Of a stretch of 64,000 nt of DNA, positions 1 to 64,000 are shown in pieces (the first letter of the stretch is position 1; every line of letters begins with the position of its first letter). The notes under the pieces were generated by a model. That model saw only the letters and a list, made by a program, of their open reading frames with translations. It had not been told where the DNA came from and ran no database searches. The translations under genes were made by a program, and so were the position numbers. Source of the stretch: Janthinobacterium lividum (GTDB lineage Bacteria > Pseudomonadota > Gammaproteobacteria > Burkholderiales > Burkholderiaceae_D). Location of the stretch: contig NZ_CP139976.1 of the NCBI RefSeq assembly GCF_034424625.1, positions 1,798,001 through 1,862,000 on the forward strand, given 5' to 3'.

Positions 1-105
1 CTGATGACGGGCGCCGCCATCGCCGTGCTGCCGCTGCTGCTGATGTTTTTTGTTGCCTCCAAGCGCCTGATCGAAGGGCTGACCCAGGGCGCCGTCAAAG
101 GCTGA
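1..105 (+). CDS. carbohydrate ABC transporter permease, C-terminal end (partial)
   Basis: Only the last 34 codons are in the window, ending in TGA at 103-105. The fragment has a hydrophobic helix followed by a basic tail ending in RLIEGLTQGAVKG. That is the usual ending of MalG-type inner-membrane permeases of sugar ABC importers. The stop overlaps the next start (TGATG), and a MalK-type ATPase lies two genes downstream, so this is probably the membrane component of the same importer. The family assignment rests on the short tail and the context. Confidence 0.7.
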   Translation: MMTGAAIAVLPLLLMFFVASKRLIEGLTQGAVKG

Positions 106-1511
106 TGCACTCACTTATTTCAACCCCTCACACTGATACCACCACCATGCATAACGACGACATTGACACCAATTTCCCCGCCACCTTCACCTGGGGCGTG
201 GCCACCAGCGCCTACCAGATCGAGGGCGCCGCCGCCATCGACGGCCGCGGCCCGTCCATCTGGGATACCTTCAGCCATACGGATGGCAAGATCATCGACG
301 GCAGCAATGGCGACGTGGCCTGCGACCACTATCACCGCTATGCCGAGGACGTGGAGCTGATCGCCAACCTGGGCGTGAACGCCTACCGCTTTTCCATGTC
401 CTGGTCGCGCGTGCAGCCGGCCGGTTCCGGCGCCTGGAACGAAGCGGGCTTCGACTTCTATGCGCGCCTGCTTGACGCCCTGGCCGCCAAGGGGCTCGAT
501 GCCCATTTGACCCTGTACCACTGGGACTTGCCGCAAGCCTTGCAGGACGAGGGCGGCTGGCTCAATCGCGCCACCTGCTACCACTTTGCCGCCTATGCGG
601 CCGAGGTGGCGCGCCGCTTCGGCCACAAGGTCGCCAGCATCGCCACCCATAACGAACCGTGGTGCACGGCCGTGCTGGGCCACGGCACGGGCCAGTTCGC
701 CCCCGGCATGGCCGATCCGGCCGCCGCCGTGCAAGTGTCGCACCACTTGCTGCTGTCGCACGGCTTGGCCATGCAGGCCATGCGCACGGTGAATGCGCCG
801 GCGAAGCTGGGCATCGTGCTCAATCAATGGACGGCCACACCGGCTACCGACAGTGCCCAGGACCGCGAACTGGCCGAACTCGAATATGCACGCTCGGTGC
901 AGTGGTATATGGACGCCATCTTCAAGGGCCGCTACCCGGCCCTGGCCCTGAAACACGCCGACGCTTCTGCTTTATTCATCTTTGAAAACGATTTCATGGA
1001 TATTAAACAGCCTATCGATTTCCTTGGCGTGAATTACTACACGCGCGCTTTCATGAGCGCCGAGACGCCGCCGCGCAAGCCCGAATGCAAGCTCGGGGTC
1101 AACGACATGGGCTGGGAAACCTATCCGCAAGGCTTGACGGAGCTGCTCGTGGGCCTGCACCGCGAATACCGGCTGCCGCCCGTCTACATCACGGAAAACG
1201 GCATGGCGGTTGCCGACAAGCCCGTCGACGGCAAGATTCATGACGAACCGCGCATCGAGTACGTGCAACTGCACCTGGATGCCTTGCGCGCCGTGATCGC
1301 GCAGGGCATCGACGTGCGCGGCTATTTCTACTGGAGCCTGATGGATAACTTCGAGTGGAACTCCGGCTACGCCAAGCGCTTCGGCATGCTGTACGTCGAT
1401 TACGCCACGCAGCAACGCAGTTTCAAGGACAGCGCCCTGTGGTACCGCGACTTCATCGCCGCGCAGCGCGCCGCGCATGCCGATGCGGCCGTCCTGGCCG
1501 GGGAGCACTGA
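105..1511 (+). CDS. bglB: GH1 beta-glucosidase
   Basis: A 468-residue cytoplasmic family 1 glycoside hydrolase that should cleave terminal beta-glucosides such as cellobiose. The N-terminal [13 protein letters not shown] block, the acid/base motif HNEP (Glu184) and the nucleophile motif ITENG (Glu364) are all present. The C-terminal W-S-L-M-D-N-F-E-W substrate-binding block is also there. Length is normal for the family. The start at 105 overlaps the permease stop and has AAAGG upstream; a second ATG at 147 begins nearer the conserved fold and cannot be excluded. It is translationally coupled to an ABC importer and followed by its ATPase, which suggests import of the disaccharide followed by intracellular hydrolysis. 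Confidence 0.93.
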
Positions 1512-1512
1512 C

Positions 1513-2565
1513 ATGGCCGCCATTTCCCTGCGCGGCATCCGCAAGACCTACGGCGACGGCCCGGAAATCGTCAAGGGCCTGGACCTTGATATCCATGACG
1601 GCGAATTCATGGTCTTCGTGGGACCGTCCGGCTGCGGCAAGTCGACCCTGCTGCGCATGATCGCGGGACTGGAAGACATCAGCGCGGGCCAGCTGCGCAT
1701 CGGCGACCTGCTGGCCAACGACGTGGCGCCGGCAGAGCGGGGCATCGCCATGGTCTTCCAGAGCTACGCCCTGTATCCGCACATGACGGCGCGCGACAAC
1801 ATGGGCTTTGCCCTCAAATTGGCGGGCAAGGGGGAGGCCGAAGTGCGCGCCGCCGTCGGCAAGGTGGCCGAGATTTTGCAGATCACGCACCTGCTTGACC
1901 GCAAACCCAAGGCCTTGTCCGGGGGCGAACGCCAGCGCGTGGCCATCGGCCGCTCCATCGTGCGCCAGCCCAAGGTATTCCTGTTTGACGAGCCGCTGTC
2001 CAACCTCGATGCCTCGCTGCGCGTGCAGACGCGCATCGAGCTGGCCAAGCTGCACCAGGAACTGGGCACCACGATGATCTACGTGACGCACGACCAGGTC
2101 GAGGCCATGACCCTCGGCGACAGGGTCGCCGTCTTCCACGGCGGCCACCTGGAGCAGGTGGGCGCGCCCCTGGACCTGTACCGCCATCCGGCCAGCCAGT
2201 TCGTGGCCGGCTTCATCGGCGCGCTGCGCATGAATTTTTTGCCGTGCGCCGCCGTCCCGGCGCTGGCCAGCCAGCTTGGTGGCGAGGCGGGCATGCTGGT
2301 CGGCATACGTCCGGAACACCTGCGGCTGGTGCCGCGCGAGGAGGGTTACGGCGCCACCGTCACCCTGATCGAGCAGCTGGGCGATGCGCAAATCATCCAC
2401 GCGACGCTCGATGGCTGTATTGACGGCGGCCCGCACGCGGTGGCCATCAAGCTGCACGGCGAGGCGCGCCATGCGCTGGCGCAGGGCAGCGCCATCGGCT
2501 TTGCGCCGGAAGAAGGCCATGCCTTTCTATTCGACACGGCCGGGCGCGCCGTGGCTACCCATTGA
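1513..2565 (+). CDS. sugar ABC transporter ATP-binding protein (MalK/UgpC type)
   Basis: A 350-residue ATPase that energises a carbohydrate importer. It has Walker A GPSGCGKS (about residue 37), the signature LSGGERQR (about 135), Walker [14 protein letters not shown] (about 155) and a C-terminal TOBE-like regulatory region with the IRPEHL motif typical of MalK/UgpC/MsmX proteins. The ATG at 1513 begins [14 protein letters not shown], two bases after the beta-glucosidase stop. An in-frame upstream start would lie inside that gene and is not needed. One such ATPase can serve several permease pairs, so its substrate is inferred from the neighbours. Confidence 0.93.
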
Positions 2566-2672
2566 CCCCGCACGGAGGCGACATGACTTCAGATTGACAC
2601 CCAAAAAATGTGCAGCAGTAGCCAAAGAGCTATGTGATCATCATTCAACCAGCGGTACAGGAGACAACAACA

Positions 2673-5123
2673 ATGCAACAGCTCAAACGCAATACCATCG
2701 CCCTCAGCCTGGCGCATGCGACATTCGCCCAGTTCATCTTGCTGGGCAGCGGCGCCGCCATGGCCCAGGACACTGCGGCCGCGGACGCGGCAAAACCGGC
2801 CTCAGAACAGATGGACCGCATCGTCGTCACGGCCACGCGCCGCAACACCTTCGTGCAGGAGACGCCGCTGGCCGTCACCGCCTTCAACCAGGACACCCTG
2901 CAAAACAACCAGGTCAAGGATCTGGCGTCGCTGGCCACCATGGTACCCAGCCTCGTCGTCGAGCAGCATGGCGACTCGGGCGGCGTGCACGTCTACATGC
3001 GCGGCGTCGGTTCGGCCAACCACACGGAGCTGGGCGACCCGGCCGTCGCCTTTTATGTCGACGGCGTGTATTCGCCGCGTCCGCAGGGCGCCACGGCGCT
3101 GATGTATGACCTGTCGCACGTCGAGGTGGCGCGCGGACCGCAGGGCACCCTGAACGGCCGCAATTCCACGGCAGGTGCCGTCAACCTCGTGTCGGCCGCG
3201 CCGAGCACGGCCAAGTTCATGGGTTCGGCCGGCATCACGGTGGGCGACAAGCGCCATTTGCAGACGCAGGGCATGATCAATATCCCGTTTTCCGACGACG
3301 TGGCGCTGCGCATCGCCGCCATCAAGGATAGCCACGACGGTACGGTGGATTTCCGCCGCGGCTCGAACGTTATGCCGGGCACGGCCAAGTATGGCGCCGG
3401 CGACCAGATGGGCGTGCGCGCCTCGCTGCTGTGGAAGTTCACGCCGCAACTGCGCGGCACGTTCATCGCCGACTACTTTCTCGACCAGGGCGCCGGCAAC
3501 GTGTACCTGGCGGCCGAACCGAAACGGGGCGAGAAGCTGCGCTCGGCACTGATCGACACGCCGGGCACCCTCGACCAGTCGATTTTGACCTACAAGGGCA
3601 AGCTCAATTACAAGCCGACCGATGCGCTGGACTTCACCTACCTGGGCAGCTGGAGCCGCTACAAGCGCCAGAACAGCAACGATGCCGATGCGGGCCTGTT
3701 CCCCGGCTTCAAGTCGGAAAACCGCACCGACTGGGCGCAGTTCGACAGCTATTCGCACGAGCTGCAGGCGCGCTCGGACGACGATGCGCCGTTCCAGTGG
3801 GTGGCCGGCCTGTTCCTGTTCAATGAAAAGAACAAGGTGCGCTTCGATATCGACCGCAGCCAGATTTCGCAGGCCGCCGTGCAGCAGGATATCGCCAACG
3901 GCGCCGTGATCTTCGTGCAGCCGACCGTGGGCCAGTATGCCTCGGCCATGTCCTTCATCCAGGGCGACCGCCAGCTCAAATCAAAGGCCGTATTCGGCCA
4001 GGTCAGCCAGCAAGTGACGGACCAGATCAAGCTGACGGCCGGCGCGCGCTACACGAAAGACCATAAATTCGACGTCGGTGGCAAGAACTGGGCTTGCCCG
4101 AACTGGCCTGCCAACACGCCGCTGGGCACCACCGTGCTCACGCCCGATCAACTGGCGCAGCTGGTCACGCCGGGCACGGGCCTGGCCAATACGCACAATA
4201 TCGGTCCTGGCGGCGCCATCACGGCGGCGACCTGCGGCAATACGCCGGGCGACAATACGGCCGACCTGAAATACGGCCAGGCCACCTGGCTGGGCCGCAT
4301 CGAGTACAAGCTGCGCTCCGATATCCTGCTGTTCGGCTCCGTGACGACGGGTTTCCATTCGCCTGCCATCGGCGACGGCGGCGCCACCACCAAGCCGGAA
4401 AAGCTGACCAGCTATGAAATCGGCTTCAAGTCCGACCTGCTGAACCGCGAACTGACGCTGAACCTCGATGCCTTCCTGATGAAGTACAAGGACAAGCTCG
4501 AGTCGCAGGTGGTCAACAGCGTGCTGGCCAACTTCAATGCGGCCGGCGCCACCGTCAAGGGCCTGGAAGCGGAATGGGTGTGGCGGCCAACGAAGGTCGA
4601 CCGTCTGACGGGTAACGCCACTTGGTTGAAAGCCGTGTATGACGACTTCATGTCGTGCGACGTCGATGCGGCGCGCGCGAATGGCCAGTCCTGCGGTTCG
4701 ACGGCGCCATTGGTGAACGTGGGCGGCAGCACCATGAAGCATGCGCCGAAGTTTTCCACGACCGTCCAGTACGAGCATGATTTCAATGTTGCCGGCGGCC
4801 AGCTCACGCCGCGCGCCTCGGTGCATTATGAAACCATGTCGTATGTGGGCGCGGGCGCGTTCAACGGCGACGTGCCGGGCCATGCCGGCGTCAAGCGCCA
4901 GGAAGCCTACACGACCCTGGACCTGAGCCTGCGCTTCCAGCCGGCGAACAAGGCCTACACGGTGGAAGCGTTCGTGCAGAACGCCACGGACAAGGCGGTC
5001 AAGCTGGACGTCAATGAAATCTGCACGGACGTCGGCATGCCATGCCAGCCCACGCAGCAGATCTACGGCGCCTTCTATAACGCGCCGCGCACCTTTGGCG
5101 CGCGCGTGTCGATGAAGTTCTGA
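2673..5123 (+). CDS. TonB-dependent outer-membrane receptor, probably for a glucoside
   Basis: An 816-residue TonB-dependent receptor. It has a signal peptide ending AMAQ, a TonB-box-like MDRIVVTATRR, and a plug domain with the conserved V-E-V-A-R-G-P-Q-G-T-L-N-G-R-N-S block. A 22-strand-type barrel follows, ending in Phe (SMKF) as outer-membrane barrels do. The start at 2673 is preceded by CAGGAG; the ORF is open further upstream, but that stretch has no signal-peptide logic. Position after a beta-glucosidase and sugar importer suggests uptake of an oligosaccharide or aryl glucoside across the outer membrane. Substrate cannot be read from the sequence, and an iron chelate remains possible. 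Confidence 0.85.
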   Translation: MQQLKRNTIALSLAHATFAQFILLGSGAAMAQDTAAADAAKPASEQMDRIVVTATRRNTFVQETPLAVTAFNQDTLQNNQVKDLASLATMVPSLVVEQHGDSGGVHVYMRGVGSANHTELGDPAVAFYVDGVYSPRPQGATALMYDLSHVEVARGPQGTLNGRNSTAGAVNLVSAAPSTAKFMGSAGITVGDKRHLQTQGMINIPFSDDVALRIAAIKDSHDGTVDFRRGSNVMPGTAKYGAGDQMGVRASLLWKFTPQLRGTFIADYFLDQGAGNVYLAAEPKRGEKLRSALIDTPGTLDQSILTYKGKLNYKPTDALDFTYLGSWSRYKRQNSNDADAGLFPGFKSENRTDWAQFDSYSHELQARSDDDAPFQWVAGLFLFNEKNKVRFDIDRSQISQAAVQQDIANGAVIFVQPTVGQYASAMSFIQGDRQLKSKAVFGQVSQQVTDQIKLTAGARYTKDHKFDVGGKNWACPNWPANTPLGTTVLTPDQLAQLVTPGTGLANTHNIGPGGAITAATCGNTPGDNTADLKYGQATWLGRIEYKLRSDILLFGSVTTGFHSPAIGDGGATTKPEKLTSYEIGFKSDLLNRELTLNLDAFLMKYKDKLESQVVNSVLANFNAAGATVKGLEAEWVWRPTKVDRLTGNATWLKAVYDDFMSCDVDAARANGQSCGSTAPLVNVGGSTMKHAPKFSTTVQYEHDFNVAGGQLTPRASVHYETMSYVGAGAFNGDVPGHAGVKRQEAYTTLDLSLRFQPANKAYTVEAFVQNATDKAVKLDVNEICTDVGMPCQPTQQIYGAFYNAPRTFGARVSMKF

Positions 5124-5179
5124 TGGCGTAGGGTGAAAGAGCAGTCGCAGTAGCAGTCCACTCAGTAGGGTAGGTGTTG

Positions 5180-5206
5180 GGCCGGGGAGCTTCCCCGGCC
5201 TTTTTT
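5180..5206 (+). terminator. rho-independent terminator after the TonB receptor
   Basis: A GC-rich stem (GGCCGGGGA pairing with TCCCCGGCC) is followed directly by six T residues. It ends the plus-strand glucoside block. The T-run touches the xseA stop codon on the opposite strand. Confidence 0.88.
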
Positions 5207-5207
5207 A

Positions 5208-6569
5208 TTATTCCAGGGTGGCTTGCACGCTGGCGATGCCGATCTGCGCGCTGCCTTCGGCCAGGCGCACATTGACGTTCTGGCGCGCCTGCAGCTGCGC
5301 CGGCGAGCGGACGATCGCCCCTTTCTCATCGCGCAGGATGGCGTAGCCGCGTTCCAGCGTGCGCTGGGGATTCAACAGCTCCAGCTGCGCCGCCAGGCCA
5401 TCGAGGCGGTGGCGCCGCTGTCCCAGCTGCTGCGCCATGGCCGCGCCGCCGCGCCGCTGCATTTCTTCCAGGCGCGCGCGCGGCGCCGCGACGTCGGGCC
5501 GCAAGGCCGCCCAGCGCGCACGCAGGCGTTCGAGTGCGTACTGCGACTGGTTCACGGGCGCGCGCGCCGCATGCGTCATGGCCGTCGACAGGGCCAGCAG
5601 CTGCAAACGCTGCTGCTGCAGCTGCGCCTTCGGGTTGAGCAGGCGGCGGCTGTGGCGGTCCAGGGTCTGCGCCGCGTCGTCGAGGCTGCGGCGCATGGCG
5701 CGGCGCAGGTCGGCCGCATCGGCGCGCAGGGAAGCCATCCAGTCGGCGCGCGGCGTGGCCGCCAGTTCGGCCGCCGCCGTCGGCGTGGCAGCGCGCAGGT
5801 CGGCCGCGAAGTCGGCGATGGTGAAATCCGTCTCGTGTCCCACGCCGCTGATCACGGGCATGGAACAATCGGCAATCGCGTGGGCCACGGCTTCATCGTT
5901 GAACGACCACAAATCTTCGATACTGCCGCCGCCACGGCACACCAGCAGCACGTCGCACTCGGCCCTTGTGGATGCCGTGCGGATGGCGTGCGCGATCTTT
6001 TCCGGCGCCTGCTGCCCCTGGACGGGCGTGGGGTAGAGGATGATGGAGACGTGCGGCGCGCGGCGCTTGAGCGCGATCAGCACGTCGCGCAGGGCGGCCG
6101 CCTGCGGGCTGGTGACGATGCCGATGCTGCGCGCGAACATGGGGATGGCGCGCTTGCGTTCCTGGTCGAACAGCCCCTGCGCGGCCAGCTTTTCCTTCAG
6201 GCGCTGGAACGCTTCATACAGGGCCCCCACGCCGGCGCGGCGGATGGCTTCCACGTTGATCTGGTAATCGCCGCGCGCGCCGTACAGGGTGACGAGGGCG
6301 CGCACTTCCACCTTGTCGCCTTCGCGCGGCGTGAAGCCGGCAAACTGGGCGCGGCCGCGGAACATCACGGCGCGCACCTGGGCGCCATCATCTTTTAATG
6401 TGAAATACCAGTGGCCGGACGCGGCGCGCGTGAAGTTGGAAATCTCGCCGGCGATCCATGTCAGGGGAAACGAGCGCTCAAGCAGGCGCGCGACGGCCTG
6501 GTTCAGGGCGCTGACGGTCAGCACGGGCGGGGCGGCAAAGCCGCTGTCAGTTGGAGTATCGGTCATCAT
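5208..6569 (-). CDS. xseA: exodeoxyribonuclease VII large subunit
   Basis: A 453-residue large subunit of exonuclease VII, which with XseB degrades single-stranded DNA to oligonucleotides. Near the N-terminus is the OB-fold ([12 protein letters not shown], then H-W-Y-F-T-L-K-D). The catalytic-region motifs [27 protein letters not shown] and [11 protein letters not shown] follow. A long helical region leads to the C-terminal GYAILRD block. Length is normal. It diverges from exbB across the DnaA-box array and could share control with it. The start is MM; either Met is possible. Confidence 0.97.
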
Positions 6570-6689
6570 CTGGTGCTATGGGGGAGGGAACTGTCCACAT
6601 ATTATCGGCGAGGTCATGCTTATGTCATATATCGTGCAAAACAACAAGTTCTATTTCTAAGTATTTGATTTTATGATGAATTCCCGTAT

Positions 6690-7713
6690 GCCTGATTTGC
6701 GTGCACAGGGAAAAAAACCTTTAATATCAAGCACATCAGTAAAGCCTCTGCCACTTACGCACAAAGTTATCCACAGAAAGTGTGCGGAACTTTTTGCCTT
6801 GGACAAACGTTGCCTGACAAGCCAGCATTGAGCGATAAAAGTGCCGTGCTACATTTTTGCGCACGGAAATAAAGTGTATAGGAATCAAGCGCTTAGTATG
6901 CCATGCATGGCCTTGCGCACAATCTTATCCACAAAAAATGTGCAGAACTCTGGCACAGCGCCTGATTTATCCACCGGAACGCCCATGGCATGGCTTGCCT
7001 GAATTTTGCGCAGCATAAAAATAGCCATATAAATCAAGGGTATAGCATCACGCCGTACGCCTTGCTCACAATCTTATCCACAGAATGTGTGCAAAACTGC
7101 ATAAACCGTTTCGCCTTTTCACCGGCTTTTCCACTGCACGACCAGAGCATTCCTCTGCCTCATTTTTCAGCATTGAAAAAAACTCCTTTAAAATCAATGC
7201 TCTTACATGGAGTCAATCCGCTTGCTCACAATCTTATCCACACTTTATGTGTGGAACTGCCTTCACGCTTAAAAACTGCCGTGTTGAAGTGAAATCGGAC
7301 GCCGAAAACCCTGCTTTTCAGGCCGTGCTACATTTTTATGCATGACAATAAAAACGATATAAATCAATGTACTTGGCGCCTATCTTTGAGCTTGCGCACA
7401 ATCTTGTCCACAGATTGTGTGCAGAACTTTTACGGCCACTATGCCGCGTATCGCACACCCGCTGCCACTTTTTTACTCATTGATTTAATTTCCTTTAAAA
7501 TCAATGGCTTAATTGAATTCCTGGGCTTTGCGCACAATCTTGTCCACAGTAAATGTGCAGAACTCTTCAGGTGTTGATTTATTGATATTGACTACTGCCG
7601 TTAAGCTGCTATGCCTGTATTTTGCGCAGTTCTATAATCTGCATATAAATCAATGACTTGCCTGATGGACTTCATGCTTGCTCACAATCTTATCCACATA
7701 AAATGTGCAAAAC
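6690..7713 (+). repeat. array of seven IHF/DnaA-box units (datA- or DARS-like)
   Basis: Seven imperfect units spaced 136-170 bp apart fill the xseA-exbB intergenic region. DnaA boxes (TTATCCACA, or TTGTCCACA in units 5 and 6) start at 6767, 6925, 7074, 7234, 7404, 7540 and 7690. In every unit exactly 5 nt separate this box from an inverted degenerate box (TGTGCAGAA or a variant). ATCAA motifs begin 41 nt upstream of each box (40 in unit 6), at 6726, 6884, 7033, 7193, 7363, 7500 and 7649. Units 2, 6 and 7 match the IHF consensus WATCAANNNNTTR in full, and A/T-rich tracts precede the ATCAA. Flanking GCGCACA and TGTGC arms form a longer inverted repeat. Spacing inside units is rigid and spacing between units is loose, so the unit itself appears to be selected. 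E. coli datA and DARS combine DnaA boxes with IHF; the assignment here is inference. No gene was recognised in this stretch. Confidence 0.85.
6967..6975 (+). promoter_or_regulatory. near-consensus DnaA box between units 2 and 3
   Basis: TTATCCACC differs from the strict DnaA box at the last base. It lies outside the regular unit spacing and lacks the paired inverted box, so it may be an accidental or weak extra site. Confidence 0.35.
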
Positions 7714-7744
7714 CGGGCACTGGCGGTGGGCGTCCGCTGCGCCG

Positions 7745-7753
7745 TGTGGACAA
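7745..7753 (-). promoter_or_regulatory. reverse-oriented DnaA box upstream of exbB
   Basis: TGTGGACAA on the plus strand reads TTGTCCACA on the minus strand, the same box variant as in units 5 and 6. It is the only strict box facing the other way and sits between the array and exbB. A TACAAT hexamer at 7844-7849 is a possible -10 element for exbB, without a convincing -35. Confidence 0.5.
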
Positions 7754-7897
7754 CTGCCATGCGGGCGCCACTTGCCGCCGGCGCGGCAACGCGCTACATT
7801 GCGCCATTCCTGCGCGGACGTACAATCGGTCTTCGGCGCTCGGTACAATACAGGCTGTTCGGGCGGTCCATCGCCTTCCCTTTTCCAGGAGTTTCTT

Positions 7898-8503
7898 TTG
7901 CTCGCTATATTTCAAGCCGCTGGCTGGCCCATCTGGCTGTTGTTGATCGCTTCCATCGTCGCCCTGGCCCTGATCATCGAGCGCCTGCTGTATTTGCGCC
8001 GCGTCAAGATACTGCCCCGCAAGCTGTTTGATGAAGTGGCGCAGGTGTATCGCAGCGGCAAGATCACGCCGGACACGGTGGCCAAGCTGGAAGACAACTC
8101 GCCGCTGGGCGTGGTGCTGGCCGCCGCCCTGCGCAACGTCGACGCGCCACGCGAGGTGATGAAGGAATCGATCGAAGAGGCGGGCAGCGGCGTGGCCCAC
8201 ACGCTGGAGCGTTTCCTGACGACCCTGGGCACCATCGCCACCCTGGCTCCGCTGATGGGCCTGTTTGGCACGGTGGTGGGCATGATCGAAATCTTCGGCT
8301 CGCAAAACGCCAGCGGCTCCAATCCCGCACAGTTGGCCCACGGCATCTCGGTGGCCCTGTATAACACGGGCTTTGGCCTGGCCATCGCCATGCCGACCCT
8401 GGTCTTCTACCGCCATTTCCGCGCCCTCGTCGACAGCTTCGTCATTGACATGGAGCAGCAAGCGGTCAAGTTCGTCGACATCGTCCACAGTGGCCGCAAA
8501 TGA
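7898..8503 (+). CDS. exbB: MotA/TolQ/ExbB proton channel family protein
   Basis: A 201-residue inner-membrane protein of the ExbB/TolQ family, which with ExbD converts proton-motive force into TonB (or Tol) movement. An N-terminal membrane segment (G-W-P-I-W-L-L-L-I-A-S) is followed by a cytoplasmic loop. Two C-terminal helices carry the G-T-I-A-T-L-A-P-L-M-G-L-F-G-T-V-V-G-M and Y-N-T-G-F-G-L-A-I-A motifs. The frame stays open upstream into the DnaA array, but a TTG start at 7898 behind AGGAG gives the normal family length and N-terminus. It overlaps exbD by 4 bp and heads the exbB-exbD-lpxK-trm112-kdsB-adk run. The energised partner may be TonB, given the receptors in this window. Confidence 0.9.
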   Translation: MLAIFQAAGWPIWLLLIASIVALALIIERLLYLRRVKILPRKLFDEVAQVYRSGKITPDTVAKLEDNSPLGVVLAAALRNVDAPREVMKESIEEAGSGVAHTLERFLTTLGTIATLAPLMGLFGTVVGMIEIFGSQNASGSNPAQLAHGISVALYNTGFGLAIAMPTLVFYRHFRALVDSFVIDMEQQAVKFVDIVHSGRK

Positions 8504-8940
8504 ACTTCCGCAAAGGCAAGGGGCGTGAAGACCCCGAAATCAACCTGATCCCGTTCATCGACGTGCTGCTGGTGATCCTGATCTTCCTCATGGTCAGCAC
8601 TACCTACAGCAAGTTCACGGAGCTGCAGATCACCTTGCCGACGGCCGACGCCGAGCAAGCCAAGGAAAAGCCGCAGCAGATCGACGTCACCATCGATGCC
8701 AAGGGCAATTACACGGTCAACCGCGAGCCCGTCTCGTTCCGCGACGTGGCCGGCCTGGCCGACGCCCTGCAAAGCGCGGCCAAGGCTGCCAATGGCGGCA
8801 AGGCACCCGCGCAGACGCCCGTGGTGGTGGTCAACGCCGACCAGTTCGCCATGCACCAGATGGTCATCCACGTGATGGAAGCGGCGCGCCTGGCCGGCTA
8901 TGAAAAGCTGACGTTTGCGGCGCAGGCGGGTGGCAAGTAA
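8500..8940 (+). CDS. exbD: ExbD/TolR family biopolymer transport protein
   Basis: A 146-residue protein anchored by one N-terminal membrane helix. The segment NLIPFIDVLLVILIFLMVS carries the Asp that ExbD/TolR proteins use for proton coupling. The rest is a periplasmic domain (I-T-L-P-T-A ... V-V-V-N-A-D). The ATG overlaps the exbB stop in ATGA, so the two are coupled. It should form the proton channel complex with ExbB. Confidence 0.93.
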   Translation: MNFRKGKGREDPEINLIPFIDVLLVILIFLMVSTTYSKFTELQITLPTADAEQAKEKPQQIDVTIDAKGNYTVNREPVSFRDVAGLADALQSAAKAANGGKAPAQTPVVVVNADQFAMHQMVIHVMEAARLAGYEKLTFAAQAGGK

Positions 8941-8969
8941 GGCCAACCTCCAACCCCAACCGAAGTGCC

Positions 8970-8996
8970 GGGGTCGGACCCTCAGGGTCCGACCCC
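8970..8996. repeat. 27-bp perfect palindrome (REP-like)
   Basis: The arms GGGGTCGGACCCT and AGGGTCCGACCCC are exact reverse complements around one central base. It lies between exbD and lpxK, 30 bp after the exbD stop, with no T-run to make it a classical terminator. Similar palindromes are dispersed in related genomes as far as I recall; no second copy was seen in this window. Confidence 0.65.
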
Positions 8997-9033
8997 AGGT
9001 GTCGATTTTGGGTTCCAATTTTAGTTGACACGC

Positions 9034-10089
9034 ATGCCCATATCCTCTCCCGCCAAGCTTGAAACCACTCTCACCCGCGCCTGGCTGACGCGCGGCCCGC
9101 TGGCGTGCGCGCTGTGGCCCGTATCCCTGCTGTTCGGCGCCCTGAGCGCCGTGCGGCGCGGCCTGTATCGGGCCAAGCTCCTGACATCCGCGCGCCTGCC
9201 CGTGCCCGTCGTCGTCGTCGGCAACATTTTCATCGGCGGCACGGGCAAGACGCCGCTGACGATCTGGCTGGTGCAAGCCTTGCGCGAGGCGGGCATGCGC
9301 CCGGGCGTCATTTCGCGCGGCCATGGCAGCGCCGACCGTGCGCCGCGCGCCGTCAGCGCCGCTTCCACGCCGCAGCAGGTGGGCGATGAGCCGCTGCTGA
9401 TCTTCCAGCGCGGCGGTTGCCCCGTGATGGTGGGGCGCGACCGCGCGCAAGCGGGCAGGGCGCTGCTGGCCGCGCACCCGGACGTCGACGTGCTGGTGAC
9501 GGACGACGGCTTGCAGCATTACGCCTTGCAGCGCGACGTGGAAATCGTGCTGTTCGACGGCCGCGGCGCAGGCAATGGCTGGCTGCTGCCGGCGGGGCCT
9601 TTGCGCGAATCGCCGCGCCGCCGGCGCGATGTGACGGTGATCAATGCGCCCGAGCTGGCGCCGGCACTGGTGGCCAGGGCCGCGCCGCAGGGCGGGCTGG
9701 TGGTGCAGATGCTGCTGGCCGGTGGCGTGGCCGAGCGCCTGCTCGACCGCGGCGAGCGCATGCCTTTGGCGACCCTGGCGGCTGGCGGCCAGCGCATCGT
9801 GGCGGCGGCCGGCATCGGCAACCCCCAGCGTTTCTTTGCCATGCTGCGCGGGGCCGGATTGGACTTCATGGAACTGCCCTTGCCCGACCATCACGACTTT
9901 CTCGACCAGCCATTTGCGGCGCTCGACACGGATGTGATCTTGATCACCGAGAAGGATGCAGTAAAATGTGCGCAAATTGAACATCTCAAAGATGACCCGA
10001 GACTGTGGGTCGTCCCCGTCAGTGCGCGCATCGATAGCGCGCTGGCCCAACAAATTGTGGAGAAATGTCGTGGACGCTCGACTGCTTGA
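9034..10089 (+). CDS. lpxK: tetraacyldisaccharide 4'-kinase
   Basis: LpxK phosphorylates the 4' position of the lipid A disaccharide precursor at the inner membrane. The 351-residue product has a membrane-associated N-terminus, the P-loop [12 protein letters not shown] (about residue 63), then [15 protein letters not shown], the V-T-D-D-G-L-Q-H-Y block and ITEKDAVKC near the C-terminus. Length is typical. The ATG at 9034 is chosen over the TTG at 9025; both are in frame. The 3' end overlaps trm112 by 20 bp, and kdsB (lipopolysaccharide core) is next but one, so this is an envelope operon. Confidence 0.96.
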
Positions 10090-10246
10090 TATCCTGGTCT
10101 GCCCTGTTTGCAAGGGTCCGCTTGAACACGATAAGAAGGCGCAGGAACTGATTTGCCGCGCCGACCGCCTGGCCTATCCGATCCGCGATGGCATCCCCAT
10201 CATGTGGGCGGACGAAGCGCGCACCCTGCAAGACGCAGTGGAATAA
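10070..10246 (+). CDS. Trm112 family small zinc-ribbon-like protein
   Basis: A 58-residue protein of the Trm112/YcaR family, known to lie between lpxK and kdsB in many proteobacteria. It begins with a GTG behind GGAG and reads [18 protein letters not shown]. It has a CPVC pair, one further Cys ([13 protein letters not shown]) and the D-G-I-P-I-M motif. Related proteins act as activators of methyltransferases; the bacterial partner is not settled. It overlaps the end of lpxK. Confidence 0.9.
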
Positions 10247-10248
10247 CG

Positions 10249-11004
10249 ATGGCGTTCATCGTCATCATCCCGGCCCGCCTGGCCTCGACGCGCCTGCCGG
10301 GCAAGCCGCTGGCTGACCTGGGCGGCAAGCCCATGGTGGTGCGCGTGGCCGAGCAGGCAGCCTTGTCTGGCGCCGCGCGCGTCATCGTCGCCACCGACCA
10401 TGACAGCATCCGCGCCGCCTGCGCCGCGCATGGCGTGGAAGTGTGCATGACGCGCAGCGATCATCCGTCGGGCACGGACCGCATCGCCGAAGTGGCGCGC
10501 ACGCTCGATTTGCCGTTGGACGCCGTCGTCGTCAACCTGCAGGGCGACGAACCCCTGATCGATCCGGGCCTGCTGGCCGCCTGCGCGGCGCAGATCAGCG
10601 CTGCCGTCCCCATGGCCACCTGCGCCCATCCGCTGCACGATGTGCAGGATGCGTTCAACCCGAACGTGGTGAAGGTCGTGCTGGACAAGAATGGCCGCGC
10701 CTTGTATTTCTCGCGCGCCACCATCCCGTGGCACCGCGACGGTTTCGCGCAATCGAAAGACAGCCTGCCGGCTGGCTACGTGCCGCTGCGCCATATCGGC
10801 CTGTATGCGTACAGCAATGCGTTCTTGCAAGAATATCCGCAATTGTCCGCTTCGCCGCTGGAAGCCATCGAGGCGCTGGAGCAGTTGCGCGTGCTGTGGC
10901 ACGGTGTGGCCATCGCCGTGCATGTCACGGACTCGGCGCCAGCCGCCGGTGTCGACACGCCGGAAGATCTTGCCAGGGTGCAAGCTCACTACGGCGCCCT
11001 GTAA
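10249..11004 (+). CDS. kdsB: 3-deoxy-manno-octulosonate cytidylyltransferase
   Basis: KdsB activates KDO as CMP-KDO for lipopolysaccharide inner core synthesis in the cytoplasm. The 251-residue product shows the N-terminal [16 protein letters not shown] nucleotide-binding loop, then [25 protein letters not shown] and the H-I-G-L-Y-A-Y block. The start is the ATG at 10249, two bases after the trm112 stop. Length matches the family. Confidence 0.97.
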
Positions 11005-11021
11005 GCGCTACCCGCAAAACG

Positions 11022-11053
11022 GCAGGCGTGCAAATATAATTTTGTGCGCCTGC
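11022..11053 (+). other. strong hairpin between kdsB and adk, with TATAAT in the loop
   Basis: A 13-bp stem (GCAGGCGTGCAAA with TTTGTGCGCCTGC, two G-T pairs) closes on the six-base loop TATAAT. No T-run follows, so it is not a textbook terminator. The loop sequence equals the sigma-70 -10 consensus, but the matching -35 position is poor. It may attenuate or process the transcript before adk, or be a promoter within a dyad. Confidence 0.5.
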
Positions 11054-11185
11054 AGTAAAAACCACATTTTGAAACGTGCGTCGCGCGAATTGCTGGCTTT
11101 GATCAATCAGGGCATAGCAATTCGATAGCAAACTGGCGTTCCGGGGTTTTTTTGTGGTAAGTTTCGTAGGGAAAGATAGCCTTAG

Positions 11186-11905
<720 letters not shown>

Positions 11906-11915
11906 GCAGTTTATG

Positions 11916-11944
11916 AAAAGCGGACCTGAGTGTCCGCTTTTTTT
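11916..11944 (+). terminator. rho-independent terminator after adk
   Basis: The stem AAAAGCGGAC / GTCCGCTTTT with loop CTGAGT runs into a continuous T-tract just after the adk stop. It closes the exbB-adk block. Confidence 0.9.
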
Positions 11945-12085
11945 GTGCCCGCTTTTCAGCAGCGGTGCCACATCGTTTTCGTGGTTCAGGTTTTTTGCAG
12001 GTCGTGTTTTCCTGGCTGCGCGTGCCTACCCGGTGCGGTCTGCAGCTGTTGGCAATGACGTCGGATAAAAACAGAAGGGGACGAT

Positions 12086-14209
12086 ATGGCAGCCAGTTTG
12101 TGGTTTGCGGTAGCCTGCGGCGTGGTCGCAGTCATTTACGGTTTGGTGTCGCGCAGCTGGATCCTGAGGCAGGATCCCGGCAACGCGCGCATGCAGGAAA
12201 TCGCCCTGGCCATCCAGCAGGGCGCGGCCGCCTACCTGGCGCGCCAGTACCGCACCATCGCCATCGTCGGCGTGGTGCTCCTGATCGCCATCTATGCGCT
12301 GCTTGGCCTGCATACGGCGCTGGGCTTTTTGATCGGCGCCGTGCTGTCGGGCGCCTGCGGCTTCATCGGCATGAATGTCTCGGTGCGGGCCAATGTGCGC
12401 ACGGCGCAGGCGGCCACTCTGGGCATCAACCAGGCGCTGAACGTGGCCTTCAAGGGCGGGGCGATCACGGGCATGCTGGTGGTGGGACTGGGCTTGCTGG
12501 GCGTGACCCTGTTCTACTGGCTGCTGGTGACGACGGGCGCGCCCGGCCTGACGCAGCATGACCTGATCAAGCCCTTGATCGGCCTGGCCTTCGGCGCCTC
12601 GCTCATTTCCATCTTCGCGCGTCTGGGCGGCGGCATCTTCACCAAGGGCGCCGACGTGGGCGCGGACCTGGTGGGCAAGGTGGAGGCGGGCATACCCGAG
12701 GATGATCCGCGCAACCCCGCCGTCATCGCCGACAACGTGGGCGACAACGTGGGCGACTGCGCCGGCATGGCGGCCGACCTGTTCGAAACCTATGTCGTGA
12801 CCCTGATCGCCACCATGCTGCTGGGCGCACTGCTGATGGCAGAGGCCAGCGGCACGGCCATTATCTACCCGCTGCTGCTGGGCGCTGTCTCCATCCTCGC
12901 CTCCATCGTCGGCTGCTCGATGGTGAAGACCAAGCCGGGTGCAAAAATCATGTCGGCCCTGTACACGGGCCTGTGGTGGGCCGCCGGCCTGTCGCTGGTC
13001 GGCTTTGCCGTCGTCACGTGGCTGCTGTGGCCCGATGACGCCATGCGCTACAAGATGCTGGGCGCCACCGTCGTCGGCATCGTCCTCACGGGCCTGATGG
13101 TGTACATCACCGAGTACTACACGGGCACGGACTTCAAGCCCGTGCGCCACATCGCCGAAGCGTCGACGACGGGCCACGGCACGAATATCATCGCCGGTCT
13201 GGGCGTGTCGATGAAATCCACTGCGTATCCGGTGCTGGCCGTCTGCGTCGCCATCCTCGTTTCGTACCAGCTGGCCGGGCTGTACGGCATCGCCATTGCG
13301 GCTACTGCCATGCTGTCGATGGCGGGCATCATCGTCGCGCTCGACGCATATGGCCCGATCACGGATAACGCGGGCGGCATCGCGGAAATGTCGGGCCTGC
13401 CCGACTCCGTGCGCGCCATCACCGACCCGCTCGACGCCGTCGGCAACACGACCAAGGCCGTCACCAAGGGCTATGCCATCGGCTCGGCCGGCCTGGCCGC
13501 GCTGGTGCTGTTTGCCGACTACACGCATGCGCTTGAATCGGTGGGCCAGCACATCACCTTTGATTTGTCGAACCCCATGGTCATCGTTGGCCTCTTCATC
13601 GGCGGCCTGATACCGTATCTGTTCGGCGCCATGGCGATGGAAGCCGTGGGCCGCGCGGCCGGCGCCGTGGTGGTGGAAGTGCGGCGCCAGTTCCGCGACA
13701 TCAAGGGCATCATGGAAGGCACGGCGCGGCCCGAATACGACAAGGCCGTCGACATGCTGACGGCGTCGGCCATCCGTGAAATGATCATCCCCTCGCTGCT
13801 GCCCGTGGTGGTGCCCATCGTGGTGGGCATGCTGCTGGGGCCAGCGGCACTCGGCGGCCTCTTGATGGGAACGATCGTCACGGGGCTGTTCGTTGCCATC
13901 TCCATGACGACGGGCGGCGGCGCCTGGGACAATGCGAAGAAATACATCGAGGATGGCCATTTCGGCGGCAAGGGTTCCGATGCGCACAAGGCGGCCGTCA
14001 CGGGCGACACGGTGGGCGATCCGTACAAGGATACGGCCGGTCCGGCAGTCAATCCCTTGATCAAGATCATCAATATCGTGGCCCTGCTGCTGGTGCCGCT
14101 GCTGCCGGCCACGGGCTGGCTGGCGGTCAAGGCGCCGGCACCCATCCACGCGCCCGTGCCACCCATCCTGGCGCCGGCGACACCGGCGCAGGTCTTGCCG
14201 GCGCAGTAA
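12086..14209 (+). CDS. hppA: membrane proton-pumping inorganic pyrophosphatase
   Basis: A 707-residue integral membrane enzyme that couples PPi hydrolysis to proton export. The substrate-binding region ([20 protein letters not shown], then [18 protein letters not shown]) is intact, as is the C-terminal [17 protein letters not shown] block. About 15 hydrophobic segments are visible. [10 protein letters not shown] carries Lys (Lys457) where K+-dependent enzymes have Ala, so the K+-independent H+-pumping type is expected. The proline/alanine-rich tail after the last helix is unusually long. The start at 12086 has AGGGG upstream. It stands alone between two terminators. Confidence 0.96.
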
Positions 14210-14228
14210 GGCAGCGCACTCACGCTCG

Positions 14229-14257
14229 ACAGCCCCGCAGCCAGCGGGGCTGTTTTT
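14229..14257 (+). terminator. rho-independent terminator after hppA
   Basis: The perfect 10-bp stem ACAGCCCCGC / GCGGGGCTGT with loop AGCCA is followed by a run of T residues, about 20 bp after the hppA stop. Confidence 0.92.
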
Positions 14258-14300
14258 CTGTGCACACGCGAAACTTTCCTGCCATCCGTATCCCTCGCGT

Positions 14301-14378
14301 ATCAACGGTGAGCATTTGTTACCCTGCCTTTGACTTCCGGCCACCGCGACCAATAATGGAGTGATAGTCACCGTTGAT
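14301..14378. promoter_or_regulatory. 11-bp inverted repeat pair enclosing a motif resembling that at 17236
   Basis: ATCAACGGTGA at 14301-14311 and its exact reverse complement TCACCGTTGAT at 14368-14378 are separated by 56 bp. Between them lie GTGAGCATTTGTTACC (14308-14323) and CCAATAATG (14350-14358), separated by 26 bp. The gene upstream of 17318 has nearly the same two blocks at 25-bp spacing. This may be a shared promoter or activator site for both secreted proteins. Confidence 0.5.
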
Positions 14379-14399
14379 GGTGCATGGCGGGAGGATGTC

Positions 14400-14852
14400 A
14401 TGGACAGCAAGTACAAGAGACGTGGCGTGGGGCTGGTGCTGCTGGTGGTGGGACTGGCGCTCAGCGGCGCCGCCGCGGCCGGGCCTGGCGGGCATGGCGG
14501 ACACGGTGGACGGGGCGGGCATGGCGCGCACATGGGGCACGGCCAATTCCATGGCCACCATGGCCACCATGGCCATCACGGCCACTTTCACGGCCGCCCG
14601 CAGGTGGGCGTATGGATGGGATCGTCGTGGGGCTATGGGCCGGGCTGGTATGGCGACCCGTGGTATGGCTATCCCTACCGTTATCCGTATGGCCGCACGC
14701 TCATCGTGCCGCTGCCGCCCGTGTATATCGAGCAGGGCGGCGTACCGACGGCGCAGATGTGGTACTACTGCGCGCGGCCGCAGGGCTATTATCCGTATGT
14801 GAAAAATTGCCTGACGCCATGGCGCGCAGTGACGTCCTTGGGCGGACGCTGA
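14400..14852 (+). CDS. small secreted Gly/His-rich protein
   Basis: A 150-residue protein with a basic N-terminus and a hydrophobic signal segment (GVGLVLLVVGLALSGAAAA). A low-complexity region of repeated GGHGG and HGHHG units follows. The C-terminal half is rich in Tyr, Trp, Pro and Gly and ends in a YYC...PQGYYPYV..C...W block that recurs in small secreted proteobacterial proteins. The His clusters suggest metal binding, but this is inference. The start at 14400 follows GGGAGG. Its upstream region resembles that of the small secreted protein gene at 17318. Confidence 0.75.
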   Translation: MDSKYKRRGVGLVLLVVGLALSGAAAAGPGGHGGHGGRGGHGAHMGHGQFHGHHGHHGHHGHFHGRPQVGVWMGSSWGYGPGWYGDPWYGYPYRYPYGRTLIVPLPPVYIEQGGVPTAQMWYYCARPQGYYPYVKNCLTPWRAVTSLGGR

Positions 14853-14914
14853 GACGCGGGAGGCGGCCGGCATGAACAGGAGAGGGTGGTGAGGGGCGGC
14901 GCCCATGCTGGCAG

Positions 14915-14936
14915 CGTGCCGGCCAACGCCGGCACG
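14915..14936. terminator. hairpin between convergent genes, possible shared terminator
   Basis: A 9-bp perfect stem CGTGCCGGC / GCCGGCACG closes on a CAAC loop. It lies between the ends of the Gly/His-rich gene (plus) and the TonB receptor (minus). Neither side has a proper T-run, so termination function is uncertain. Confidence 0.45.
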
Positions 14937-14965
14937 TTGCCGCTATCAAGTCTTACAGCCAGGCC

Positions 14966-17026
14966 TTAAAAACGCGACGTCAGGCCGACGAACATGCGGC
15001 GTCCCGGCACGTAATAGTCGACCAGGCCATCGGCCATCGGTCCCTTCTTGAACAGGTTCTGCACGCCGCCACGCACGGTCCACTGTGGCGTGACCTTGTA
15101 CGACACGACGGTGTCGACGATGGTGTAGGCTTTTTCGGCCAGCTTGCCCGCATCGAGTTCCTTGCCCGTGTACTGGGCCGATACTTCGCCGAACAGCTGG
15201 TCGTTGACTTGCCAGCCCAGCGCCGAGTACCACGACAGTTTTGGCGTGGACAGCAGGTTGGCGCCCGTGGTCAGGTTCTTCGCTTCCGCCATGTAGGTGA
15301 CGTTGTTACGCCAGTTCAGGTTTTTCATCAGCGGGATGGTGGCCGTCGCTTCCAGGCCGCTGGTGCGCGCCTTCTGGATATTCGTCATCTTGGTCCACCA
15401 GCGTTTCTGGTAAAAGCCCAGCGGCGCATAGTCGATCTTGTTCTTGAAATCCGTGTGGAAGTAGGTCAGACCCATATCCCAGCCATTCTGTTCCCACGCC
15501 ACACCGATCTCGCCGGCCGTGCTCGTTTCCGGCTTCAAGTCCGCATTGCCAGCCATGTAGCAGGAGCCGGTGATGTAGCCCAGCGGTTTCAGGCTGCCGC
15601 AACCGCGTCCGCCCGAGTTGGTCGCTGCCGCCGGCGAGTTTTCCTTCAGGCTCGGGGCGCGGAAGCCTTGCGAAATGCCGCCCTTGATGGTCCAGGCCGG
15701 GGCAGGGTGGTACACGAGGTACAGGCGCGGGCTGTAGTGGTTGCCGAACTTGCTGTGGTGGTCGAGGCGCAGGCCAGCCGTGGCCGTCAGGTTTTCGCGC
15801 AGGAACAGCTGGTCTTCCGCAAACAGGGCCGAGGTGGTGCCCGACAGGGTCGCGCCGCTTACAGGGTTGCCCAGGTAATCGGTGGGCACGGTGCCGATGG
15901 TGTCCGTGTTCGTCAGCTCCTGGTGCTTCCACTGGCCGCCCATCACCAGCATTTGCTCGATGCCGCCCCAGCCGACCCGTTTTTCCAGGCTGGCGTCCAG
16001 GGTGCTGTCCTTGGATTTGGCCACCGTGCCGACGACTTCGTTGTCGAAATCGTTGTGGTACAAATTGACCGTCGCCTTGCCGAAGTCCCAGCGGCCTTCG
16101 TAGCCGAGGCTGACGCTCTTGCGTATCAGTTTGTTGGCGCCCCAGCTGTAGACCAGCGGCTCGCCATCCGCATCATGCGCGCTCGAATCGCTGGCTTCCT
16201 GCTTGCCATAGCTGGCGTCCAGCGACAGGTTCTGTTTCTTGTCCAGCGCCCAGCTCAGCTGGCCCGAGACAGTCTGGTTGCGTTCGCCGCCCATGCCGCC
16301 CGCTTTGCCGAAGGATTTTTCATCGGGATTCTGGCGCGACTGGCTCACGCCCAGGCGCATGCCGACCGTGTCCGACAGGGGGCCGGCCAGGTTTACGCCC
16401 AGCTGGTGCGCCGTGCCGCGGTCGCTGTCCTGCGGCTGCGTGTAGTTGGCCGTGGCCGAACCGTTCCATTTGCCCGGCACCTTGCGCGTGATGATGTTGA
16501 TCACGCCGCCCATGGCGTCCGATCCGTACAACGAGGACATGGGGCCACGCACCACTTCGATACGCTCGATCATGTCGGGCGAGATCCAGTTCAAGTCCTG
16601 GCGGCCCAGGTCGGGACGGTAAGCCGTGTCGGCCGAGCTGCCCACGCGCTTGCCATCGACCAGGATCAGCGTGTATTTGTCGGGCAAGCCGCGCAGCTTG
16701 ATCTTCGACGCCTCGCCTTCAGGGCTGGTGCCGCCCGTCACGCCGGGGATACGGCGCAGCAGCGTGTTCAAGTCATACACGGGCTGGCGTTCGATTTCCT
16801 CGCGCGTGATGACGCTGATACTGGCCGGCGCATCCTTGATATCGATGGCCGTGCCCGACGCGGTGACGACCACCGTGTTCATGGTGGGATCGGCGGCCAC
16901 ATTGCCTTCGGCCCAGGCATTGCTGACGGCCAGCGACAGCAGGCAGGGCAGGAGCAGGGCGGCGGAATGAATGGAGCGGGCGGGAGTGGCGACGGGGGCT
17001 ACGAAGACGGAACTACGCTGGGTCAT
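14966..17026 (-). CDS. TonB-dependent siderophore-type receptor
   Basis: A 686-residue outer-membrane receptor resembling the FepA/CirA group. It has a long signal sequence ending NAWA, a TonB-box region (MNTVVVTASG), and a plug domain with R-R-I-P-G-V, K-I-K-L-R-G-L-P and the I-E-V-V-R-G-P-M-S-S-L-Y-G-S-D-A-M-G-G-V-I-N-I block. The barrel ends in LTSRF. Length fits catecholate siderophore receptors. A Fur-box-like palindrome lies about 100 bp upstream of the start, supporting iron regulation. No siderophore synthesis gene is in the window, so it may take up a foreign siderophore. The ligand is not determined. Confidence 0.88.
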   Translation of the reverse strand: MTQRSSVFVAPVATPARSIHSAALLLPCLLSLAVSNAWAEGNVAADPTMNTVVVTASGTAIDIKDAPASISVITREEIERQPVYDLNTLLRRIPGVTGGTSPEGEASKIKLRGLPDKYTLILVDGKRVGSSADTAYRPDLGRQDLNWISPDMIERIEVVRGPMSSLYGSDAMGGVINIITRKVPGKWNGSATANYTQPQDSDRGTAHQLGVNLAGPLSDTVGMRLGVSQSRQNPDEKSFGKAGGMGGERNQTVSGQLSWALDKKQNLSLDASYGKQEASDSSAHDADGEPLVYSWGANKLIRKSVSLGYEGRWDFGKATVNLYHNDFDNEVVGTVAKSKDSTLDASLEKRVGWGGIEQMLVMGGQWKHQELTNTDTIGTVPTDYLGNPVSGATLSGTTSALFAEDQLFLRENLTATAGLRLDHHSKFGNHYSPRLYLVYHPAPAWTIKGGISQGFRAPSLKENSPAAATNSGGRGCGSLKPLGYITGSCYMAGNADLKPETSTAGEIGVAWEQNGWDMGLTYFHTDFKNKIDYAPLGFYQKRWWTKMTNIQKARTSGLEATATIPLMKNLNWRNNVTYMAEAKNLTTGANLLSTPKLSWYSALGWQVNDQLFGEVSAQYTGKELDAGKLAEKAYTIVDTVVSYKVTPQWTVRGGVQNLFKKGPMADGLVDYYVPGRRMFVGLTSRF

Positions 17027-17127
17027 GATGAACTTTCCGGATATTGTTATTTCCTGGCTGCCTTCCGGGTGGCTCGGGTATAAATGAGTGAAAAGATAAT
17101 AAATTGCGCTCTCACTCCACTAATGAG

Positions 17128-17146
17128 AATAAGAATCGTTCTTATT
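17128..17146. promoter_or_regulatory. Fur-box-like palindrome
   Basis: AATAAGAA-TCG-TTCTTATT is a perfect 19-bp dyad in an AT-rich stretch upstream of the minus-strand TonB receptor. It resembles the classic 19-bp Fur site (GATAATGATAATCATTATC). Binding would repress the receptor when iron is plentiful. Confidence 0.7.
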
Positions 17147-17226
17147 GTAATGCCATGCTGGCAAGAAAGAAAGTACTGAAAGGAAATAAAACACCGTTAC
17201 CGGACGCGCATCGGCGGTGTGCGGCA

Positions 17227-17285
17227 CCAGCAAGCGTGAGTAATTGTTACCTTGCTGGCATCTGGCGCGGCATGTGCCAATAATG
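17227..17285 (+). promoter_or_regulatory. upstream element of the secreted protein gene at 17318
   Basis: GTGAGTAATTGTTACC (17236-17251) and CCAATAATG (17277-17285) are 25 bp apart. They match the elements upstream of 14400 except for small changes. CCAGCAAG (17227-17234) and CTTGCTGG (17251-17258) form an extra 8-bp inverted repeat around the first block. Function is unknown. Confidence 0.45.
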
Positions 17286-17317
17286 AAAACCGGGCGATGG
17301 AAGCGTTGGGAGAGGGC

Positions 17318-17740
17318 ATGAAGCGGATGACAAAAAGCATAGTGGCGCTGGCTTGCGGCATGTCGGTATCGGCTGGCGGCCATGCCTGGGCGCAGCAGCA
17401 GGCGCCTGAGTCCTTGCCCGTGTGCCAGCTCGACCCGCGCGACAGCAGCAAGCTGGCGGTGGAACCATGCCGCCCGGCGCCGCCCGTGCAGCCACGCCGT
17501 TCCGTGGCGCAGGTGATCGGCCGCATGCCGGCGCAATCCGTGCCGCCCGTCGTGCCCATGGCGCCCCTGCCGCCCAGCCCGGCTGTACCGATGCCGCGCG
17601 CGCCGCAGCCCATCGGTTCATGCGATACGGGCGGTTGCCGCGACTCTGCCGGCACGCGCTATAACGGCGCGGGCAATGCCACGCTCGATGCCAACGGGCG
17701 CATCTGCCATCGCAACGGCGCTTTCATCCAGTGTTTTTAG
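17318..17740 (+). CDS. small secreted proline-rich protein, function unknown
   Basis: A 140-residue protein with a signal peptide (MKRMTKSIVALACGMSVSAG, cut near HAWAQ). A proline-rich middle follows, then a Cys-containing C-terminal module: C-D-T-G-G-C-x-D-S-A-G-T-R-Y, G-N-A-T-L-D-A-N-G, C, and a final Cys. I recognise this module only as recurrent in small secreted proteins of Burkholderiales, not by function. The ATG at 17318 is preceded by GGGAGAGGG; an upstream in-frame ATG at 17297 is less likely. It diverges from the Fur-box-preceded TonB receptor. Confidence 0.7.
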   Translation: MKRMTKSIVALACGMSVSAGGHAWAQQQAPESLPVCQLDPRDSSKLAVEPCRPAPPVQPRRSVAQVIGRMPAQSVPPVVPMAPLPPSPAVPMPRAPQPIGSCDTGGCRDSAGTRYNGAGNATLDANGRICHRNGAFIQCF

Positions 17741-17808
17741 CCCTTCCATACGCCAGCGCTGCAAGTTTTCGCTCGGTGCCCGCAAAAATGGCTACAATTG
17801 TCGCCGAC

Positions 17809-17830
17809 ATTACGTTTACGTAAACGTAAT
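17809..17830. promoter_or_regulatory. perfect 22-bp palindrome upstream of the SDR gene
   Basis: ATTACGTTTAC followed directly by its reverse complement GTAAACGTAAT makes an uninterrupted 22-bp dyad, 60 bp before the SDR start. It resembles, from memory, the TTTACGTAAAC-type sites assigned to the MerR-family regulator LiuR of branched-chain amino acid breakdown. That would suit the gene's predicted role. The regulator gene is not in this window. Confidence 0.6.
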
Positions 17831-17890
17831 GCACGACACCATGCACTCATCAGGCGCCGGGAACACGGCCCTTATCACTCAGGAGATTTC

Positions 17891-18649
17891 ATGCAGATTC
17901 AGGACAATGTATTCATCATCACGGGCGGCGCATCGGGCCTGGGCGCGGCCACGGCGCGCATGCTGACGGCAGCCGGCGGCAAGGTCGTGCTGGCCGACGT
18001 GCAGACGGAGGCGGGCCAGGCGCTGGCCGCGGAGTTGAACGGCGTGTTCGTGCAGTGCGACGTGACGTCGGAAGAAGACGGCCTGGCCGTGGTGGCTGCG
18101 GCAACCCAACTGGGTACCTTGCGCGGCCTGGTCAACTGCGCCGGCGTGGCGCCGGCCGTGAAAACCGTGGGCAAGGACGGCCCGCATCCGCTGGCCCTGT
18201 TCCAGAAGGTTGTCAACATCAACCTGGTGGGTACCTTCAATATGTGCCGCCTGGCGGCCGACGCCATGGCCAAGCAGGATGTCACCGTTGAAGGCGAGCG
18301 CGGCGTCATCATCAACACGGCTTCCGTGGCGGCCTACGATGGCCAGATCGGCCAGGCCGCGTATGCGTCGTCGAAGGCGGCCGTGGTGGGACTGACCCTG
18401 CCGATGGCGCGTGACCTGTCGCGCAACGGCATCCGCGTGATGACGGTGGCGCCCGGCATTTTCGAAACGCCGATGCTGCTCGGCATGCCGGCCGAAGTGC
18501 AGGATGCGCTGGGCAAGATGGTGCCGTTCCCTTCGCGCCTGGGCAAGCCCGGCGAGTACGCGCAACTGGTGAAAGCCATCGTGGAAAACGTCATGCTCAA
18601 TGGCGAGACGATCCGCCTCGACGGCGCCATCCGCATGCAACCGAAATAA
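17891..18649 (+). CDS. short-chain dehydrogenase, 3-hydroxyacyl-CoA dehydrogenase type 2-like
   Basis: A 252-residue classical SDR. It has the NAD-binding GGASGLGAATA, the C-D-V-T-S pocket, N-C-A-G-V, a catalytic Ser in N-T-A-S-V-A, and YASSK with the catalytic Tyr and Lys. The segment A-P-G-I-F-E-T-P-M and the end G-E-T-I-R-L-D-G-A-I-R-M are typical of the HSD17B10-like group, which oxidises 2-methyl-3-hydroxybutyryl-CoA and related CoA esters. The ATG at 17891 follows AGGAG. It is a single-gene transcript ending at a terminator, behind the 22-bp palindrome. Confidence 0.88.
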   Translation: MQIQDNVFIITGGASGLGAATARMLTAAGGKVVLADVQTEAGQALAAELNGVFVQCDVTSEEDGLAVVAAATQLGTLRGLVNCAGVAPAVKTVGKDGPHPLALFQKVVNINLVGTFNMCRLAADAMAKQDVTVEGERGVIINTASVAAYDGQIGQAAYASSKAAVVGLTLPMARDLSRNGIRVMTVAPGIFETPMLLGMPAEVQDALGKMVPFPSRLGKPGEYAQLVKAIVENVMLNGETIRLDGAIRMQPK

Positions 18650-18684
18650 GCCTGGCGTGATTTGATGTAGGATACCCCCGTATG

Positions 18685-18721
18685 GGGCGTACAGCCTTGC
18701 CTGGCTGTGCGCCCTTTTTTT
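18685..18721 (+). terminator. rho-independent terminator after the SDR gene
   Basis: The 12-bp stem GGGCGTACAGCC / GGCTGTGCGCCC (one T-G pair) with loop TTGCCT is followed by seven T residues. Confidence 0.9.
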
Positions 18722-18733
18722 ATCGGAGAATCC

Positions 18734-20509
18734 ATGATCACATTGAAGCCGCTGGCGCTGAGCCTGACCTTGCTGGGAGCCCTGGCTGCCAGTCCCGTAT
18801 TTGCCGAGGTGCCGCAAAAGGCGCCGGAAATCGCTACCGCGTATGCGGAAAAATCGGGTTGGGCAGCGCAGAAATTCATGGTCGCCGCCGCCAATCCGCT
18901 GGCCGCCGATGCCGGCTACCAGATGCTGAAAAAGGGCGGCAGCGCCATCGACGCGGCCATCGCCACGCAGTTGGTCCTCACCCTGGTCGAGCCGCAATCG
19001 TCGGGCATCGGCGGCGGCGCCTTCCTGCTGTATTCCACGGCCAAGGGCGTGCAGGCCTTCGACGGACGCGAAACGGCGCCTGCTAGCGCCGATGAGCACC
19101 TGTTCCAGAATGCGGACGGCAGCCCCGTCTCGCGCGCCACGGGCGTGGTGGGCGGGCGTTCCGTGGGCGCGCCGGGCGTGCTGCGCATGCTGGAACTGGC
19201 GCACAAGGAACACGGCAAGCTGCCGTGGGCGACCCTGTTCGGCCCCGCCATCAGGCTGGCGCGCGGCGGCTTTCCCGTCAGCCAGCGCCTCAACGGCCTG
19301 TTGAATTGGGACCAGGCCCTGAAGCGCGACCCTGTCGCTGCCGCCTATTTCTATGATAAAGAGGGCAAGGCCTGGCCCGTCGGCCACGTGCTGAAAAACC
19401 CGCAGCTGGCGCGCACCCTGCGCGAGATCGCCCGTGGCGGCGCCGACGCTTTTTACCAGGGCCGCATCGCGCGCGACATCGCCGCCAAGGTGGCCTCGCA
19501 TCCGACCAATCCGGGCAAGCTGACGGCGCAAGATATCTCCGGCTACCGGGCCAAGGTGCGTGAACCCGTCTGCAGCGATTACAAGGCATGGACCGTGTGC
19601 GGCATGCCGCCGCCATCGTCGGGCGGCATCGCCATCGCGCAGATGCTGGGCATGCTGGAAGTGAAGGATATCCGGCCGTATGCGCCTGTCGACGGCGTGC
19701 TCGATGCGCAAGCGATCCACCTGTTCTCGGAAGCGGGGCGCCTGGCCTACGCGGACCGCAACCGCTACGTGGCCGACACGGACTTCGTGCCGCTGCCGGG
19801 CAACGGTATCTCCTCGATGCTCGATAAAGCCTATCTGGCGCAGCGCGCCTCGCTGATCGGCGACAAATCCATGGGCAAGGCCATGCCCGGCACGCCGCCC
19901 GGCATGCAGGTGGCGTGGGGCATGGACAACGCCTTGCAGCGCCCGTCGACCTCGCACCTGGTGGCCGTGGACGCTTTTGGGGGCGGCCTGTCGATGACCA
20001 CCAGCGTGGAAGACGCGTTCGGCTCGCGCCAGATGGTCGACGGCTTTTTGCTGAATAACCAGCTGACGGATTTCTCGTTCGATTCGCGCGACGCGGACGG
20101 CCCGATTGCCAACCGGGTCGAGGCGGGCAAGCGTCCGCGCAGCGCCATGTCGCCCACCCTCGTGTTCGAGAAGGGCACGCACAAGCTGGTGCTGGCGACG
20201 GGTTCGCCCGGCGGCTCGTCCATCATCAATTATGTGGCCAAGGTCCTGGTCGGCACCATGGACTGGGGGATGAACGTGCAGCAGGCGATCAACCTGCCGA
20301 ACTTTGGCAGCCGCAACGGCCCGACGGAACTGGAAAAGGGCCGCGCGCCTGCCGCGCAAGTCGAGGCGCTGCAAGCCATGGGCCACGAGGTGCGCGTCAT
20401 CGAACAGAATTCCGGCTTGCAGGGCATCATGCGCCTGAATGCGCATGGCAAGGATTTCTGGTTTGGCGGCGCGGACCCACGCAGGGAAGGCATGGTGCGC
20501 GGCGACTGA
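18734..20509 (+). CDS. ggt: gamma-glutamyltransferase
   Basis: A 591-residue periplasmic enzyme that cleaves the gamma-glutamyl bond of glutathione and related peptides. The signal peptide ends SPVFAE. The self-processing site lies at STSHL, with catalytic Thr406 as the new N-terminus of the small subunit. The substrate-binding S-G-I-G-G-G-A-F, F-D-G-R-E-T-A-P and G-S-P-G-G-S-S-I-I blocks are present. The start at 18734 follows GGAG. It lies between a terminator and a patatin-like gene 39 bp downstream. Confidence 0.96.
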   Translation: MITLKPLALSLTLLGALAASPVFAEVPQKAPEIATAYAEKSGWAAQKFMVAAANPLAADAGYQMLKKGGSAIDAAIATQLVLTLVEPQSSGIGGGAFLLYSTAKGVQAFDGRETAPASADEHLFQNADGSPVSRATGVVGGRSVGAPGVLRMLELAHKEHGKLPWATLFGPAIRLARGGFPVSQRLNGLLNWDQALKRDPVAAAYFYDKEGKAWPVGHVLKNPQLARTLREIARGGADAFYQGRIARDIAAKVASHPTNPGKLTAQDISGYRAKVREPVCSDYKAWTVCGMPPPSSGGIAIAQMLGMLEVKDIRPYAPVDGVLDAQAIHLFSEAGRLAYADRNRYVADTDFVPLPGNGISSMLDKAYLAQRASLIGDKSMGKAMPGTPPGMQVAWGMDNALQRPSTSHLVAVDAFGGGLSMTTSVEDAFGSRQMVDGFLLNNQLTDFSFDSRDADGPIANRVEAGKRPRSAMSPTLVFEKGTHKLVLATGSPGGSSIINYVAKVLVGTMDWGMNVQQAINLPNFGSRNGPTELEKGRAPAAQVEALQAMGHEVRVIEQNSGLQGIMRLNAHGKDFWFGGADPRREGMVRGD

Positions 20510-20548
20510 AATTTCCACAAAGTATCAAGACCCTGCTAATCTGCCGGC

Positions 20549-21718
20549 ATGGGAATGCAAAATAAAACAGGCTTGATACTGACGGGAGGAGGCGCCCGTG
20601 CCGCCTACCAGGTGGGCGTGCTGCAGGCGATTTCAGCGATTCTGTGGGAAGCGGGCTGGGCGCCGGCGCGCAACCCGTTCGACATCATCTGCGGCACCTC
20701 GGCCGGCGCCATCAACGCCACGGCGCTGGCCTGCCGCGCGGATAACTTCGGCGAAGGCGTGCAAAAGCTGCTCGACGTGTGGCAGCACATCGAAGTCGAG
20801 CAAGTGTATCGGGCCGATTCACTGGGCGTGATCCGCTCGGGCGCGCGCTGGCTGTCGCTGCTGTCGTTCGGCTGGCTGCTGCGCCAGTGGCATGCGTCGC
20901 CGCCCAGTTCCCTGCTCGACAATACCCCGCTGGTCAGCCTGCTGCACCGCATGCTCGACTTGCCGCGCCTGGACGCGGCCCTGGCTGACGGCTTGCTGCA
21001 TGCGCTGGCCGTGACGGCGTCGTCGTATTCGGGCAGCCGCCACATGACGTTTTACCAGACGGCCGAGGATATCGCGCCGTGGGTGCGCACGCAGCGCCTG
21101 GCCCTGCCGGACCAGATCGGCGTGGAGCACTTGCTTGCCTCGGCCGCCATCCCCTTCATCTTTCCTGCCGTGCCCCTGTATGTGGGCGGCCAGCGCGAGT
21201 ACTGCGGCGATGGCTCCATGCGCCAGCTGGCGCCGATCTCGCCGGCGATCCACCTGGGCGCGAACAAGGTGCTGGTGGTGGGCGCCGGGCGCATGACGGA
21301 ACCGGCGCCCGCCGCGTCCGAGGCGGCGCGCTACCCGAGCCTGGCGCAGATCGCCGGCCATGCGCTGTCGTCGATCTTCCTCGATGGCCTGGCCGTCGAC
21401 ATCGAGCGCCTGAACCGCATCAACCTGACCCTGTCGATGCTGCCGCCCGAATTGCTGGGCAAGACGGCCTTGCGGCCCGTGGAATTGCTGGTCATCGCGC
21501 CGTCCGAACGGCTCGACGCCATCGCCAGCCGGCATATCGGCAGTCTGCCCCGTCCCATCCGCACCATGTTGTCGGGAATCGGCGCAGCAGAAGCGCGCGG
21601 CGCGGCGCTGGCATCGTATTTATTGTTCGAATCGACGTATACTAACGAGCTGATCCGTCTTGGACAGCGCGATACGCAGGCCCGCAAGGATGATGTCCTG
21701 GCGTTCTTTGGTTCCTGA
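20549..21718 (+). CDS. patatin-like phospholipase
   Basis: A 389-residue cytoplasmic acyl hydrolase of the patatin/RssA-like group. It has the oxyanion loop GGGARAAYQVG near the N-terminus, the nucleophile elbow GTSAG (Ser51) and the catalytic Asp in YCGDGS (Asp221), forming the Ser-Asp dyad. No signal peptide is visible. The first ATG is used; a second Met two codons on (MQNKTG) is also possible. The physiological lipid substrate is unknown. Confidence 0.9.
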   Translation: MGMQNKTGLILTGGGARAAYQVGVLQAISAILWEAGWAPARNPFDIICGTSAGAINATALACRADNFGEGVQKLLDVWQHIEVEQVYRADSLGVIRSGARWLSLLSFGWLLRQWHASPPSSLLDNTPLVSLLHRMLDLPRLDAALADGLLHALAVTASSYSGSRHMTFYQTAEDIAPWVRTQRLALPDQIGVEHLLASAAIPFIFPAVPLYVGGQREYCGDGSMRQLAPISPAIHLGANKVLVVGAGRMTEPAPAASEAARYPSLAQIAGHALSSIFLDGLAVDIERLNRINLTLSMLPPELLGKTALRPVELLVIAPSERLDAIASRHIGSLPRPIRTMLSGIGAAEARGAALASYLLFESTYTNELIRLGQRDTQARKDDVLAFFGS

Positions 21719-21772
21719 GACGGCCCTTGGAGCGGCGTGCGGGTTTTTCGCGTTTTTTTTGACAGGACGATT

Positions 21773-24700
21773 GTGCTGGTATTTCGACGTGTTTACGATG
21801 TTGCCTTACTGTTAATTCTGCTGCTGGGCGGCCCGGCCGCGGCGGCGCCTGCGCCCACCCTGCGTTTCGACCAGCTCAGCGTCGACCAGGGCCTGGCGCA
21901 GGAATCGGTGCTCGCCATCGCCCAGGATCGGCAGGGCTATATGTGGTTCGGCAGCCAGTCTGGCTTGAGCCGCTACGATGGCTACCGCATGGTCGTCTAC
22001 AAGAATATCGAAGGCGACAAGACCAGCCTGGCCGACAACTGGGTGGGCGAACTGCATGTCGATAGCCAGGGCCAGCTGTGGGTCGGTACCGACAATGGCC
22101 TGGACCGCTTCGATGCCGCCAGCCAGACCTTCATCCATTACGTCCCGGCTGAAAAGAGCAAGCGCGGTAACGGCAACCGGCATATCCACGCCATTCTCGA
22201 AGATGGCGCGCGCGGCTTCTGGATCGCCACCTCGGACGGCTTGCAGCATTTCGATCCCGCCACGGGCGTCTTCCGTACCTGGCACCATGAAGAGGGAAAC
22301 CCGCACAGCCTGGGCGACAATGAAATCAAGGCGCTGGCGCTGGACGCGCAGCAGCGTCTGTGGATCGGCACGGTAACGGGCCTGGACATGCTGGCACCGG
22401 GCAGCGAGCGCTTCGAGCATTTTGCCGTCGACACGGAGCCCGGCTCGAAGTACAACGTGATCCAGTCGCTGCTGATCGACCGCCAGCAGAACCTGTGGAT
22501 CGGCACCATGGCCGGCGCCGAGCGCTGGCGCCTGGGCGCCGCCGGCCAGCCGCCGCAGGCAAGAGTGCGCTTCGGTGAGAAAAATGGCTTTTCCGCTATC
22601 CGCGTCGCCAGCCTGTACCAGGATGTCGACGCCACTGTCTGGCTGGGCAGCAATGCCGATGGCCTGTTCCGCTGGCTGCCCGAGAGCGACACCTTCCTGC
22701 AGTACCGCCACCAGACGGGCGACAAATTCAGCGTCGCCGATAACCAGCTGTCGTCGCTGTACCGCGACCGCGCCGGCACCTTCTGGGTCGGCTCCTGGTA
22801 CAACGGCGTGAGCCGGGTCGACCTGGGCAGCGGCGGCTTTTCGCGCATGGCGCGCGCGCCCGGCGATGTGGGCGCGCTGGCGGACAAGAAAGTGCGCGCC
22901 GTGGCCGACGCGGGCAATGGCAAGCTGTGGCTGGCCACCAAGGGCGGGCTGAAACTGTATGACACGCGCGACGGCAGCTCGCGCCTGTTCGACCTGCGCA
23001 GTTCTCCCGGCATGTCGCGCGACGAACAGGTCACCACCCTGTACAAGGCGCCGGACGGCATCCTGTGGGTGGGCGGCTCGACGGGCTTGCACCGCTTCGA
23101 TCCGGCACTGGGGCGCTTCTTCACCATGCGCTTTGCCGCCGGCGACCCGAACAGCGACACCATCCGCAATATCGTGAGCGACCGCAGCGGCATGCTGTGG
23201 GTCTCGACGCGGGGCGGCGTGCACCGCTTCGACCCCGTCACCAAGCGCTTTACCACCTACCGCCACGACCCGGCCAACCCGAACAGCCTGTCCGACAACA
23301 TGGTGCGGCCCGTGCTGGAAGACGGCAAGGGGCGCCTGTGGATCGGTTCCTTCCACGGTCTGGACTTGCTGGACCGCGCCAGCGGGCACTTCCGCCATTT
23401 CCGCCACGATCCGCAAAATCCGCATAGCCTGAGCCACGATGAAGTGCATTTCCTGCACGAAGACAAGCGCGGCGTGCTGTGGGTGGGCACGGCCAATGGC
23501 TTGAACCGCATGGACGTCGATGCCAAGGGCGAGATCCGTTTCCGGCGCTTCCTGCGCAAGGATGGCATGGCCGACGACGCCGTCGCCAGCATCCTCGGCG
23601 ACGACAACGAGCAGCTGTGGCTGAGCACGAATAGCGGCATCACGCGGCTCGACATGCGCAGCGGCCTGTTTCGCAACTACGATAGCGCCGATGGCACGGT
23701 GGAAGGCTCGTACTTCGATGGCGCGGCCTTGCGCGCGTCGGACGGGACCATGTATTTCGGCGGCTTCAACGGCATGACGGCGTTCGTGCCGCAGGATATC
23801 CACGACAACCGCGTGCCGCCGCTGGTGGCCATCACGGAACTGCAGATCTTCAACAAGCCGGTGGCCATCGGCCGCGGCGAGTTCGCGCACGTGCTCAAGG
23901 CGGCCATCGACCACACGCGCAACCTCGTGCTGACCAGCCGCGAAAGCGTCTTTTCGCTGGAATTCGCGGCCCTGCATTTCGCCGCGCCCCAGCGCAACAT
24001 GTTCGCCTACCGGCTCGAAGGCTTCGACCAGGACTGGGTCATGACGGATGCGGGGCGGCGCTTTGCCACCTATACCAACCTCGATGCCGGCAACTACGTG
24101 TTTCGCGTCAAGGCGGCCAACAAGGACGGCGTCTGGAACGAGAGCGGCGCCACCCTGGCCATCACGATCCTGCCGCCGTTCTGGAAAACCTGGTGGTTCC
24201 GCACCCTGATGGCGGTGCTGCTGCTGGGCGCCATCTATGGCGCTTACCGCCAGCGCGTGCGCGCGCTGCGGCATCAACAGAATGAACTGGAAAAGCAGGT
24301 CAGCGAACGCACGGCCGAGTTGCAGAGCAAGGAAATCGAAGTGCTGGCCCAGTCGGAAAAGCTGGCGCAAGTGAACAGCAGCCTGACGAAAAACGAGGAA
24401 AGCCTGCGCCAGGCCAAGCGCAAGGCCGAGGATGCGACGCGCCAGAAGTCGGAATTTTTGGCCAACATGAGCCACGAGATGCGCACGCCGCTGGCCGGCG
24501 TGATCGGCATGCTGGGCTTTGCCCTGCGCGACGAGCAGCTGCACGACGCCACGCGCGAGCAGATCCTGCGCGGCCAGGCCAACGCCCAGTCGCTGCTGGT
24601 GATCATCAATGACTTGCTCGATTTTTCCAAGATCGAGGCGGGCAAGCTGAGCATCGAAAACATCGACTTCGCGCTCGGCGCGGCGATCGAGACGGTCGTC

Positions 24701-26002
24701 AGCCTGTTCGAGGAGCAGGCGGCCGCGCGCAGCATCGGTTTCTCCATCGACTTTGCGCCCGACCTGCCGCCCTTCGTGGTGGGCGACCCGACCCGCTTGC
24801 GCCAGGTGCTGGTCAACCTGGTCGGCAATGCCTTCAAGTTCACCCAGCGCGGCGGCGTCAGCGTGTGCGTCGAGCGCGCCGGCGTGGCCAGCGGCAGCGG
24901 CGGACGCAAGGTCAACCTGATCCGCTTCACCGTCAGCGACAGCGGCATCGGCATCGATGCGGAAGCCATGGCGCGGCTGTTCCAGAAGTTCGAGCAGGCC
25001 GACGCCAGCACCACGCGGCGCTACGGCGGCACGGGACTGGGCCTGGCGATCTGCCGCCAGCTGGTCGAACTGATGGATGGCGAGATCGAGGTGGCCAGCA
25101 CGCCGGGGCAGGGCAGCACGTTTGCCTTCACCTTGCCGCTGGCCGATGGCGTGGCGCCGCCGCTGGTGCCGCAGGTGGCGTTGGCGCCGCACAGCCACCA
25201 GTTGCGCGTGCTGTGCGCGGAAGACTTCCCCACCAACCAGATCATCATCCGCGTCATGCTCGAAGAGCTGGGGCACCGGGTCGACGTGGTCGCCAACGGC
25301 GTGCTGGCGGTGGCGGCCTGCGTGCATACGCGCTATGACCTGATCCTGATGGACGGGCGCATGCCGGAGATGGATGGGGCGACGGCGACGCGCCTGATCC
25401 GCGTGGGCGGCTGGCCGGACCAGCCCGTGCGCGACCAGGAACTGATGATCGTGGCCCTGACGGCGAATGCCAGCGAAGAAGACCGCAGCCGCTATCTCGG
25501 TGTCGGCATGGATGATTTCCTCAGCAAGCCCGTGGACGAGGCGGCGCTGCATGGCTTGCTGGCGCGCGCCATCGAGCGCCAGCTGCAGCGCGGCTTCATG
25601 TTGCCGCGCATGCCGTCGAACGTGCAGCGCGGCGCGGCGCGGGGGCAGGCCGAACTCGATGCCCTGTTCGGCATCGCGCCGGCGATTCCCGTTCCGGCGC
25701 CGTCCCAGTCCATCCGCAGCGGCGAACTGCAACGGCGCATCCGCGTCGCCTTCGTCGCCGACCTGGAGGGACGCCTGCGTGAACTCGATGCCGCCCTGGC
25801 GGCGCAGGACAAGGAAAACGCCGGGCGCCTGCTGCACGGTTTGAAGGGCAGCGCCGCCTATCTCGATGAAACGCAGCTGCACATGCTGTGCACGGAAATG
25901 GAAGAGGCGGCGGACGGCGGGCGCTGGACGCAAGTGGCCGTGCATTTGCCGCAATTGCGCGCACTGTTGGCGCAAATAGCCGTTTCGGGCAAGGAAATGT
26001 AA
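21773..26002 (+). CDS. hybrid sensor histidine kinase with two-component-regulator propellers
   Basis: A protein of about 1409 residues. It has a signal-anchor, then repeated W-I-G-T / G-L-x-R-F-D blades (Reg_prop repeats forming periplasmic beta-propellers), a Y_Y_Y domain (about 660-800), a membrane helix and a coiled coil. The HisKA domain has SHEMRTPLAG with phospho-acceptor His901. The HATPase has DSGIGID and GTGLGLAICRQL. A receiver domain carries Asp1194 in LILMDGRMPEMDG, and a C-terminal Hpt domain contains LLHGLKGSAAYL. This architecture is known for sensing extracellular carbohydrates or their products. I use GTG 21773, behind ACAGGAC, because it yields a compact signal peptide; GTG 21737 is an alternative. 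The separate response regulator 86 bp downstream is a likely partner. Confidence 0.92.
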   Translation: MLVFRRVYDVALLLILLLGGPAAAAPAPTLRFDQLSVDQGLAQESVLAIAQDRQGYMWFGSQSGLSRYDGYRMVVYKNIEGDKTSLADNWVGELHVDSQGQLWVGTDNGLDRFDAASQTFIHYVPAEKSKRGNGNRHIHAILEDGARGFWIATSDGLQHFDPATGVFRTWHHEEGNPHSLGDNEIKALALDAQQRLWIGTVTGLDMLAPGSERFEHFAVDTEPGSKYNVIQSLLIDRQQNLWIGTMAGAERWRLGAAGQPPQARVRFGEKNGFSAIRVASLYQDVDATVWLGSNADGLFRWLPESDTFLQYRHQTGDKFSVADNQLSSLYRDRAGTFWVGSWYNGVSRVDLGSGGFSRMARAPGDVGALADKKVRAVADAGNGKLWLATKGGLKLYDTRDGSSRLFDLRSSPGMSRDEQVTTLYKAPDGILWVGGSTGLHRFDPALGRFFTMRFAAGDPNSDTIRNIVSDRSGMLWVSTRGGVHRFDPVTKRFTTYRHDPANPNSLSDNMVRPVLEDGKGRLWIGSFHGLDLLDRASGHFRHFRHDPQNPHSLSHDEVHFLHEDKRGVLWVGTANGLNRMDVDAKGEIRFRRFLRKDGMADDAVASILGDDNEQLWLSTNSGITRLDMRSGLFRNYDSADGTVEGSYFDGAALRASDGTMYFGGFNGMTAFVPQDIHDNRVPPLVAITELQIFNKPVAIGRGEFAHVLKAAIDHTRNLVLTSRESVFSLEFAALHFAAPQRNMFAYRLEGFDQDWVMTDAGRRFATYTNLDAGNYVFRVKAANKDGVWNESGATLAITILPPFWKTWWFRTLMAVLLLGAIYGAYRQRVRALRHQQNELEKQVSERTAELQSKEIEVLAQSEKLAQVNSSLTKNEESLRQAKRKAEDATRQKSEFLANMSHEMRTPLAGVIGMLGFALRDEQLHDATREQILRGQANAQSLLVIINDLLDFSKIEAGKLSIENIDFALGAAIETVVSLFEEQAAARSIGFSIDFAPDLPPFVVGDPTRLRQVLVNLVGNAFKFTQRGGVSVCVERAGVASGSGGRKVNLIRFTVSDSGIGIDAEAMARLFQKFEQADASTTRRYGGTGLGLAICRQLVELMDGEIEVASTPGQGSTFAFTLPLADGVAPPLVPQVALAPHSHQLRVLCAEDFPTNQIIIRVMLEELGHRVDVVANGVLAVAACVHTRYDLILMDGRMPEMDGATATRLIRVGGWPDQPVRDQELMIVALTANASEEDRSRYLGVGMDDFLSKPVDEAALHGLLARAIERQLQRGFMLPRMPSNVQRGAARGQAELDALFGIAPAIPVPAPSQSIRSGELQRRIRVAFVADLEGRLRELDAALAAQDKENAGRLLHGLKGSAAYLDETQLHMLCTEMEEAADGGRWTQVAVHLPQLRALLAQIAVSGKEM

Positions 26003-26088
26003 AATAGGCAATGCCGGCCATCGAGCGCGCGGCGAAACTGGGTAGAATACGGCCAGGCACCTTGACGCTGCCGCCAATGGAGAAAGCA

Positions 26089-26799
26089 ATGAAAGTACTG
26101 GTGGTTGACGATGATGTCGTGTCGCGCATGGTATTGATGCATTTGATCGACAGTTGCGGCGTGCACGATATCGTGGAAGCCGAAGATGGCGCGGCTGCGT
26201 GGGAGCAGCTCGAAGGCGGCTTGCGTCCGTCGCTGTGCTTCTGCGATTTGCGCATGCCGCGCCTGTCCGGCATGGAGCTGCTGCAGAAAATCCGCTCCGA
26301 CAGCGCGCTCGATGCCATGCCGCTGGTGCTGGTATCGTCGGCCAATGACCATGACACGGTGCGTGATGCCGTGCAGGCCGGTGCTGCCGGCTATATCGTC
26401 AAGCCTTTCCAGCCGGAGCAGGTGCGCCAGCATATCGACGCCTGCTTCGACGTCTCGGCCTTGCCGGCCGAGGCGCCGCGCGACACGTTGCAGCGGCTGG
26501 GCATCGACAGCGAACGCCTGCTGGCGTATCTGACGGGCTTCCAGGGGCAGATAGTCGCCGCCGGCGAACAGGTCGATGCCTTGCTGGCACGCGGCGAACC
26601 GGCCCAGGCGCGCCAGCAGCTTGAACGGCTGCACCTCGGTTGCCGCACCCTCGGCTTGCATGGCGCGGAAGCGGGCATGATGGCCCTGCTGCAGGCCTCG
26701 GTGCTCGATGGCGACCAGATACAAGCGGCCCTGGCCGCGCTGGCGCGCAGCGTGGCGCAGCAGGCGCGTTTGCTGCGGCAGCAGGACGGCGTCGACTGA
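26089..26799 (+). CDS. response regulator with a C-terminal helical domain
   Basis: A 236-residue protein. Residues 1-120 form a receiver domain with the acidic pocket VVDDD, the phospho-acceptor Asp in L-C-F-C-D-L-R-M-P-R-L-S-G, S-S in beta-4 and the Lys in YIVKPF. The remaining hundred residues are helical, with no DNA-binding motif. A stretch E-R-L-H-L-G-C-R-T-L-G-L-H-G-A-E looks like a degenerate histidine phosphotransfer helix. The ATG at 26089 follows GGAGAAAG; the ATG at 26077 is less likely. It is placed to receive phosphate from the hybrid kinase upstream. Confidence 0.85.
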   Translation: MKVLVVDDDVVSRMVLMHLIDSCGVHDIVEAEDGAAAWEQLEGGLRPSLCFCDLRMPRLSGMELLQKIRSDSALDAMPLVLVSSANDHDTVRDAVQAGAAGYIVKPFQPEQVRQHIDACFDVSALPAEAPRDTLQRLGIDSERLLAYLTGFQGQIVAAGEQVDALLARGEPAQARQQLERLHLGCRTLGLHGAEAGMMALLQASVLDGDQIQAALAALARSVAQQARLLRQQDGVD

Positions 26800-26826
26800 A
26801 ATTGCTGTTTTCCGCTTGCTGGAAAA

Positions 26827-26846
26827 ATACTTTAGGTTTAAAGTAT
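26827..26846. promoter_or_regulatory. operator-like palindrome in front of the 2-aminobenzoate operon
   Basis: ATACTTTA-GGTT-TAAAGTAT is a perfect 8-bp dyad with a 4-bp centre, 47 bp before the ligase start. TTGCTG (26816-26821), a 17-bp spacer and TAAAGT (26839-26844) form a plausible promoter, so the palindrome would cover the spacer and -10. Its size and position fit a MarR dimer, and a MarR gene is in this operon. Confidence 0.6.
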
Positions 26847-26892
26847 CTGCTTCCGGGCCTTGTGCACGCGCCCGCTATCAGCCAGGATGAGC

Positions 26893-28512
26893 ATGAGCAG
26901 CGACCCTTCGCCTACCACCGCATCTCCCCAGGACGACTTTGCCCACACGCACTTGCCGCCGCGCGAACTCTGGCCGCAGCTGTGCCTGGACTTGCCCGAG
27001 CTGCAGTATCCGCCGCGTCTCAATTGCGTCGCCGCGCTGCTCGATGTGGCCGTGGCCGGTGGCGGTGGCGAGCGCACCGCCATCCTTGCCGACGGCCAGC
27101 GCTGGACCTATGCGCAGCTGGCGCGGCAGGTCGACCGCATCGCCCACGCGCTGCGCAGCGACCTGCATCTGATCCCCGGCAACCGCGTGCTGCTGCGCGG
27201 TGCGAATACGCCCATGATGGCCGCCTGCCTGCTGGCCGTGCTGAAAGCCGGCTGCATCGCCGTGCCCACCATGCCGCTGCTGCGCGCGCGCGAACTGTCC
27301 GCCATCCTGGCCAAGGCGGAAGTGAACGCCGTGCTGTGCGCGCAGGGCTTGCGCGCGGAACTTGACGCGCTGGCATCCCTGCCGCCCATGCTGTGCTTTG
27401 GCGCCGACGACACGGAACTGGAGCAGCGCATGGCGGCCTACGATGCGCCATTTGCCGCATGCGACACGGCGGCCGACGACGTCTGCCTGATCAGCTTTAC
27501 CTCGGGCACGACGGGCGTCCCCAAAGGCACCATGCACATGCACCGCGACCTGCTGGCCATCTGCGACTGCTTTCCCCGCTCCATGCTGCAGGTGCGCGCC
27601 GACGATATCTTCATCGGCACGCCGCCGCTGGCGTTCACCTTTGGCCTCGGCGGCTTGCTGCTGTTCCCCCTGCGCTTTGGCGCGGCCACCGTACTGCTGG
27701 AAAAACTCACGCCCGACGGCCTGCTGCGCGCCATCGGCGCCTATCAAGCCACGATCTGCTTCACGGCACCTACCTTTTACCGCCAGATGGCGCCTCTGGC
27801 GGCCAGCCACGACGTGCGCAGCCTGCGATTGTCCGTGTCGGCCGGCGAGGCGCTGCCGCTGGCCACGCGCGACGCCTGGCAGGCGGCGACGGGCCTGGCC
27901 ATGACGGACGGCATCGGCGCCACCGAGATGCTGCACATCTTCATTTCCGCCACGGGCGAGGGCATCCGCCGCGGCGCCATCGGCAAGGCGATTCCCGGCT
28001 ACCAGGCGTGCATCGTCGATGACGCCGGCGTGCCGCAGCCGCCCGGCGTGACGGGCCGCCTGGCCGTGAAAGGCCCCACCGGTTGCCGCTACCTGTCCGA
28101 CCCGCGCCAGCGCGAGTATGTGCAGAACGGCTGGAACCTGACGGGCGACACCTTCGAGATGGATGCCGACGGCTATTTCTATTACCGCTCGCGCAGCGAC
28201 GACATGATCGTCTCGGCCGGCTACAACATCGCCGGTCCGGAAGTGGAAGAGGCGCTGCTGCGCCATCCGGCCGTGGCCGAATGCGGCGTGGTCGGGCGCG
28301 CCGATGCCGAGCGTGGCCAGATCGTCGAGGCGCACGTGGTGCTGAAGGATGGCTGCCAGGCCAGCGACCTGCTGGCGGCCGAACTGCAGGACTTCGTGCG
28401 CCAGCAGATCGCCCCGTATAAATATCCGCGCGCCATCCGTTTCCTGCCTTCCCTGCCGCGCACGGAAACGGGCAAGCTGCAGCGCTTCAAACTTCGCACG
28501 GACACTCCATGA
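26893..28512 (+). CDS. 2-aminobenzoate-CoA ligase (benzoate-CoA ligase family)
   Basis: A 539-residue adenylate-forming enzyme that should activate 2-aminobenzoate to its CoA thioester using ATP. The P-loop [14 protein letters not shown], the A5 motif IGATE, the hinge [16 protein letters not shown] and the catalytic Lys in [13 protein letters not shown] are present. The substrate pocket region resembles benzoate-type ligases. Specificity is inferred from the coupled monooxygenase/reductase gene, which in Azoarcus evansii acts on 2-aminobenzoyl-CoA. ATG 26893 sits five bases after AGGA; ATG 26887 is in frame but too close to the ribosome site. The stop overlaps the next gene by 4 bp. Confidence 0.85.
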
Positions 28513-30890
28513 ATATTGTCTGCATCGGCGGCGGTCCCGCCGGCCTGTATTTCAGCCTGCTCATGAAAAAGCAGAACCCGGATCACCGCATCACCGTCAT
28601 CGAGCGCAACCGCCCGTACGACACGTTTGGCTGGGGCGTGGTGTTTTCCGACCAGACTCTGGGCAACCTGGCCAATGCGGACGAGCCGACTGCGCGCGCC
28701 ATCCTGCAGGCGTTCAACCACTGGGACGATATCGAGATCCACTTCAAGGGCGAGACCGTGCGTTCCGGCGGCCATGGCTTTTGCGGCATCGGCCGCAAGC
28801 GCCTGCTCAATATCCTGCAGGCGCGCTGCGAGGAACTCGGCGTGCAGCTGGTATTCGAGACGGAGGTGCGGGACGACCAGGCCATCGCGCGCCAGTACGG
28901 CGCCGACCTGGTGATCGCCAGCGACGGCTTGAATAGCCGCATCCGCACGCGCTATGCGGCCAGCTACCAGCCGGAAATCGAGCAGCGCCATTGCCGCTTC
29001 GTCTGGCTGGGCACGCGCAAGAAATTCGAAGCGTTCACGTTTGCCTTCCGCCAGACGCCACACGGCTGGTTCCAGGCGCATATCTACCAGTATGACGGCG
29101 AGACCTCGACCTTTATCGTCGAAACGCCCGAACACGTGTGGCGCGCGGCGGGCCTGGATGCCATGAGCCAGGAAGAGGGCATTGCCTTTTGCGAAGCCCT
29201 GTTCGCGGAGGAACTCGACGGCCATGGCCTGCTGAGCAATTCGCCGCACTTGCGCGGTTCGGCCCAGTGGATCACCTTTCCCCGCATCGTCTGCCGGCAA
29301 TGGGTGCATGTACAGGACGGCGTGCCCGTCGTGCTGATGGGCGACGCGGCCCACACGGCCCATTATTCCATCGGCTCGGGCACCAAGCTGGCGCTGGAAG
29401 ACGCCATCGAGCTGGCGCGCTGCTTCGACCAGCATGCCGAGACGGCTGCGGCGCTGGCCGCCTACCAGCAGCTGCGCGCCATCGAGGTGCTGAAAATCCA
29501 GAGCGCGGCGCGCAATTCCATGGAGTGGTTTGAAAACGTCGAGCGCTACAGCGCCATGGAAGCGCCGCAGTTCGCCTATTCCATGCTCACGCGCAGCCAG
29601 CGCATCTCGCATGAAAACCTGCGCCTGCGCGACCCTGCCTACGTGGCCGGCTATGAACAATGGCTGGCGCGGCGCGCGGGCGAGCAGGCTGGCGTGGAGA
29701 TGCGGGACGAGGCTTTGCCGCCCATGCTCACGCCCTTCCGCCTGCGCGACGTGCTGCTGAAAAACCGCATCGCTGTCTCGCCGATGGCGCAGTACAGCGC
29801 CGTCGATGGCGTGGCGGGCGACTACCATCTGATGCACCTGGGCGCGCGCGCCATGGGCGGCGCGGGGCTCGTGTTTGCCGAGATGACGTGCGTGTCGGCC
29901 GATGCGCGCATCACGCCCGCCTGTCCCGGCATGTACAGCGAAGCGCATACGCAAGCCTGGCGCCGCATCGTCGATTTCGTGCATGCGAACAGCGATGCGA
30001 AGATTGCCCTGCAGCTGGGCCACGCGGGGCCGAAAGGCTCGACGCGGCCCATGTGGGATGGCATCGATCTGCCCTTGAAAGAGGATAACTGGACGCTGCT
30101 GGCGGCGTCGGAACAGCAGTATCTGGCGGGCGTGTCGCAGGTGGCGCGGGCGGCCACGGAAAGCGACCTGGCGCGTATCGAGCAGGATTTCGTGCGCGCC
30201 ACCCTGGCTGCGGCCGTCGCCGGTTTCGACTGGCTGGAACTGCATTGCGCGCATGGCTATTTGCTGTCGAGTTTTATTTCGCCGCTGACCAACCGCCGCG
30301 CGGACGAATATGGCGGCAGCCTGGAAAACCGCTGCCGCTATCCGCTGCGCGTGTTCCGCGCCATGCGCGCCGCCTGGCCGCAGGATAAACCCATGAGCGT
30401 GCGCATCTCGGCCCACGACTGGGTCGAAGGCGGCATCACGCCCGACGATGCGGTGCGCATCGCGCGCCTGTTCAAGCAGGCAGGCGCCGACCTGATCGAC
30501 TGTTCCTCGGGCCAGGTCAGCAAGCTCGAACAGCCCGTGTACGGGCGCATGTTCCAGGCGCCGTTTGCCGACCGCGTGCGCAACGAGGCGGGCATCGCCA
30601 GCATGGCCGTCGGCTCGATCTTCGAAGCGGACCATGCCAACAGCATCATCGCCGCAGGGCGCGCCGACCTGTGCGCCGTGGGCCGGCCGCACCTGGCCAA
30701 CCCCGCCTGGACCCTGACGGAAATGGCGCGCATCGGCTACGGCGGCGCTGGCGCCGGAGCGGCTTGGCCGAAACAGTACCGTCCGGGCCAGCAGCAGCTG
30801 GAACGCAATCTGCAGCGCGAGCGCCAGCTGGCCGCCGCCAGCACGGGCCTCACCCCGCAACAGGTGGCCGCGCGGCTGCTGGAAGGATGA
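28509..30890 (+). CDS. 2-aminobenzoyl-CoA monooxygenase/reductase (bifunctional flavoprotein)
   Basis: A 793-residue fusion. The N-terminal half is an FAD monooxygenase of the salicylyl-CoA 5-hydroxylase/UbiH type ([34 protein letters not shown]). From about residue 406 comes an Old-Yellow-Enzyme-like FMN reductase ([37 protein letters not shown]). This matches the Azoarcus evansii enzyme that hydroxylates and then reduces 2-aminobenzoyl-CoA to a non-aromatic amino-oxo-cyclohexene-carboxyl-CoA. It is translationally coupled to the ligase. A salicylyl-CoA hydroxylase alone would lack the reductase half. Confidence 0.9.
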
Positions 30891-30891
30891 C

Positions 30892-31680
30892 ATGAAGACG
30901 CAAGCGATAATCGACAAGCATGCGCTGGTGACGGGCGCCGGCAGCGGCATCGGCCTGGCCTGCGCGCGCGCCTTGCTGGACGCGGGCGCCAGGGTGACCT
31001 TGGCCGGGCGCGACGGCGCGCGGCTGGCGCGCGCGCGCATGCAGCTGGAAGAGGAGGGCCATGCGGGCAGGGTCGCCATCTGCGTGCTTGACGTGGCCGT
31101 GGAAGCGTCCGTGCAGGCGGGCTTCGCGCAGGCTGCCGCGCATTTCGGCCGCATCGATATCTTGATCAATAACGCGGGCCAGGCGCATGCGGCGCCCTTC
31201 GGCAAGACGGACGCGGCCATCTGGCAGCAGATGCTGGCCGTGAATCTGACGGGCGTGTTCCACTGCTGCCAGGCGGCCATGCCGGCCATGCTGGAAGCGG
31301 GCTGGGGGCGCATCGTCAACGTGGCGTCGACGGCGGGCTTGAAAGGCTATCGCTATGTCAGCGCCTATGTCGCCGCCAAGCATGGCGTGATCGGTCTGAC
31401 GCGCGCGCTGGCGCTGGAAGTGGCGCCGCGCGGCGTCACCGTCAATGCCGTCTGCCCCGGCTACACTGAAACGGACATGGTGGCGCAGGCCGTGCAAAAC
31501 ATCGTGCGCAAGACGGGGCGCGGCGAAGACGCGGCGCGCGCGGAACTGGCGGCCGGCAATCCGCAGCAGCGGCTGGTGCAGCCACGGGAAGTGGCCGATG
31601 CGGTAGCGTGGCTCTGCCTGCCCGCGTCGGCCGCCATGAATGGACAATCGATCGCCGTCGCCGGCGGCGAAGTCATGTAA
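30892..31680 (+). CDS. SDR family oxidoreductase, probable 3-hydroxyacyl-CoA dehydrogenase
   Basis: A 262-residue classical short-chain dehydrogenase. It has the cofactor loop GAGSGIGLACA, N-N-A-G, catalytic Ser in V-A-S-T-A, YVAAK with Tyr and Lys, and the P-G-Y-T-E-T-D-M segment. The ATG follows GGAAGG and lies one base after the monooxygenase/reductase stop. In this operon it would oxidise the hydroxy intermediate formed after hydration of the ring or ring-opened CoA ester. It may have a second role with other 3-hydroxyacyl-CoAs. Confidence 0.85.
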   Translation: MKTQAIIDKHALVTGAGSGIGLACARALLDAGARVTLAGRDGARLARARMQLEEEGHAGRVAICVLDVAVEASVQAGFAQAAAHFGRIDILINNAGQAHAAPFGKTDAAIWQQMLAVNLTGVFHCCQAAMPAMLEAGWGRIVNVASTAGLKGYRYVSAYVAAKHGVIGLTRALALEVAPRGVTVNAVCPGYTETDMVAQAVQNIVRKTGRGEDAARAELAAGNPQQRLVQPREVADAVAWLCLPASAAMNGQSIAVAGGEVM

Positions 31681-31684
31681 CTGA

Positions 31685-32206
31685 ATGAAGACCATGGATA
31701 AAGAAACCGAGAACGTACCGGAAGAACCCGTGCTGGACCTGGCGAGCCGGCTGACGCAGGACCACCACCAGTCGCTCAAGCTGTGGCTGCGCATGCTCTC
31801 GTGCACGGTCAAGATTGAAAACGAGGTGCGCACGCGCTTGCGCGCCACCTTCGGCATCACCTTGCCCCGTTTCGACTTGATGGCGCAGCTCGAACGCTTT
31901 CCCGATGGCTTGCGCATGGGCGAACTGTCCAAGCGCATGATGGTCACGGGCGGCAATATCACGGGCATCACCGACCAGCTGGAGCAGGAAAAACTGGTGG
32001 CGCGCGTGGTCGATCCGAAGGACCGCCGCTCGTACAGCGTCAAGCTGACGCCGGCCGGCCGGCGCGCGTTCGACGAGATGGCGCGCGTGCACGAAGGCTG
32101 GATCGCGGAACTGCTGCACGGCGTGACGCCGGACGACAAAAACCAATTGATCGACCTGCTGTCGCACATGAAGCAGCAGTTGAATAACACTTCCCTCAAG
32201 GATTGA
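31685..32206 (+). CDS. MarR family transcriptional regulator
   Basis: A 173-residue winged-helix regulator. The recognition region runs [20 protein letters not shown] followed by the wing [13 protein letters not shown]. Long N- and C-terminal helices allow dimerisation. MarR proteins in aromatic-CoA operons commonly repress until a CoA thioester ligand binds. The gene lies inside the operon it probably controls, and the palindrome at 26827 is the candidate operator. ATG 31694 is an alternative start. The stop lies just before the hydratase start. Confidence 0.88.
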
Positions 32207-32208
32207 CC

Positions 32209-33063
<855 letters not shown>

Positions 33064-33064
33064 G

Positions 33065-34225
33065 ATGCAATATACACGCGATACGACTTACCTGGACTGG
33101 CCGTTTTTCGAAGCGCGGCATGCCGAGCTTGAGTCTGAGCTCGATGCCTGGGCGACGCAGCACCTGGACGATGCCCATGGCAGCGATGTCGATGCGGCCT
33201 GTCGCGCGCTGGTGGCGCAGCTGGGGCAGGGCGGCTGGCTGGCGCATGCCACGGGTATCGACGGCAAGATCGATACGCGCGCCATTTGCCTGATGCGCGA
33301 AACCCTGGCGCGCCATAACGGCCTGGCCGATTTCGCCTTTGCCATGCAGGGACTCGGTTCGGGCGCCATCGGCCTGTTCGGTAGCGCGCAAAACAAGGCG
33401 CGCTATTTGCCGGACGTGGCCAGCGGCAAGCGCATCGCCGCCTTTGCCCTGTCCGAGCCGCAGGCCGGGTCGGACGTGGCGGCCATGGCGTGCGCGGCGC
33501 GCCGCGATGGCGACGAGTATGTGCTCGATGGCGAAAAGACGTGGATATCGAACGGCGGCATCGCCGACTTTTACGTGGTGTTCGCCCGCACGGGCGAGGC
33601 GCCGGGCGCGCGCGGCATCAGCGCCTTCATCGTCGATGCCGACAATCCCGGGCTGGAAATCGCCGAGCGCATCGCCGTCATTGCGCCGCATCCGCTGGCG
33701 CGCCTGCGCTTTGCCAATTGCCGCGTGCCCGTGTCGCAGCGCCTGGGAGAGGCGGGGCAGGGCTTCAAGGTGGCGATGGCGACACTCGACGTGTTCCGCA
33801 CCTCGGTCGCCGCCGCAGCGCTGGGCTTTGCGCGGCGCGCGTTCGACGAAGCGCTGCGCCACGCGACAAAGCGCCAGATGTTTGGCCAGACCCTGGCGGA
33901 CTTTCAGCTGACGCAGGCAAAATTGGCGCAGATGGCCACCGGCATCGACGCGGCCGCGCTGCTCACCTACCGCGCCGCCTGGCAGCGCGACCAGGGCCGC
34001 AAGGTGACGAAGGAGGCGGCCATGGCCAAGCTGACGGCCACGGAAACGGCGCAGCAGGTGATCGACGCGGCCGTGCAACTGTTTGGCGGCATGGGCGTGG
34101 TCAGCGGGCATCCGGTCGAGCGCCTGTACCGCGAAATCCGCGCCTTGCGCATCTATGAGGGCGCCAGCGAAGTACAGCAACTGATCATCGCGCGCGAACT
34201 GCTGCGCGAGGCAGCGGACGCATGA
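33065..34225 (+). CDS. acyl-CoA dehydrogenase
   Basis: A 386-residue FAD enzyme that introduces a double bond next to a CoA thioester. It has the flavin-binding [11 protein letters not shown] and W-I-S-N-G blocks and the C-terminal I-Y-E-G-A-S-E-V-Q, with Glu365 as the catalytic base. R-Q-M-F-G-Q and Q-L-F-G-G-M-G-V are also typical. The start at 33065 gives a normal length; the open frame upstream overlaps the hydratase gene. It probably works on an alicyclic or dicarboxylic CoA ester in the pathway. Confidence 0.9.
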
Positions 34226-34242
34226 ACAACGAGGAAAACAAT

Positions 34243-34635
34243 ATGCAAGTGTTACAACCACCGGGATGGGCCAGGCCGCGCGGCTATGCGAATGGCATTG
34301 CCGCCAGCGGGCGCACGGTGTACGTCAGCGGCATGATAGGCTGGGATGCGCAGGGCCAGTTCCACACGGACGATTTTGCGGCACAGGTGCGCCAGGCCTT
34401 GCAGAATATCGTCGCCGTGCTGGCCGAGGCGGGCGCCTTGCCCGAGCACATCGTGCGCATGAACTGGTATGTACTGGACAAGAAGGAATATGTGGCGGCA
34501 TATCCACAAATCGGCCTTGCCTACCGCGAGCTGATCGGCAAGCATTTTCCGGCCATGACAGCGGTGCAGGTGGCGGGACTGATCGAAGACAGGGCGAAGG
34601 TCGAGATCGAGGTGACGGCGGTGCTGCCTGACTGA
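34243..34635 (+). CDS. RidA family protein, possible enamine/imine deaminase of the pathway
   Basis: A 130-residue RidA/YjgF family protein. It has G-R-T-V-Y-V-S-G-M-I-G-W, the N-I-V-A-V-L-A-E-A-G helix and the C-terminal V-E-I-E-V-T-A-V block. Trimeric RidA proteins hydrolyse enamines and imines to ketones and ammonia. The ABM/R product is an enamine, so a dedicated deamination role is reasonable. The ATG at 34243 follows GAGGAAAA; the ATG at 34222 overlaps the dehydrogenase stop but has no such site. It is the last gene of the operon. No clear terminator follows. Confidence 0.85.
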   Translation: MQVLQPPGWARPRGYANGIAASGRTVYVSGMIGWDAQGQFHTDDFAAQVRQALQNIVAVLAEAGALPEHIVRMNWYVLDKKEYVAAYPQIGLAYRELIGKHFPAMTAVQVAGLIEDRAKVEIEVTAVLPD

Positions 34636-34711
34636 ATTTCTGCTATGAAATATTGCGTATCGGCATCTAAATAATAAATATAAAAACATTATCTATCGTG
34701 TTATATTTGGC

Positions 34712-34731
34712 AACCGGAACATAGACCGGTT
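34712..34731 (+). promoter_or_regulatory. short dyad in the leader of the PEP-CTERM gene
   Basis: AACCGG-N8-CCGGTT lies 27 bp before the start of the PEP-CTERM gene in an AT-rich leader, followed by TTAAA. It could be an operator half-pair or a weak hairpin. The TTGGCAACCGG sequence here does not continue into a sigma-54 -12 element. Confidence 0.3.
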
Positions 34732-34757
34732 TTAAATACTGACAGTCGAGGTAGAGG

Positions 34758-35492
34758 ATGCGCAATAATTTCAGAACGGCAAGAAGTGTGGTGCTGGCCG
34801 TGGCCAGTATGGGTTTTTGCCTGGGCGCGCAGGCGGGGCCCGGTACGTCGCTATTGTCCCCCGGCTATCAGGCGCAACTGGAAACCTGGCTCGGTGAAGG
34901 CAATCTGGCGCTGACGAACATTTACAGCAAGGCAGCGGGCGACACTTCGCTGGACTTTCACAAGGCATCCGATGGCAAGGGACGCACCTTTTCCGTCATG
35001 GAGGCCACGAATTCATCGGGCAAGACGTGGCTGGTGGGCGGCTACAATCCACAGAGCTGGAGCTCCACCGATGGCATGCATGTCACCATGGATGACAGCC
35101 AACGCACGGCCTTCCTGTTCAATCTGACTGCCGGCTTCAGGCTGCAGCAACTGCCGCAGTATTTCAACGGTGACGGTATCGGCAAGGACCAGACCTACAA
35201 TCAGTCCAATTATGGCCCGACATTTGGCTACGGGCATGATTTGTATGTGCCGCAAGACCTCACGCATGGCGGCAGTTCTTTCTTGTATACCTATAACTAC
35301 CCTGGACAGTCATTGACAGGCCTCAGTTTGCTCGATGGCTCCACGTGGCATGGCAACGATGTGACCTTCGGCGCCATCCAGGTATTTGCCATCAGCGCCG
35401 TACCGGAGCCGGCCACCTATGGACTGCTTCTGGCAGGATTGCTTGTGTTGCTGGTGCGCCAGCGCGGCAGGGCTACGGCACGCGTTGCCTGA
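34758..35492 (+). CDS. PEP-CTERM sorting protein with a TLDc-like domain
   Basis: A 244-residue exported protein. It has a signal peptide ending AQA, then a domain with the order FHKASDGKGRTF (from residue 67), GGYNPQSW (about 94), AFLFNL (about 118), F-G-Y-G-H-D-L-Y-V and W-H-G-N-D-V-T-F-G-A-I-Q-V-F. That order matches the TLDc fold of eukaryotic OXR1/TLDC proteins. The C-terminus is a PEP-CTERM tag: VPEPATYG at 215, a hydrophobic helix and a final basic cluster RQRGR. XrtB, encoded 11 kb downstream, should process it. The ATG follows AGAGG. It may be a surface or matrix protein; its activity is unknown. Confidence 0.8.
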   Translation: MRNNFRTARSVVLAVASMGFCLGAQAGPGTSLLSPGYQAQLETWLGEGNLALTNIYSKAAGDTSLDFHKASDGKGRTFSVMEATNSSGKTWLVGGYNPQSWSSTDGMHVTMDDSQRTAFLFNLTAGFRLQQLPQYFNGDGIGKDQTYNQSNYGPTFGYGHDLYVPQDLTHGGSSFLYTYNYPGQSLTGLSLLDGSTWHGNDVTFGAIQVFAISAVPEPATYGLLLAGLLVLLVRQRGRATARVA

Positions 35493-35557
35493 AGTGGCAC
35501 CGCCCGCTTGCCAGGCTGTTAATGGCAGGCGCTTGCCTGTATAATGCCGCTGCGCGT

Positions 35558-35632
35558 GTCGCCATCGTACAATGGATAGTACAAGGTCCTCCTAAGACTT
35601 AAATGCAGGTTCGATTCCTGCTGGCGACACCA
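35558..35632 (+). tRNA. tRNA-Arg(CCT)
   Basis: The 75-nt sequence folds as a tRNA: acceptor GTCGCCA / TGGCGAC, D-stem GTAC / GTAC, anticodon stem AGGTC / GACTT with loop CTCCTAA (anticodon CCT, reading AGG), and T-stem GCAGG / CCTGC with TTCGATT. CCA is encoded. A TATAAT -10 element at 35540-35545 lies 12 bp upstream. Confidence 0.97.
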
Positions 35633-35792
35633 CATTCCACGCAACGCGCGCCGGTGGCCTGAGTTTATGCTGGCCGCAATGCACTGGTGGTGCCGAGTTG
35701 TCGGTACAATGCGTGCTTCATTCATCTAATCGGCGGCTGTTTGGCGCACCACGCGGTGCGCGCGAGGCGGCGCCCGAGCACTCTTACTCATT

Positions 35793-37685
35793 ATGGCTGT
35801 CATTTCTCTTTCATCGGCGCAACTTGCGTTCGGTCACGTCGCGCTGCTCGATCACGCGGAATTTTCACTGGAAACCTCGGAGCGGGTCGGCTTGATTGGC
35901 CGCAACGGCACGGGCAAATCGTCGCTGTTGAAGGTTATTTCGGGCAAGTTCAAGCTCGATGACGGCTTGTTGGTCATGCAGCAAGGCATCAAGATCGCCT
36001 ATGTGGAGCAGGAACCGCAATTCGACCCGGACATGTCCGTGTTCGACGCCGTCGCTTCCGGCATGGGCGAATCGCAGGCGTGGCTGAAGGAATACGATGC
36101 GCTGACGGGCCAGTTTGGCCAGGGTAATGACGACGAACTGATGGAACGCATGCACGACATCCAGGTCAAACTCGATGCGGCCGATGCGTGGAGCTTGCCG
36201 AACAAGGTGGAAACCGTACTCGACCGTTTGAACCTGACGGGCGACATGCTGATGAAAACCCTGTCCGGCGGGATGCAAAAGCGCGTGGCGCTGGCGCGCG
36301 CGCTGGTCTCGGCACCCGACGTGCTGCTGCTCGATGAGCCGACCAACCATCTGGACTTCAGCTCCATCCTGTGGCTGGAAGGCTTGTTGCGCGACTTCAA
36401 GGGTAGCGTGCTGTTCATTACCCATGACCGCTCCTTCCTCGACAATGTCGCCACGCGCATCATCGAGCTCGACCGCGGCCGTTTGCTGTCGTACCCGGGC
36501 AACTTCACGGCTTACCAGACCCGCAAGGCGGAGCAGCTGGAAATCGAGGAAGTGGAAAATGCCAAGTTCGACAAGTTCCTGGCGCAGGAAGAAGTGTGGA
36601 TACGCAAGGGCGTCAAGGCCCGCCGCGTGCGCGACGAAGGCCGCGTGCGCCGCCTGGAAGCACTGCGTCTGACGCGCAATGCGCGCCGCGAACAGCAGGG
36701 ACAGGTCAAGCTGGACGTATCGGCCGGCGAACGCTCGGGCAAGATCGTGGCGGACCTGGAAAACGTCTCGAAGATCTATGGCGACAAGGTCATCGTCAAG
36801 GATTTCAGCGCCACCATCCTGCGCGGCGACAAGGTCGGCCTGATCGGCGCCAACGGCGCCGGCAAGACCACCTTGCTGAAGATGATCCTGGGCCAGGAAG
36901 AGTCGGACACGGGCACCATCCGCCTGGGCACCAAGCTGCAAGTGGCGTACTTCGACCAGATGCGCACGCAGCTGAACGAAGAGGCAAACCTGATGGAAAC
37001 CATCGCGCCAGGCAGCGACTGGGTCGAGATCAATGGCCAGCGCCGTCACGTGATGACCTACCTGAACGATTTCCTGTTCGCGCCGGAGCGTGCCCGTTCG
37101 CCCGTCAAGTCGCTGTCCGGTGGCGAGCGCAACCGTTTGCTGCTGGCGCGCCTGTTCGCCAAGCCGGCCAACGTGCTGGTGCTCGATGAGCCGACCAATG
37201 ACTTGGATATCGATACCCTGGAGTTGCTGGAAGAGTTGCTGGAAGAATACACGGGCACTGTTTTCCTTGTCAGCCATGACCGCACCTTCCTCGACAACGT
37301 GGTCACGCAAGTGATCGTTGCCGAAGGCGAGGGCAAGTGGCGCGAATTCGTCGGCGGCTACACGGACTGGGAGCGCGTGCGCACCTTGCCGATCGCCACG
37401 GCGCCCGCCAGCAAGCCGGCCGTGAAGGTCGAGGCTGCCGCGCCGGCCGCCAAGCAGAAAAAGCTCAGCTACAAGGAACAGCGCGAGCTGGAAGAGTTGC
37501 CGAAACTGATCGCCAAGCTGGAAGACGAGCAATCGGTGCTGGCCGCCGAGCTGTCGCACCCGGACTTCTACAAGAAGACGCCGGCCGAAGGCAAACGCCT
37601 GAATGCGCGCGTGGCCGAGATCGAAGGCGAACTGCTGGAAGCGCTGGAAAAGTGGGAACAGATCGAGGCGCGCGCCAACGGTTGA
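35793..37685 (+). CDS. uup: ABC-F family ATPase (Uup)
   Basis: A 630-residue soluble protein with two ABC domains and no membrane segments. The first has GLIGRNGTGKSS, LSGGMQKR and LLLDEPTNHLDF. The second has GLIGANGAGKTT, LSGGERNR and LVLDEPTNDLDI. An inter-domain linker and a C-terminal coiled coil (E-L-E-E-L-P-K-L-I-A-K-L-E-D-E-Q) are typical of Uup. ABC-F proteins act on ribosomes or, for Uup, also on structured DNA and transposon excision in E. coli. It is a single gene with AT-rich sequence downstream. Confidence 0.95.
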   Translation: MAVISLSSAQLAFGHVALLDHAEFSLETSERVGLIGRNGTGKSSLLKVISGKFKLDDGLLVMQQGIKIAYVEQEPQFDPDMSVFDAVASGMGESQAWLKEYDALTGQFGQGNDDELMERMHDIQVKLDAADAWSLPNKVETVLDRLNLTGDMLMKTLSGGMQKRVALARALVSAPDVLLLDEPTNHLDFSSILWLEGLLRDFKGSVLFITHDRSFLDNVATRIIELDRGRLLSYPGNFTAYQTRKAEQLEIEEVENAKFDKFLAQEEVWIRKGVKARRVRDEGRVRRLEALRLTRNARREQQGQVKLDVSAGERSGKIVADLENVSKIYGDKVIVKDFSATILRGDKVGLIGANGAGKTTLLKMILGQEESDTGTIRLGTKLQVAYFDQMRTQLNEEANLMETIAPGSDWVEINGQRRHVMTYLNDFLFAPERARSPVKSLSGGERNRLLLARLFAKPANVLVLDEPTNDLDIDTLELLEELLEEYTGTVFLVSHDRTFLDNVVTQVIVAEGEGKWREFVGGYTDWERVRTLPIATAPASKPAVKVEAAAPAAKQKKLSYKEQRELEELPKLIAKLEDEQSVLAAELSHPDFYKKTPAEGKRLNARVAEIEGELLEALEKWEQIEARANG

Positions 37686-37861
37686 TTGTTTTCCACCTCT
37701 CCTGTTGTAATTAAGTTAGGATTATTTGCCACGGCAACGGTTCAGCTTGATATAATTATATAATTATATTTTTTACATCGGGGGATGCATGTTTGTTATT
37801 AAAAGCACGCGCTCCGGACCACGGCGTCCGGCGCGTGGTTCCGCCTCCAGTGCGCATCAGC

Positions 37862-38524
37862 ATGTTTGACCGCGCCGCCTTGCCCCGGGTAGCGCCATTC
37901 CTCGCCTACCTTTCCTTCATCTTCATCGCCGACATGCTGGGCCGGCTCGGCTTTGCCGCGCAGGACCTGCGCTGGCTGTATGCCGTCAAGATCGGCGTCG
38001 TACTGGGCATGCTGCTGTACTGGCGCCGCAGCTATACGGAATTGGCCAGGGTGCCATTGGGCGCGCGCGCGCTGGCCGTGGCGCTGGTGACCGGCATTGT
38101 TGTTTTCTTGCTGTGGATCAACCTCGATGCGGGCTGGATGACGATCGGCAGTGCCGACGGCTTCGACCCCCGCAATGAGGGGCGGATCGAGTGGAGCCTG
38201 GTGGCCGTGCGCATCGCCGGCGCCGCCTTGGTGGTGCCCGTGATGGAAGAGCTGTTCTGGCGCTCCTTCCTGCTGCGCTGGATCGATGCCCCTGATTTCC
38301 TGAAATTCCAGCCACGCCTGGCCAGTGCCAAGGCGTTTGTCATCAGCGTCGTGTTGTTTGGCTTTGAACATAATTTGTGGCTGGCGGGCATTGTTGCCGG
38401 TGCCGCCTATACACTGCTTTATATGCGCAGTCAGTCATTGTGGTCGCCCATCCTGGCGCACGGCGTCACGAATGGCGTACTGGGTCTCTGGATTGTTTCC
38501 GGTGGATACTGGACTTACTGGTAA
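37862..38524 (+). CDS. exosortase-associated CPBP-type intramembrane protease
   Basis: A membrane protein of about 220 residues with roughly six to eight helices. The CPBP/CAAX-protease motifs are visible: E-E-L-F-W-R-S (glutamate pair and Arg), F-G-F-E-H-N-L-W and H-G-V-T-N near the C-terminus. A family of these proteins regularly accompanies exosortase/PEP-CTERM systems. ATG 37862 gives MFDRAALPRVAPFLAYL; the frame is open further upstream with weaker starts. It opens the eps gene run; an AT-rich stretch (37747-37772) upstream may hold the promoter. Confidence 0.82.
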   Translation: MFDRAALPRVAPFLAYLSFIFIADMLGRLGFAAQDLRWLYAVKIGVVLGMLLYWRRSYTELARVPLGARALAVALVTGIVVFLLWINLDAGWMTIGSADGFDPRNEGRIEWSLVAVRIAGAALVVPVMEELFWRSFLLRWIDAPDFLKFQPRLASAKAFVISVVLFGFEHNLWLAGIVAGAAYTLLYMRSQSLWSPILAHGVTNGVLGLWIVSGGYWTYW

Positions 38525-38564
38525 TATTGCCAATCAACTGTTTGCTCTATCAAAGAGAATACCT

Positions 38565-39839
38565 ATGTTGAATTCCCCGCAAAAAAAAGATGTCGATGAC
38601 AGTTACCGTCTTGCTGCTGCATCACGCCGTTTTCCGGCTGCATCAGCATTGCGTGCCGGTTGTTTATTGTTGCTGGGAAGCATGGCCAGCCCGGCCGCTC
38701 TTGCCTCATGGAGCGACACGATTTTCCCATTCCTGGCCACGTCATATTCGTATGATGACAACCTTTTGCGTCTTGACGACAACACGCCTGGCTACACTGG
38801 GCCCCGTTCCGATACTTCGCGCCAGATCCAGGCCGGCTTTCTGTTCAACCGGCCGATTGGACGCCAGGTGCTGAGCGGACAAGCCAAGTGGTCGCGGGTA
38901 TCGTTCCAGCATTTCGATGACTTGAACTATAACGGCAAGGATTTGCAGGCCGACCTGGAGTGGCATATTGGCAATCACCTGGATGGCCATGCGGGAGCGA
39001 CCTATTCGGAGACCCTGACGCCATTCAGCGACTTTCAAACCACAGGTACGGATCGCAATATGCGTACGCGGCACAGGACCTACCTCGACGGCGGCTGGCT
39101 GTTTCATCCGAGCTGGCGCCTGCGCGGTGGCGTTAGCCGCGAGCGCTATTACTATGACCTTTCACGCCTCAGTTATGCGAATCGCGTCGAGGATGCGAGC
39201 GAACTGGGGCTCGATTACCTGGCTTCGAGCGGCAGCAAGATCGGGGTGCAGCTGCGGCACTTGAAGGGCAATTATCCGAATCGTCTTGCCGGTTCGCAAT
39301 TTAGCCTGGTGGATGGTTATACCCAGGACGAGGTGAAGGCGAATATCTATTGGCGCTACAGCCAGGTGACGCAGGTGCAGTTGCTCGCCGGCTGGGTCCG
39401 GCGCGGCTATGCCTCCTTTTCGGGACGTGATTCGAAAGGCGCGAACGGACGCCTGATCGTCAATTGGGCACCGCTGGGGAAAGTGCGCTTTACGGGCAAC
39501 TTATGGCACGAATTTGGCGCGGTGGAAAGCGCGCTGGTATCGAGCAGCCTGAATAACGGCGCCAGCGTGGCCGCTGCATGGGATATTTCGTCGAAGGTGC
39601 GCATGGATGCCGAAGTGCGGCGCCAGAAACGCGATTTTTCCGCTGCCAGCGGGCTGGTCTTTCCTGTTGATGTCACGGACTCCACACATACGGAGTCGTT
39701 GGGGCTGACCTATGCGCCGCGGCCGAATATCCAGCTGGGCTTGAATGCCTTCCGCGATACCCGCAAGGGCGCCCCTATTATTAATACAGGCAGCTACCGC
39801 GCCAAAGGCGTTTCCTTCAGCGCCAGTGTTCAGTTCTGA
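38565..39839 (+). CDS. epsL: outer-membrane barrel protein, EpsL-like
   Basis: A 424-residue exported protein with an N-terminal signal region ending ALAS. Alternating amphipathic strands follow (Y-S-Y-D-D-N-L-L-R-L-D-D and many R-x-x-G-G-W pairs), and the last residue is Phe (FSASVQF), as in outer-membrane barrels. Barrels of this type accompany exosortase-linked exopolysaccharide operons, where they are named EpsL. It may form part of the export channel. The ATG at 38565 is preceded by AGAGAA. It lies 7 bp before the initiating transferase gene. Confidence 0.8.
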   Translation: MLNSPQKKDVDDSYRLAAASRRFPAASALRAGCLLLLGSMASPAALASWSDTIFPFLATSYSYDDNLLRLDDNTPGYTGPRSDTSRQIQAGFLFNRPIGRQVLSGQAKWSRVSFQHFDDLNYNGKDLQADLEWHIGNHLDGHAGATYSETLTPFSDFQTTGTDRNMRTRHRTYLDGGWLFHPSWRLRGGVSRERYYYDLSRLSYANRVEDASELGLDYLASSGSKIGVQLRHLKGNYPNRLAGSQFSLVDGYTQDEVKANIYWRYSQVTQVQLLAGWVRRGYASFSGRDSKGANGRLIVNWAPLGKVRFTGNLWHEFGAVESALVSSSLNNGASVAAAWDISSKVRMDAEVRRQKRDFSAASGLVFPVDVTDSTHTESLGLTYAPRPNIQLGLNAFRDTRKGAPIINTGSYRAKGVSFSASVQF

Positions 39840-39846
39840 GTGTAAT

Positions 39847-41229
39847 ATGACGGTTAATGATATACCCCTGATCTCGTTTTTCCAGCGCATACTCGACCCA
39901 TTGATCATCATGGGCACGCTGTATCTGCTGTCCGCCTTGTCAGGTTCGCCATTTACCGGTTACTCGCTGGTACTGATGATCCTGGCGTTCTTTATTTCAT
40001 CATCAGTATTCCAGTATGTCGATCCCTATCGTACCTGGCGCAGCGGCCGCATGCTGGCCTATGCCCGTGATATCTTCGTCAGCTGGGGCATCACGGCCCT
40101 GATCCTGGTATTCCTGGGTTCGGCGACGGGACTGGCGTTTCACTATGACCGCGAGCTGGTGTTGGCCTGGTTCATGCTGACGCCATTCATATTGCTGCTC
40201 AGTCATCTTGCCGCACGGCGCATGGTGGCCGACCCCGGGCGCGACAGCGAAGTGCGTTCGGTCGTCATCATCGGCGCCAATGACGCCAGCCTGAAGTTTG
40301 CCGCGACCGTGGAGCGCAACCCGAATCTGTTCATGAGCGTGCGGGGCTTTTTTGACGACCGTACGGATGACCGCTGGCCGGAGACGATGCGCGAACCGAT
40401 GCTGGGCAAGATGGCCGATATTGCCGCCTATGTGCGCGAACACAATATCAAGATGATATTCATCAGCCAGCCCATTTCGGCCCAGCCGCGCATCCGCAAG
40501 ATGCTCGATGAGTTGCAGGATACGACGGCTTCCGTGTACTTCTTGCCCGATATCTATATCTTCGACCTGATGCAGGCGCGCTTCGACAATGTGGGCGGCA
40601 TGCCGGTGATCGCCATCCGCGAATCGCCGTTCACGGGCTTTAACAGCATGGTCAAGCGCGGCAGCGACATCGTGCTGGGCCTGCTGATCCAGATCATGCT
40701 GCTGCCCGTTATGCTGGTCATCGCCATCGCCGTCAAGTCGACGTCGAAGGGGCCGGTGATCTTCCGCCAGCGCCGCTACGGCCTGTATGGAGAGGAAATT
40801 ATTGTGTATAAATTCCGCTCGATGACGGTGAGCGAGGATGGCGACAAGGTGGTGCAGGCAACCAAGAACGACCAGCGCGTGACGCGCGTGGGCGGCTTCC
40901 TGCGCCGCAGTTCGCTCGATGAGCTGCCGCAGTTCATTAACGTGCTGCAGGGAAGGATGAGCATTGTCGGGCCCCGTCCGCACGCGGTGGCGCACAACGA
41001 GCAGTACCGCAAGCTGATCAAGGGCTACATGCTGCGCCACAAGGTCAAGCCGGGCATTACCGGCTGGGCGCAGGTGAATGGCTTGCGCGGCGAGACGGAG
41101 ACGCTCGACAAGATGGAGGCGCGCATTCATTTCGACCTCGACTATCTGCGCAACTGGTCGCTGTGGCTGGACTTGTGGATCATTTTGCGCACCGTCAAGG
41201 TGGTGCTGAAGCGCGACAACGCGCATTGA
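39847..41229 (+). CDS. epsB: undecaprenyl-phosphate sugar phosphotransferase (EpsB/WcaJ-like)
   Basis: A 460-residue polyisoprenyl-phosphate hexose-1-phosphate transferase that starts repeat-unit synthesis on the lipid carrier. Four N-terminal membrane helices are followed by a CoA-binding-like domain ([10 protein letters not shown]). The C-terminal catalytic domain contains [10 protein letters not shown], the [13 protein letters not shown] block, [21 protein letters not shown] and [12 protein letters not shown]. The start at 39847 gives a normal length. It lies 662 bp before the epsD-led operon. Confidence 0.93.
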
Positions 41230-41891
41230 ACGTGGACCGATGGCGGGCCGCCACACCAGGCTTGAATATTTTTTGCGGAGAATTAATACGCGTTAAAATG
41301 GCGCAATCATGCAAGATGTCCAATAGCCGGTTCCTGGAGCCGGCCGAACAGTGATTCGACGAGCCAGACGATCCTATGAGGCAAGCACGGCGACATGATG
41401 TGCACGGTGACATGCTCCGCCTGCCTGGCGGCGGGCCAGCTTGTGCCCCGTGGCATGCCCGCTGTCGCCGCGCCCGGCCCGCATGGCGCACGGCGGCTGT
41501 TCAATTGATACTGTTCCCAAAGCACCGGCCCCATCCCTGCCGCTTTCCCATGCTGGCCCGCCTTCCATTATTGTGCGGCGTCATGCAAGTGCCCGTCGCT
41601 GTGCGAGAAATATTGCCTTGTGAAAACTATTTATTGAGGCTTGGCGATTGCAAGGATTGTGTTTCTGATGAAACAGTTGTTTTTAAGACCTTTTAATAGT
41701 TTTTTAAGCAAATAGTTTCCTAGCAAGCTAGTACACTGTGTATCATATTTATAATATTGACAATCATGTGGTCGCAAGCCCATAATTTCAATCGAAATCT
41801 GTTTTTTTGACAATGTTTTGTTGTTAAGTGAGTTATCATCACGCTCACAAAGCTGTCAGCGGATTTCCTTACCTGAACTGAAGGAGTCATT
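41230..41891. other. 662-bp gene-free region between epsB and epsD
   Basis: No ORF with a ribosome site and coding character was found; those present are short and lack family features. GC drops sharply in the second half. A short dyad CTAGCAAGCTAG lies at 41720-41731 and a good promoter follows at 41757. It is long for an operon gap and may hold a regulatory leader or a small RNA. Confidence 0.6.
41757..41786 (+). promoter_or_regulatory. sigma-70-type promoter for the epsD operon
   Basis: TTGACA at 41757 and CATAAT at 41781 are separated by 18 bp in AT-rich sequence, about 105 bp before the epsD start. A second TTGACA at about 41817 lacks a clear -10. Transcription from here would include a roughly 100-base leader. 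Confidence 0.6.
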
Positions 41892-42902
41892 TTGAACCAA
41901 GCGCAAATCGCCCGTGTGCCCTCGAGCAAATCCGCCACGCATTCCCGCCTGCTGTGCGCAGGCCTGGTAGTACTGGCCGTCGCAGGATTGTCTGCTTGTG
42001 GCGATAAAGAAAAAAAGGCCGGCCAGGCGCTGGCGAGTGTGAATGGGGAAGAAATCACCGTCCTTCAGCTCAATGAAGAAATGCAGCGCGCCAATGTGCA
42101 GGCTGCGCAACAGGAAGCGGCCAGCAAGCAGTTGCTGGAATCGCTGATCGACCGCCAATTGCTGCAGAATGAGGCGGCCAAGGACAAGACGGACCGCGAT
42201 CCCAAGGTGGTGCAGGCGATCGAGCGCGCCAAGGCACTGATCGTCGCGCAAGCCTACATGCAAAAACGCATCGGTACGATCGCCCGCCCCACCAAGCAGG
42301 AAGTGGAAGAGTATTTCCAGAAGAACCCGCAATTTTTCACCGAACGCAAGCAGTTCGACATGCGCGAACTGATCATTGCCAGTGCCGACATGAACGACCA
42401 GTTGAAGGCGGCCATGGACAGTGCCAAGACACTCGACGACGTAGCGGCCTGGCTTGAGACAAACAAGGTCAAGTTTGCCCGTACCCAGCTCTCGCGCACC
42501 AGCGCCGACCTGGCGCCGGAGCTGAGCGCGAAATTGCTGTCGATGCCGAAGGGTCAGTTGTTCATCATCCGCGAGGGCGACCGCACCTTGCTCATTTCCC
42601 TGGCCGATATCCGCGACAATCCCGTGACCCTGGCACAAGCCGCACCGCAAATTGAACAATTTTTGTTCAACAAGAAAAACAAGGATGCAGCAGATGCTGA
42701 ACTGAAACGTTTGCGTGCCGCCGCCAAGATCGAGTACCTGAACAAGAATGGCGCCTCGGCATCGGCAGTGGCCAGTGCGCCGGCTGCGGCACCGGCCGTT
42801 GCGACGCCTGTCGCGCCAGCACCAAGCGTACCGGTGGCGCCGGCGGCACCGGCACCGAGTTCTTCGGAATCGAATGATCGTGGCGTTGCTGGCTTGAAAT
42901 AA
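41892..42902 (+). CDS. epsD: peptidyl-prolyl cis-trans isomerase, EpsD family lipoprotein
   Basis: A 336-residue exported protein of the SurA/PpiC-like group found in exosortase-linked eps operons. The N-terminal hydrophobic segment ends in a lipobox (LSAC, Cys36), so it is probably lipid-anchored facing the periplasm. A SurA_N-like region (N-G-E-E-I-T-V-L-Q-L-N-E-E) and a parvulin-like part follow. The tail is Ala/Pro-rich. The start is a TTG directly after AAGGAG; no ATG fits. It probably helps fold outer-membrane export proteins. It is first in the epsD-E-F-G-xrtB-epsI run. Confidence 0.85.
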   Translation: MNQAQIARVPSSKSATHSRLLCAGLVVLAVAGLSACGDKEKKAGQALASVNGEEITVLQLNEEMQRANVQAAQQEAASKQLLESLIDRQLLQNEAAKDKTDRDPKVVQAIERAKALIVAQAYMQKRIGTIARPTKQEVEEYFQKNPQFFTERKQFDMRELIIASADMNDQLKAAMDSAKTLDDVAAWLETNKVKFARTQLSRTSADLAPELSAKLLSMPKGQLFIIREGDRTLLISLADIRDNPVTLAQAAPQIEQFLFNKKNKDAADAELKRLRAAAKIEYLNKNGASASAVASAPAAAPAVATPVAPAPSVPVAPAAPAPSSSESNDRGVAGLK

Positions 42903-42948
42903 GCCGCAGCATTTTAAGTTAAGCAACTCATTATGGATTGAACGAATC

Positions 42949-43737
42949 ATGAAACGACTTGTCATGTGGTGCCTGACCCTGTTGCTGGCCATTGGTACGG
43001 GGGTTGCCAGTGCCGCCGATGTACAGCTGGGTGCGGGCGATGTATTGAAAATTTCCGTGTATGGCAGTCCTGACCTGGCGCTGGAGACGCGCATCAGCGA
43101 AGCTGGGCAGATCACCTTCCCGTTGGTTGGCAACGTGGCGCTCGGCGGCTTGTCGGTTTCCGCGGCAGAAAAGAAACTGGGCGGCTTGCTTGAAAGCGGC
43201 GGTTTCCTGCGCAAGGCACAGGTCAACATTATCGTGACTTCGCTGCAAAGCCAGCAGGTGTCGGTGCTGGGCCAGGTGAACCGTCCGGGACGCTATCCGA
43301 TCGAAGGGCGCCGCAGCGTGATGGATATGCTGGCCATGGCTGGCGGCGTCAGCGCCGATGGCGGTGATTCGATCAACCTGATCCGCAAACGCGATGGCAA
43401 GACCAGCCGGGAAGTGATCGATATCGTGGAAATGGTGCGCAGCGCCGATTTGAACCGCGACCTTGATGTGGCTGGCAACGACGTGATTTTTGTCGAGCGT
43501 GCGCCACGCTTTTATATTTATGGCGAAGTCCAGCGTCCTGGCCCATTCCGCCTGGAGCGTTCGATGACCGTGTTGCAGGGTTTGTCCGCAGGGGGCGGCT
43601 TGACGCAGCGGGGCACGGAACGCGGCATCCGCATCAAGCGCCGCGATGCGGAAGGCAAACTGCAGATTCTTGAAGCCAAGCATGACGATATGCTGCAGGT
43701 CGATGATGTCGTGTATGTCAAAGAGAGCTTGTTCTAG
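42949..43737 (+). CDS. epsE: polysaccharide export protein EpsE (Wza family)
   Basis: A 262-residue exported protein. It has a signal peptide ending ASAA, the polysaccharide-export domain ([21 protein letters not shown]) and two SLBB-type domains ([15 protein letters not shown] and [13 protein letters not shown]). It should form the outer-membrane or periplasmic channel for the polymer with EpsF. No lipobox Cys follows the signal, unlike classical Wza. Second in the operon. Confidence 0.92.
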
Positions 43738-43790
43738 TCTTGAACGGGGCCGGCGCCTCGTTCTTATCATTCAGTATTGAAGGTTCCAAC

Positions 43791-45200
43791 ATGAATTTCT
43801 CTCAATTTTTGCTGATTTTGCAAGCGCGCAAGAAGATTATTTTCTTGACCTTGATCATCACCGTGCTCGCCACGCTGTCTGTCAGCCTGTTATTGCCGAA
43901 GAGCTATAAAGCCACCAGTTCCCTGGTCATGAACTACAAGGGCGTCGATCCTGTCACGGGCCTGGCCATGCCTGGACAATTGTTGCCTGGATACATGGCC
44001 ACGCAGATCGATATCATCAGCAGCAAGAATGTGGCTTTGCGCGTGGTCGATCACCTGGGCCTGGCCAATAGTCCGGCCGTCATCGAGCAATTCAATGCGG
44101 CGACAGAAGGCAAGGGAACGGTCCGTGACTGGCTGGCCAATCTCTTGCTGAAAAAACTGGAAATCGTGCCATCGCGCGAAAGCAGCGTGGTCGACATCAG
44201 CTTCAAGGGGTCCGATCCGCAATTCGTGGCAGCCGTGGCCAATGCCTTTTCCGACGAATATCAGAAAGTCAGCATCCAGCTGAAAGTGGAGCCGATGAAA
44301 AAAGCGGCCAGTTATTTCGATGAGCAAACCAAGATGCTGCGCGATAACGTGGAAAAGGCGCAAAACCGCCTCTCCAAGTATCAGCAGGAAAACGGTATCG
44401 TCAGCGTCGACAACCGTCTCGACGTGGAATCGAATCGCTTGAATGATCTGTCCGCACAGCTGGTGATGGCACAGGGCCAGTTGATGGAGGCAAATTCGCG
44501 CCAGCGCATGGCTACTGGCGGCAATGGCGGCGAATCGCCGGACGTGGCGTCGAATCCCCTGATTCAAAGCTTGAAAATGGGGCTCGGCAATGCCGAAGCC
44601 AAGCTGGCCGAACTGGGACAGCGTCTTGACAAGAATCATCCACAGTACCAGAGCGCGAAGGCCGAAGCGGACAAGCTGCGTGCCGATCTGCGCGAACAGC
44701 TGCGCGTCGCCTCGAATAGCGTAGGCAATGCGGCGCAGATCCAGCAGCAGCGCGAAGCTTCGGTACGCGCGGCGCTGGCGGCGCAAAAGTCGAAGGTGCT
44801 GGAACTGAACCGTACCCGCGATGAGATGGGCGTGCTGCAAAAGGATGTGGAAAGCGCCCAGCGCGCCTTCGACGTGACATCGCAACGCTTCTCGCAAACC
44901 AAGATCGAAGGCCAGTCCGACCAGTCCGACATTGCCGTGCTGAATCCTGCTGTGCCACCGATCGAACCGTCCAGCCCGCGCGTGCTGATGAATACCTTGT
45001 TGTCCATCGTCCTGGGAACGTTTCTGGGTATCGGCCTGGGCCTGTTGATTGAAATGCTGGACCGCCGCGTGCGTTCCGACCATGATCTGGCTGACTTGCT
45101 GCAAGTGCCAGTACTGGGCATGGTCGACTGGAAAGCCGCACCGCGCCGTCGCAAGGGCTTGCATCGTCTTCTGCCGGCCCGCCGCCTGAGTGCCAATTAA
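43791..45200 (+). CDS. epsF: chain length determinant protein EpsF (Wzc/GumC-like)
   Basis: A 469-residue inner-membrane protein. An N-terminal Wzz-type region has one membrane helix. A long periplasmic coiled coil (about 160-390) follows. A second helix near the C-terminus precedes a basic cytoplasmic tail ([14 protein letters not shown]). P-P-I-E-P-S-S-P before the second helix is the conserved Wzz proline motif. It lacks a kinase domain, which is supplied by the next gene. The ATG at 43791 is chosen because it begins [15 protein letters not shown], the normal Wzz start. Confidence 0.92.
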
Positions 45201-45215
45201 TTGATGGAATTGAAT

Positions 45216-46091
45216 ATGAACTTTCCCGCGCATCCTGTTTCGAAACCGTCACCCCTGCGGGGCGGCGACTCCAGCATCGGCGCCCTGTTGCTGGCCTCGG
45301 GCAAAATCACCCCGGAAAATGCCGAGCGCGTGCTGCGCATGCAGAAGGAGCTCGGCATCCGTTTTGGCGAAGCGGCCTTGCGTCTCGGCTTGATCAGCGA
45401 AGCTGACATCCAGCACGTGCTGGCGCGACAATTCGACTATCCGTATCTGCAGGAAGGCGAGGGCAAGTTTGCCAGCGAGCTGGTGGCGGCATATCAGCCC
45501 TTCAGCCCGCAAATGGAAACCTTGCGCGCCGTGCGCAGCCAGTTGATGCTGCGCTGGTTTTCGCTGGGGCGCAAGGCGCTCGTCGTGGCCAGCGTCGATA
45601 GCGGCGATGGCGCCAGCCTGTTCGCCGCCAACCTGGCCGTGGTGTTTTCGCAGCTCGGTGAAAGCACCTTGCTGGTCGATGCCAATCTGCGCAAGCCGCG
45701 CCAGCACGAGATTTTCGCGCTGGAAGAGCGCCAGGGTCTCTCCGATGTCCTGGCCGGGCGCGCCCAGCAGGACGCCATTTCCGTCATCGATTCCTTCGTC
45801 GATCTGTCCGTGCTGGGTGCGGGTACCTTGCCGCCGAATCCACAGGAGCTGCTGAGTCGTCCTGCCTTTGGCGCGCTCAATACGCAGCTGGAAGAGCGCT
45901 ACGATGTCGTGCTGTATGACGTGGCGTCCGTGTCGTCGGGATCCGATGCGTTCGTGATGGGTGCCCGCGTCGGTGGCGTGTTGCTGGTCGTGCGCAAGAA
46001 CAAGACGCGCCTGGCCGATATCGACGCCATGCGCGAGCAGCTGCAGCGCAGCGGTTCGGAAGTGGTTGGTTCCGTACTGGTCGATTACTGA
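45216..46091 (+). CDS. epsG: EpsG-type polysaccharide co-polymerase ATPase, degenerate P-loop
   Basis: A 291-residue protein. Residues 20-75 resemble the N-terminal domain of type II secretion ATPases (V-L-R-M-Q-K-E-L-G-I-R-F-G-E-A-A-L-R-L-G). The rest is a BY-kinase/ParA-like domain with Walker A' (TLLVDANLRKPRQHE) and a Walker B-like V-V-L-Y-D-V-A. The P-loop reads SGDGAS: Ala133 replaces the Lys that binds phosphates, and no tyrosine cluster ends the protein. EpsG relatives often have Arg there. It may regulate EpsF without ATP hydrolysis. ATG 45216 is used; ATG 45204 is also in frame. Confidence 0.85.
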   Translation: MNFPAHPVSKPSPLRGGDSSIGALLLASGKITPENAERVLRMQKELGIRFGEAALRLGLISEADIQHVLARQFDYPYLQEGEGKFASELVAAYQPFSPQMETLRAVRSQLMLRWFSLGRKALVVASVDSGDGASLFAANLAVVFSQLGESTLLVDANLRKPRQHEIFALEERQGLSDVLAGRAQQDAISVIDSFVDLSVLGAGTLPPNPQELLSRPAFGALNTQLEERYDVVLYDVASVSSGSDAFVMGARVGGVLLVVRKNKTRLADIDAMREQLQRSGSEVVGSVLVDY

Positions 46092-46092
46092 C

Positions 46093-46992
46093 ATGGCCAC
46101 GCTCGCACAGTCGCGACCAGCCGCCTCGCTGGACTGGAAACAGTTGCTGCTGCACTGGTGGCCTATGCTGCTGGGCTTGCTGGCCATGTACGTGCCCACC
46201 TTCCACGACCTGGCCTTTGGCCTGTGGTCCACGGAGAGTTATGCGCACGGTCCGATCATTCTGCTGCTCGCCTTGTGGCTGCTAGGGCGGCAATGGCCGG
46301 CCATGCTTGCCGCTGCGGGCGGCACGGGCGGCTCGGCTGCCGGTTGGCCGCTGGCCATACTGGCATTGCTGTTCTATGTAATGGGGCGTTCGCAGAGTAT
46401 CCAGAGCATGGAGCTGGCTTCCTTCATCATGATGCTGGCGGCCCTGCTGCTGCTGTTCTTTGGCGCGCGCGCCTTGAAAACGCAGTGGTTCCCCTTCTTT
46501 TTCATGCTGTTCATGATTCCCTTGCCAGGTGCTATTGTCAGCGCGCTGACGATGCCGATGAAAATGGCCGTATCGTATGTCACCGAGCACCTGCTTTTCT
46601 GGGCTGGCTATCCGATCGCGCGCAGCGGCGTCATCTTGCAGATCGGCCAGTACCAGCTGCTCGTGGCCGATGCCTGCGCTGGCTTGCAGACGCTGCTGAC
46701 CCTGGAATCGCTGGGCCTGTTCTACATGAATGTGGTGCGCCATACGTCGGCATTTCGCAATGTCATGCTGGCCATCCTGATCGTGCCGATTTCGTTTACC
46801 GCCAACGTGGTGCGCGTCATCGTGCTGACATTGATTACCTATTACTTTGGCGATGCCGCAGGCCAGGGTTTCCTGCACGGTTTTGCCGGCATGGTGTTGT
46901 TCATCAGCGCCCTGATCCTGATCATTTCCATTGATTCGCTGTTGCAATGGTTCGTGAATATGCGCCAGCGCCGTCACAAGGGGGCAGTATGA
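46093..46992 (+). CDS. xrtB: exosortase B
   Basis: A 299-residue inner-membrane transpeptidase-like enzyme with about eight helices. It processes PEP-CTERM proteins by cleaving near the PEP motif. The catalytic residues fit the family: Cys195 in ADACAGLQTLLTLESLGLFY, Arg241 in N-V-V-R-V-I-V-L and His262 in F-L-H-G-F-A-G. The ATG lies one base after the epsG stop and the end overlaps epsI by 4 bp. Its visible target in this window is the PEP-CTERM protein at 34758. The enclosing eps locus is typical of the XrtB subtype. Confidence 0.95.
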   Translation: MATLAQSRPAASLDWKQLLLHWWPMLLGLLAMYVPTFHDLAFGLWSTESYAHGPIILLLALWLLGRQWPAMLAAAGGTGGSAAGWPLAILALLFYVMGRSQSIQSMELASFIMMLAALLLLFFGARALKTQWFPFFFMLFMIPLPGAIVSALTMPMKMAVSYVTEHLLFWAGYPIARSGVILQIGQYQLLVADACAGLQTLLTLESLGLFYMNVVRHTSAFRNVMLAILIVPISFTANVVRVIVLTLITYYFGDAAGQGFLHGFAGMVLFISALILIISIDSLLQWFVNMRQRRHKGAV

Positions 46993-47675
46993 AACCATCG
47001 CGACTTTCCATGTTTGTGCTGAGCTGCATGATGGTGCTCGCCTCCCTGGCTGCGGCGTACGCCAAGCCGACCATCCGCCTGGCCGAAACCATGCCGATGC
47101 CGGCGCTCGAGAAAATCGTCCCCAGCCAGTTTGGCGTATGGCATGAGGAAAAGACGTCTATCGGCGCCGTGATCGACCCGCAAATTCAGGCAGAACTCAA
47201 GCGCATCTACACGCAGATCCTGTCGCGCACCTATGTCAATGACCGGGGCGAACGCATCATGCTGTCGATTGCCTACGGCAAGGACCAGAGCGACACCACG
47301 CAAGTGCACTATCCGGAAATCTGCTATCCGGCACAGGGCTTCCAGATCGGTGCCACGCGGGAGGAGATTCTGTCGACGCGCCAGGGCGATATCCCCTTGA
47401 AGCGACTGGAGACGAGCATGGAAAACCAGCGCTACGAGCCTGTGACGTACTGGACGACGGTGGGCGATGTGGTGGTGACGAACCGCACGGACAAGAAACT
47501 GGTGGAAATGCGCTACGGTTTCAAGGGACAGATTCCCGATGGCCTGCTGTTCCGCGTGTCGTCGATCGACCGCGACACGGCTGCCGCTTTCCGCCTGCAG
47601 GACGACTTCGTCAAAGCTATGCAGGTGGCGCTCGACCCCGCCAGCAAGCTTCGCCTGATGGGCATACACGGCTAG
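46989..47675 (+). CDS. epsI: exosortase-associated protein EpsI
   Basis: A 228-residue exported protein of the EpsI family. A signal peptide or anchor (S-M-F-V-L-S-C-M-M-V-L-A-S-L-A) is followed by the domain with F-G-V-W-H-E-E, R-T-Y-V-N-D-R-G-E-R-I-M-L, Q-V-H-Y-P-E-I-C-Y-P-A-Q-G-F and a conserved Cys. In other exosortases this domain is fused to the C-terminus of the enzyme, so it probably works with XrtB. The ATG at 46989 overlaps the xrtB stop (ATG...TGA). Confidence 0.9.
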   Translation: MKPSRLSMFVLSCMMVLASLAAAYAKPTIRLAETMPMPALEKIVPSQFGVWHEEKTSIGAVIDPQIQAELKRIYTQILSRTYVNDRGERIMLSIAYGKDQSDTTQVHYPEICYPAQGFQIGATREEILSTRQGDIPLKRLETSMENQRYEPVTYWTTVGDVVVTNRTDKKLVEMRYGFKGQIPDGLLFRVSSIDRDTAAAFRLQDDFVKAMQVALDPASKLRLMGIHG

Positions 47676-47724
47676 ACACACGGTGCGCGCCGCACCATGT
47701 GCTGTTTCACTTACCTAGAAAAAC

Positions 47725-49185
47725 ATGACTCTTGCAGCAAAGACACTCGGCGCGGTGAAAAGTAACTACGCAGGCACTCTGATCCGTGTGCTGGCGCAAT
47801 TCGGTGCACAAGTCGTCATCATGCGCGAACTGGGACCGGAACTGGTGGGAACGTTCGGCTATGCACTGCTGGTGTTCGGCGTGCTGGCGCTGGTGATCGA
47901 CCAGGGTTTTGGCTGGGCATTGATGCAGGGTGATTTTTCGGAAGAGGAACTGCGCGTGGTATTGTCCCGGTTAATGCTGGGTTCGGTATTCGGCATGCTG
48001 TTCGTTTTCGGCATGTCCTATCCGCTTGCCATCTGGCTGGACAATCCGCTGGCTGGCACCTTGTTCCGCTATTCGGCGCCTTCGTATCTGGTCATTGCCG
48101 TGTATGGCATTTCTCAGGCCCGGCTACGCGCCGAGTTGCGTTTTCGTGAAATCCAGTATGCCACCACCGGCGCTTACCTGATCGCCTATCCCGTCGTTGG
48201 CGTCGGCATGGCCCTGGCCGGAGCCGGTGTATGGGCGCTGCTGGCGGCCTGGTATGCGCAGGCGATATTGCAGTTTGCCCTCAGCTATTACTTTAGTCCG
48301 CATCCTTTGGTATTCGGCAATCCGTTTCACTCCTGCAAGGCCGCAGCACTGGGCCGCCAGGTGGCTGGCATCAATGTGTTGAATTGGGCCGTGGACAACG
48401 CCAGCGGCGTCTTCACCGGTGCGCTGGGACCGCAGGCACTGGGTAATTTCAATGCCGCGTCGATGCTCTCGCGTACGCCGGCCATGCAGTTGGCGCAGAC
48501 CATGCAAACCGTGTTGTTTTCCACTGCGTCCGCGCTGGCGGGAGACCTGGCACGCATACGCCAGCTTTACCTCAGCGCGCTGGCCTCGATTGCCATCCTG
48601 ATAGTGCCATCGTATGCGTATGCGCTGACGCATGCCGATTTCCTCGTGCATCTGGTGTTTGGCGAGAAATGGCTGCAGGCCGCGTCCTTGTTTGCCGCCA
48701 TGACGGTCGGCATGGTGGCGCTGGCCATGAGCACCCTGTCTGGCGCGGTATTGACGGCGACGGGCGGGCAAGGCACGGTGCTGCGCTCGCAGGCTTATTG
48801 CCTGGCCTTGATGTTGGCCGGACTGTACTTCGCCGTGCATGTGGAGCTGGTTTATGTGGGCATCGTGATCAGCATCGCTTATACGGTGCGCCTGCTGCTG
48901 CAGATGCGAACCATCGCCGTCAGTGCCCGGCTTGCCGGGGCCGACTTCGGCTATGTGCTGCGCGGCCCGCTCGTGCTGGGCATGCTCTGGTCCTTGCCCC
49001 TGGTGTCATGGCTGGCGCCGGGGCATCCGGGCCTGCTTGCCGAGCTGCTGGAACTGGGGGGCAAGCTGATCTTGAGCGTGTGCGTGTGCAAGTTGTTCCC
49101 GAGCTTCTTCTTCTGCCCCGCGCTGATGTATGTTTTGCAACGTTTTGGCCCCGGACGCCGTCTGGCGAGTGCCTTGGGCCTGTGA
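47725..49185 (+). CDS. oligosaccharide flippase (Wzx-like)
   Basis: A 486-residue membrane protein with about twelve to fourteen hydrophobic helices, of the polysaccharide-transporter/MATE-like superfamily. The N-terminal region (Q-F-G-A-Q-V-V-I-M-R-E-L-G-P-E-L-V-G-T-F-G) is typical of Wzx-type proteins. It should flip lipid-linked repeat units across the inner membrane. It starts 50 bp after epsI in the same direction. Substrate specificity cannot be read. Confidence 0.88.
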   Translation: MTLAAKTLGAVKSNYAGTLIRVLAQFGAQVVIMRELGPELVGTFGYALLVFGVLALVIDQGFGWALMQGDFSEEELRVVLSRLMLGSVFGMLFVFGMSYPLAIWLDNPLAGTLFRYSAPSYLVIAVYGISQARLRAELRFREIQYATTGAYLIAYPVVGVGMALAGAGVWALLAAWYAQAILQFALSYYFSPHPLVFGNPFHSCKAAALGRQVAGINVLNWAVDNASGVFTGALGPQALGNFNAASMLSRTPAMQLAQTMQTVLFSTASALAGDLARIRQLYLSALASIAILIVPSYAYALTHADFLVHLVFGEKWLQAASLFAAMTVGMVALAMSTLSGAVLTATGGQGTVLRSQAYCLALMLAGLYFAVHVELVYVGIVISIAYTVRLLLQMRTIAVSARLAGADFGYVLRGPLVLGMLWSLPLVSWLAPGHPGLLAELLELGGKLILSVCVCKLFPSFFFCPALMYVLQRFGPGRRLASALGL

Positions 49186-49231
49186 GAAATTGATGAAAAA
49201 AAATAGTATGAAAGCGAGCTAAGGGCTATCC

Positions 49232-50731
49232 ATGGAAGAGTTAATCATCTATTTTCTGTTGCCTCTGGGCGCCTTGCTCTTTGCTTTGCTGGCGATTGGC
49301 GGCGCCGTTTTCGTGGCCGGCATTGCCGCACGCTGGCGCGGTTGGGCATTTGCGACGGTCTTGTTGCTGACGGTGGCCGCCAGTATCAGCAGCATCGTCC
49401 TGTCGTTCCGCAAGCTGACCCTGAGCGAGCAGGGGCTGATGAACATGAGCGACGGCGATGGCGCCTCGGGCCTGTTGTCCAAGCTGATCCTGATGGCCGT
49501 GATCGGCAGCTCCTTCGCCCTGTGCCTGGCATGGTTGTTCGATTTCAACAAGAAGCTGCGCCAGCACTCGCGCTTTACGCGCCGTGACATGTGCGCGCCC
49601 AACGATATCGTGATCGCCTTCATGGTGTTTTATGTGGCGTTCAGCATCGTGCCCATCTTTATGGGCCAGCGTTATTACTTCCACGTGTCGCTGATCTATC
49701 CCTTTTTTGTCTACCTTGCCATGTTCCTGTATCTGCAGGTATCGGACATCGATCCTGTGCGGGTTTCAAAGTATTGCCTGGGAGCCCTGGTGTTCGGTAG
49801 CCTGGTCGCGGCCATCGTCACGCCCAGCGCCGCTTTCCAGCCTGGCTACAATGGCTTGATTCCAGGCTTCAACCTGCGTTTATGGGGCGTGACGGCGCAC
49901 GCCAATGCGCTCGGCGCGGTCGCCTGCGCGTTTTTCCTGATGGAGATGGCCGAGCCAGAAAAGAAACGCTGGCTACATTTCGGTATTCTTTTTGCGGCAG
50001 GGCTGACGATGATCATGTCGCAGTCCAAGACGTCGATCCTGACGGCTTTCATGGGTGGCATGATGATCACCTGCATGCAGATATGGAACTACCTGAGGAC
50101 GCAAACCCGCGGCTACAACCGCAACAGTTCGGCCTTTCTGGCCGTGCTGCTGATGGGCTTTTGCTTCGTGATCGTCATGGTGGGTATCTGGATCATGTTT
50201 TCTGACGTGAATTTATTAACGATGATCGAGAGCAAGCTCGACTCGCGCGCGGTGGGTGATCTCAGTACGGGCACGGGCCGGCTGTGGATCTGGTCCGCAG
50301 CCATCAAGGGCGGGATGGAAAATCCCCTGTTTGGCCAGGGAGCATCGTTCTGGAACCTGGAAAACCGCCTGCGCCTGGGGCTGAGCGGCGCGGTTTCCGC
50401 GCATAACTTGTACTTGCAGGTGTTCAGCCGTTCGGGGCTGATCGGACTGGCATCCCTGCTGGCCTTTCTGTTTTTCCTGGTCCGCTATGCGATGCGCGCC
50501 TCGAAGGCCACCAATGGCGCCAGCCTGGTGATGCTTGCCGTGCTGCTGGTGCGTTCGATGACGGAAGTGCCGATCGCGCCGAACGGGATACTGGGCGCCG
50601 AGTTTTTCGGCACCATGGCGTATATTTTTTACATCATTGACCGCGGGGCGCGGCCGCTGAGCAAGCGTAATGTCATTGAGAAAAAACAGCCGGCATACTT
50701 TGCCAACGGGCGTTTCAGGGGGCCGGCATGA
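49232..50731 (+). CDS. O-antigen ligase/polymerase family protein (Wzy-like)
   Basis: A 499-residue protein with about ten or eleven membrane helices. It has a large periplasmic loop containing S-T-G-T-G-R-L-W-I-W and F-G-Q-G-A-S-F-W, then A-H-N-L-Y-L-Q-V-F, motifs of the Wzy/WaaL superfamily. In this locus it most likely polymerises repeat units. A basic, proline-containing tail ends the protein. Confidence 0.87.
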   Translation: MEELIIYFLLPLGALLFALLAIGGAVFVAGIAARWRGWAFATVLLLTVAASISSIVLSFRKLTLSEQGLMNMSDGDGASGLLSKLILMAVIGSSFALCLAWLFDFNKKLRQHSRFTRRDMCAPNDIVIAFMVFYVAFSIVPIFMGQRYYFHVSLIYPFFVYLAMFLYLQVSDIDPVRVSKYCLGALVFGSLVAAIVTPSAAFQPGYNGLIPGFNLRLWGVTAHANALGAVACAFFLMEMAEPEKKRWLHFGILFAAGLTMIMSQSKTSILTAFMGGMMITCMQIWNYLRTQTRGYNRNSSAFLAVLLMGFCFVIVMVGIWIMFSDVNLLTMIESKLDSRAVGDLSTGTGRLWIWSAAIKGGMENPLFGQGASFWNLENRLRLGLSGAVSAHNLYLQVFSRSGLIGLASLLAFLFFLVRYAMRASKATNGASLVMLAVLLVRSMTEVPIAPNGILGAEFFGTMAYIFYIIDRGARPLSKRNVIEKKQPAYFANGRFRGPA

Positions 50732-50789
50732 GTTGCCTTGTTGTTTTTTCTTGCCAACGGACGGCGCGTGAGCGGAGCGGGGAGGCGCC

Positions 50790-51275
50790 ATGCTGACCAT
50801 TTACCGGATTGCGCACTTGCTCGCGCGGGCCCGCATCCCCCTGTTGCCGCGCCTTCTCTATATGTTCAACCGTATCGTGTTTTCGATCGTGCTGCCGCCG
50901 ACCAGTATCGTCGGCCGCGATGTGCTGTTCGGTTATAGCGGACTGGGCATCGTGGTGCATGCCCGCTGCAAGATTGGCGACCGCGTCAATATCGGCCCGC
51001 ATGTGACGCTCGGTGGACGGGCCGGATTGAACGGGGTGCCGGAAATCGGCGACGATGTGCTCATCGGTAGCGGTGCCAAGATTCTTGGCCCCGTGCATAT
51101 CGGCAATGGCGCGCGCATAGGCGCCAACGCCGTCGTGCTGCACGACGTGCCTGCCGGCGCCACGGCCGTTGGCATTCCTGCACGTATACGCGGTGGCCAG
51201 GCCGGCGGGCCGCTATCGACAGATGGACTGGACAGCTCTACACAGGTGGATAATGAAGTTAGCGATCTTAATTAA
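50790..51275 (+). CDS. serine-O-acetyltransferase-like hexapeptide acyltransferase
   Basis: A 161-residue left-handed beta-helix transferase. Hexapeptide repeats ([41 protein letters not shown]) are clear. The family includes CysE and polysaccharide acetyltransferases. In this context it probably O- or N-acetylates a sugar of the exopolysaccharide. Its last 23 bases overlap the next gene, indicating coupled translation. Confidence 0.85.
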
Positions 51276-52254
51276 GACATACAACGAAGCGCATAATATC
51301 GAACGCTGCCTCAACGCCGTGTTTGATGCCATTGCCGGGATTGCCGGGGGCGTGGAGGTGCTGGTCGCCGATTCGTTGTCGACCGATGCCACCGTCGCCC
51401 TTGCACGGGCTTATCCTGTGAAGATCGTCCAGTTGACGCTGCCCGCCGATCGCGGCTGCGGCGCCGGGGTGCAGCTTGGTTATCAGCATACGCGCGCCCA
51501 GTTCGTGTATCTGCTTGACGGCGACATGGAACTGCAGGGCGACTTTCTGAAGCAGGCGCTGGCGCTCATCGAAAACGACGCGACGCTGGGTGGCATTTCC
51601 GGCGTATTACGCGACCGGCACATCAATAATCGGTTTGACCGGCACCGGCTGAAAAACAAGCCCGCCGCGCGCGCCGGCGACGTCGAGTGGCTGGCGGGTG
51701 GCGGACTGTATCGCCGTGCGGCGCTGGACGAGGCCGGAGGATATGCGGGAAACCGCAACCTGAAGGCATATGAGGAGGCGGAACTGGGCTTGCGCCTGGG
51801 CAGTCACGGCTGGCGCATGCTGCGGCTCGACACGGTGGCGGTGTATCATACGGGACATGCCGAATCGACTGGCGCGCTGATCTGGCGCCAATGGCGTAGC
51901 AGACGCATGGATGCTGGCGGCGTGCTGCTTAAGTCAGCCTTGGGACGGCCCTGGTGCTGGCGTGTGATGCGCATGTGCTTGCATCCACTGGCGGTGCTGT
52001 GTTTCTGGACGCTGGTGCTCGGTGCCGCGCTGCTGGCCCCCGACTGGCGTCTGCCTGCGGCATGCCTGGGGCTGGGGGGGCTGGCGGCATTGGCCCTGTG
52101 CGTCAAGAAGCGCAGTGTCTATGATGCCGGTTTTTCTATTTTGCTGTGGCATCTTTCTGCCGCAGGCCTGGTAAGGGGTTTCGTTACGGCCAGGTTGCGC
52201 TCGCCGTGCGAGGCGATTCCCAGTCAGATCCTGTCCGAGAATACGGCGGTATAG
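51253..52254 (+). CDS. family 2 glycosyltransferase
   Basis: A 333-residue GT-A fold enzyme. It has [14 protein letters not shown] near the start, an A-D-S-L-S-T-D-A-T nucleotide-sugar region, the DGD metal motif (L-L-D-G-D-M-E-L) and E-E-A-E-L-G-L-R-L. Two or three C-terminal hydrophobic segments suggest membrane association. The ATG at 51253 overlaps the acetyltransferase end; this start gives [12 protein letters not shown], the expected N-terminus. Confidence 0.9.
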
Positions 52255-52307
52255 GCCGGTGCAGTTTGGCACCATGGTAAATGTGGTACACGTATTAAAG
52301 ACACCGA

Positions 52308-53648
52308 ATGAAGAAAAATGTAAAAAAAGAGCTGTTTTATGGCCTTCGTTCGCTGCTGCGCGATAATTTTCTGAGCCGGCATCTGCTGGCACGCCTGCGC
52401 CGCAATGCGCAGCTCGACCAGGCGGGCATGGACCGTTTGCAGTTGAACTTGCTGCACGCAACCTTGCAATGCGCGATCGACAAGCTGCCGTATTACGCGC
52501 ACATCGACAAGCATTTTCCCGTAGGCGACACGCTGCAAGTGTTGCGCCGGGACTTTCCCATCATCGACAAGAGTACCTTGCTCGCCAACCGCCAGCGTTT
52601 GTATCCGAACGGTGGCAAGACCAAGCCCTGGTACAGTGTCGGCAAAACCAGCGGCACCACGGGCACGCCCCTGACGATCTTCCGCAGTCCGCTTTCCGTG
52701 CTGTACGAAATGGCTTTTGTGTGGAGGCACTGGGAATGTAGCGGTTTTCGCCGCGGCGCGCGCAGCGCCGTGCTGCGCGGCGACGTTGTCGTGCCGCAGT
52801 CGCGCGAGGCGCCGCCATTCTGGTTTTATAACCGCCATGACAAACAGTTGATGATCTCCTCGCGTCACCTGAAGGAAGGCTATATGGCAGCGATTTGCGA
52901 TCAGCTCGACGCTTACGCGCCGGCCATGCTGCAAGCCTATCCATCCACGGCCTTCACCCTGGCCAGCTACCTGCAGCGCCAGCAGCGCTTCCTGTCCATT
53001 CCGCTGGTCTTTACCAGTTCCGAGCCTTTGTATCCGCATCAGCGCGCGCTGATCGAGGAGCGTTTCCGTGCGCGGGTCAGCGATATGTATGGCATGGCCG
53101 AACGGGTGGCGTTTGCCAGCGCCTGTGAATTTGGCGCCATGCATGTAAATGCCGATTATGCATATGTGGAAATTGTTGATGGCGATGGCCAGCCGACGAC
53201 GGATTTCGGTTTTGTCGTCGGTACGACGCTGCATAACCACGTCATGCCATTGGTGCGCTACCGTTTGTCGGACCGCGCGCGCTGGAAGGCGGGTGCTTGC
53301 GCCTGCGGCCGGCCATTTCCCGTGCTGGAAGAAATCAGCGGCAAGTACGAGGATGCGATTTTTGGCGGCGATGGTCAACCCGTCAGCCCATCCGTGCTGA
53401 CCTTCGCCTTCAAGGGCGTCGAACATATCCTCAAGTCGCAGGTGGCGCAGGTGGCGCAGGACCGCTGGCAAATCCGCATCGTACCCGCACCCGCGTTCTC
53501 CAAAGTGCAGGAACTTGCGCTCATCGAGAATATTCGACAATTGGTAGATAAGGATATCATGGTCGAAATTGTATTAACGTCGGATATCCCCAACACATCT
53601 TCTGTTAAGTTCCGCTGGGTCGTGAATGAGCATAAAAAAAATAAATGA
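52308..53648 (+). CDS. PaaK/CapK-like adenylate-forming protein
   Basis: A 446-residue protein related to phenylacetate-CoA ligase. It has the P-loop SVGKTSGTTGTPLTIFRSP, Y-G-M-A-E-R and a C-terminal region with D-R-A-R-W-K-A-G-A-C-A-C-G-R-P-F-P. CapK-type members are found in capsule and exopolysaccharide loci, where their substrate is unknown; acyl or amino-acid decoration of the polymer is conceivable. It starts 54 bp after the glycosyltransferase. A coding-poor 177-bp gap follows. Confidence 0.8.
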   Translation: MKKNVKKELFYGLRSLLRDNFLSRHLLARLRRNAQLDQAGMDRLQLNLLHATLQCAIDKLPYYAHIDKHFPVGDTLQVLRRDFPIIDKSTLLANRQRLYPNGGKTKPWYSVGKTSGTTGTPLTIFRSPLSVLYEMAFVWRHWECSGFRRGARSAVLRGDVVVPQSREAPPFWFYNRHDKQLMISSRHLKEGYMAAICDQLDAYAPAMLQAYPSTAFTLASYLQRQQRFLSIPLVFTSSEPLYPHQRALIEERFRARVSDMYGMAERVAFASACEFGAMHVNADYAYVEIVDGDGQPTTDFGFVVGTTLHNHVMPLVRYRLSDRARWKAGACACGRPFPVLEEISGKYEDAIFGGDGQPVSPSVLTFAFKGVEHILKSQVAQVAQDRWQIRIVPAPAFSKVQELALIENIRQLVDKDIMVEIVLTSDIPNTSSVKFRWVVNEHKKNK

Positions 53649-53781
53649 AAATGCGTATAATAAAATGCTAGGCGTCAACTCCAATTGAGGCCTGTCCAGG
53701 TCTCTAAATCTCGCGTTGAATCACAAATATTTTTGCGCTGCAAAATGGTTTATCTTGCCAGCCTTGTCACACCTATTTTTC

Positions 53782-53799
53782 AAGATCGGTTCCGATCTT
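53782..53799. promoter_or_regulatory. 18-bp dyad upstream of the secreted lyase gene
   Basis: AAGATCGG-TT-CCGATCTT lies 27 bp before the start of the secreted lyase gene, after a T-rich stretch. It could be an operator, or a hairpin in the leader. There is no T-run after it. Confidence 0.45.
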
Positions 53800-53825
53800 A
53801 TTGCCGTTGCCTCGGAGGCTAAATT

Positions 53826-56072
53826 ATGAAATTCTTTCCCGTGAAGCTGCCAATATTGCTGGCAGCTGGTGTGTTGTCGGTCGCAGGGCCGGCGCATGCC
53901 GACTGGGTGCAGTCCGTCGACCCAGTCGTGGTGGCGCCAGCACCAACAAACCTGCAGATTCAAGCGCAAAATCCCCCCACCTTTACCTGGTCGCGCCATG
54001 TGTCTGCGCCGGCATCTTATACGGTGGAAGTCAAATCGGCCACCGGCGCGGTGAGTACCTATACAACGACCCGTAACTGGTTGTTGCCCAGCCAGCTATT
54101 GCCAGTCGGTAGTTATTCCTGGCGCGTACGCCCCACGCCGACCGTGGAATGGTCCGATTACCGCAACTTCACGATCACGACGGCTTCGGCGCCGTTCGTT
54201 GTGCCGGAGAATGCGGACTTGCGCGCGCGCATCGCTAAAATGCCGAGGCCGCGCAGTTTGCAGGGCCTGCCTTTATATAGTGCCTGGAGCGCGCCGCTGA
54301 AGGCCGAGCGCAATGCCGCCATGCTCAAGATGCGCTCCGAGGTCGACTGGGTGACAGTCAAGCCTGGCGCTGGAGTTCTGGATTCAAACTGGACACTGCA
54401 GACGGGTTCCGTGTTGACGGCTGCCAACGTTGCGCAGACGGCTAATATCCGTGCTCTGGTATCGGCGAATGGACGCCAACTGGAGGGCGCTTCGCTGCTG
54501 TACCGCCTGACCGGCGAGCAGAAGTACCTGACCGAGGCGATCTACCGCGGCGATATGCTGGCCGCGCTCAATCCATATGGTCCGACCAGCTATGTCAACC
54601 AGGACCAGGGCACGCGCGTCATCGCGCTGACGCTGATCAAGGCCATCGATACGCTGGGCAGTGCCATCGACGGTACCCGCCGCGCCGCGTGGCTCAATGT
54701 CGTGCGTTTGCGCACCAACGATATCTACGCCGATCTGGCCGGTAGCAATGGCCGCATGGATCAATATCCGTTCGACTCCCATGGTGGCACGAATCTGGGT
54801 TTCCTTGCCCTCATCGCCACCTTGTCGCTCGGTGAAATCAAGGAAGCCGATACCTGGTTTGACTTTTCCTTCCGCGCCTACGCGGCGGCATTCAGCGCCT
54901 GGAGCGGTCCGGAAGGCGGCTTTGCGAATGGCACGGCGTATGCGCAGTACACGGCGGACCTTGCCTTGCAGGTATGGCAGCCGCTGGCCAGCGCTTCCGG
55001 CATCGACATGTTCGGCAAGCCATGGTCGAAGGGTTTCGTGCGCTACTTCATGCACTTCGTGCCGCCCGGTACGCCGCGTCATTTGTTTGGCGATGAGGCG
55101 GAAGTCGTACCCACCTTCGCGGTACTGAAGGCCTTCGTGTCGCATTATGCGAGTCCCGAGGCGGCCTGGTATTTCCGCGCGCTGCCTGTGGAGATGGACG
55201 CGCTGACCCTGCTGCAGGCGCCGTATCCGCTGCCCGTCTCGTCGGTCAGCACGCCGCTGCCTCCGGAGAATGCCCGTTTGTACCCCAGCATAGGCTGGGC
55301 GGCCATGCACAGCAGCATGGCCGACAACGGACGGACCTCGCTGTATTTCAAATCGAGTCCGTACGGCTCGTATAACCACAGCCATGGCGAGCAGAACAGC
55401 ATTGTCCTGGTACGCAACGGCGTCGCGCTGCTGGGGCAGTCTGGTTACTCCGACTATTATGGTTCACCGCTGGCCAGCACATGGTATCGCCAGACGCGGG
55501 CGCACAATGCCGTCACCTTCGATGGCGGCCTGGGTCAAGCCATCGATGGCTATACACCGCAGGGCTACACGAGGACCAAAGCCTATGGCGGCAAGATCAC
55601 GGCCTTCTCGACCACACCTCAGCTCGATTATGTGGAAGGCGATGCCACGCCGGCGTACAGCGGCGCCCTGACGCAGGCCGTGCGCAAGGTCTGGTATTTG
55701 CGCGGTGCCAATGCGGCGGTGGTCGTCGACGTCCTGGCGTCGGCCACGCCGCGCAAGTTTGAATGGAATTTCCATTCCTATGCACCGATGCAGACGGGCG
55801 AGAATGGCAAGGTGGTTGTCGCCAAAGATGGACAAATGGTGTGCCTGATTCCCGTGTCGACGGGTATGCCGATTGCTTTCGAGAAGCGCACCGGCCCTCC
55901 GCCAAAAGTAGGCACGGTGGAAGACCACGGCGCGTTTGTGAATACCGTGCTGCAACCCAAGGCCGAGTTTGTGGTCGTGCTCGATGTCGGCTGCAGCAAT
56001 CCGGCACCCGTGTTCGATCCTGTCGCGCGCACCCTGAAGGTTGGGGCACAGACGGTCACGATACCGAAATGA
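53826..56072 (+). CDS. secreted heparinase II/III-fold polysaccharide lyase (DUF4962-like)
   Basis: A 748-residue exported protein. The signal peptide ends AHAD. A fibronectin-like domain (about 40-120, P-T-F-T-W ... G-S-Y-S-W-R-V-R-P) leads to an alpha-toroid and a C-terminal beta-sandwich with S-Y-N-H-S-H-G-E-Q-N-S and A-H-N-A-V-T-F-D-G. These are the histidine-rich motifs of heparinase II/III and alginate lyase-like enzymes. It may cut the locus's own acidic polysaccharide to allow release or trimming. The start follows GGAGG. Confidence 0.85.
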   Translation: MKFFPVKLPILLAAGVLSVAGPAHADWVQSVDPVVVAPAPTNLQIQAQNPPTFTWSRHVSAPASYTVEVKSATGAVSTYTTTRNWLLPSQLLPVGSYSWRVRPTPTVEWSDYRNFTITTASAPFVVPENADLRARIAKMPRPRSLQGLPLYSAWSAPLKAERNAAMLKMRSEVDWVTVKPGAGVLDSNWTLQTGSVLTAANVAQTANIRALVSANGRQLEGASLLYRLTGEQKYLTEAIYRGDMLAALNPYGPTSYVNQDQGTRVIALTLIKAIDTLGSAIDGTRRAAWLNVVRLRTNDIYADLAGSNGRMDQYPFDSHGGTNLGFLALIATLSLGEIKEADTWFDFSFRAYAAAFSAWSGPEGGFANGTAYAQYTADLALQVWQPLASASGIDMFGKPWSKGFVRYFMHFVPPGTPRHLFGDEAEVVPTFAVLKAFVSHYASPEAAWYFRALPVEMDALTLLQAPYPLPVSSVSTPLPPENARLYPSIGWAAMHSSMADNGRTSLYFKSSPYGSYNHSHGEQNSIVLVRNGVALLGQSGYSDYYGSPLASTWYRQTRAHNAVTFDGGLGQAIDGYTPQGYTRTKAYGGKITAFSTTPQLDYVEGDATPAYSGALTQAVRKVWYLRGANAAVVVDVLASATPRKFEWNFHSYAPMQTGENGKVVVAKDGQMVCLIPVSTGMPIAFEKRTGPPPKVGTVEDHGAFVNTVLQPKAEFVVVLDVGCSNPAPVFDPVARTLKVGAQTVTIPK

Positions 56073-56207
56073 CTGCCTGCCCGGCAGCCGGATCAGTTCG
56101 CATCGGAAAGCTCGATGCGGGATTGGTTTAGACGCTGCAGGCAATGGTTGGGCAAGTTGTGGACGCGTTTTTTTGCCGACCCCCTGACGCTCTCCTGATA
56201 TGAATGA

Positions 56208-56243
56208 CCTCTCCGCGCAGCGCTGGCGGAGAGGTTTTTTTTT
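56208..56243 (+). terminator. rho-independent terminator after the secreted lyase gene
   Basis: The perfect 9-bp stem CCTCTCCGC / GCGGAGAGG is followed by nine T residues. It separates the upstream biosynthetic block from the glycosyltransferase at 56541. Confidence 0.92.
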
Positions 56244-56496
56244 ACCGGAGGCGGTCGATACCTGTTGGCAAACCGATGTTGAGAGAAAGAGACAAATTTC
56301 CATGCGTCATGATTTATGCTTGGTGCATGGTTTTCCAGATGCGCACAGACAAGAAAAGTGCCGTGCTGCGGTTGACAATTGTGGTAATGAATGCAATGAT
56401 TGTGTTGTTTTAACATTATTTTTTTGTTAGTCGTATTGCACGTGCACAAAGTGTTTTCTGCAATGTCTTCAATGAATCTGATCTGGGAGATGATCG
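56244..56496. other. AT-rich intergenic region before the GT4 gene
   Basis: No gene is supported here. A short ORF crossing the preceding terminator has no ribosome site or family features. The second half is AT-rich and probably holds the promoter of the downstream operon, but I could not fix a -35/-10 pair with confidence. Confidence 0.55.
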
Positions 56497-56544
56497 ATGG
56501 GTGAGTTACTGGTCACGGTGGGCTGGCATGGGATGGCGGCGTGA
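56497..56544 (+). CDS. putative 15-codon leader peptide coupled to the GT4 gene
   Basis: ATG 56497, preceded by GGGAGATG, opens MGELLVTVGWHGMAA and stops with TGA at 56542-56544. This stop overlaps the GTG start of the glycosyltransferase by one frame shift. Ribosomes finishing it could re-start on the GTG. It may be a genuine leader or a chance ORF. Confidence 0.4.
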   Translation: MGELLVTVGWHGMAA

Positions 56545-57620
56545 GTGACGAAAGGCCGCAGGCATTGATGCTGGGCACCGCGCCGGAAGGCAAGGGTGGC
56601 GTGGCGGCCGTCGTTTGCGTCCTGCTGCGGGAGGGTTTCCTGGATGAGCATGCGGTACGCTATGTCGTGACGCATGCCGAAGTGCCGGCGATGGACAAGC
56701 TTGCCCTTGCCTTCAACGCATTGCGCCAGTTGCTCGCGGTGCGCCTGACCGGGGCGAAGCCGCTCGTGCATGCGCATTGTTCGTCGCGCGCCAGTTTCTA
56801 CCGCAAGTCCGTCCTGCTGGCGCTGGCCCGCGGCATGGGATGCAAAACCATCTTTCACTTGCACGGTGGCGAGTTCCGCCAGTTCACCATGGATGAGGTG
56901 GGTCCCGTGGGCCGTTGGTGGATCCGCCACACCCTGGAAAAAAGTTCGGCCGTGATCGGCCTGTCGCCATCCTGGGCCGAGTTTCTGCAGACTTTCGCGC
57001 CGCGCGCGGCCGTGCTGGTCGTGGCCAATTCGGTCAAGTTGGCCGCCTTGCCCCCCGTGCTGCCGGAAGAGGAGGGGCGCCTGTTGTTCCTCGGCCGCGT
57101 CGAAAAGAAAAAAGGGGTGTTTGAACTGGTCGAAGCCGTGGCCAGCCTGAGCGCACAATTTCCCCACCTGCGCCTGGTCATGGGCGGCGAGGGCGCACTG
57201 GCCGAGGTCCGTGCGCGTGCTGCTGAACTGGGTATTGCCGACCGGCTTGAATTGCTCGGATGGATAGATCCAGATCAGAAAGCCGCGGAAATGGAGCGTG
57301 CGAGCATCTTCGTGCTGCCTTCTTATCATGAAGGTTTGCCCATGGCCATGCTCGAGGCCATGGCGGCCCAAAAGGCGGTGGTGGTGACGACCGTCGGCGG
57401 CATCCCCGAAGCGGTGCAGGACGGCATCAATGGCTTGCTGATCGAGCCGGAGAGTGTCGCGAGCCTGGCTGGTGCATTGCAGCGTTTGCTTGCGGACAAG
57501 CCATTGCGCGAGCGCCTGGCGGCGGCGGGGCGGGCCACGATCGAGCAGCGTTTCGATACCGAACTGATGCTCGACAAGCTGGCGACGCTTTACGCGCGCC
57601 TCGAGGGAGCGGGACGATGA
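56541..57620 (+). CDS. family 4 glycosyltransferase
   Basis: A 359-residue GT-B enzyme. It has H-A-H-C-S-S-R-A-S-F-Y-R-K, F-H-L-H-G-G-E-F near the acceptor site and the C-terminal E-x7-E motif (P-S-Y-H-E-G-L-P-M-A-M-L-E-A-M-A). The GTG at 56541 is the only reasonable start, because an in-frame stop lies upstream at 56502-56504. It should transfer a sugar from a nucleotide donor to the growing lipid-linked repeat. The stop overlaps the lyase-like gene by 4 bp. Confidence 0.88.
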   Translation: MSDERPQALMLGTAPEGKGGVAAVVCVLLREGFLDEHAVRYVVTHAEVPAMDKLALAFNALRQLLAVRLTGAKPLVHAHCSSRASFYRKSVLLALARGMGCKTIFHLHGGEFRQFTMDEVGPVGRWWIRHTLEKSSAVIGLSPSWAEFLQTFAPRAAVLVVANSVKLAALPPVLPEEEGRLLFLGRVEKKKGVFELVEAVASLSAQFPHLRLVMGGEGALAEVRARAAELGIADRLELLGWIDPDQKAAEMERASIFVLPSYHEGLPMAMLEAMAAQKAVVVTTVGGIPEAVQDGINGLLIEPESVASLAGALQRLLADKPLRERLAAAGRATIEQRFDTELMLDKLATLYARLEGAGR

Positions 57621-59599
57621 GTGTGGCGACGAGCGTGGTGCGCGCGCGGACCAGTCGCCTGGGCTGGCTATGGAACCGGCTGCGCTGCATGCCGCCAGGC
57701 GAGCCTTTGTATCGCCTGCGCCAGGTGTGGCAGTCGCGGCTGTTGCGCCATGGCTTGCTGAGCACAGCCATCCCGGCGCCGCTGGCGCAAACCGGCATCG
57801 CCTCGCCGTATGCTGCACCACGGCTGGCGGACGCGGCACTGTATCTGCGCGAAGCCGACGCGATCATGGCGGGTGACGTGGTACTCTTTGCCACGGCGCA
57901 TTTCCAGGTGGGTGCATCGCCGCGCTGGAATACCGATCCCCTGACGGGCGTGGCGGGACCTGCCAGTTTCAGCCTTGCGCTCGACATTACCGACCGTAGC
58001 AGCGTGGGCGATATCAAGCACGTGTGGGAGCTGAACCGCCATCTGCATCTGGTGCGGCTGGCACAGGCCTGGGCGCTGAGCGGCGACGCGCGCTACCGCG
58101 ATGCGCTGGCGGGGCAGCTGGACTCCTGGCTGGAGCAATGCCCGCCGTTGACGGGGCCGAACTGGACCAGCTCACTGGAACTGGGCATCCGCCTGATTAA
58201 CTGGAGCCTGATCTGGCACATCATGGGGGGCGGCAACGGTGCCCTGTTCACGGGAGAAGCCGGGGCGCGGCGGCGATCGCGCTGGCTGGACAGCATTTTT
58301 TCCCACTGCCAGTTTATCCAGCGTCATCTGTCGCGCCACTCGTCGGCAAACAATCATCTGATCGGTGAATTGGCCGGCCTGTATGTTGCGGCGCAAACCT
58401 GGCCGTGCTGGCAGCACAGTGCGGCCTGGCGCGATCAGGCGGCGCGCGAATTGGAGCAGCAAGCGCAGTTGCAGCATTCAGCCGATGGCGTCAACCGCGA
58501 GCAGGCATTTGCCTATCAGGTATTCGCCGCCGAATTCCTGCTGCTGGCGGGCTTGAGCGGTGCGCGCGCCAAAACGCCGTTCAGCGACGCTTACTGGCAG
58601 GTACTGCAGCGGGCCACACATTTCCTGCGTGCCGTGCGTGATGTCGGCGGCCATGTGCCTATGGTGGGCGACGCCGATGACGGCATCGTCTTTCGCCTGG
58701 AGCCCGGCACGATGGGCGACCGGCCGGCAATGCTGCTGGCGCTGGCCGATGTACTGTGGGGGGGGCAAGCGCCATCGCAGTATGGCGCGACGGCGCAATG
58801 GTTGCTTGGCGGCACGGAGTTGCCAGCCGTGCCTGCCGTGGATGGACGGGCCAGCGACTGGAATTTTGCCGATGGCGGTTACCTGCTGTTCGGTAACGAT
58901 TTCGGTCTACCCACAGAAATCAAGGGCATGCTCGATTGCGGTCCGCTCGGCTACCTGGGCATCGCGGCGCATGGGCATGCCGACGCGCTGGCGCTGACCC
59001 TGTCGATCGGCGGCGAAGAGTGCCTGGTCGATCCCGGTACCTACTCGTATTGGCAGGATATGAAGTGGCGCGATTATTTCCGCGGCACTTCCGCGCACAA
59101 CACCTTGCGGGTCGATGGTCTGGACCAGTCCGTCAGCGGCGGCCGCTTCATGTGGTTGCGCAAGGCGGCGAGCAGCGTGCTGCAGATGCCGCAGGATCCC
59201 GCGCAGTTTGTCTTTCGCGGTGCGCATGATGGCTATTTGCGCCTGACCGACCCCGTGCGCCATGTGCGCAGCGTGCAATTCGATGCGGCAACACGGCGCT
59301 TGAGCGTGCAGGATTGCGCCGAGGCACGCCAGGCGCACCGCCTGGAACAGTTCTGGCATTTTGCGCCCGACCTGTCGGTGGCGCTGGACGGCGAGGTGCT
59401 GGTGGTAAGCGGCGCGCGTTTCCGCCTGGAAGGCCGTTTTACCGGCAGCCAGCTGCGTTTGCAGTTGTCCAGCGCCAGAGAGCAGCCGCCGCTGGGCTGG
59501 TATTCGCTCCACTACGAAGTCAAAGTTGCCTGTACGACCTTGTGCGTCACTGCCGAGGGCAGCGATATCGCGGCAGAATTTACGATGGCATTATTTTAG
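57617..59599 (+). CDS. heparinase II/III family protein without signal peptide
   Basis: A 660-residue protein. The N-terminal part (R-M-P-P-G-E-P-L-Y-R-L-R-Q) and the toroid are of the Heparinase_II_N type. The C-terminal beta-sandwich has G-H-A-D-A-L-A-L-T-L-S-I-G-G, D-P-G-T-Y-S-Y and S-A-H-N-T-L-R-V-D-G. No secretion signal is visible, unlike the lyase at 53826, so it may act in the cytoplasm or leave by another route. Such genes are frequent inside exopolysaccharide loci. Confidence 0.83.
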   Translation: MSVATSVVRARTSRLGWLWNRLRCMPPGEPLYRLRQVWQSRLLRHGLLSTAIPAPLAQTGIASPYAAPRLADAALYLREADAIMAGDVVLFATAHFQVGASPRWNTDPLTGVAGPASFSLALDITDRSSVGDIKHVWELNRHLHLVRLAQAWALSGDARYRDALAGQLDSWLEQCPPLTGPNWTSSLELGIRLINWSLIWHIMGGGNGALFTGEAGARRRSRWLDSIFSHCQFIQRHLSRHSSANNHLIGELAGLYVAAQTWPCWQHSAAWRDQAARELEQQAQLQHSADGVNREQAFAYQVFAAEFLLLAGLSGARAKTPFSDAYWQVLQRATHFLRAVRDVGGHVPMVGDADDGIVFRLEPGTMGDRPAMLLALADVLWGGQAPSQYGATAQWLLGGTELPAVPAVDGRASDWNFADGGYLLFGNDFGLPTEIKGMLDCGPLGYLGIAAHGHADALALTLSIGGEECLVDPGTYSYWQDMKWRDYFRGTSAHNTLRVDGLDQSVSGGRFMWLRKAASSVLQMPQDPAQFVFRGAHDGYLRLTDPVRHVRSVQFDAATRRLSVQDCAEARQAHRLEQFWHFAPDLSVALDGEVLVVSGARFRLEGRFTGSQLRLQLSSAREQPPLGWYSLHYEVKVACTTLCVTAEGSDIAAEFTMALF

Positions 59600-59626
59600 A
59601 CCTTATTAACGTTGAAAGAACATTCG

Positions 59627-60736
59627 ATGCCTACCCTCTATCTGGTTGCCGGAGCGCGTCCCAACTTCATGAAAATCGCACCGATCGTGCGCGCCTTGCA
59701 AGCCCACGGCGGGCTTGGATTCAAGATCATTCATACCGGCCAGCACTATGATCGCGAAATGAACGACGTCTTCTTCGAAGAGCTGGGTATCCCCCAGCCC
59801 GACGTCTTCATGGGCGCCGGCGGCGGCAGCCATGCGCAGCAGACTGCCAAGATCATGCTGGCCTTCGAAGAGCTGTGCCTGGCCGAGCGTCCCGACGCCG
59901 TGCTGGTGGTGGGCGACGTGAATTCCACGCTGGCCTGTTCCATTGTTGCCAAGAAACTCAATATTCCCGTTGCCCATGTCGAAGCCGGTTTGCGCAGCGG
60001 CGACATGACCATGCCGGAGGAGATCAACCGCCTTGTCACCGACAGTATCAGCGACTGGTTTTTCGTCACGGAACCCAGCGCGCTGGAACACCTGCGGCGC
60101 GAAGGCAAGCCGGAAGCGGCCGTGCACTACGTGGGCCACGTGATGGTGGACAACGTGCTGTATCAGGCCGACAAGCTCGGTGCCGGCGTCGTCACCGAAG
60201 GCGAGGGGGCGCTTTTCAAGGCGGCCCATACGGGCGCGGGACAGCGCTACGGCGTGGTCACCCTGCACCGGCCCAGTAACGTGGACAACGCGGACATGAT
60301 GCAATCGATCGGCGGCGCGCTGCGCACGATCGCGCAGGACTTGCCGCTGATTTTCCCTGTGCATCCGCGCACGCGCGCCAACCTGGACAAGTTCGGCATC
60401 GACCTCGGGCCGAACGTGACCCTGGTGGGACCGCAGGGATACATGGCCTTCCTGAATCTGTGGAAGGATGCTTGCGTAGTGCTGACCGACAGCGGCGGCT
60501 TGCAGGAGGAAACCACGGCGCTGGGTGTGCCGTGCCTGACGATCCGCGAAAACACGGAGCGTCCCGTCACTGTCGATGAAGGTAGCAATGTACTGGTAGG
60601 AACGGATCCGCAGCGCATCGTGGCCGAGGCCGGCAAAATACTGCGCGGCGAAGGCAAGCGCGGGCAGCGTCCGCACCTGTGGGACGGCAAGGCTGCCGAA
60701 CGTATCGTGGCCGTGCTGGCCGCGCAGCTGTCATGA
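59627..60736 (+). CDS. wecB: UDP-N-acetylglucosamine 2-epimerase
   Basis: A 369-residue cytoplasmic epimerase converting UDP-GlcNAc to UDP-ManNAc. It has G-A-R-P-N-F-M-K, T-G-Q-H-Y-D, V-E-A-G-L-R-S-G-D, P-E-E-I-N-R, H-R-P-S-N-V-D, H-P-R-T-R and D-S-G-G-L-Q-E-E. Length is normal. ATG 59627 is preferred over the in-frame TTG at 59612. The product feeds ManNAc or ManNAcA into the polymer. The gene overlaps wecG by 4 bp. Confidence 0.95.
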   Translation: MPTLYLVAGARPNFMKIAPIVRALQAHGGLGFKIIHTGQHYDREMNDVFFEELGIPQPDVFMGAGGGSHAQQTAKIMLAFEELCLAERPDAVLVVGDVNSTLACSIVAKKLNIPVAHVEAGLRSGDMTMPEEINRLVTDSISDWFFVTEPSALEHLRREGKPEAAVHYVGHVMVDNVLYQADKLGAGVVTEGEGALFKAAHTGAGQRYGVVTLHRPSNVDNADMMQSIGGALRTIAQDLPLIFPVHPRTRANLDKFGIDLGPNVTLVGPQGYMAFLNLWKDACVVLTDSGGLQEETTALGVPCLTIRENTERPVTVDEGSNVLVGTDPQRIVAEAGKILRGEGKRGQRPHLWDGKAAERIVAVLAAQLS

Positions 60737-61470
60737 GCGCCCGTATCACGATGATGGGCTGTCAGATTGATAATCTGACGATGGAAGAAACCCTGCAAAA
60801 AGTCGAGGGATTCATCCAGTCCGGCCATCCCCATCAGCATGTGGTGGTCAATGTGGACAAGCTGGTCAAGGCGGAACGCGATGCCGAATTGCGGCGCATC
60901 ATCAATGACTGCGCGCTGATCAATGCCGATGGCATGCCGGTCGTGTGGGCGTCGCGCCTGCTGGGCAAGCCGCTCAAGGAGCGCGTCGCGGGCGTCGATT
61001 TGTTCGAGGCGCTGATGCGCCGCAGCGCCGACAAGCAGTGGCGCGTGTATCTGCTGGGCGCGCGCGAGGAGGTCGTCAGCGAGGTCAAGCGTCTGTACGA
61101 GCTGAAGTATCCAGGATTGACCGTGGCCGGCTACCGTAATGGCTACTGGAGTGCGGAGGAGGAGCCTGGCATCGTCGCGCAGATCACGGAGGCGCGCGCC
61201 GACCTGCTGTTTGTCGCCATCAGTTCACCCAAGAAGGAACACTTCCTGGGACAGTACCAGGGGCAGATGAAAATCCCGTTCGCCATGGGCGTGGGCGGCA
61301 CCTTCGACGTCGCCGTCGGCCGCGTCAAGCGTGCGCCCGTGTGGATGCAGAAATCGGGTCTGGAATGGTTTTATCGTTTTTTACAGGAACCGCGCCGCAT
61401 GTTCCGGCGCTACTTTATCGAGGACATGGGCTTTATCCGCCTGTTCTTCAAGGAAGCGCTGCGCCGCTAG
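60733..61470 (+). CDS. WecG/TagA/CpsF family glycosyltransferase
   Basis: A 245-residue GT26 enzyme. It has the N-V-D-K-L-V-K region, I-N-A-D-G-M-P-V-V-W-A-S-R, G-V-D-L-F-E, L-L-G-A-R-E, F-V-A-I-S-S-P-K-K-E and the C-terminal P-V-W-M-Q-K-S-G-L-E-W-F-Y-R. WecG adds ManNAcA and TagA adds ManNAc to undecaprenyl-linked GlcNAc. The preceding wecB suggests the same donor type here. The start overlaps the wecB stop in ATGA. Confidence 0.92.
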   Translation: MSARITMMGCQIDNLTMEETLQKVEGFIQSGHPHQHVVVNVDKLVKAERDAELRRIINDCALINADGMPVVWASRLLGKPLKERVAGVDLFEALMRRSADKQWRVYLLGAREEVVSEVKRLYELKYPGLTVAGYRNGYWSAEEEPGIVAQITEARADLLFVAISSPKKEHFLGQYQGQMKIPFAMGVGGTFDVAVGRVKRAPVWMQKSGLEWFYRFLQEPRRMFRRYFIEDMGFIRLFFKEALRR

Positions 61471-61519
61471 GCGCCATCGCCGAATTACGGTTTCCACCTT
61501 TTAGATTGAAAGTATTGTT

Positions 61520-62800
61520 ATGACTACTATTGCCGTGATTGGCCTCGGTTATGTCGGTTTGCCCCTCGTTGCCGAATTCGGCAAGCAGGCGCGCACCATC
61601 GGCTTTGATATTGTGCAAAGCAAGGTTGACAGCTGCCTGCGGGGCGTCGATCCGTCGCGCGAGCTGAGCGACGAGCAGATGGCCGCCGCCGTGCATGCCG
61701 AATACTCGTCCGACCCCGCCATTCTGGCGCAGGCCGACATCATCATCGTCGCCGTGCCGACGCCGGTCGACGTGGCCCACAGCCCCGACTTCGGCCCCCT
61801 GATCGGCGCCAGCAAGAGCGTCGGCCAGCACATGAAGAAGGGCGCCATCGTCGTCTACGAGTCGACCGTATACCCGGGCGCGACCGAGGAAATCTGTATT
61901 CCCGTGCTGGAACAGGCGTCGGGCAAGCAGTGGAAGCGCGATTTCTTCGTCGGCTATTCTCCGGAGCGCATCAACCCGGGCGACCGCAAGCACATGCTGA
62001 CGAACGTGGTGAAAGTGGTCTCGGGCGACACGCCGCAAACGCTGGAAACGGTGGCCGCCATGTACGAATCCATCGTCGAGCCGGGCGTGCACCGTTGCTC
62101 CAGCATCAAGGCGGCGGAAGCGTGCAAGGTGATTGAAAATACCCAGCGCGACCTGAACATTGCGCTGATGAACGAACTGGCGATCATCTTCGACAAGATC
62201 GGCATCGATACTTCCGAAGTCTTGACGGCGGCCGGCACGAAGTGGAACTTCCTGAAGTTCAGCCCAGGTCTGGTGGGCGGGCATTGCATCGGCGTCGATC
62301 CGTATTACCTCACGCACAAGGCCGAGACGCTGGGCTACCATCCTCAGGTCATCCTGGCCGGCCGTCGCATCAATGACGGCATGGGCAAGTACATCGCCGA
62401 GCAGACCATCAAGAACATGATTGCCGCCGGCAGCTATATCAAGGGCGCGCGCGTGAATGTGCTGGGCTTGACGTTCAAGGAAGATTGCGCCGACCTGCGC
62501 AATTCCAAGGTGGGCGACGTCATTAACGAACTCAAGACCTATGGCGTGGAAGTGTTCGTGCACGATCCGTATGCCGATGCGGAGGAGGCCATGCACGAGT
62601 ATGGCGTGCGCCTGTTTGCGTGGGATGAGTTGCCGCGCGCCGATGCCATCGTCGCTGCCGTGTCGCACCGCGCGCTGACGTCGCTGCCCGTGGAAGACTT
62701 CCAGCAAAAACTGATCAAGGGCGGCTGTTTCATCGATGTGAAGGCGTGTTTTGACGAGGCGGCATTGCGCGCCGTGGGGATCAAGGTCTGGCGCTTGTAA
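61520..62800 (+). CDS. tviB: nucleotide sugar dehydrogenase (TviB-like UDP-HexNAc 6-dehydrogenase)
   Basis: A 426-residue NAD-dependent dehydrogenase that oxidises C6 of a UDP-N-acetylhexosamine to the uronic acid. The Rossmann motif GLGYVGLPL, the E-S-T-V-Y-P-G-A-T region and the catalytic Cys256 in GGHCIGVDPYYL are all intact. The pattern is closest to TviB of Vi-antigen synthesis, but WecC-like activity on UDP-ManNAc is possible next to wecB. Either way the polymer should contain an acidic amino sugar. A hairpin follows 20 bp later. Confidence 0.9.
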   Translation: MTTIAVIGLGYVGLPLVAEFGKQARTIGFDIVQSKVDSCLRGVDPSRELSDEQMAAAVHAEYSSDPAILAQADIIIVAVPTPVDVAHSPDFGPLIGASKSVGQHMKKGAIVVYESTVYPGATEEICIPVLEQASGKQWKRDFFVGYSPERINPGDRKHMLTNVVKVVSGDTPQTLETVAAMYESIVEPGVHRCSSIKAAEACKVIENTQRDLNIALMNELAIIFDKIGIDTSEVLTAAGTKWNFLKFSPGLVGGHCIGVDPYYLTHKAETLGYHPQVILAGRRINDGMGKYIAEQTIKNMIAAGSYIKGARVNVLGLTFKEDCADLRNSKVGDVINELKTYGVEVFVHDPYADAEEAMHEYGVRLFAWDELPRADAIVAAVSHRALTSLPVEDFQQKLIKGGCFIDVKACFDEAALRAVGIKVWRL

Positions 62801-62819
62801 CAGCCGTTGGGCGGCACGG

Positions 62820-62845
62820 CGGGACAGGCGGCCACGCTTGTCCCG
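62820..62845 (+). terminator. strong hairpin after tviB, probable terminator
   Basis: An 11-bp stem CGGGACAGGCG / CGCTTGTCCCG (one G-T pair) closes on GCCA. The following tail has only two T residues before AATG, so termination may be partial. Confidence 0.6.
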
Positions 62846-63032
62846 TTAATGTGCTCCTCTTTTGCACTGTATCAATTTCCTCTCTGGCATAGTCCCCTAC
62901 ACTGGGCCTGGCCATCTTCCTGGGGCGCCGACGGCGCCTTATCGAACTATCCTTCAGACAGGCAGCGGCGCCGCGGCCGGAGTGCCGGACCGCCGATGGA
63001 AGCGTGCGCCATTGAGTCGACAGGAGCCCGAT

Positions 63033-64000
63033 ATGAAAATCTACCCAGTGATCCTGTCGGGAGGTGCCGGCAGCCGCCTGTGGCCCTTGTCGCGCCAGGC
63101 GTTGCCCAAGCAATTGTTGCCGCTGCTTTCGCAGCAGACCCTGCTGCAGGAAGCCGTGCTGCGCGTACGCGGGCTGGGTCATGCCGCGCTCGAGGCCATG
63201 CCGCCGCTGCTGGTGTGCGGCAATGAGCACCGCTTCATGGTGGCGGAGCAGTTGCGCCAGATCGGCGTGGCGCCGCTGGCCATCGTCCTGGAGCCGCTGG
63301 GACGCAATACGGCGCCGGCAGTGGCGGTGGCCGCGCAATATCTGCTGACGCTCGATGCCGAGGCGGTCATGCTCGTCCTGCCTGCCGACCACTGCATCGC
63401 CGACGTACCGGCGTTTCACCAGGTGGTCGGGCAAGCGGCTGTGCTGGCCGCGGCCGGCGAGCTTGCCACCTTTGGCATCGTTCCTACCACTGCGGAAACG
63501 GCTTACGGCTATATTCTTTCCGGCGCACTGCTGGCCGGTTCGCTGCAGGGCCGCGAAGTTGAGCGTTTCGTGGAAAAACCGGACTTGGCGACGGCGCGTG
63601 GCTTCCTCGCCGATGGCCGTTATCTGTGGAATAGCGGCATGTTCATGTTCCGCGCCGCAAGTTACCTGCGCGAGTTGCAGCAATTCGAACCGGCCATGCA
63701 CGCGGCGTGCGCCGCCGCGGTGGCCGACGGTTGCCGCGACCTCGACTTTTTTCGCCTGGCAGCGGATGTTTTTTCGTCCTGCCGCAGCGTCTCGATCGAC
63801 CATGCTGTGATGGAGCACACGCGCCGCGCCGTGGTGCTTCCCGCCGCCATGGGCTGGAGCGATATCGGTTCCTGGTCCGGCTTGTGGGACGTGTTGCCAG
63901 GCGATGAGCAGGGCAATGTCGTGCGTGGCGATGTCTATCTGGACGGCGCCCGCAACTGCATGATACGGGCGGAAAGCCGGATGGTGGCCGTGTTGGGCGC
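63033..64000 (+). CDS. manC: mannose-1-phosphate guanylyltransferase (partial, 3' end missing)
   Basis: The first 322 codons of a GDP-mannose pyrophosphorylase run off the window. The nucleotide-binding ILSGGAGSRLWPLSR, F-V-E-K-P, W-N-S-G-M-F-M-F and G-W-S-D-I-G-S-W are present. Full-length ManC proteins have about 480 residues and often a C-terminal isomerase domain, which would lie beyond the window. The start at 63033 follows AGGAG. It supplies GDP-mannose, possibly for this polysaccharide. Confidence 0.93.
   Translation, partial: MKIYPVILSGGAGSRLWPLSRQALPKQLLPLLSQQTLLQEAVLRVRGLGHAALEAMPPLLVCGNEHRFMVAEQLRQIGVAPLAIVLEPLGRNTAPAVAVAAQYLLTLDAEAVMLVLPADHCIADVPAFHQVVGQAAVLAAAGELATFGIVPTTAETAYGYILSGALLAGSLQGREVERFVEKPDLATARGFLADGRYLWNSGMFMFRAASYLRELQQFEPAMHAACAAAVADGCRDLDFFRLAADVFSSCRSVSIDHAVMEHTRRAVVLPAAMGWSDIGSWSGLWDVLPGDEQGNVVRGDVYLDGARNCMIRAESRMVAVLG

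Follow-up and report, generated by a model that had tools for sequence, protein, structure and literature searches.

The DARS sites, which convert ADP-DnaA to ATP-DnaA, were worked out in E. coli, and chromosomal clusters of DnaA boxes lying away from the origin tune initiation in B. subtilis. Three boxes, equally spaced in DARS1 and DARS2, are described for these sites, with box I opposite to boxes II and III (PMC5742627). DARS2 occupies the mutH region as one core in 455 bp (PMC5742627) and depends on IHF and Fis; DARS1, a single copy between bioD and uvrB, needs no IHF (PMC4245941). The datA locus requires same-direction boxes and an IHF site (PMC5742627). Conservation of the DARS2 core was reported among gammaproteobacteria related to E. 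coli (PMC4245941), and because a review speaks of DARS conservation in beta- or gammaproteobacteria (PMC5742627), a betaproteobacterial DARS has already been mentioned in print. The conservation statement of that review names neither the xseA-exbB nor the hemE-priA locus, and no DARS-like site at either locus, and no tandem DARS array, was found in the literature titles and abstracts searched.

In E. coli K-12 MG1655, the DARS1 and DARS2 regions were scanned for DnaA boxes, and the datA region for single boxes only. On one strand, the DARS1 core reads TAATACACA-TGG-TTATCCACA-GGAAT-AGTGGATAA and the DARS2 core reads TTCTTCACA-ACT-CTATCCACA-GAAAA-GGTGAATAA; the TTCTTCACA-CTATCCACA-GGTGAATAA triple was identified with the DARS2 core from its position just inside the primers given in PMC4585315 for removing boxes I-III.

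The window, i.e. the whole 64,000-nt stretch of Janthinobacterium lividum DNA that was analysed, corresponds to C1:1798001-1862000 of C1, a 6.32-Mb contig beginning at dnaA. Its 1,328-bp xseA-exbB intergenic gap contains seven tandem units (Table 1). Each has one strong box II on the plus strand, TTATCCACA in five units (6767, 6925, 7074, 7234 and 7690) and TTGTCCACA in two (7404 and 7540), with 136-170 nt from one strong box to the next, just as the initial annotation had counted them. With at most one mismatch, TTATCCACA has 18 matches in the whole window, against a mean of 5.36 and a maximum of 10 in 100 shuffles. Exactly 5 nt after each strong box stands an inverted box I (TGTGCAGAA or a variant; 7/7), and an ATCAA starts 41 nt upstream of the strong box, or 40 nt in the unit at 7540; both spacings had been claimed at the outset and both hold, as does the assignment of the full IHF consensus WATCAANNNNTTR to three of seven units (6925, 7540 and 7690). 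Units 7234 and 7404 have one extra nucleotide before the TTR of this IHF-like site, which brings the count to 5/7 if 5 nt are allowed, and the TTR half is absent in units 6767 and 7074. The array first described is thus real, and its description was understated, having overlooked two elements: a direct box III (TTACGCACA in one unit, TTGCKCACA in six), set off by exactly 3 nt on the upstream side of each strong box, and, about 78 nt upstream of that box, an element that begins with TGC, is rich in T and mostly ends in GCA. In all seven units the core consists of direct box III (TTACGCACA/TTGCKCACA), 3 nt, direct box II (TTRTCCACA), 5 nt and inverted box I, and the module of about 100 bp runs in the order Fis-like element, IHF site, boxes III-II-I. 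An RNA gene or riboswitch was also considered and rejected, the Rfam scan of 6400-8000 giving one match far under its gathering score.

Table 1. Elements of the seven units and the flanking genes, in window positions
Feature	Position	Strand	Remarks
xseA (exonuclease VII large subunit), left flank	5208..6569	-	TIGR00237 above cut-off
Unit 1 Fis-like element, TGCC...GCA	6689..6705	+	
Unit 1 IHF-like site	6725..6737	+	TATCAA half only, without TTR
Unit 1 core	6755..6789	+	III 6755-6763, II 6767-6775, inverted I 6781-6789
Unit 2 Fis-like element, TGC...GCA	6847..6863	+	
Unit 2 IHF site	6883..6895	+	full consensus AATCAAGCGCTTA
Unit 2 core	6913..6947	+	III 6913-6921, II 6925-6933, I 6939-6947
Unit 3 Fis-like element, TGCC...GCA	6996..7012	+	
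Unit 3 IHF-like site	7032..7044	+	AATCAA half only
Unit 3 core	7062..7096	+	III 7062-7070, II 7074-7082, I 7088-7096
Unit 4 Fis-like element, TGCC...GCA	7156..7172	+	
Unit 4 IHF-like site	7192..7205	+	5 nt before TTA
Unit 4 core	7222..7256	+	III 7222-7230, II 7234-7242, I 7248-7256
Unit 5 Fis-like element, TGC...GCA	7326..7342	+	
Unit 5 IHF-like site	7362..7375	+	5 nt before TTG
Unit 5 core	7392..7426	+	III 7392-7400, II 7404-7412 (TTGTCCACA), I 7418-7426
Unit 6 TGCC-T-rich element	7463..7479	+	without GCA half
Unit 6 IHF site	7499..7511	+	full consensus AATCAATGGCTTA, 40-nt spacing
Unit 6 core	7528..7562	+	III 7528-7536, II 7540-7548 (TTGTCCACA), I 7554-7562
Unit 7 Fis-like element, TGCC...GCA	7612..7628	+	
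Unit 7 IHF site	7648..7660	+	full consensus AATCAATGACTTG
Unit 7 core	7678..7712	+	III 7678-7686, II 7690-7698, I 7704-7712
exbB/tolQ-family gene (MotA_ExbB), right flank	7898..8503	+	PF01618 above cut-off; NCBIfam tolQ/exbB below cut-off
exbD/tolR-like gene, after exbB	8500-8940		NCBIfam tolR/exbD below cut-off
lpxK, after exbD/tolR-like gene	9025-10089		NCBIfam above cut-off

The DARS1 and DARS2 cores and all seven units have the same III-3-II-5-I order, orientation and spacing. The architecture had been called unlike the E. coli versions, which is wrong for the core, since III-3-II-5-I is the DARS1/DARS2 layout; the accompanying proposal of a DnaA nucleotide-switch locus with IHF is, indirectly, the reading best supported. 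Where the array does differ from the E. coli DARS loci is in its tandem repetition, its compactness and its locus. DARS2 is one core within its 455 bp and the array is seven compact modules; DARS2 acts in the mutH region, whereas the array, at which ADP release would be a prediction, lies elsewhere; and DARS1 has an identical core layout with a single copy and other neighbours. Some single-copy betaproteobacterial cores come near the DARS1 sequence, e.g. TTATCCACA-GGAAT-TGTGGATAA in locus L243. In E. coli itself (L232), a degenerate second triple with the same 5/3 spacing, TTATCCCAG-CTTTC-TGTGGATAA-CAT-GGTGTAAGA, lies about 320 nt from the DARS2 core.

The likeness may extend to the upstream elements. 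Relative to box II, DARS2 has IHF-like matches at -83 and -99 with one mismatch each and a Fis-like match at -137, with further matches at -336, -425 and -491, while the array has IHF at -42/-41 and the Fis-like element at -77. In both, IHF-like and then Fis-like sites are met on the box III side of the core, so that the order Fis, IHF, III, II, I appears common to DARS2 and the array. Strong IHF sites, e.g. lambda H', have an A-tract, WATCAA and TTR in order. A sequence logo built on 67 units of 18 family genomes, in which the three boxes appear partly by construction, resolves TGCC...T-run...GCA at -78 to -62, an A-tract at -56 to -52, CCTT at -49 to -46, AATCAA at -42 to -37 and a T at -31 in 66 of 67 units, with low information outside these elements. 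Constancy of the ATCAA spacing in orthologous loci, looked for after the first description, was thus seen at -42/-41 in most units of the family logo and failed in a sample from the order: there WATCAR-N4/5-TTR was found in none of 15 units, the A-tract and the TT at -32/-31 persisting and the ATCAA not. The Fis consensus has G and C 15 bp apart (PMC8682772), and so does the TGCC...GCA element. The consensus GNNYRNNNNNYRNNC occurs at -77 in 13 of the 67 family units, against an average of 0.32 per offset, and since only three of the seven window units have it, Fis is a lead rather than a result. Two other readings of the upstream sequence were given up. An FNR/Anr reading of ATCAA, prompted by the FNR/Anr-type site TTGATNNNNATCAA in a few units of other genomes, was dropped since the left side of the family logo is the A-tract and CCTT; TTTTTGCGCA, some 70 nt before box II, was considered as a fourth DnaA box and set aside as the logo keeps TGCC and GCA and not CACA. 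From the logo, a Fis-like nature of the TGCC...GCA element is weakly preferred to a fourth DnaA box.

Conservation of the core was followed over the family and the order. The pattern CACA-N3-TTRTCCACA-N5-TGTG, with at most one mismatch, was found in 292 of 294 family genomes; read backwards it gave one match in one genome, and with the 5-nt gap changed to 6 it gave 30 matches in 27 of the 294. Loci obtained by such pattern scans, this one included, are selected by the core itself, so that the unbiased conservation tests are two protein-anchored samples free of that choice. For the order sample, 25 genomes were searched with XseA, namely G021, placed in the genus, and 24 belonging to other families of the order; 24 matched, and 18 of the 24 loci, 17 of them from other families, had a linked divergent xseA-exbB pair. 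The strict core was found in 12 of these 18 gaps, always on the exbB strand and never on the other; other gap pairs of 0-12 nt gave a mean of 0.06 genomes and a maximum of 3, and 100 shuffle rounds gave 0. For the family sample, ExbB matched in 42 of 42 genera; from the best 30 of the 42 loci, 22 were usable, and 14 of 22 genera had the strict core, two of the 14 on the other strand as well, against a mean of 0.10 and a maximum of 6 for other gap pairs and a mean of 0.02 for shuffles. In both samples (3,5) was the top gap pair. The rigid 5-nt spacing expected of orthologous loci, together with the 3-nt spacing, was accordingly seen in 14/22 family genera and 12/18 order-sample gaps, the strict core being absent in 8/22 and 6/18 (G021 among the latter). 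Some of these misses have weaker cores at a looser threshold, and two, G075 and G090, have a gap-6 match 200-250 nt before the exbB gene.

Since the array fills a divergent intergenic region and DnaA is stated to regulate transcription in E. coli (PMC11317965), DnaA- and IHF-dependent transcription control of xseA and/or exbB-exbD-lpxK was weighed, and it appears improbable. At L239 and L250 the core is kept upstream of xseA and no exbB was found beside xseA, the next genes encoding a TctC-type receptor and a Sel1-repeat protein; the core stays beside xseA when its neighbour changes. The same core also stands between hemE and priA, and the number of units beside the same genes varies from 1 to 9 across genomes, both of which argue against control of these particular genes.

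In the genus, at least four matches to a longer unit pattern were found in 36 of 37 genomes, and 30 extracted arrays had seven units (24 arrays), six (three), nine (two) or four (one, on a 3.4-kb contig). Under a loose rule, no degenerate extra units were found beside the 208 units of these arrays. The xseA-exbB gap of G021 (L234, 2851-3464) is GC-rich and without any core. Among named Janthinobacterium contigs, L138 has four cores, L168 one at the locus end and L213 seven, with flanking proteins 88-99% identical. At the looser threshold, at least three cores were found in eight of the 30 family-sample loci (5, 6, 4, 7, 3, 7, 4 and 6). Named carriers of at least three cores come from the core-pattern scan and hence from a biased sample; among the matches listed are Undibacterium sp. 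TS12 (5), Duganella sp. SG902 (5), Herbaspirillum sp. SJZ107 (4), Pseudoduganella violaceinigra (4) and Massilia eburnea (at least 3, the locus being cut). In another genus, L287 (G073) has near-identical cores at 15, 261, 506 and 752 of its stretch, about 246 bp apart, as though a DARS-like unit had recently been duplicated in tandem.

Constraint within units was measured over 17 genomes that share the window's unit spacing, its own genome among them. The 3-nt gap was invariant at 100%, box III at 95%, AATCAA at 86%, the TGCC...GCA element and the 5-nt gap at 77% each, and the remaining sequence at 25%. Box II was invariant at 100% and box I at 83%, figures that partly reflect the search for units by box II and part of box I; unit finding made no use of box III, of the 3-nt gap, of AATCAA or of the upstream element. 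Orthologous units are on average 91% identical across species and the seven units within the window 60%, so that the array is old and each unit conserved separately.

This constraint bears on the main rival, by which the array titrates DnaA, or aids ATP hydrolysis with IHF as datA does, and lowers initiation after it has been replicated. Like datA, the array combines DnaA boxes with IHF-like sites: boxes II and III, the strong ones among them, share one orientation throughout, with IHF-like sites between them, and same-direction boxes with an IHF site are what datA is stated to require (PMC5742627). Seven strong boxes would be expected to bind DnaA whatever else the array does. A difference from datA is the inverted box I that each unit adds after the 5-nt DARS spacing. 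Its presence in every unit, with that spacing strongly constrained, argues against titration or datA-like action alone, and titration by itself requires no fixed gaps; the rival, the strongest of those weighed, is considered rather unlikely. With the B. subtilis clusters the array has in common that both are chromosomal and off the origin.

Similar cores were also found away from xseA-exbB. At least 148 core-pattern loci (30 of the family and at least 118 on named contigs) were obtained, at least 44 at xseA/exbB and at least 37 at hemE and/or priA; among the matches listed, one lies upstream of uvrB in Rodentibacter, one is like the 4.48-Mb site of the genome studied here, and 65 could be assigned to none of these places. 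The uvrB gene beside the Rodentibacter core also flanks E. coli DARS1. Many contigs of betaproteobacteria and some of gammaproteobacteria have the same III-3-II-5-I core in the hemE-priA gap, at times in two copies, and the 43 hemE-priA cores have a similar upstream TGC...GCA element and A-tract. Within the stretches scanned, the genome studied here has such a core in its own hemE-priA gap (C1:123700-124200, about C1:124 kb; L063). Two more DARS-like cores about 1 kb apart were seen at C1:4481953 and C1:4483007 (L077), near open reading frames that resemble, from reading the frames, an HD-domain protein, a response regulator and a chromate transporter.

Candidates for the protein partners of such a site are encoded in the same genome. 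Hda scored above its cut-off, three HU/IHF-family proteins were found, and a Fis homologue of 77 aa, 40% identical, fell just below the NCBIfam Fis cut-offs. DnaA is 55% identical to E. coli DnaA over 448 aligned residues and keeps K178, D269, R285, L290 and R334, with R227 (AID-1) replaced by H and E21 by Q.

A mechanism can be proposed after the model for E. coli set out in PMC5742627, PMC4245941, PMC8682772 and PMC10380432. By analogy with E. coli DARS2, ADP-DnaA would bind the strong box II and be stabilised there by a second DnaA on box III, while the inverted box I would set a third DnaA head-to-head against that on box II. The AAA+ contact would lower nucleotide affinity, so that ADP leaves and apo-DnaA is released and rebinds ATP. 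Upstream, IHF and probably Fis would bend the DNA and control when the reaction takes place, and the whole array may act as one high-capacity or graded regenerator of ATP-DnaA. We infer DnaA, IHF and Fis binding, ADP release and an effect on initiation at the array from the box order, orientation, spacing and conservation, the mid-replichore position and the DnaA, Hda, HU/IHF and Fis-like genes, all of which are observed. The array is real, conserved and DARS-like, short of a proven DARS, and it is fairly probable that it represents a betaproteobacterial DARS-like locus converting ADP-DnaA to ATP-DnaA and amplified in the Janthinobacterium branch. Counted against a DARS are the one-direction strong boxes with IHF as in datA, the restriction of ATCAA to the family, the Fis consensus in 13/67 units, the lack of an array in G021, the coreless gaps and the R227H and E21Q changes. 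Furthermore, extra DARS2 copies harm E. coli (PMC4245941), and for this reason seven copies need explaining; one might speculate that more copies could be needed if boxes I and III are weaker or if control is looser elsewhere.

The element is probably a widespread control of chromosome replication timing that is here amplified. A wider scheme, put forward tentatively and with a little less than even confidence, is that DARS reactivation is ancient in proteobacteria, that xseA-exbB and hemE-priA are among its conserved betaproteobacterial loci, and that in one branch, Janthinobacterium and its relatives, the IHF-gated site grew into an array of 3 to 9 modules acting as an ATP-DnaA rheostat set by dosage. 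If true, the tandem rheostat would be of a kind not seen in E. coli. A DARS-like site syntenic across many betaproteobacterial families would let the generality of ADP-to-ATP recharging of DnaA be tested, the natural series of 1 to 9 modules at one locus bears on how site dosage sets initiation timing, and a search rule is supplied: direct box, 3 nt, direct box, 5 nt, inverted box.

The position of the array on the chromosome was read from GC skew. Sampled skew is mostly negative up to about C1 340-357 kb (near zero in places, +0.008 at 140 kb), positive in every stretch sampled between 357 kb and 3.42 Mb, and negative again from 3.60 Mb onwards, with values near zero at 6.1-6.2 Mb. These switches place the origin at about 0.35 Mb and the terminus at about 3.5 Mb; at 1.805 Mb, the array lies about 46% of the distance along from the first to the second. 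The initial annotation had offered a second origin or an iteron remnant as an alternative, and tandem DnaA boxes with A/T-rich spacers do call to mind a remnant or second replication origin or plasmid iterons: GC is 45.9% in the xseA-exbB gap against 62.3% for the window, and a mildly negative skew of -0.023 over the opening 12 kb of the window, where the array lies, contrasts with +0.033 for the rest. That dip is local, however, and probably a gene-strand effect of window positions 1-12000, as all eight surrounding stretches of 18-20 kb (six spanning C1:1680000-1797999 and two on the right-hand side) have positive skew. The array was not found at the chromosome-wide GC-skew switch, which lies about 1.45 Mb away at C1 340-357 kb, and the DARS layout and the existence of single-core orthologues further disfavour an origin or iterons, a reading that is very improbable here. 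At the skew switch itself, 355 kb from dnaA, C1:354957-356062 (L064, 14958-16063) contains seven TTRTCCACA boxes together with a 55-nt sequence that is present twice, 465 bp apart, and includes TAGTAGTGATAG-type runs (DnaA-trio-like); it is the probable true oriC. Four direct TTATCCACA boxes were also seen at C1:341052-341576 (L064, 1053-1577), 14 kb from the probable oriC.
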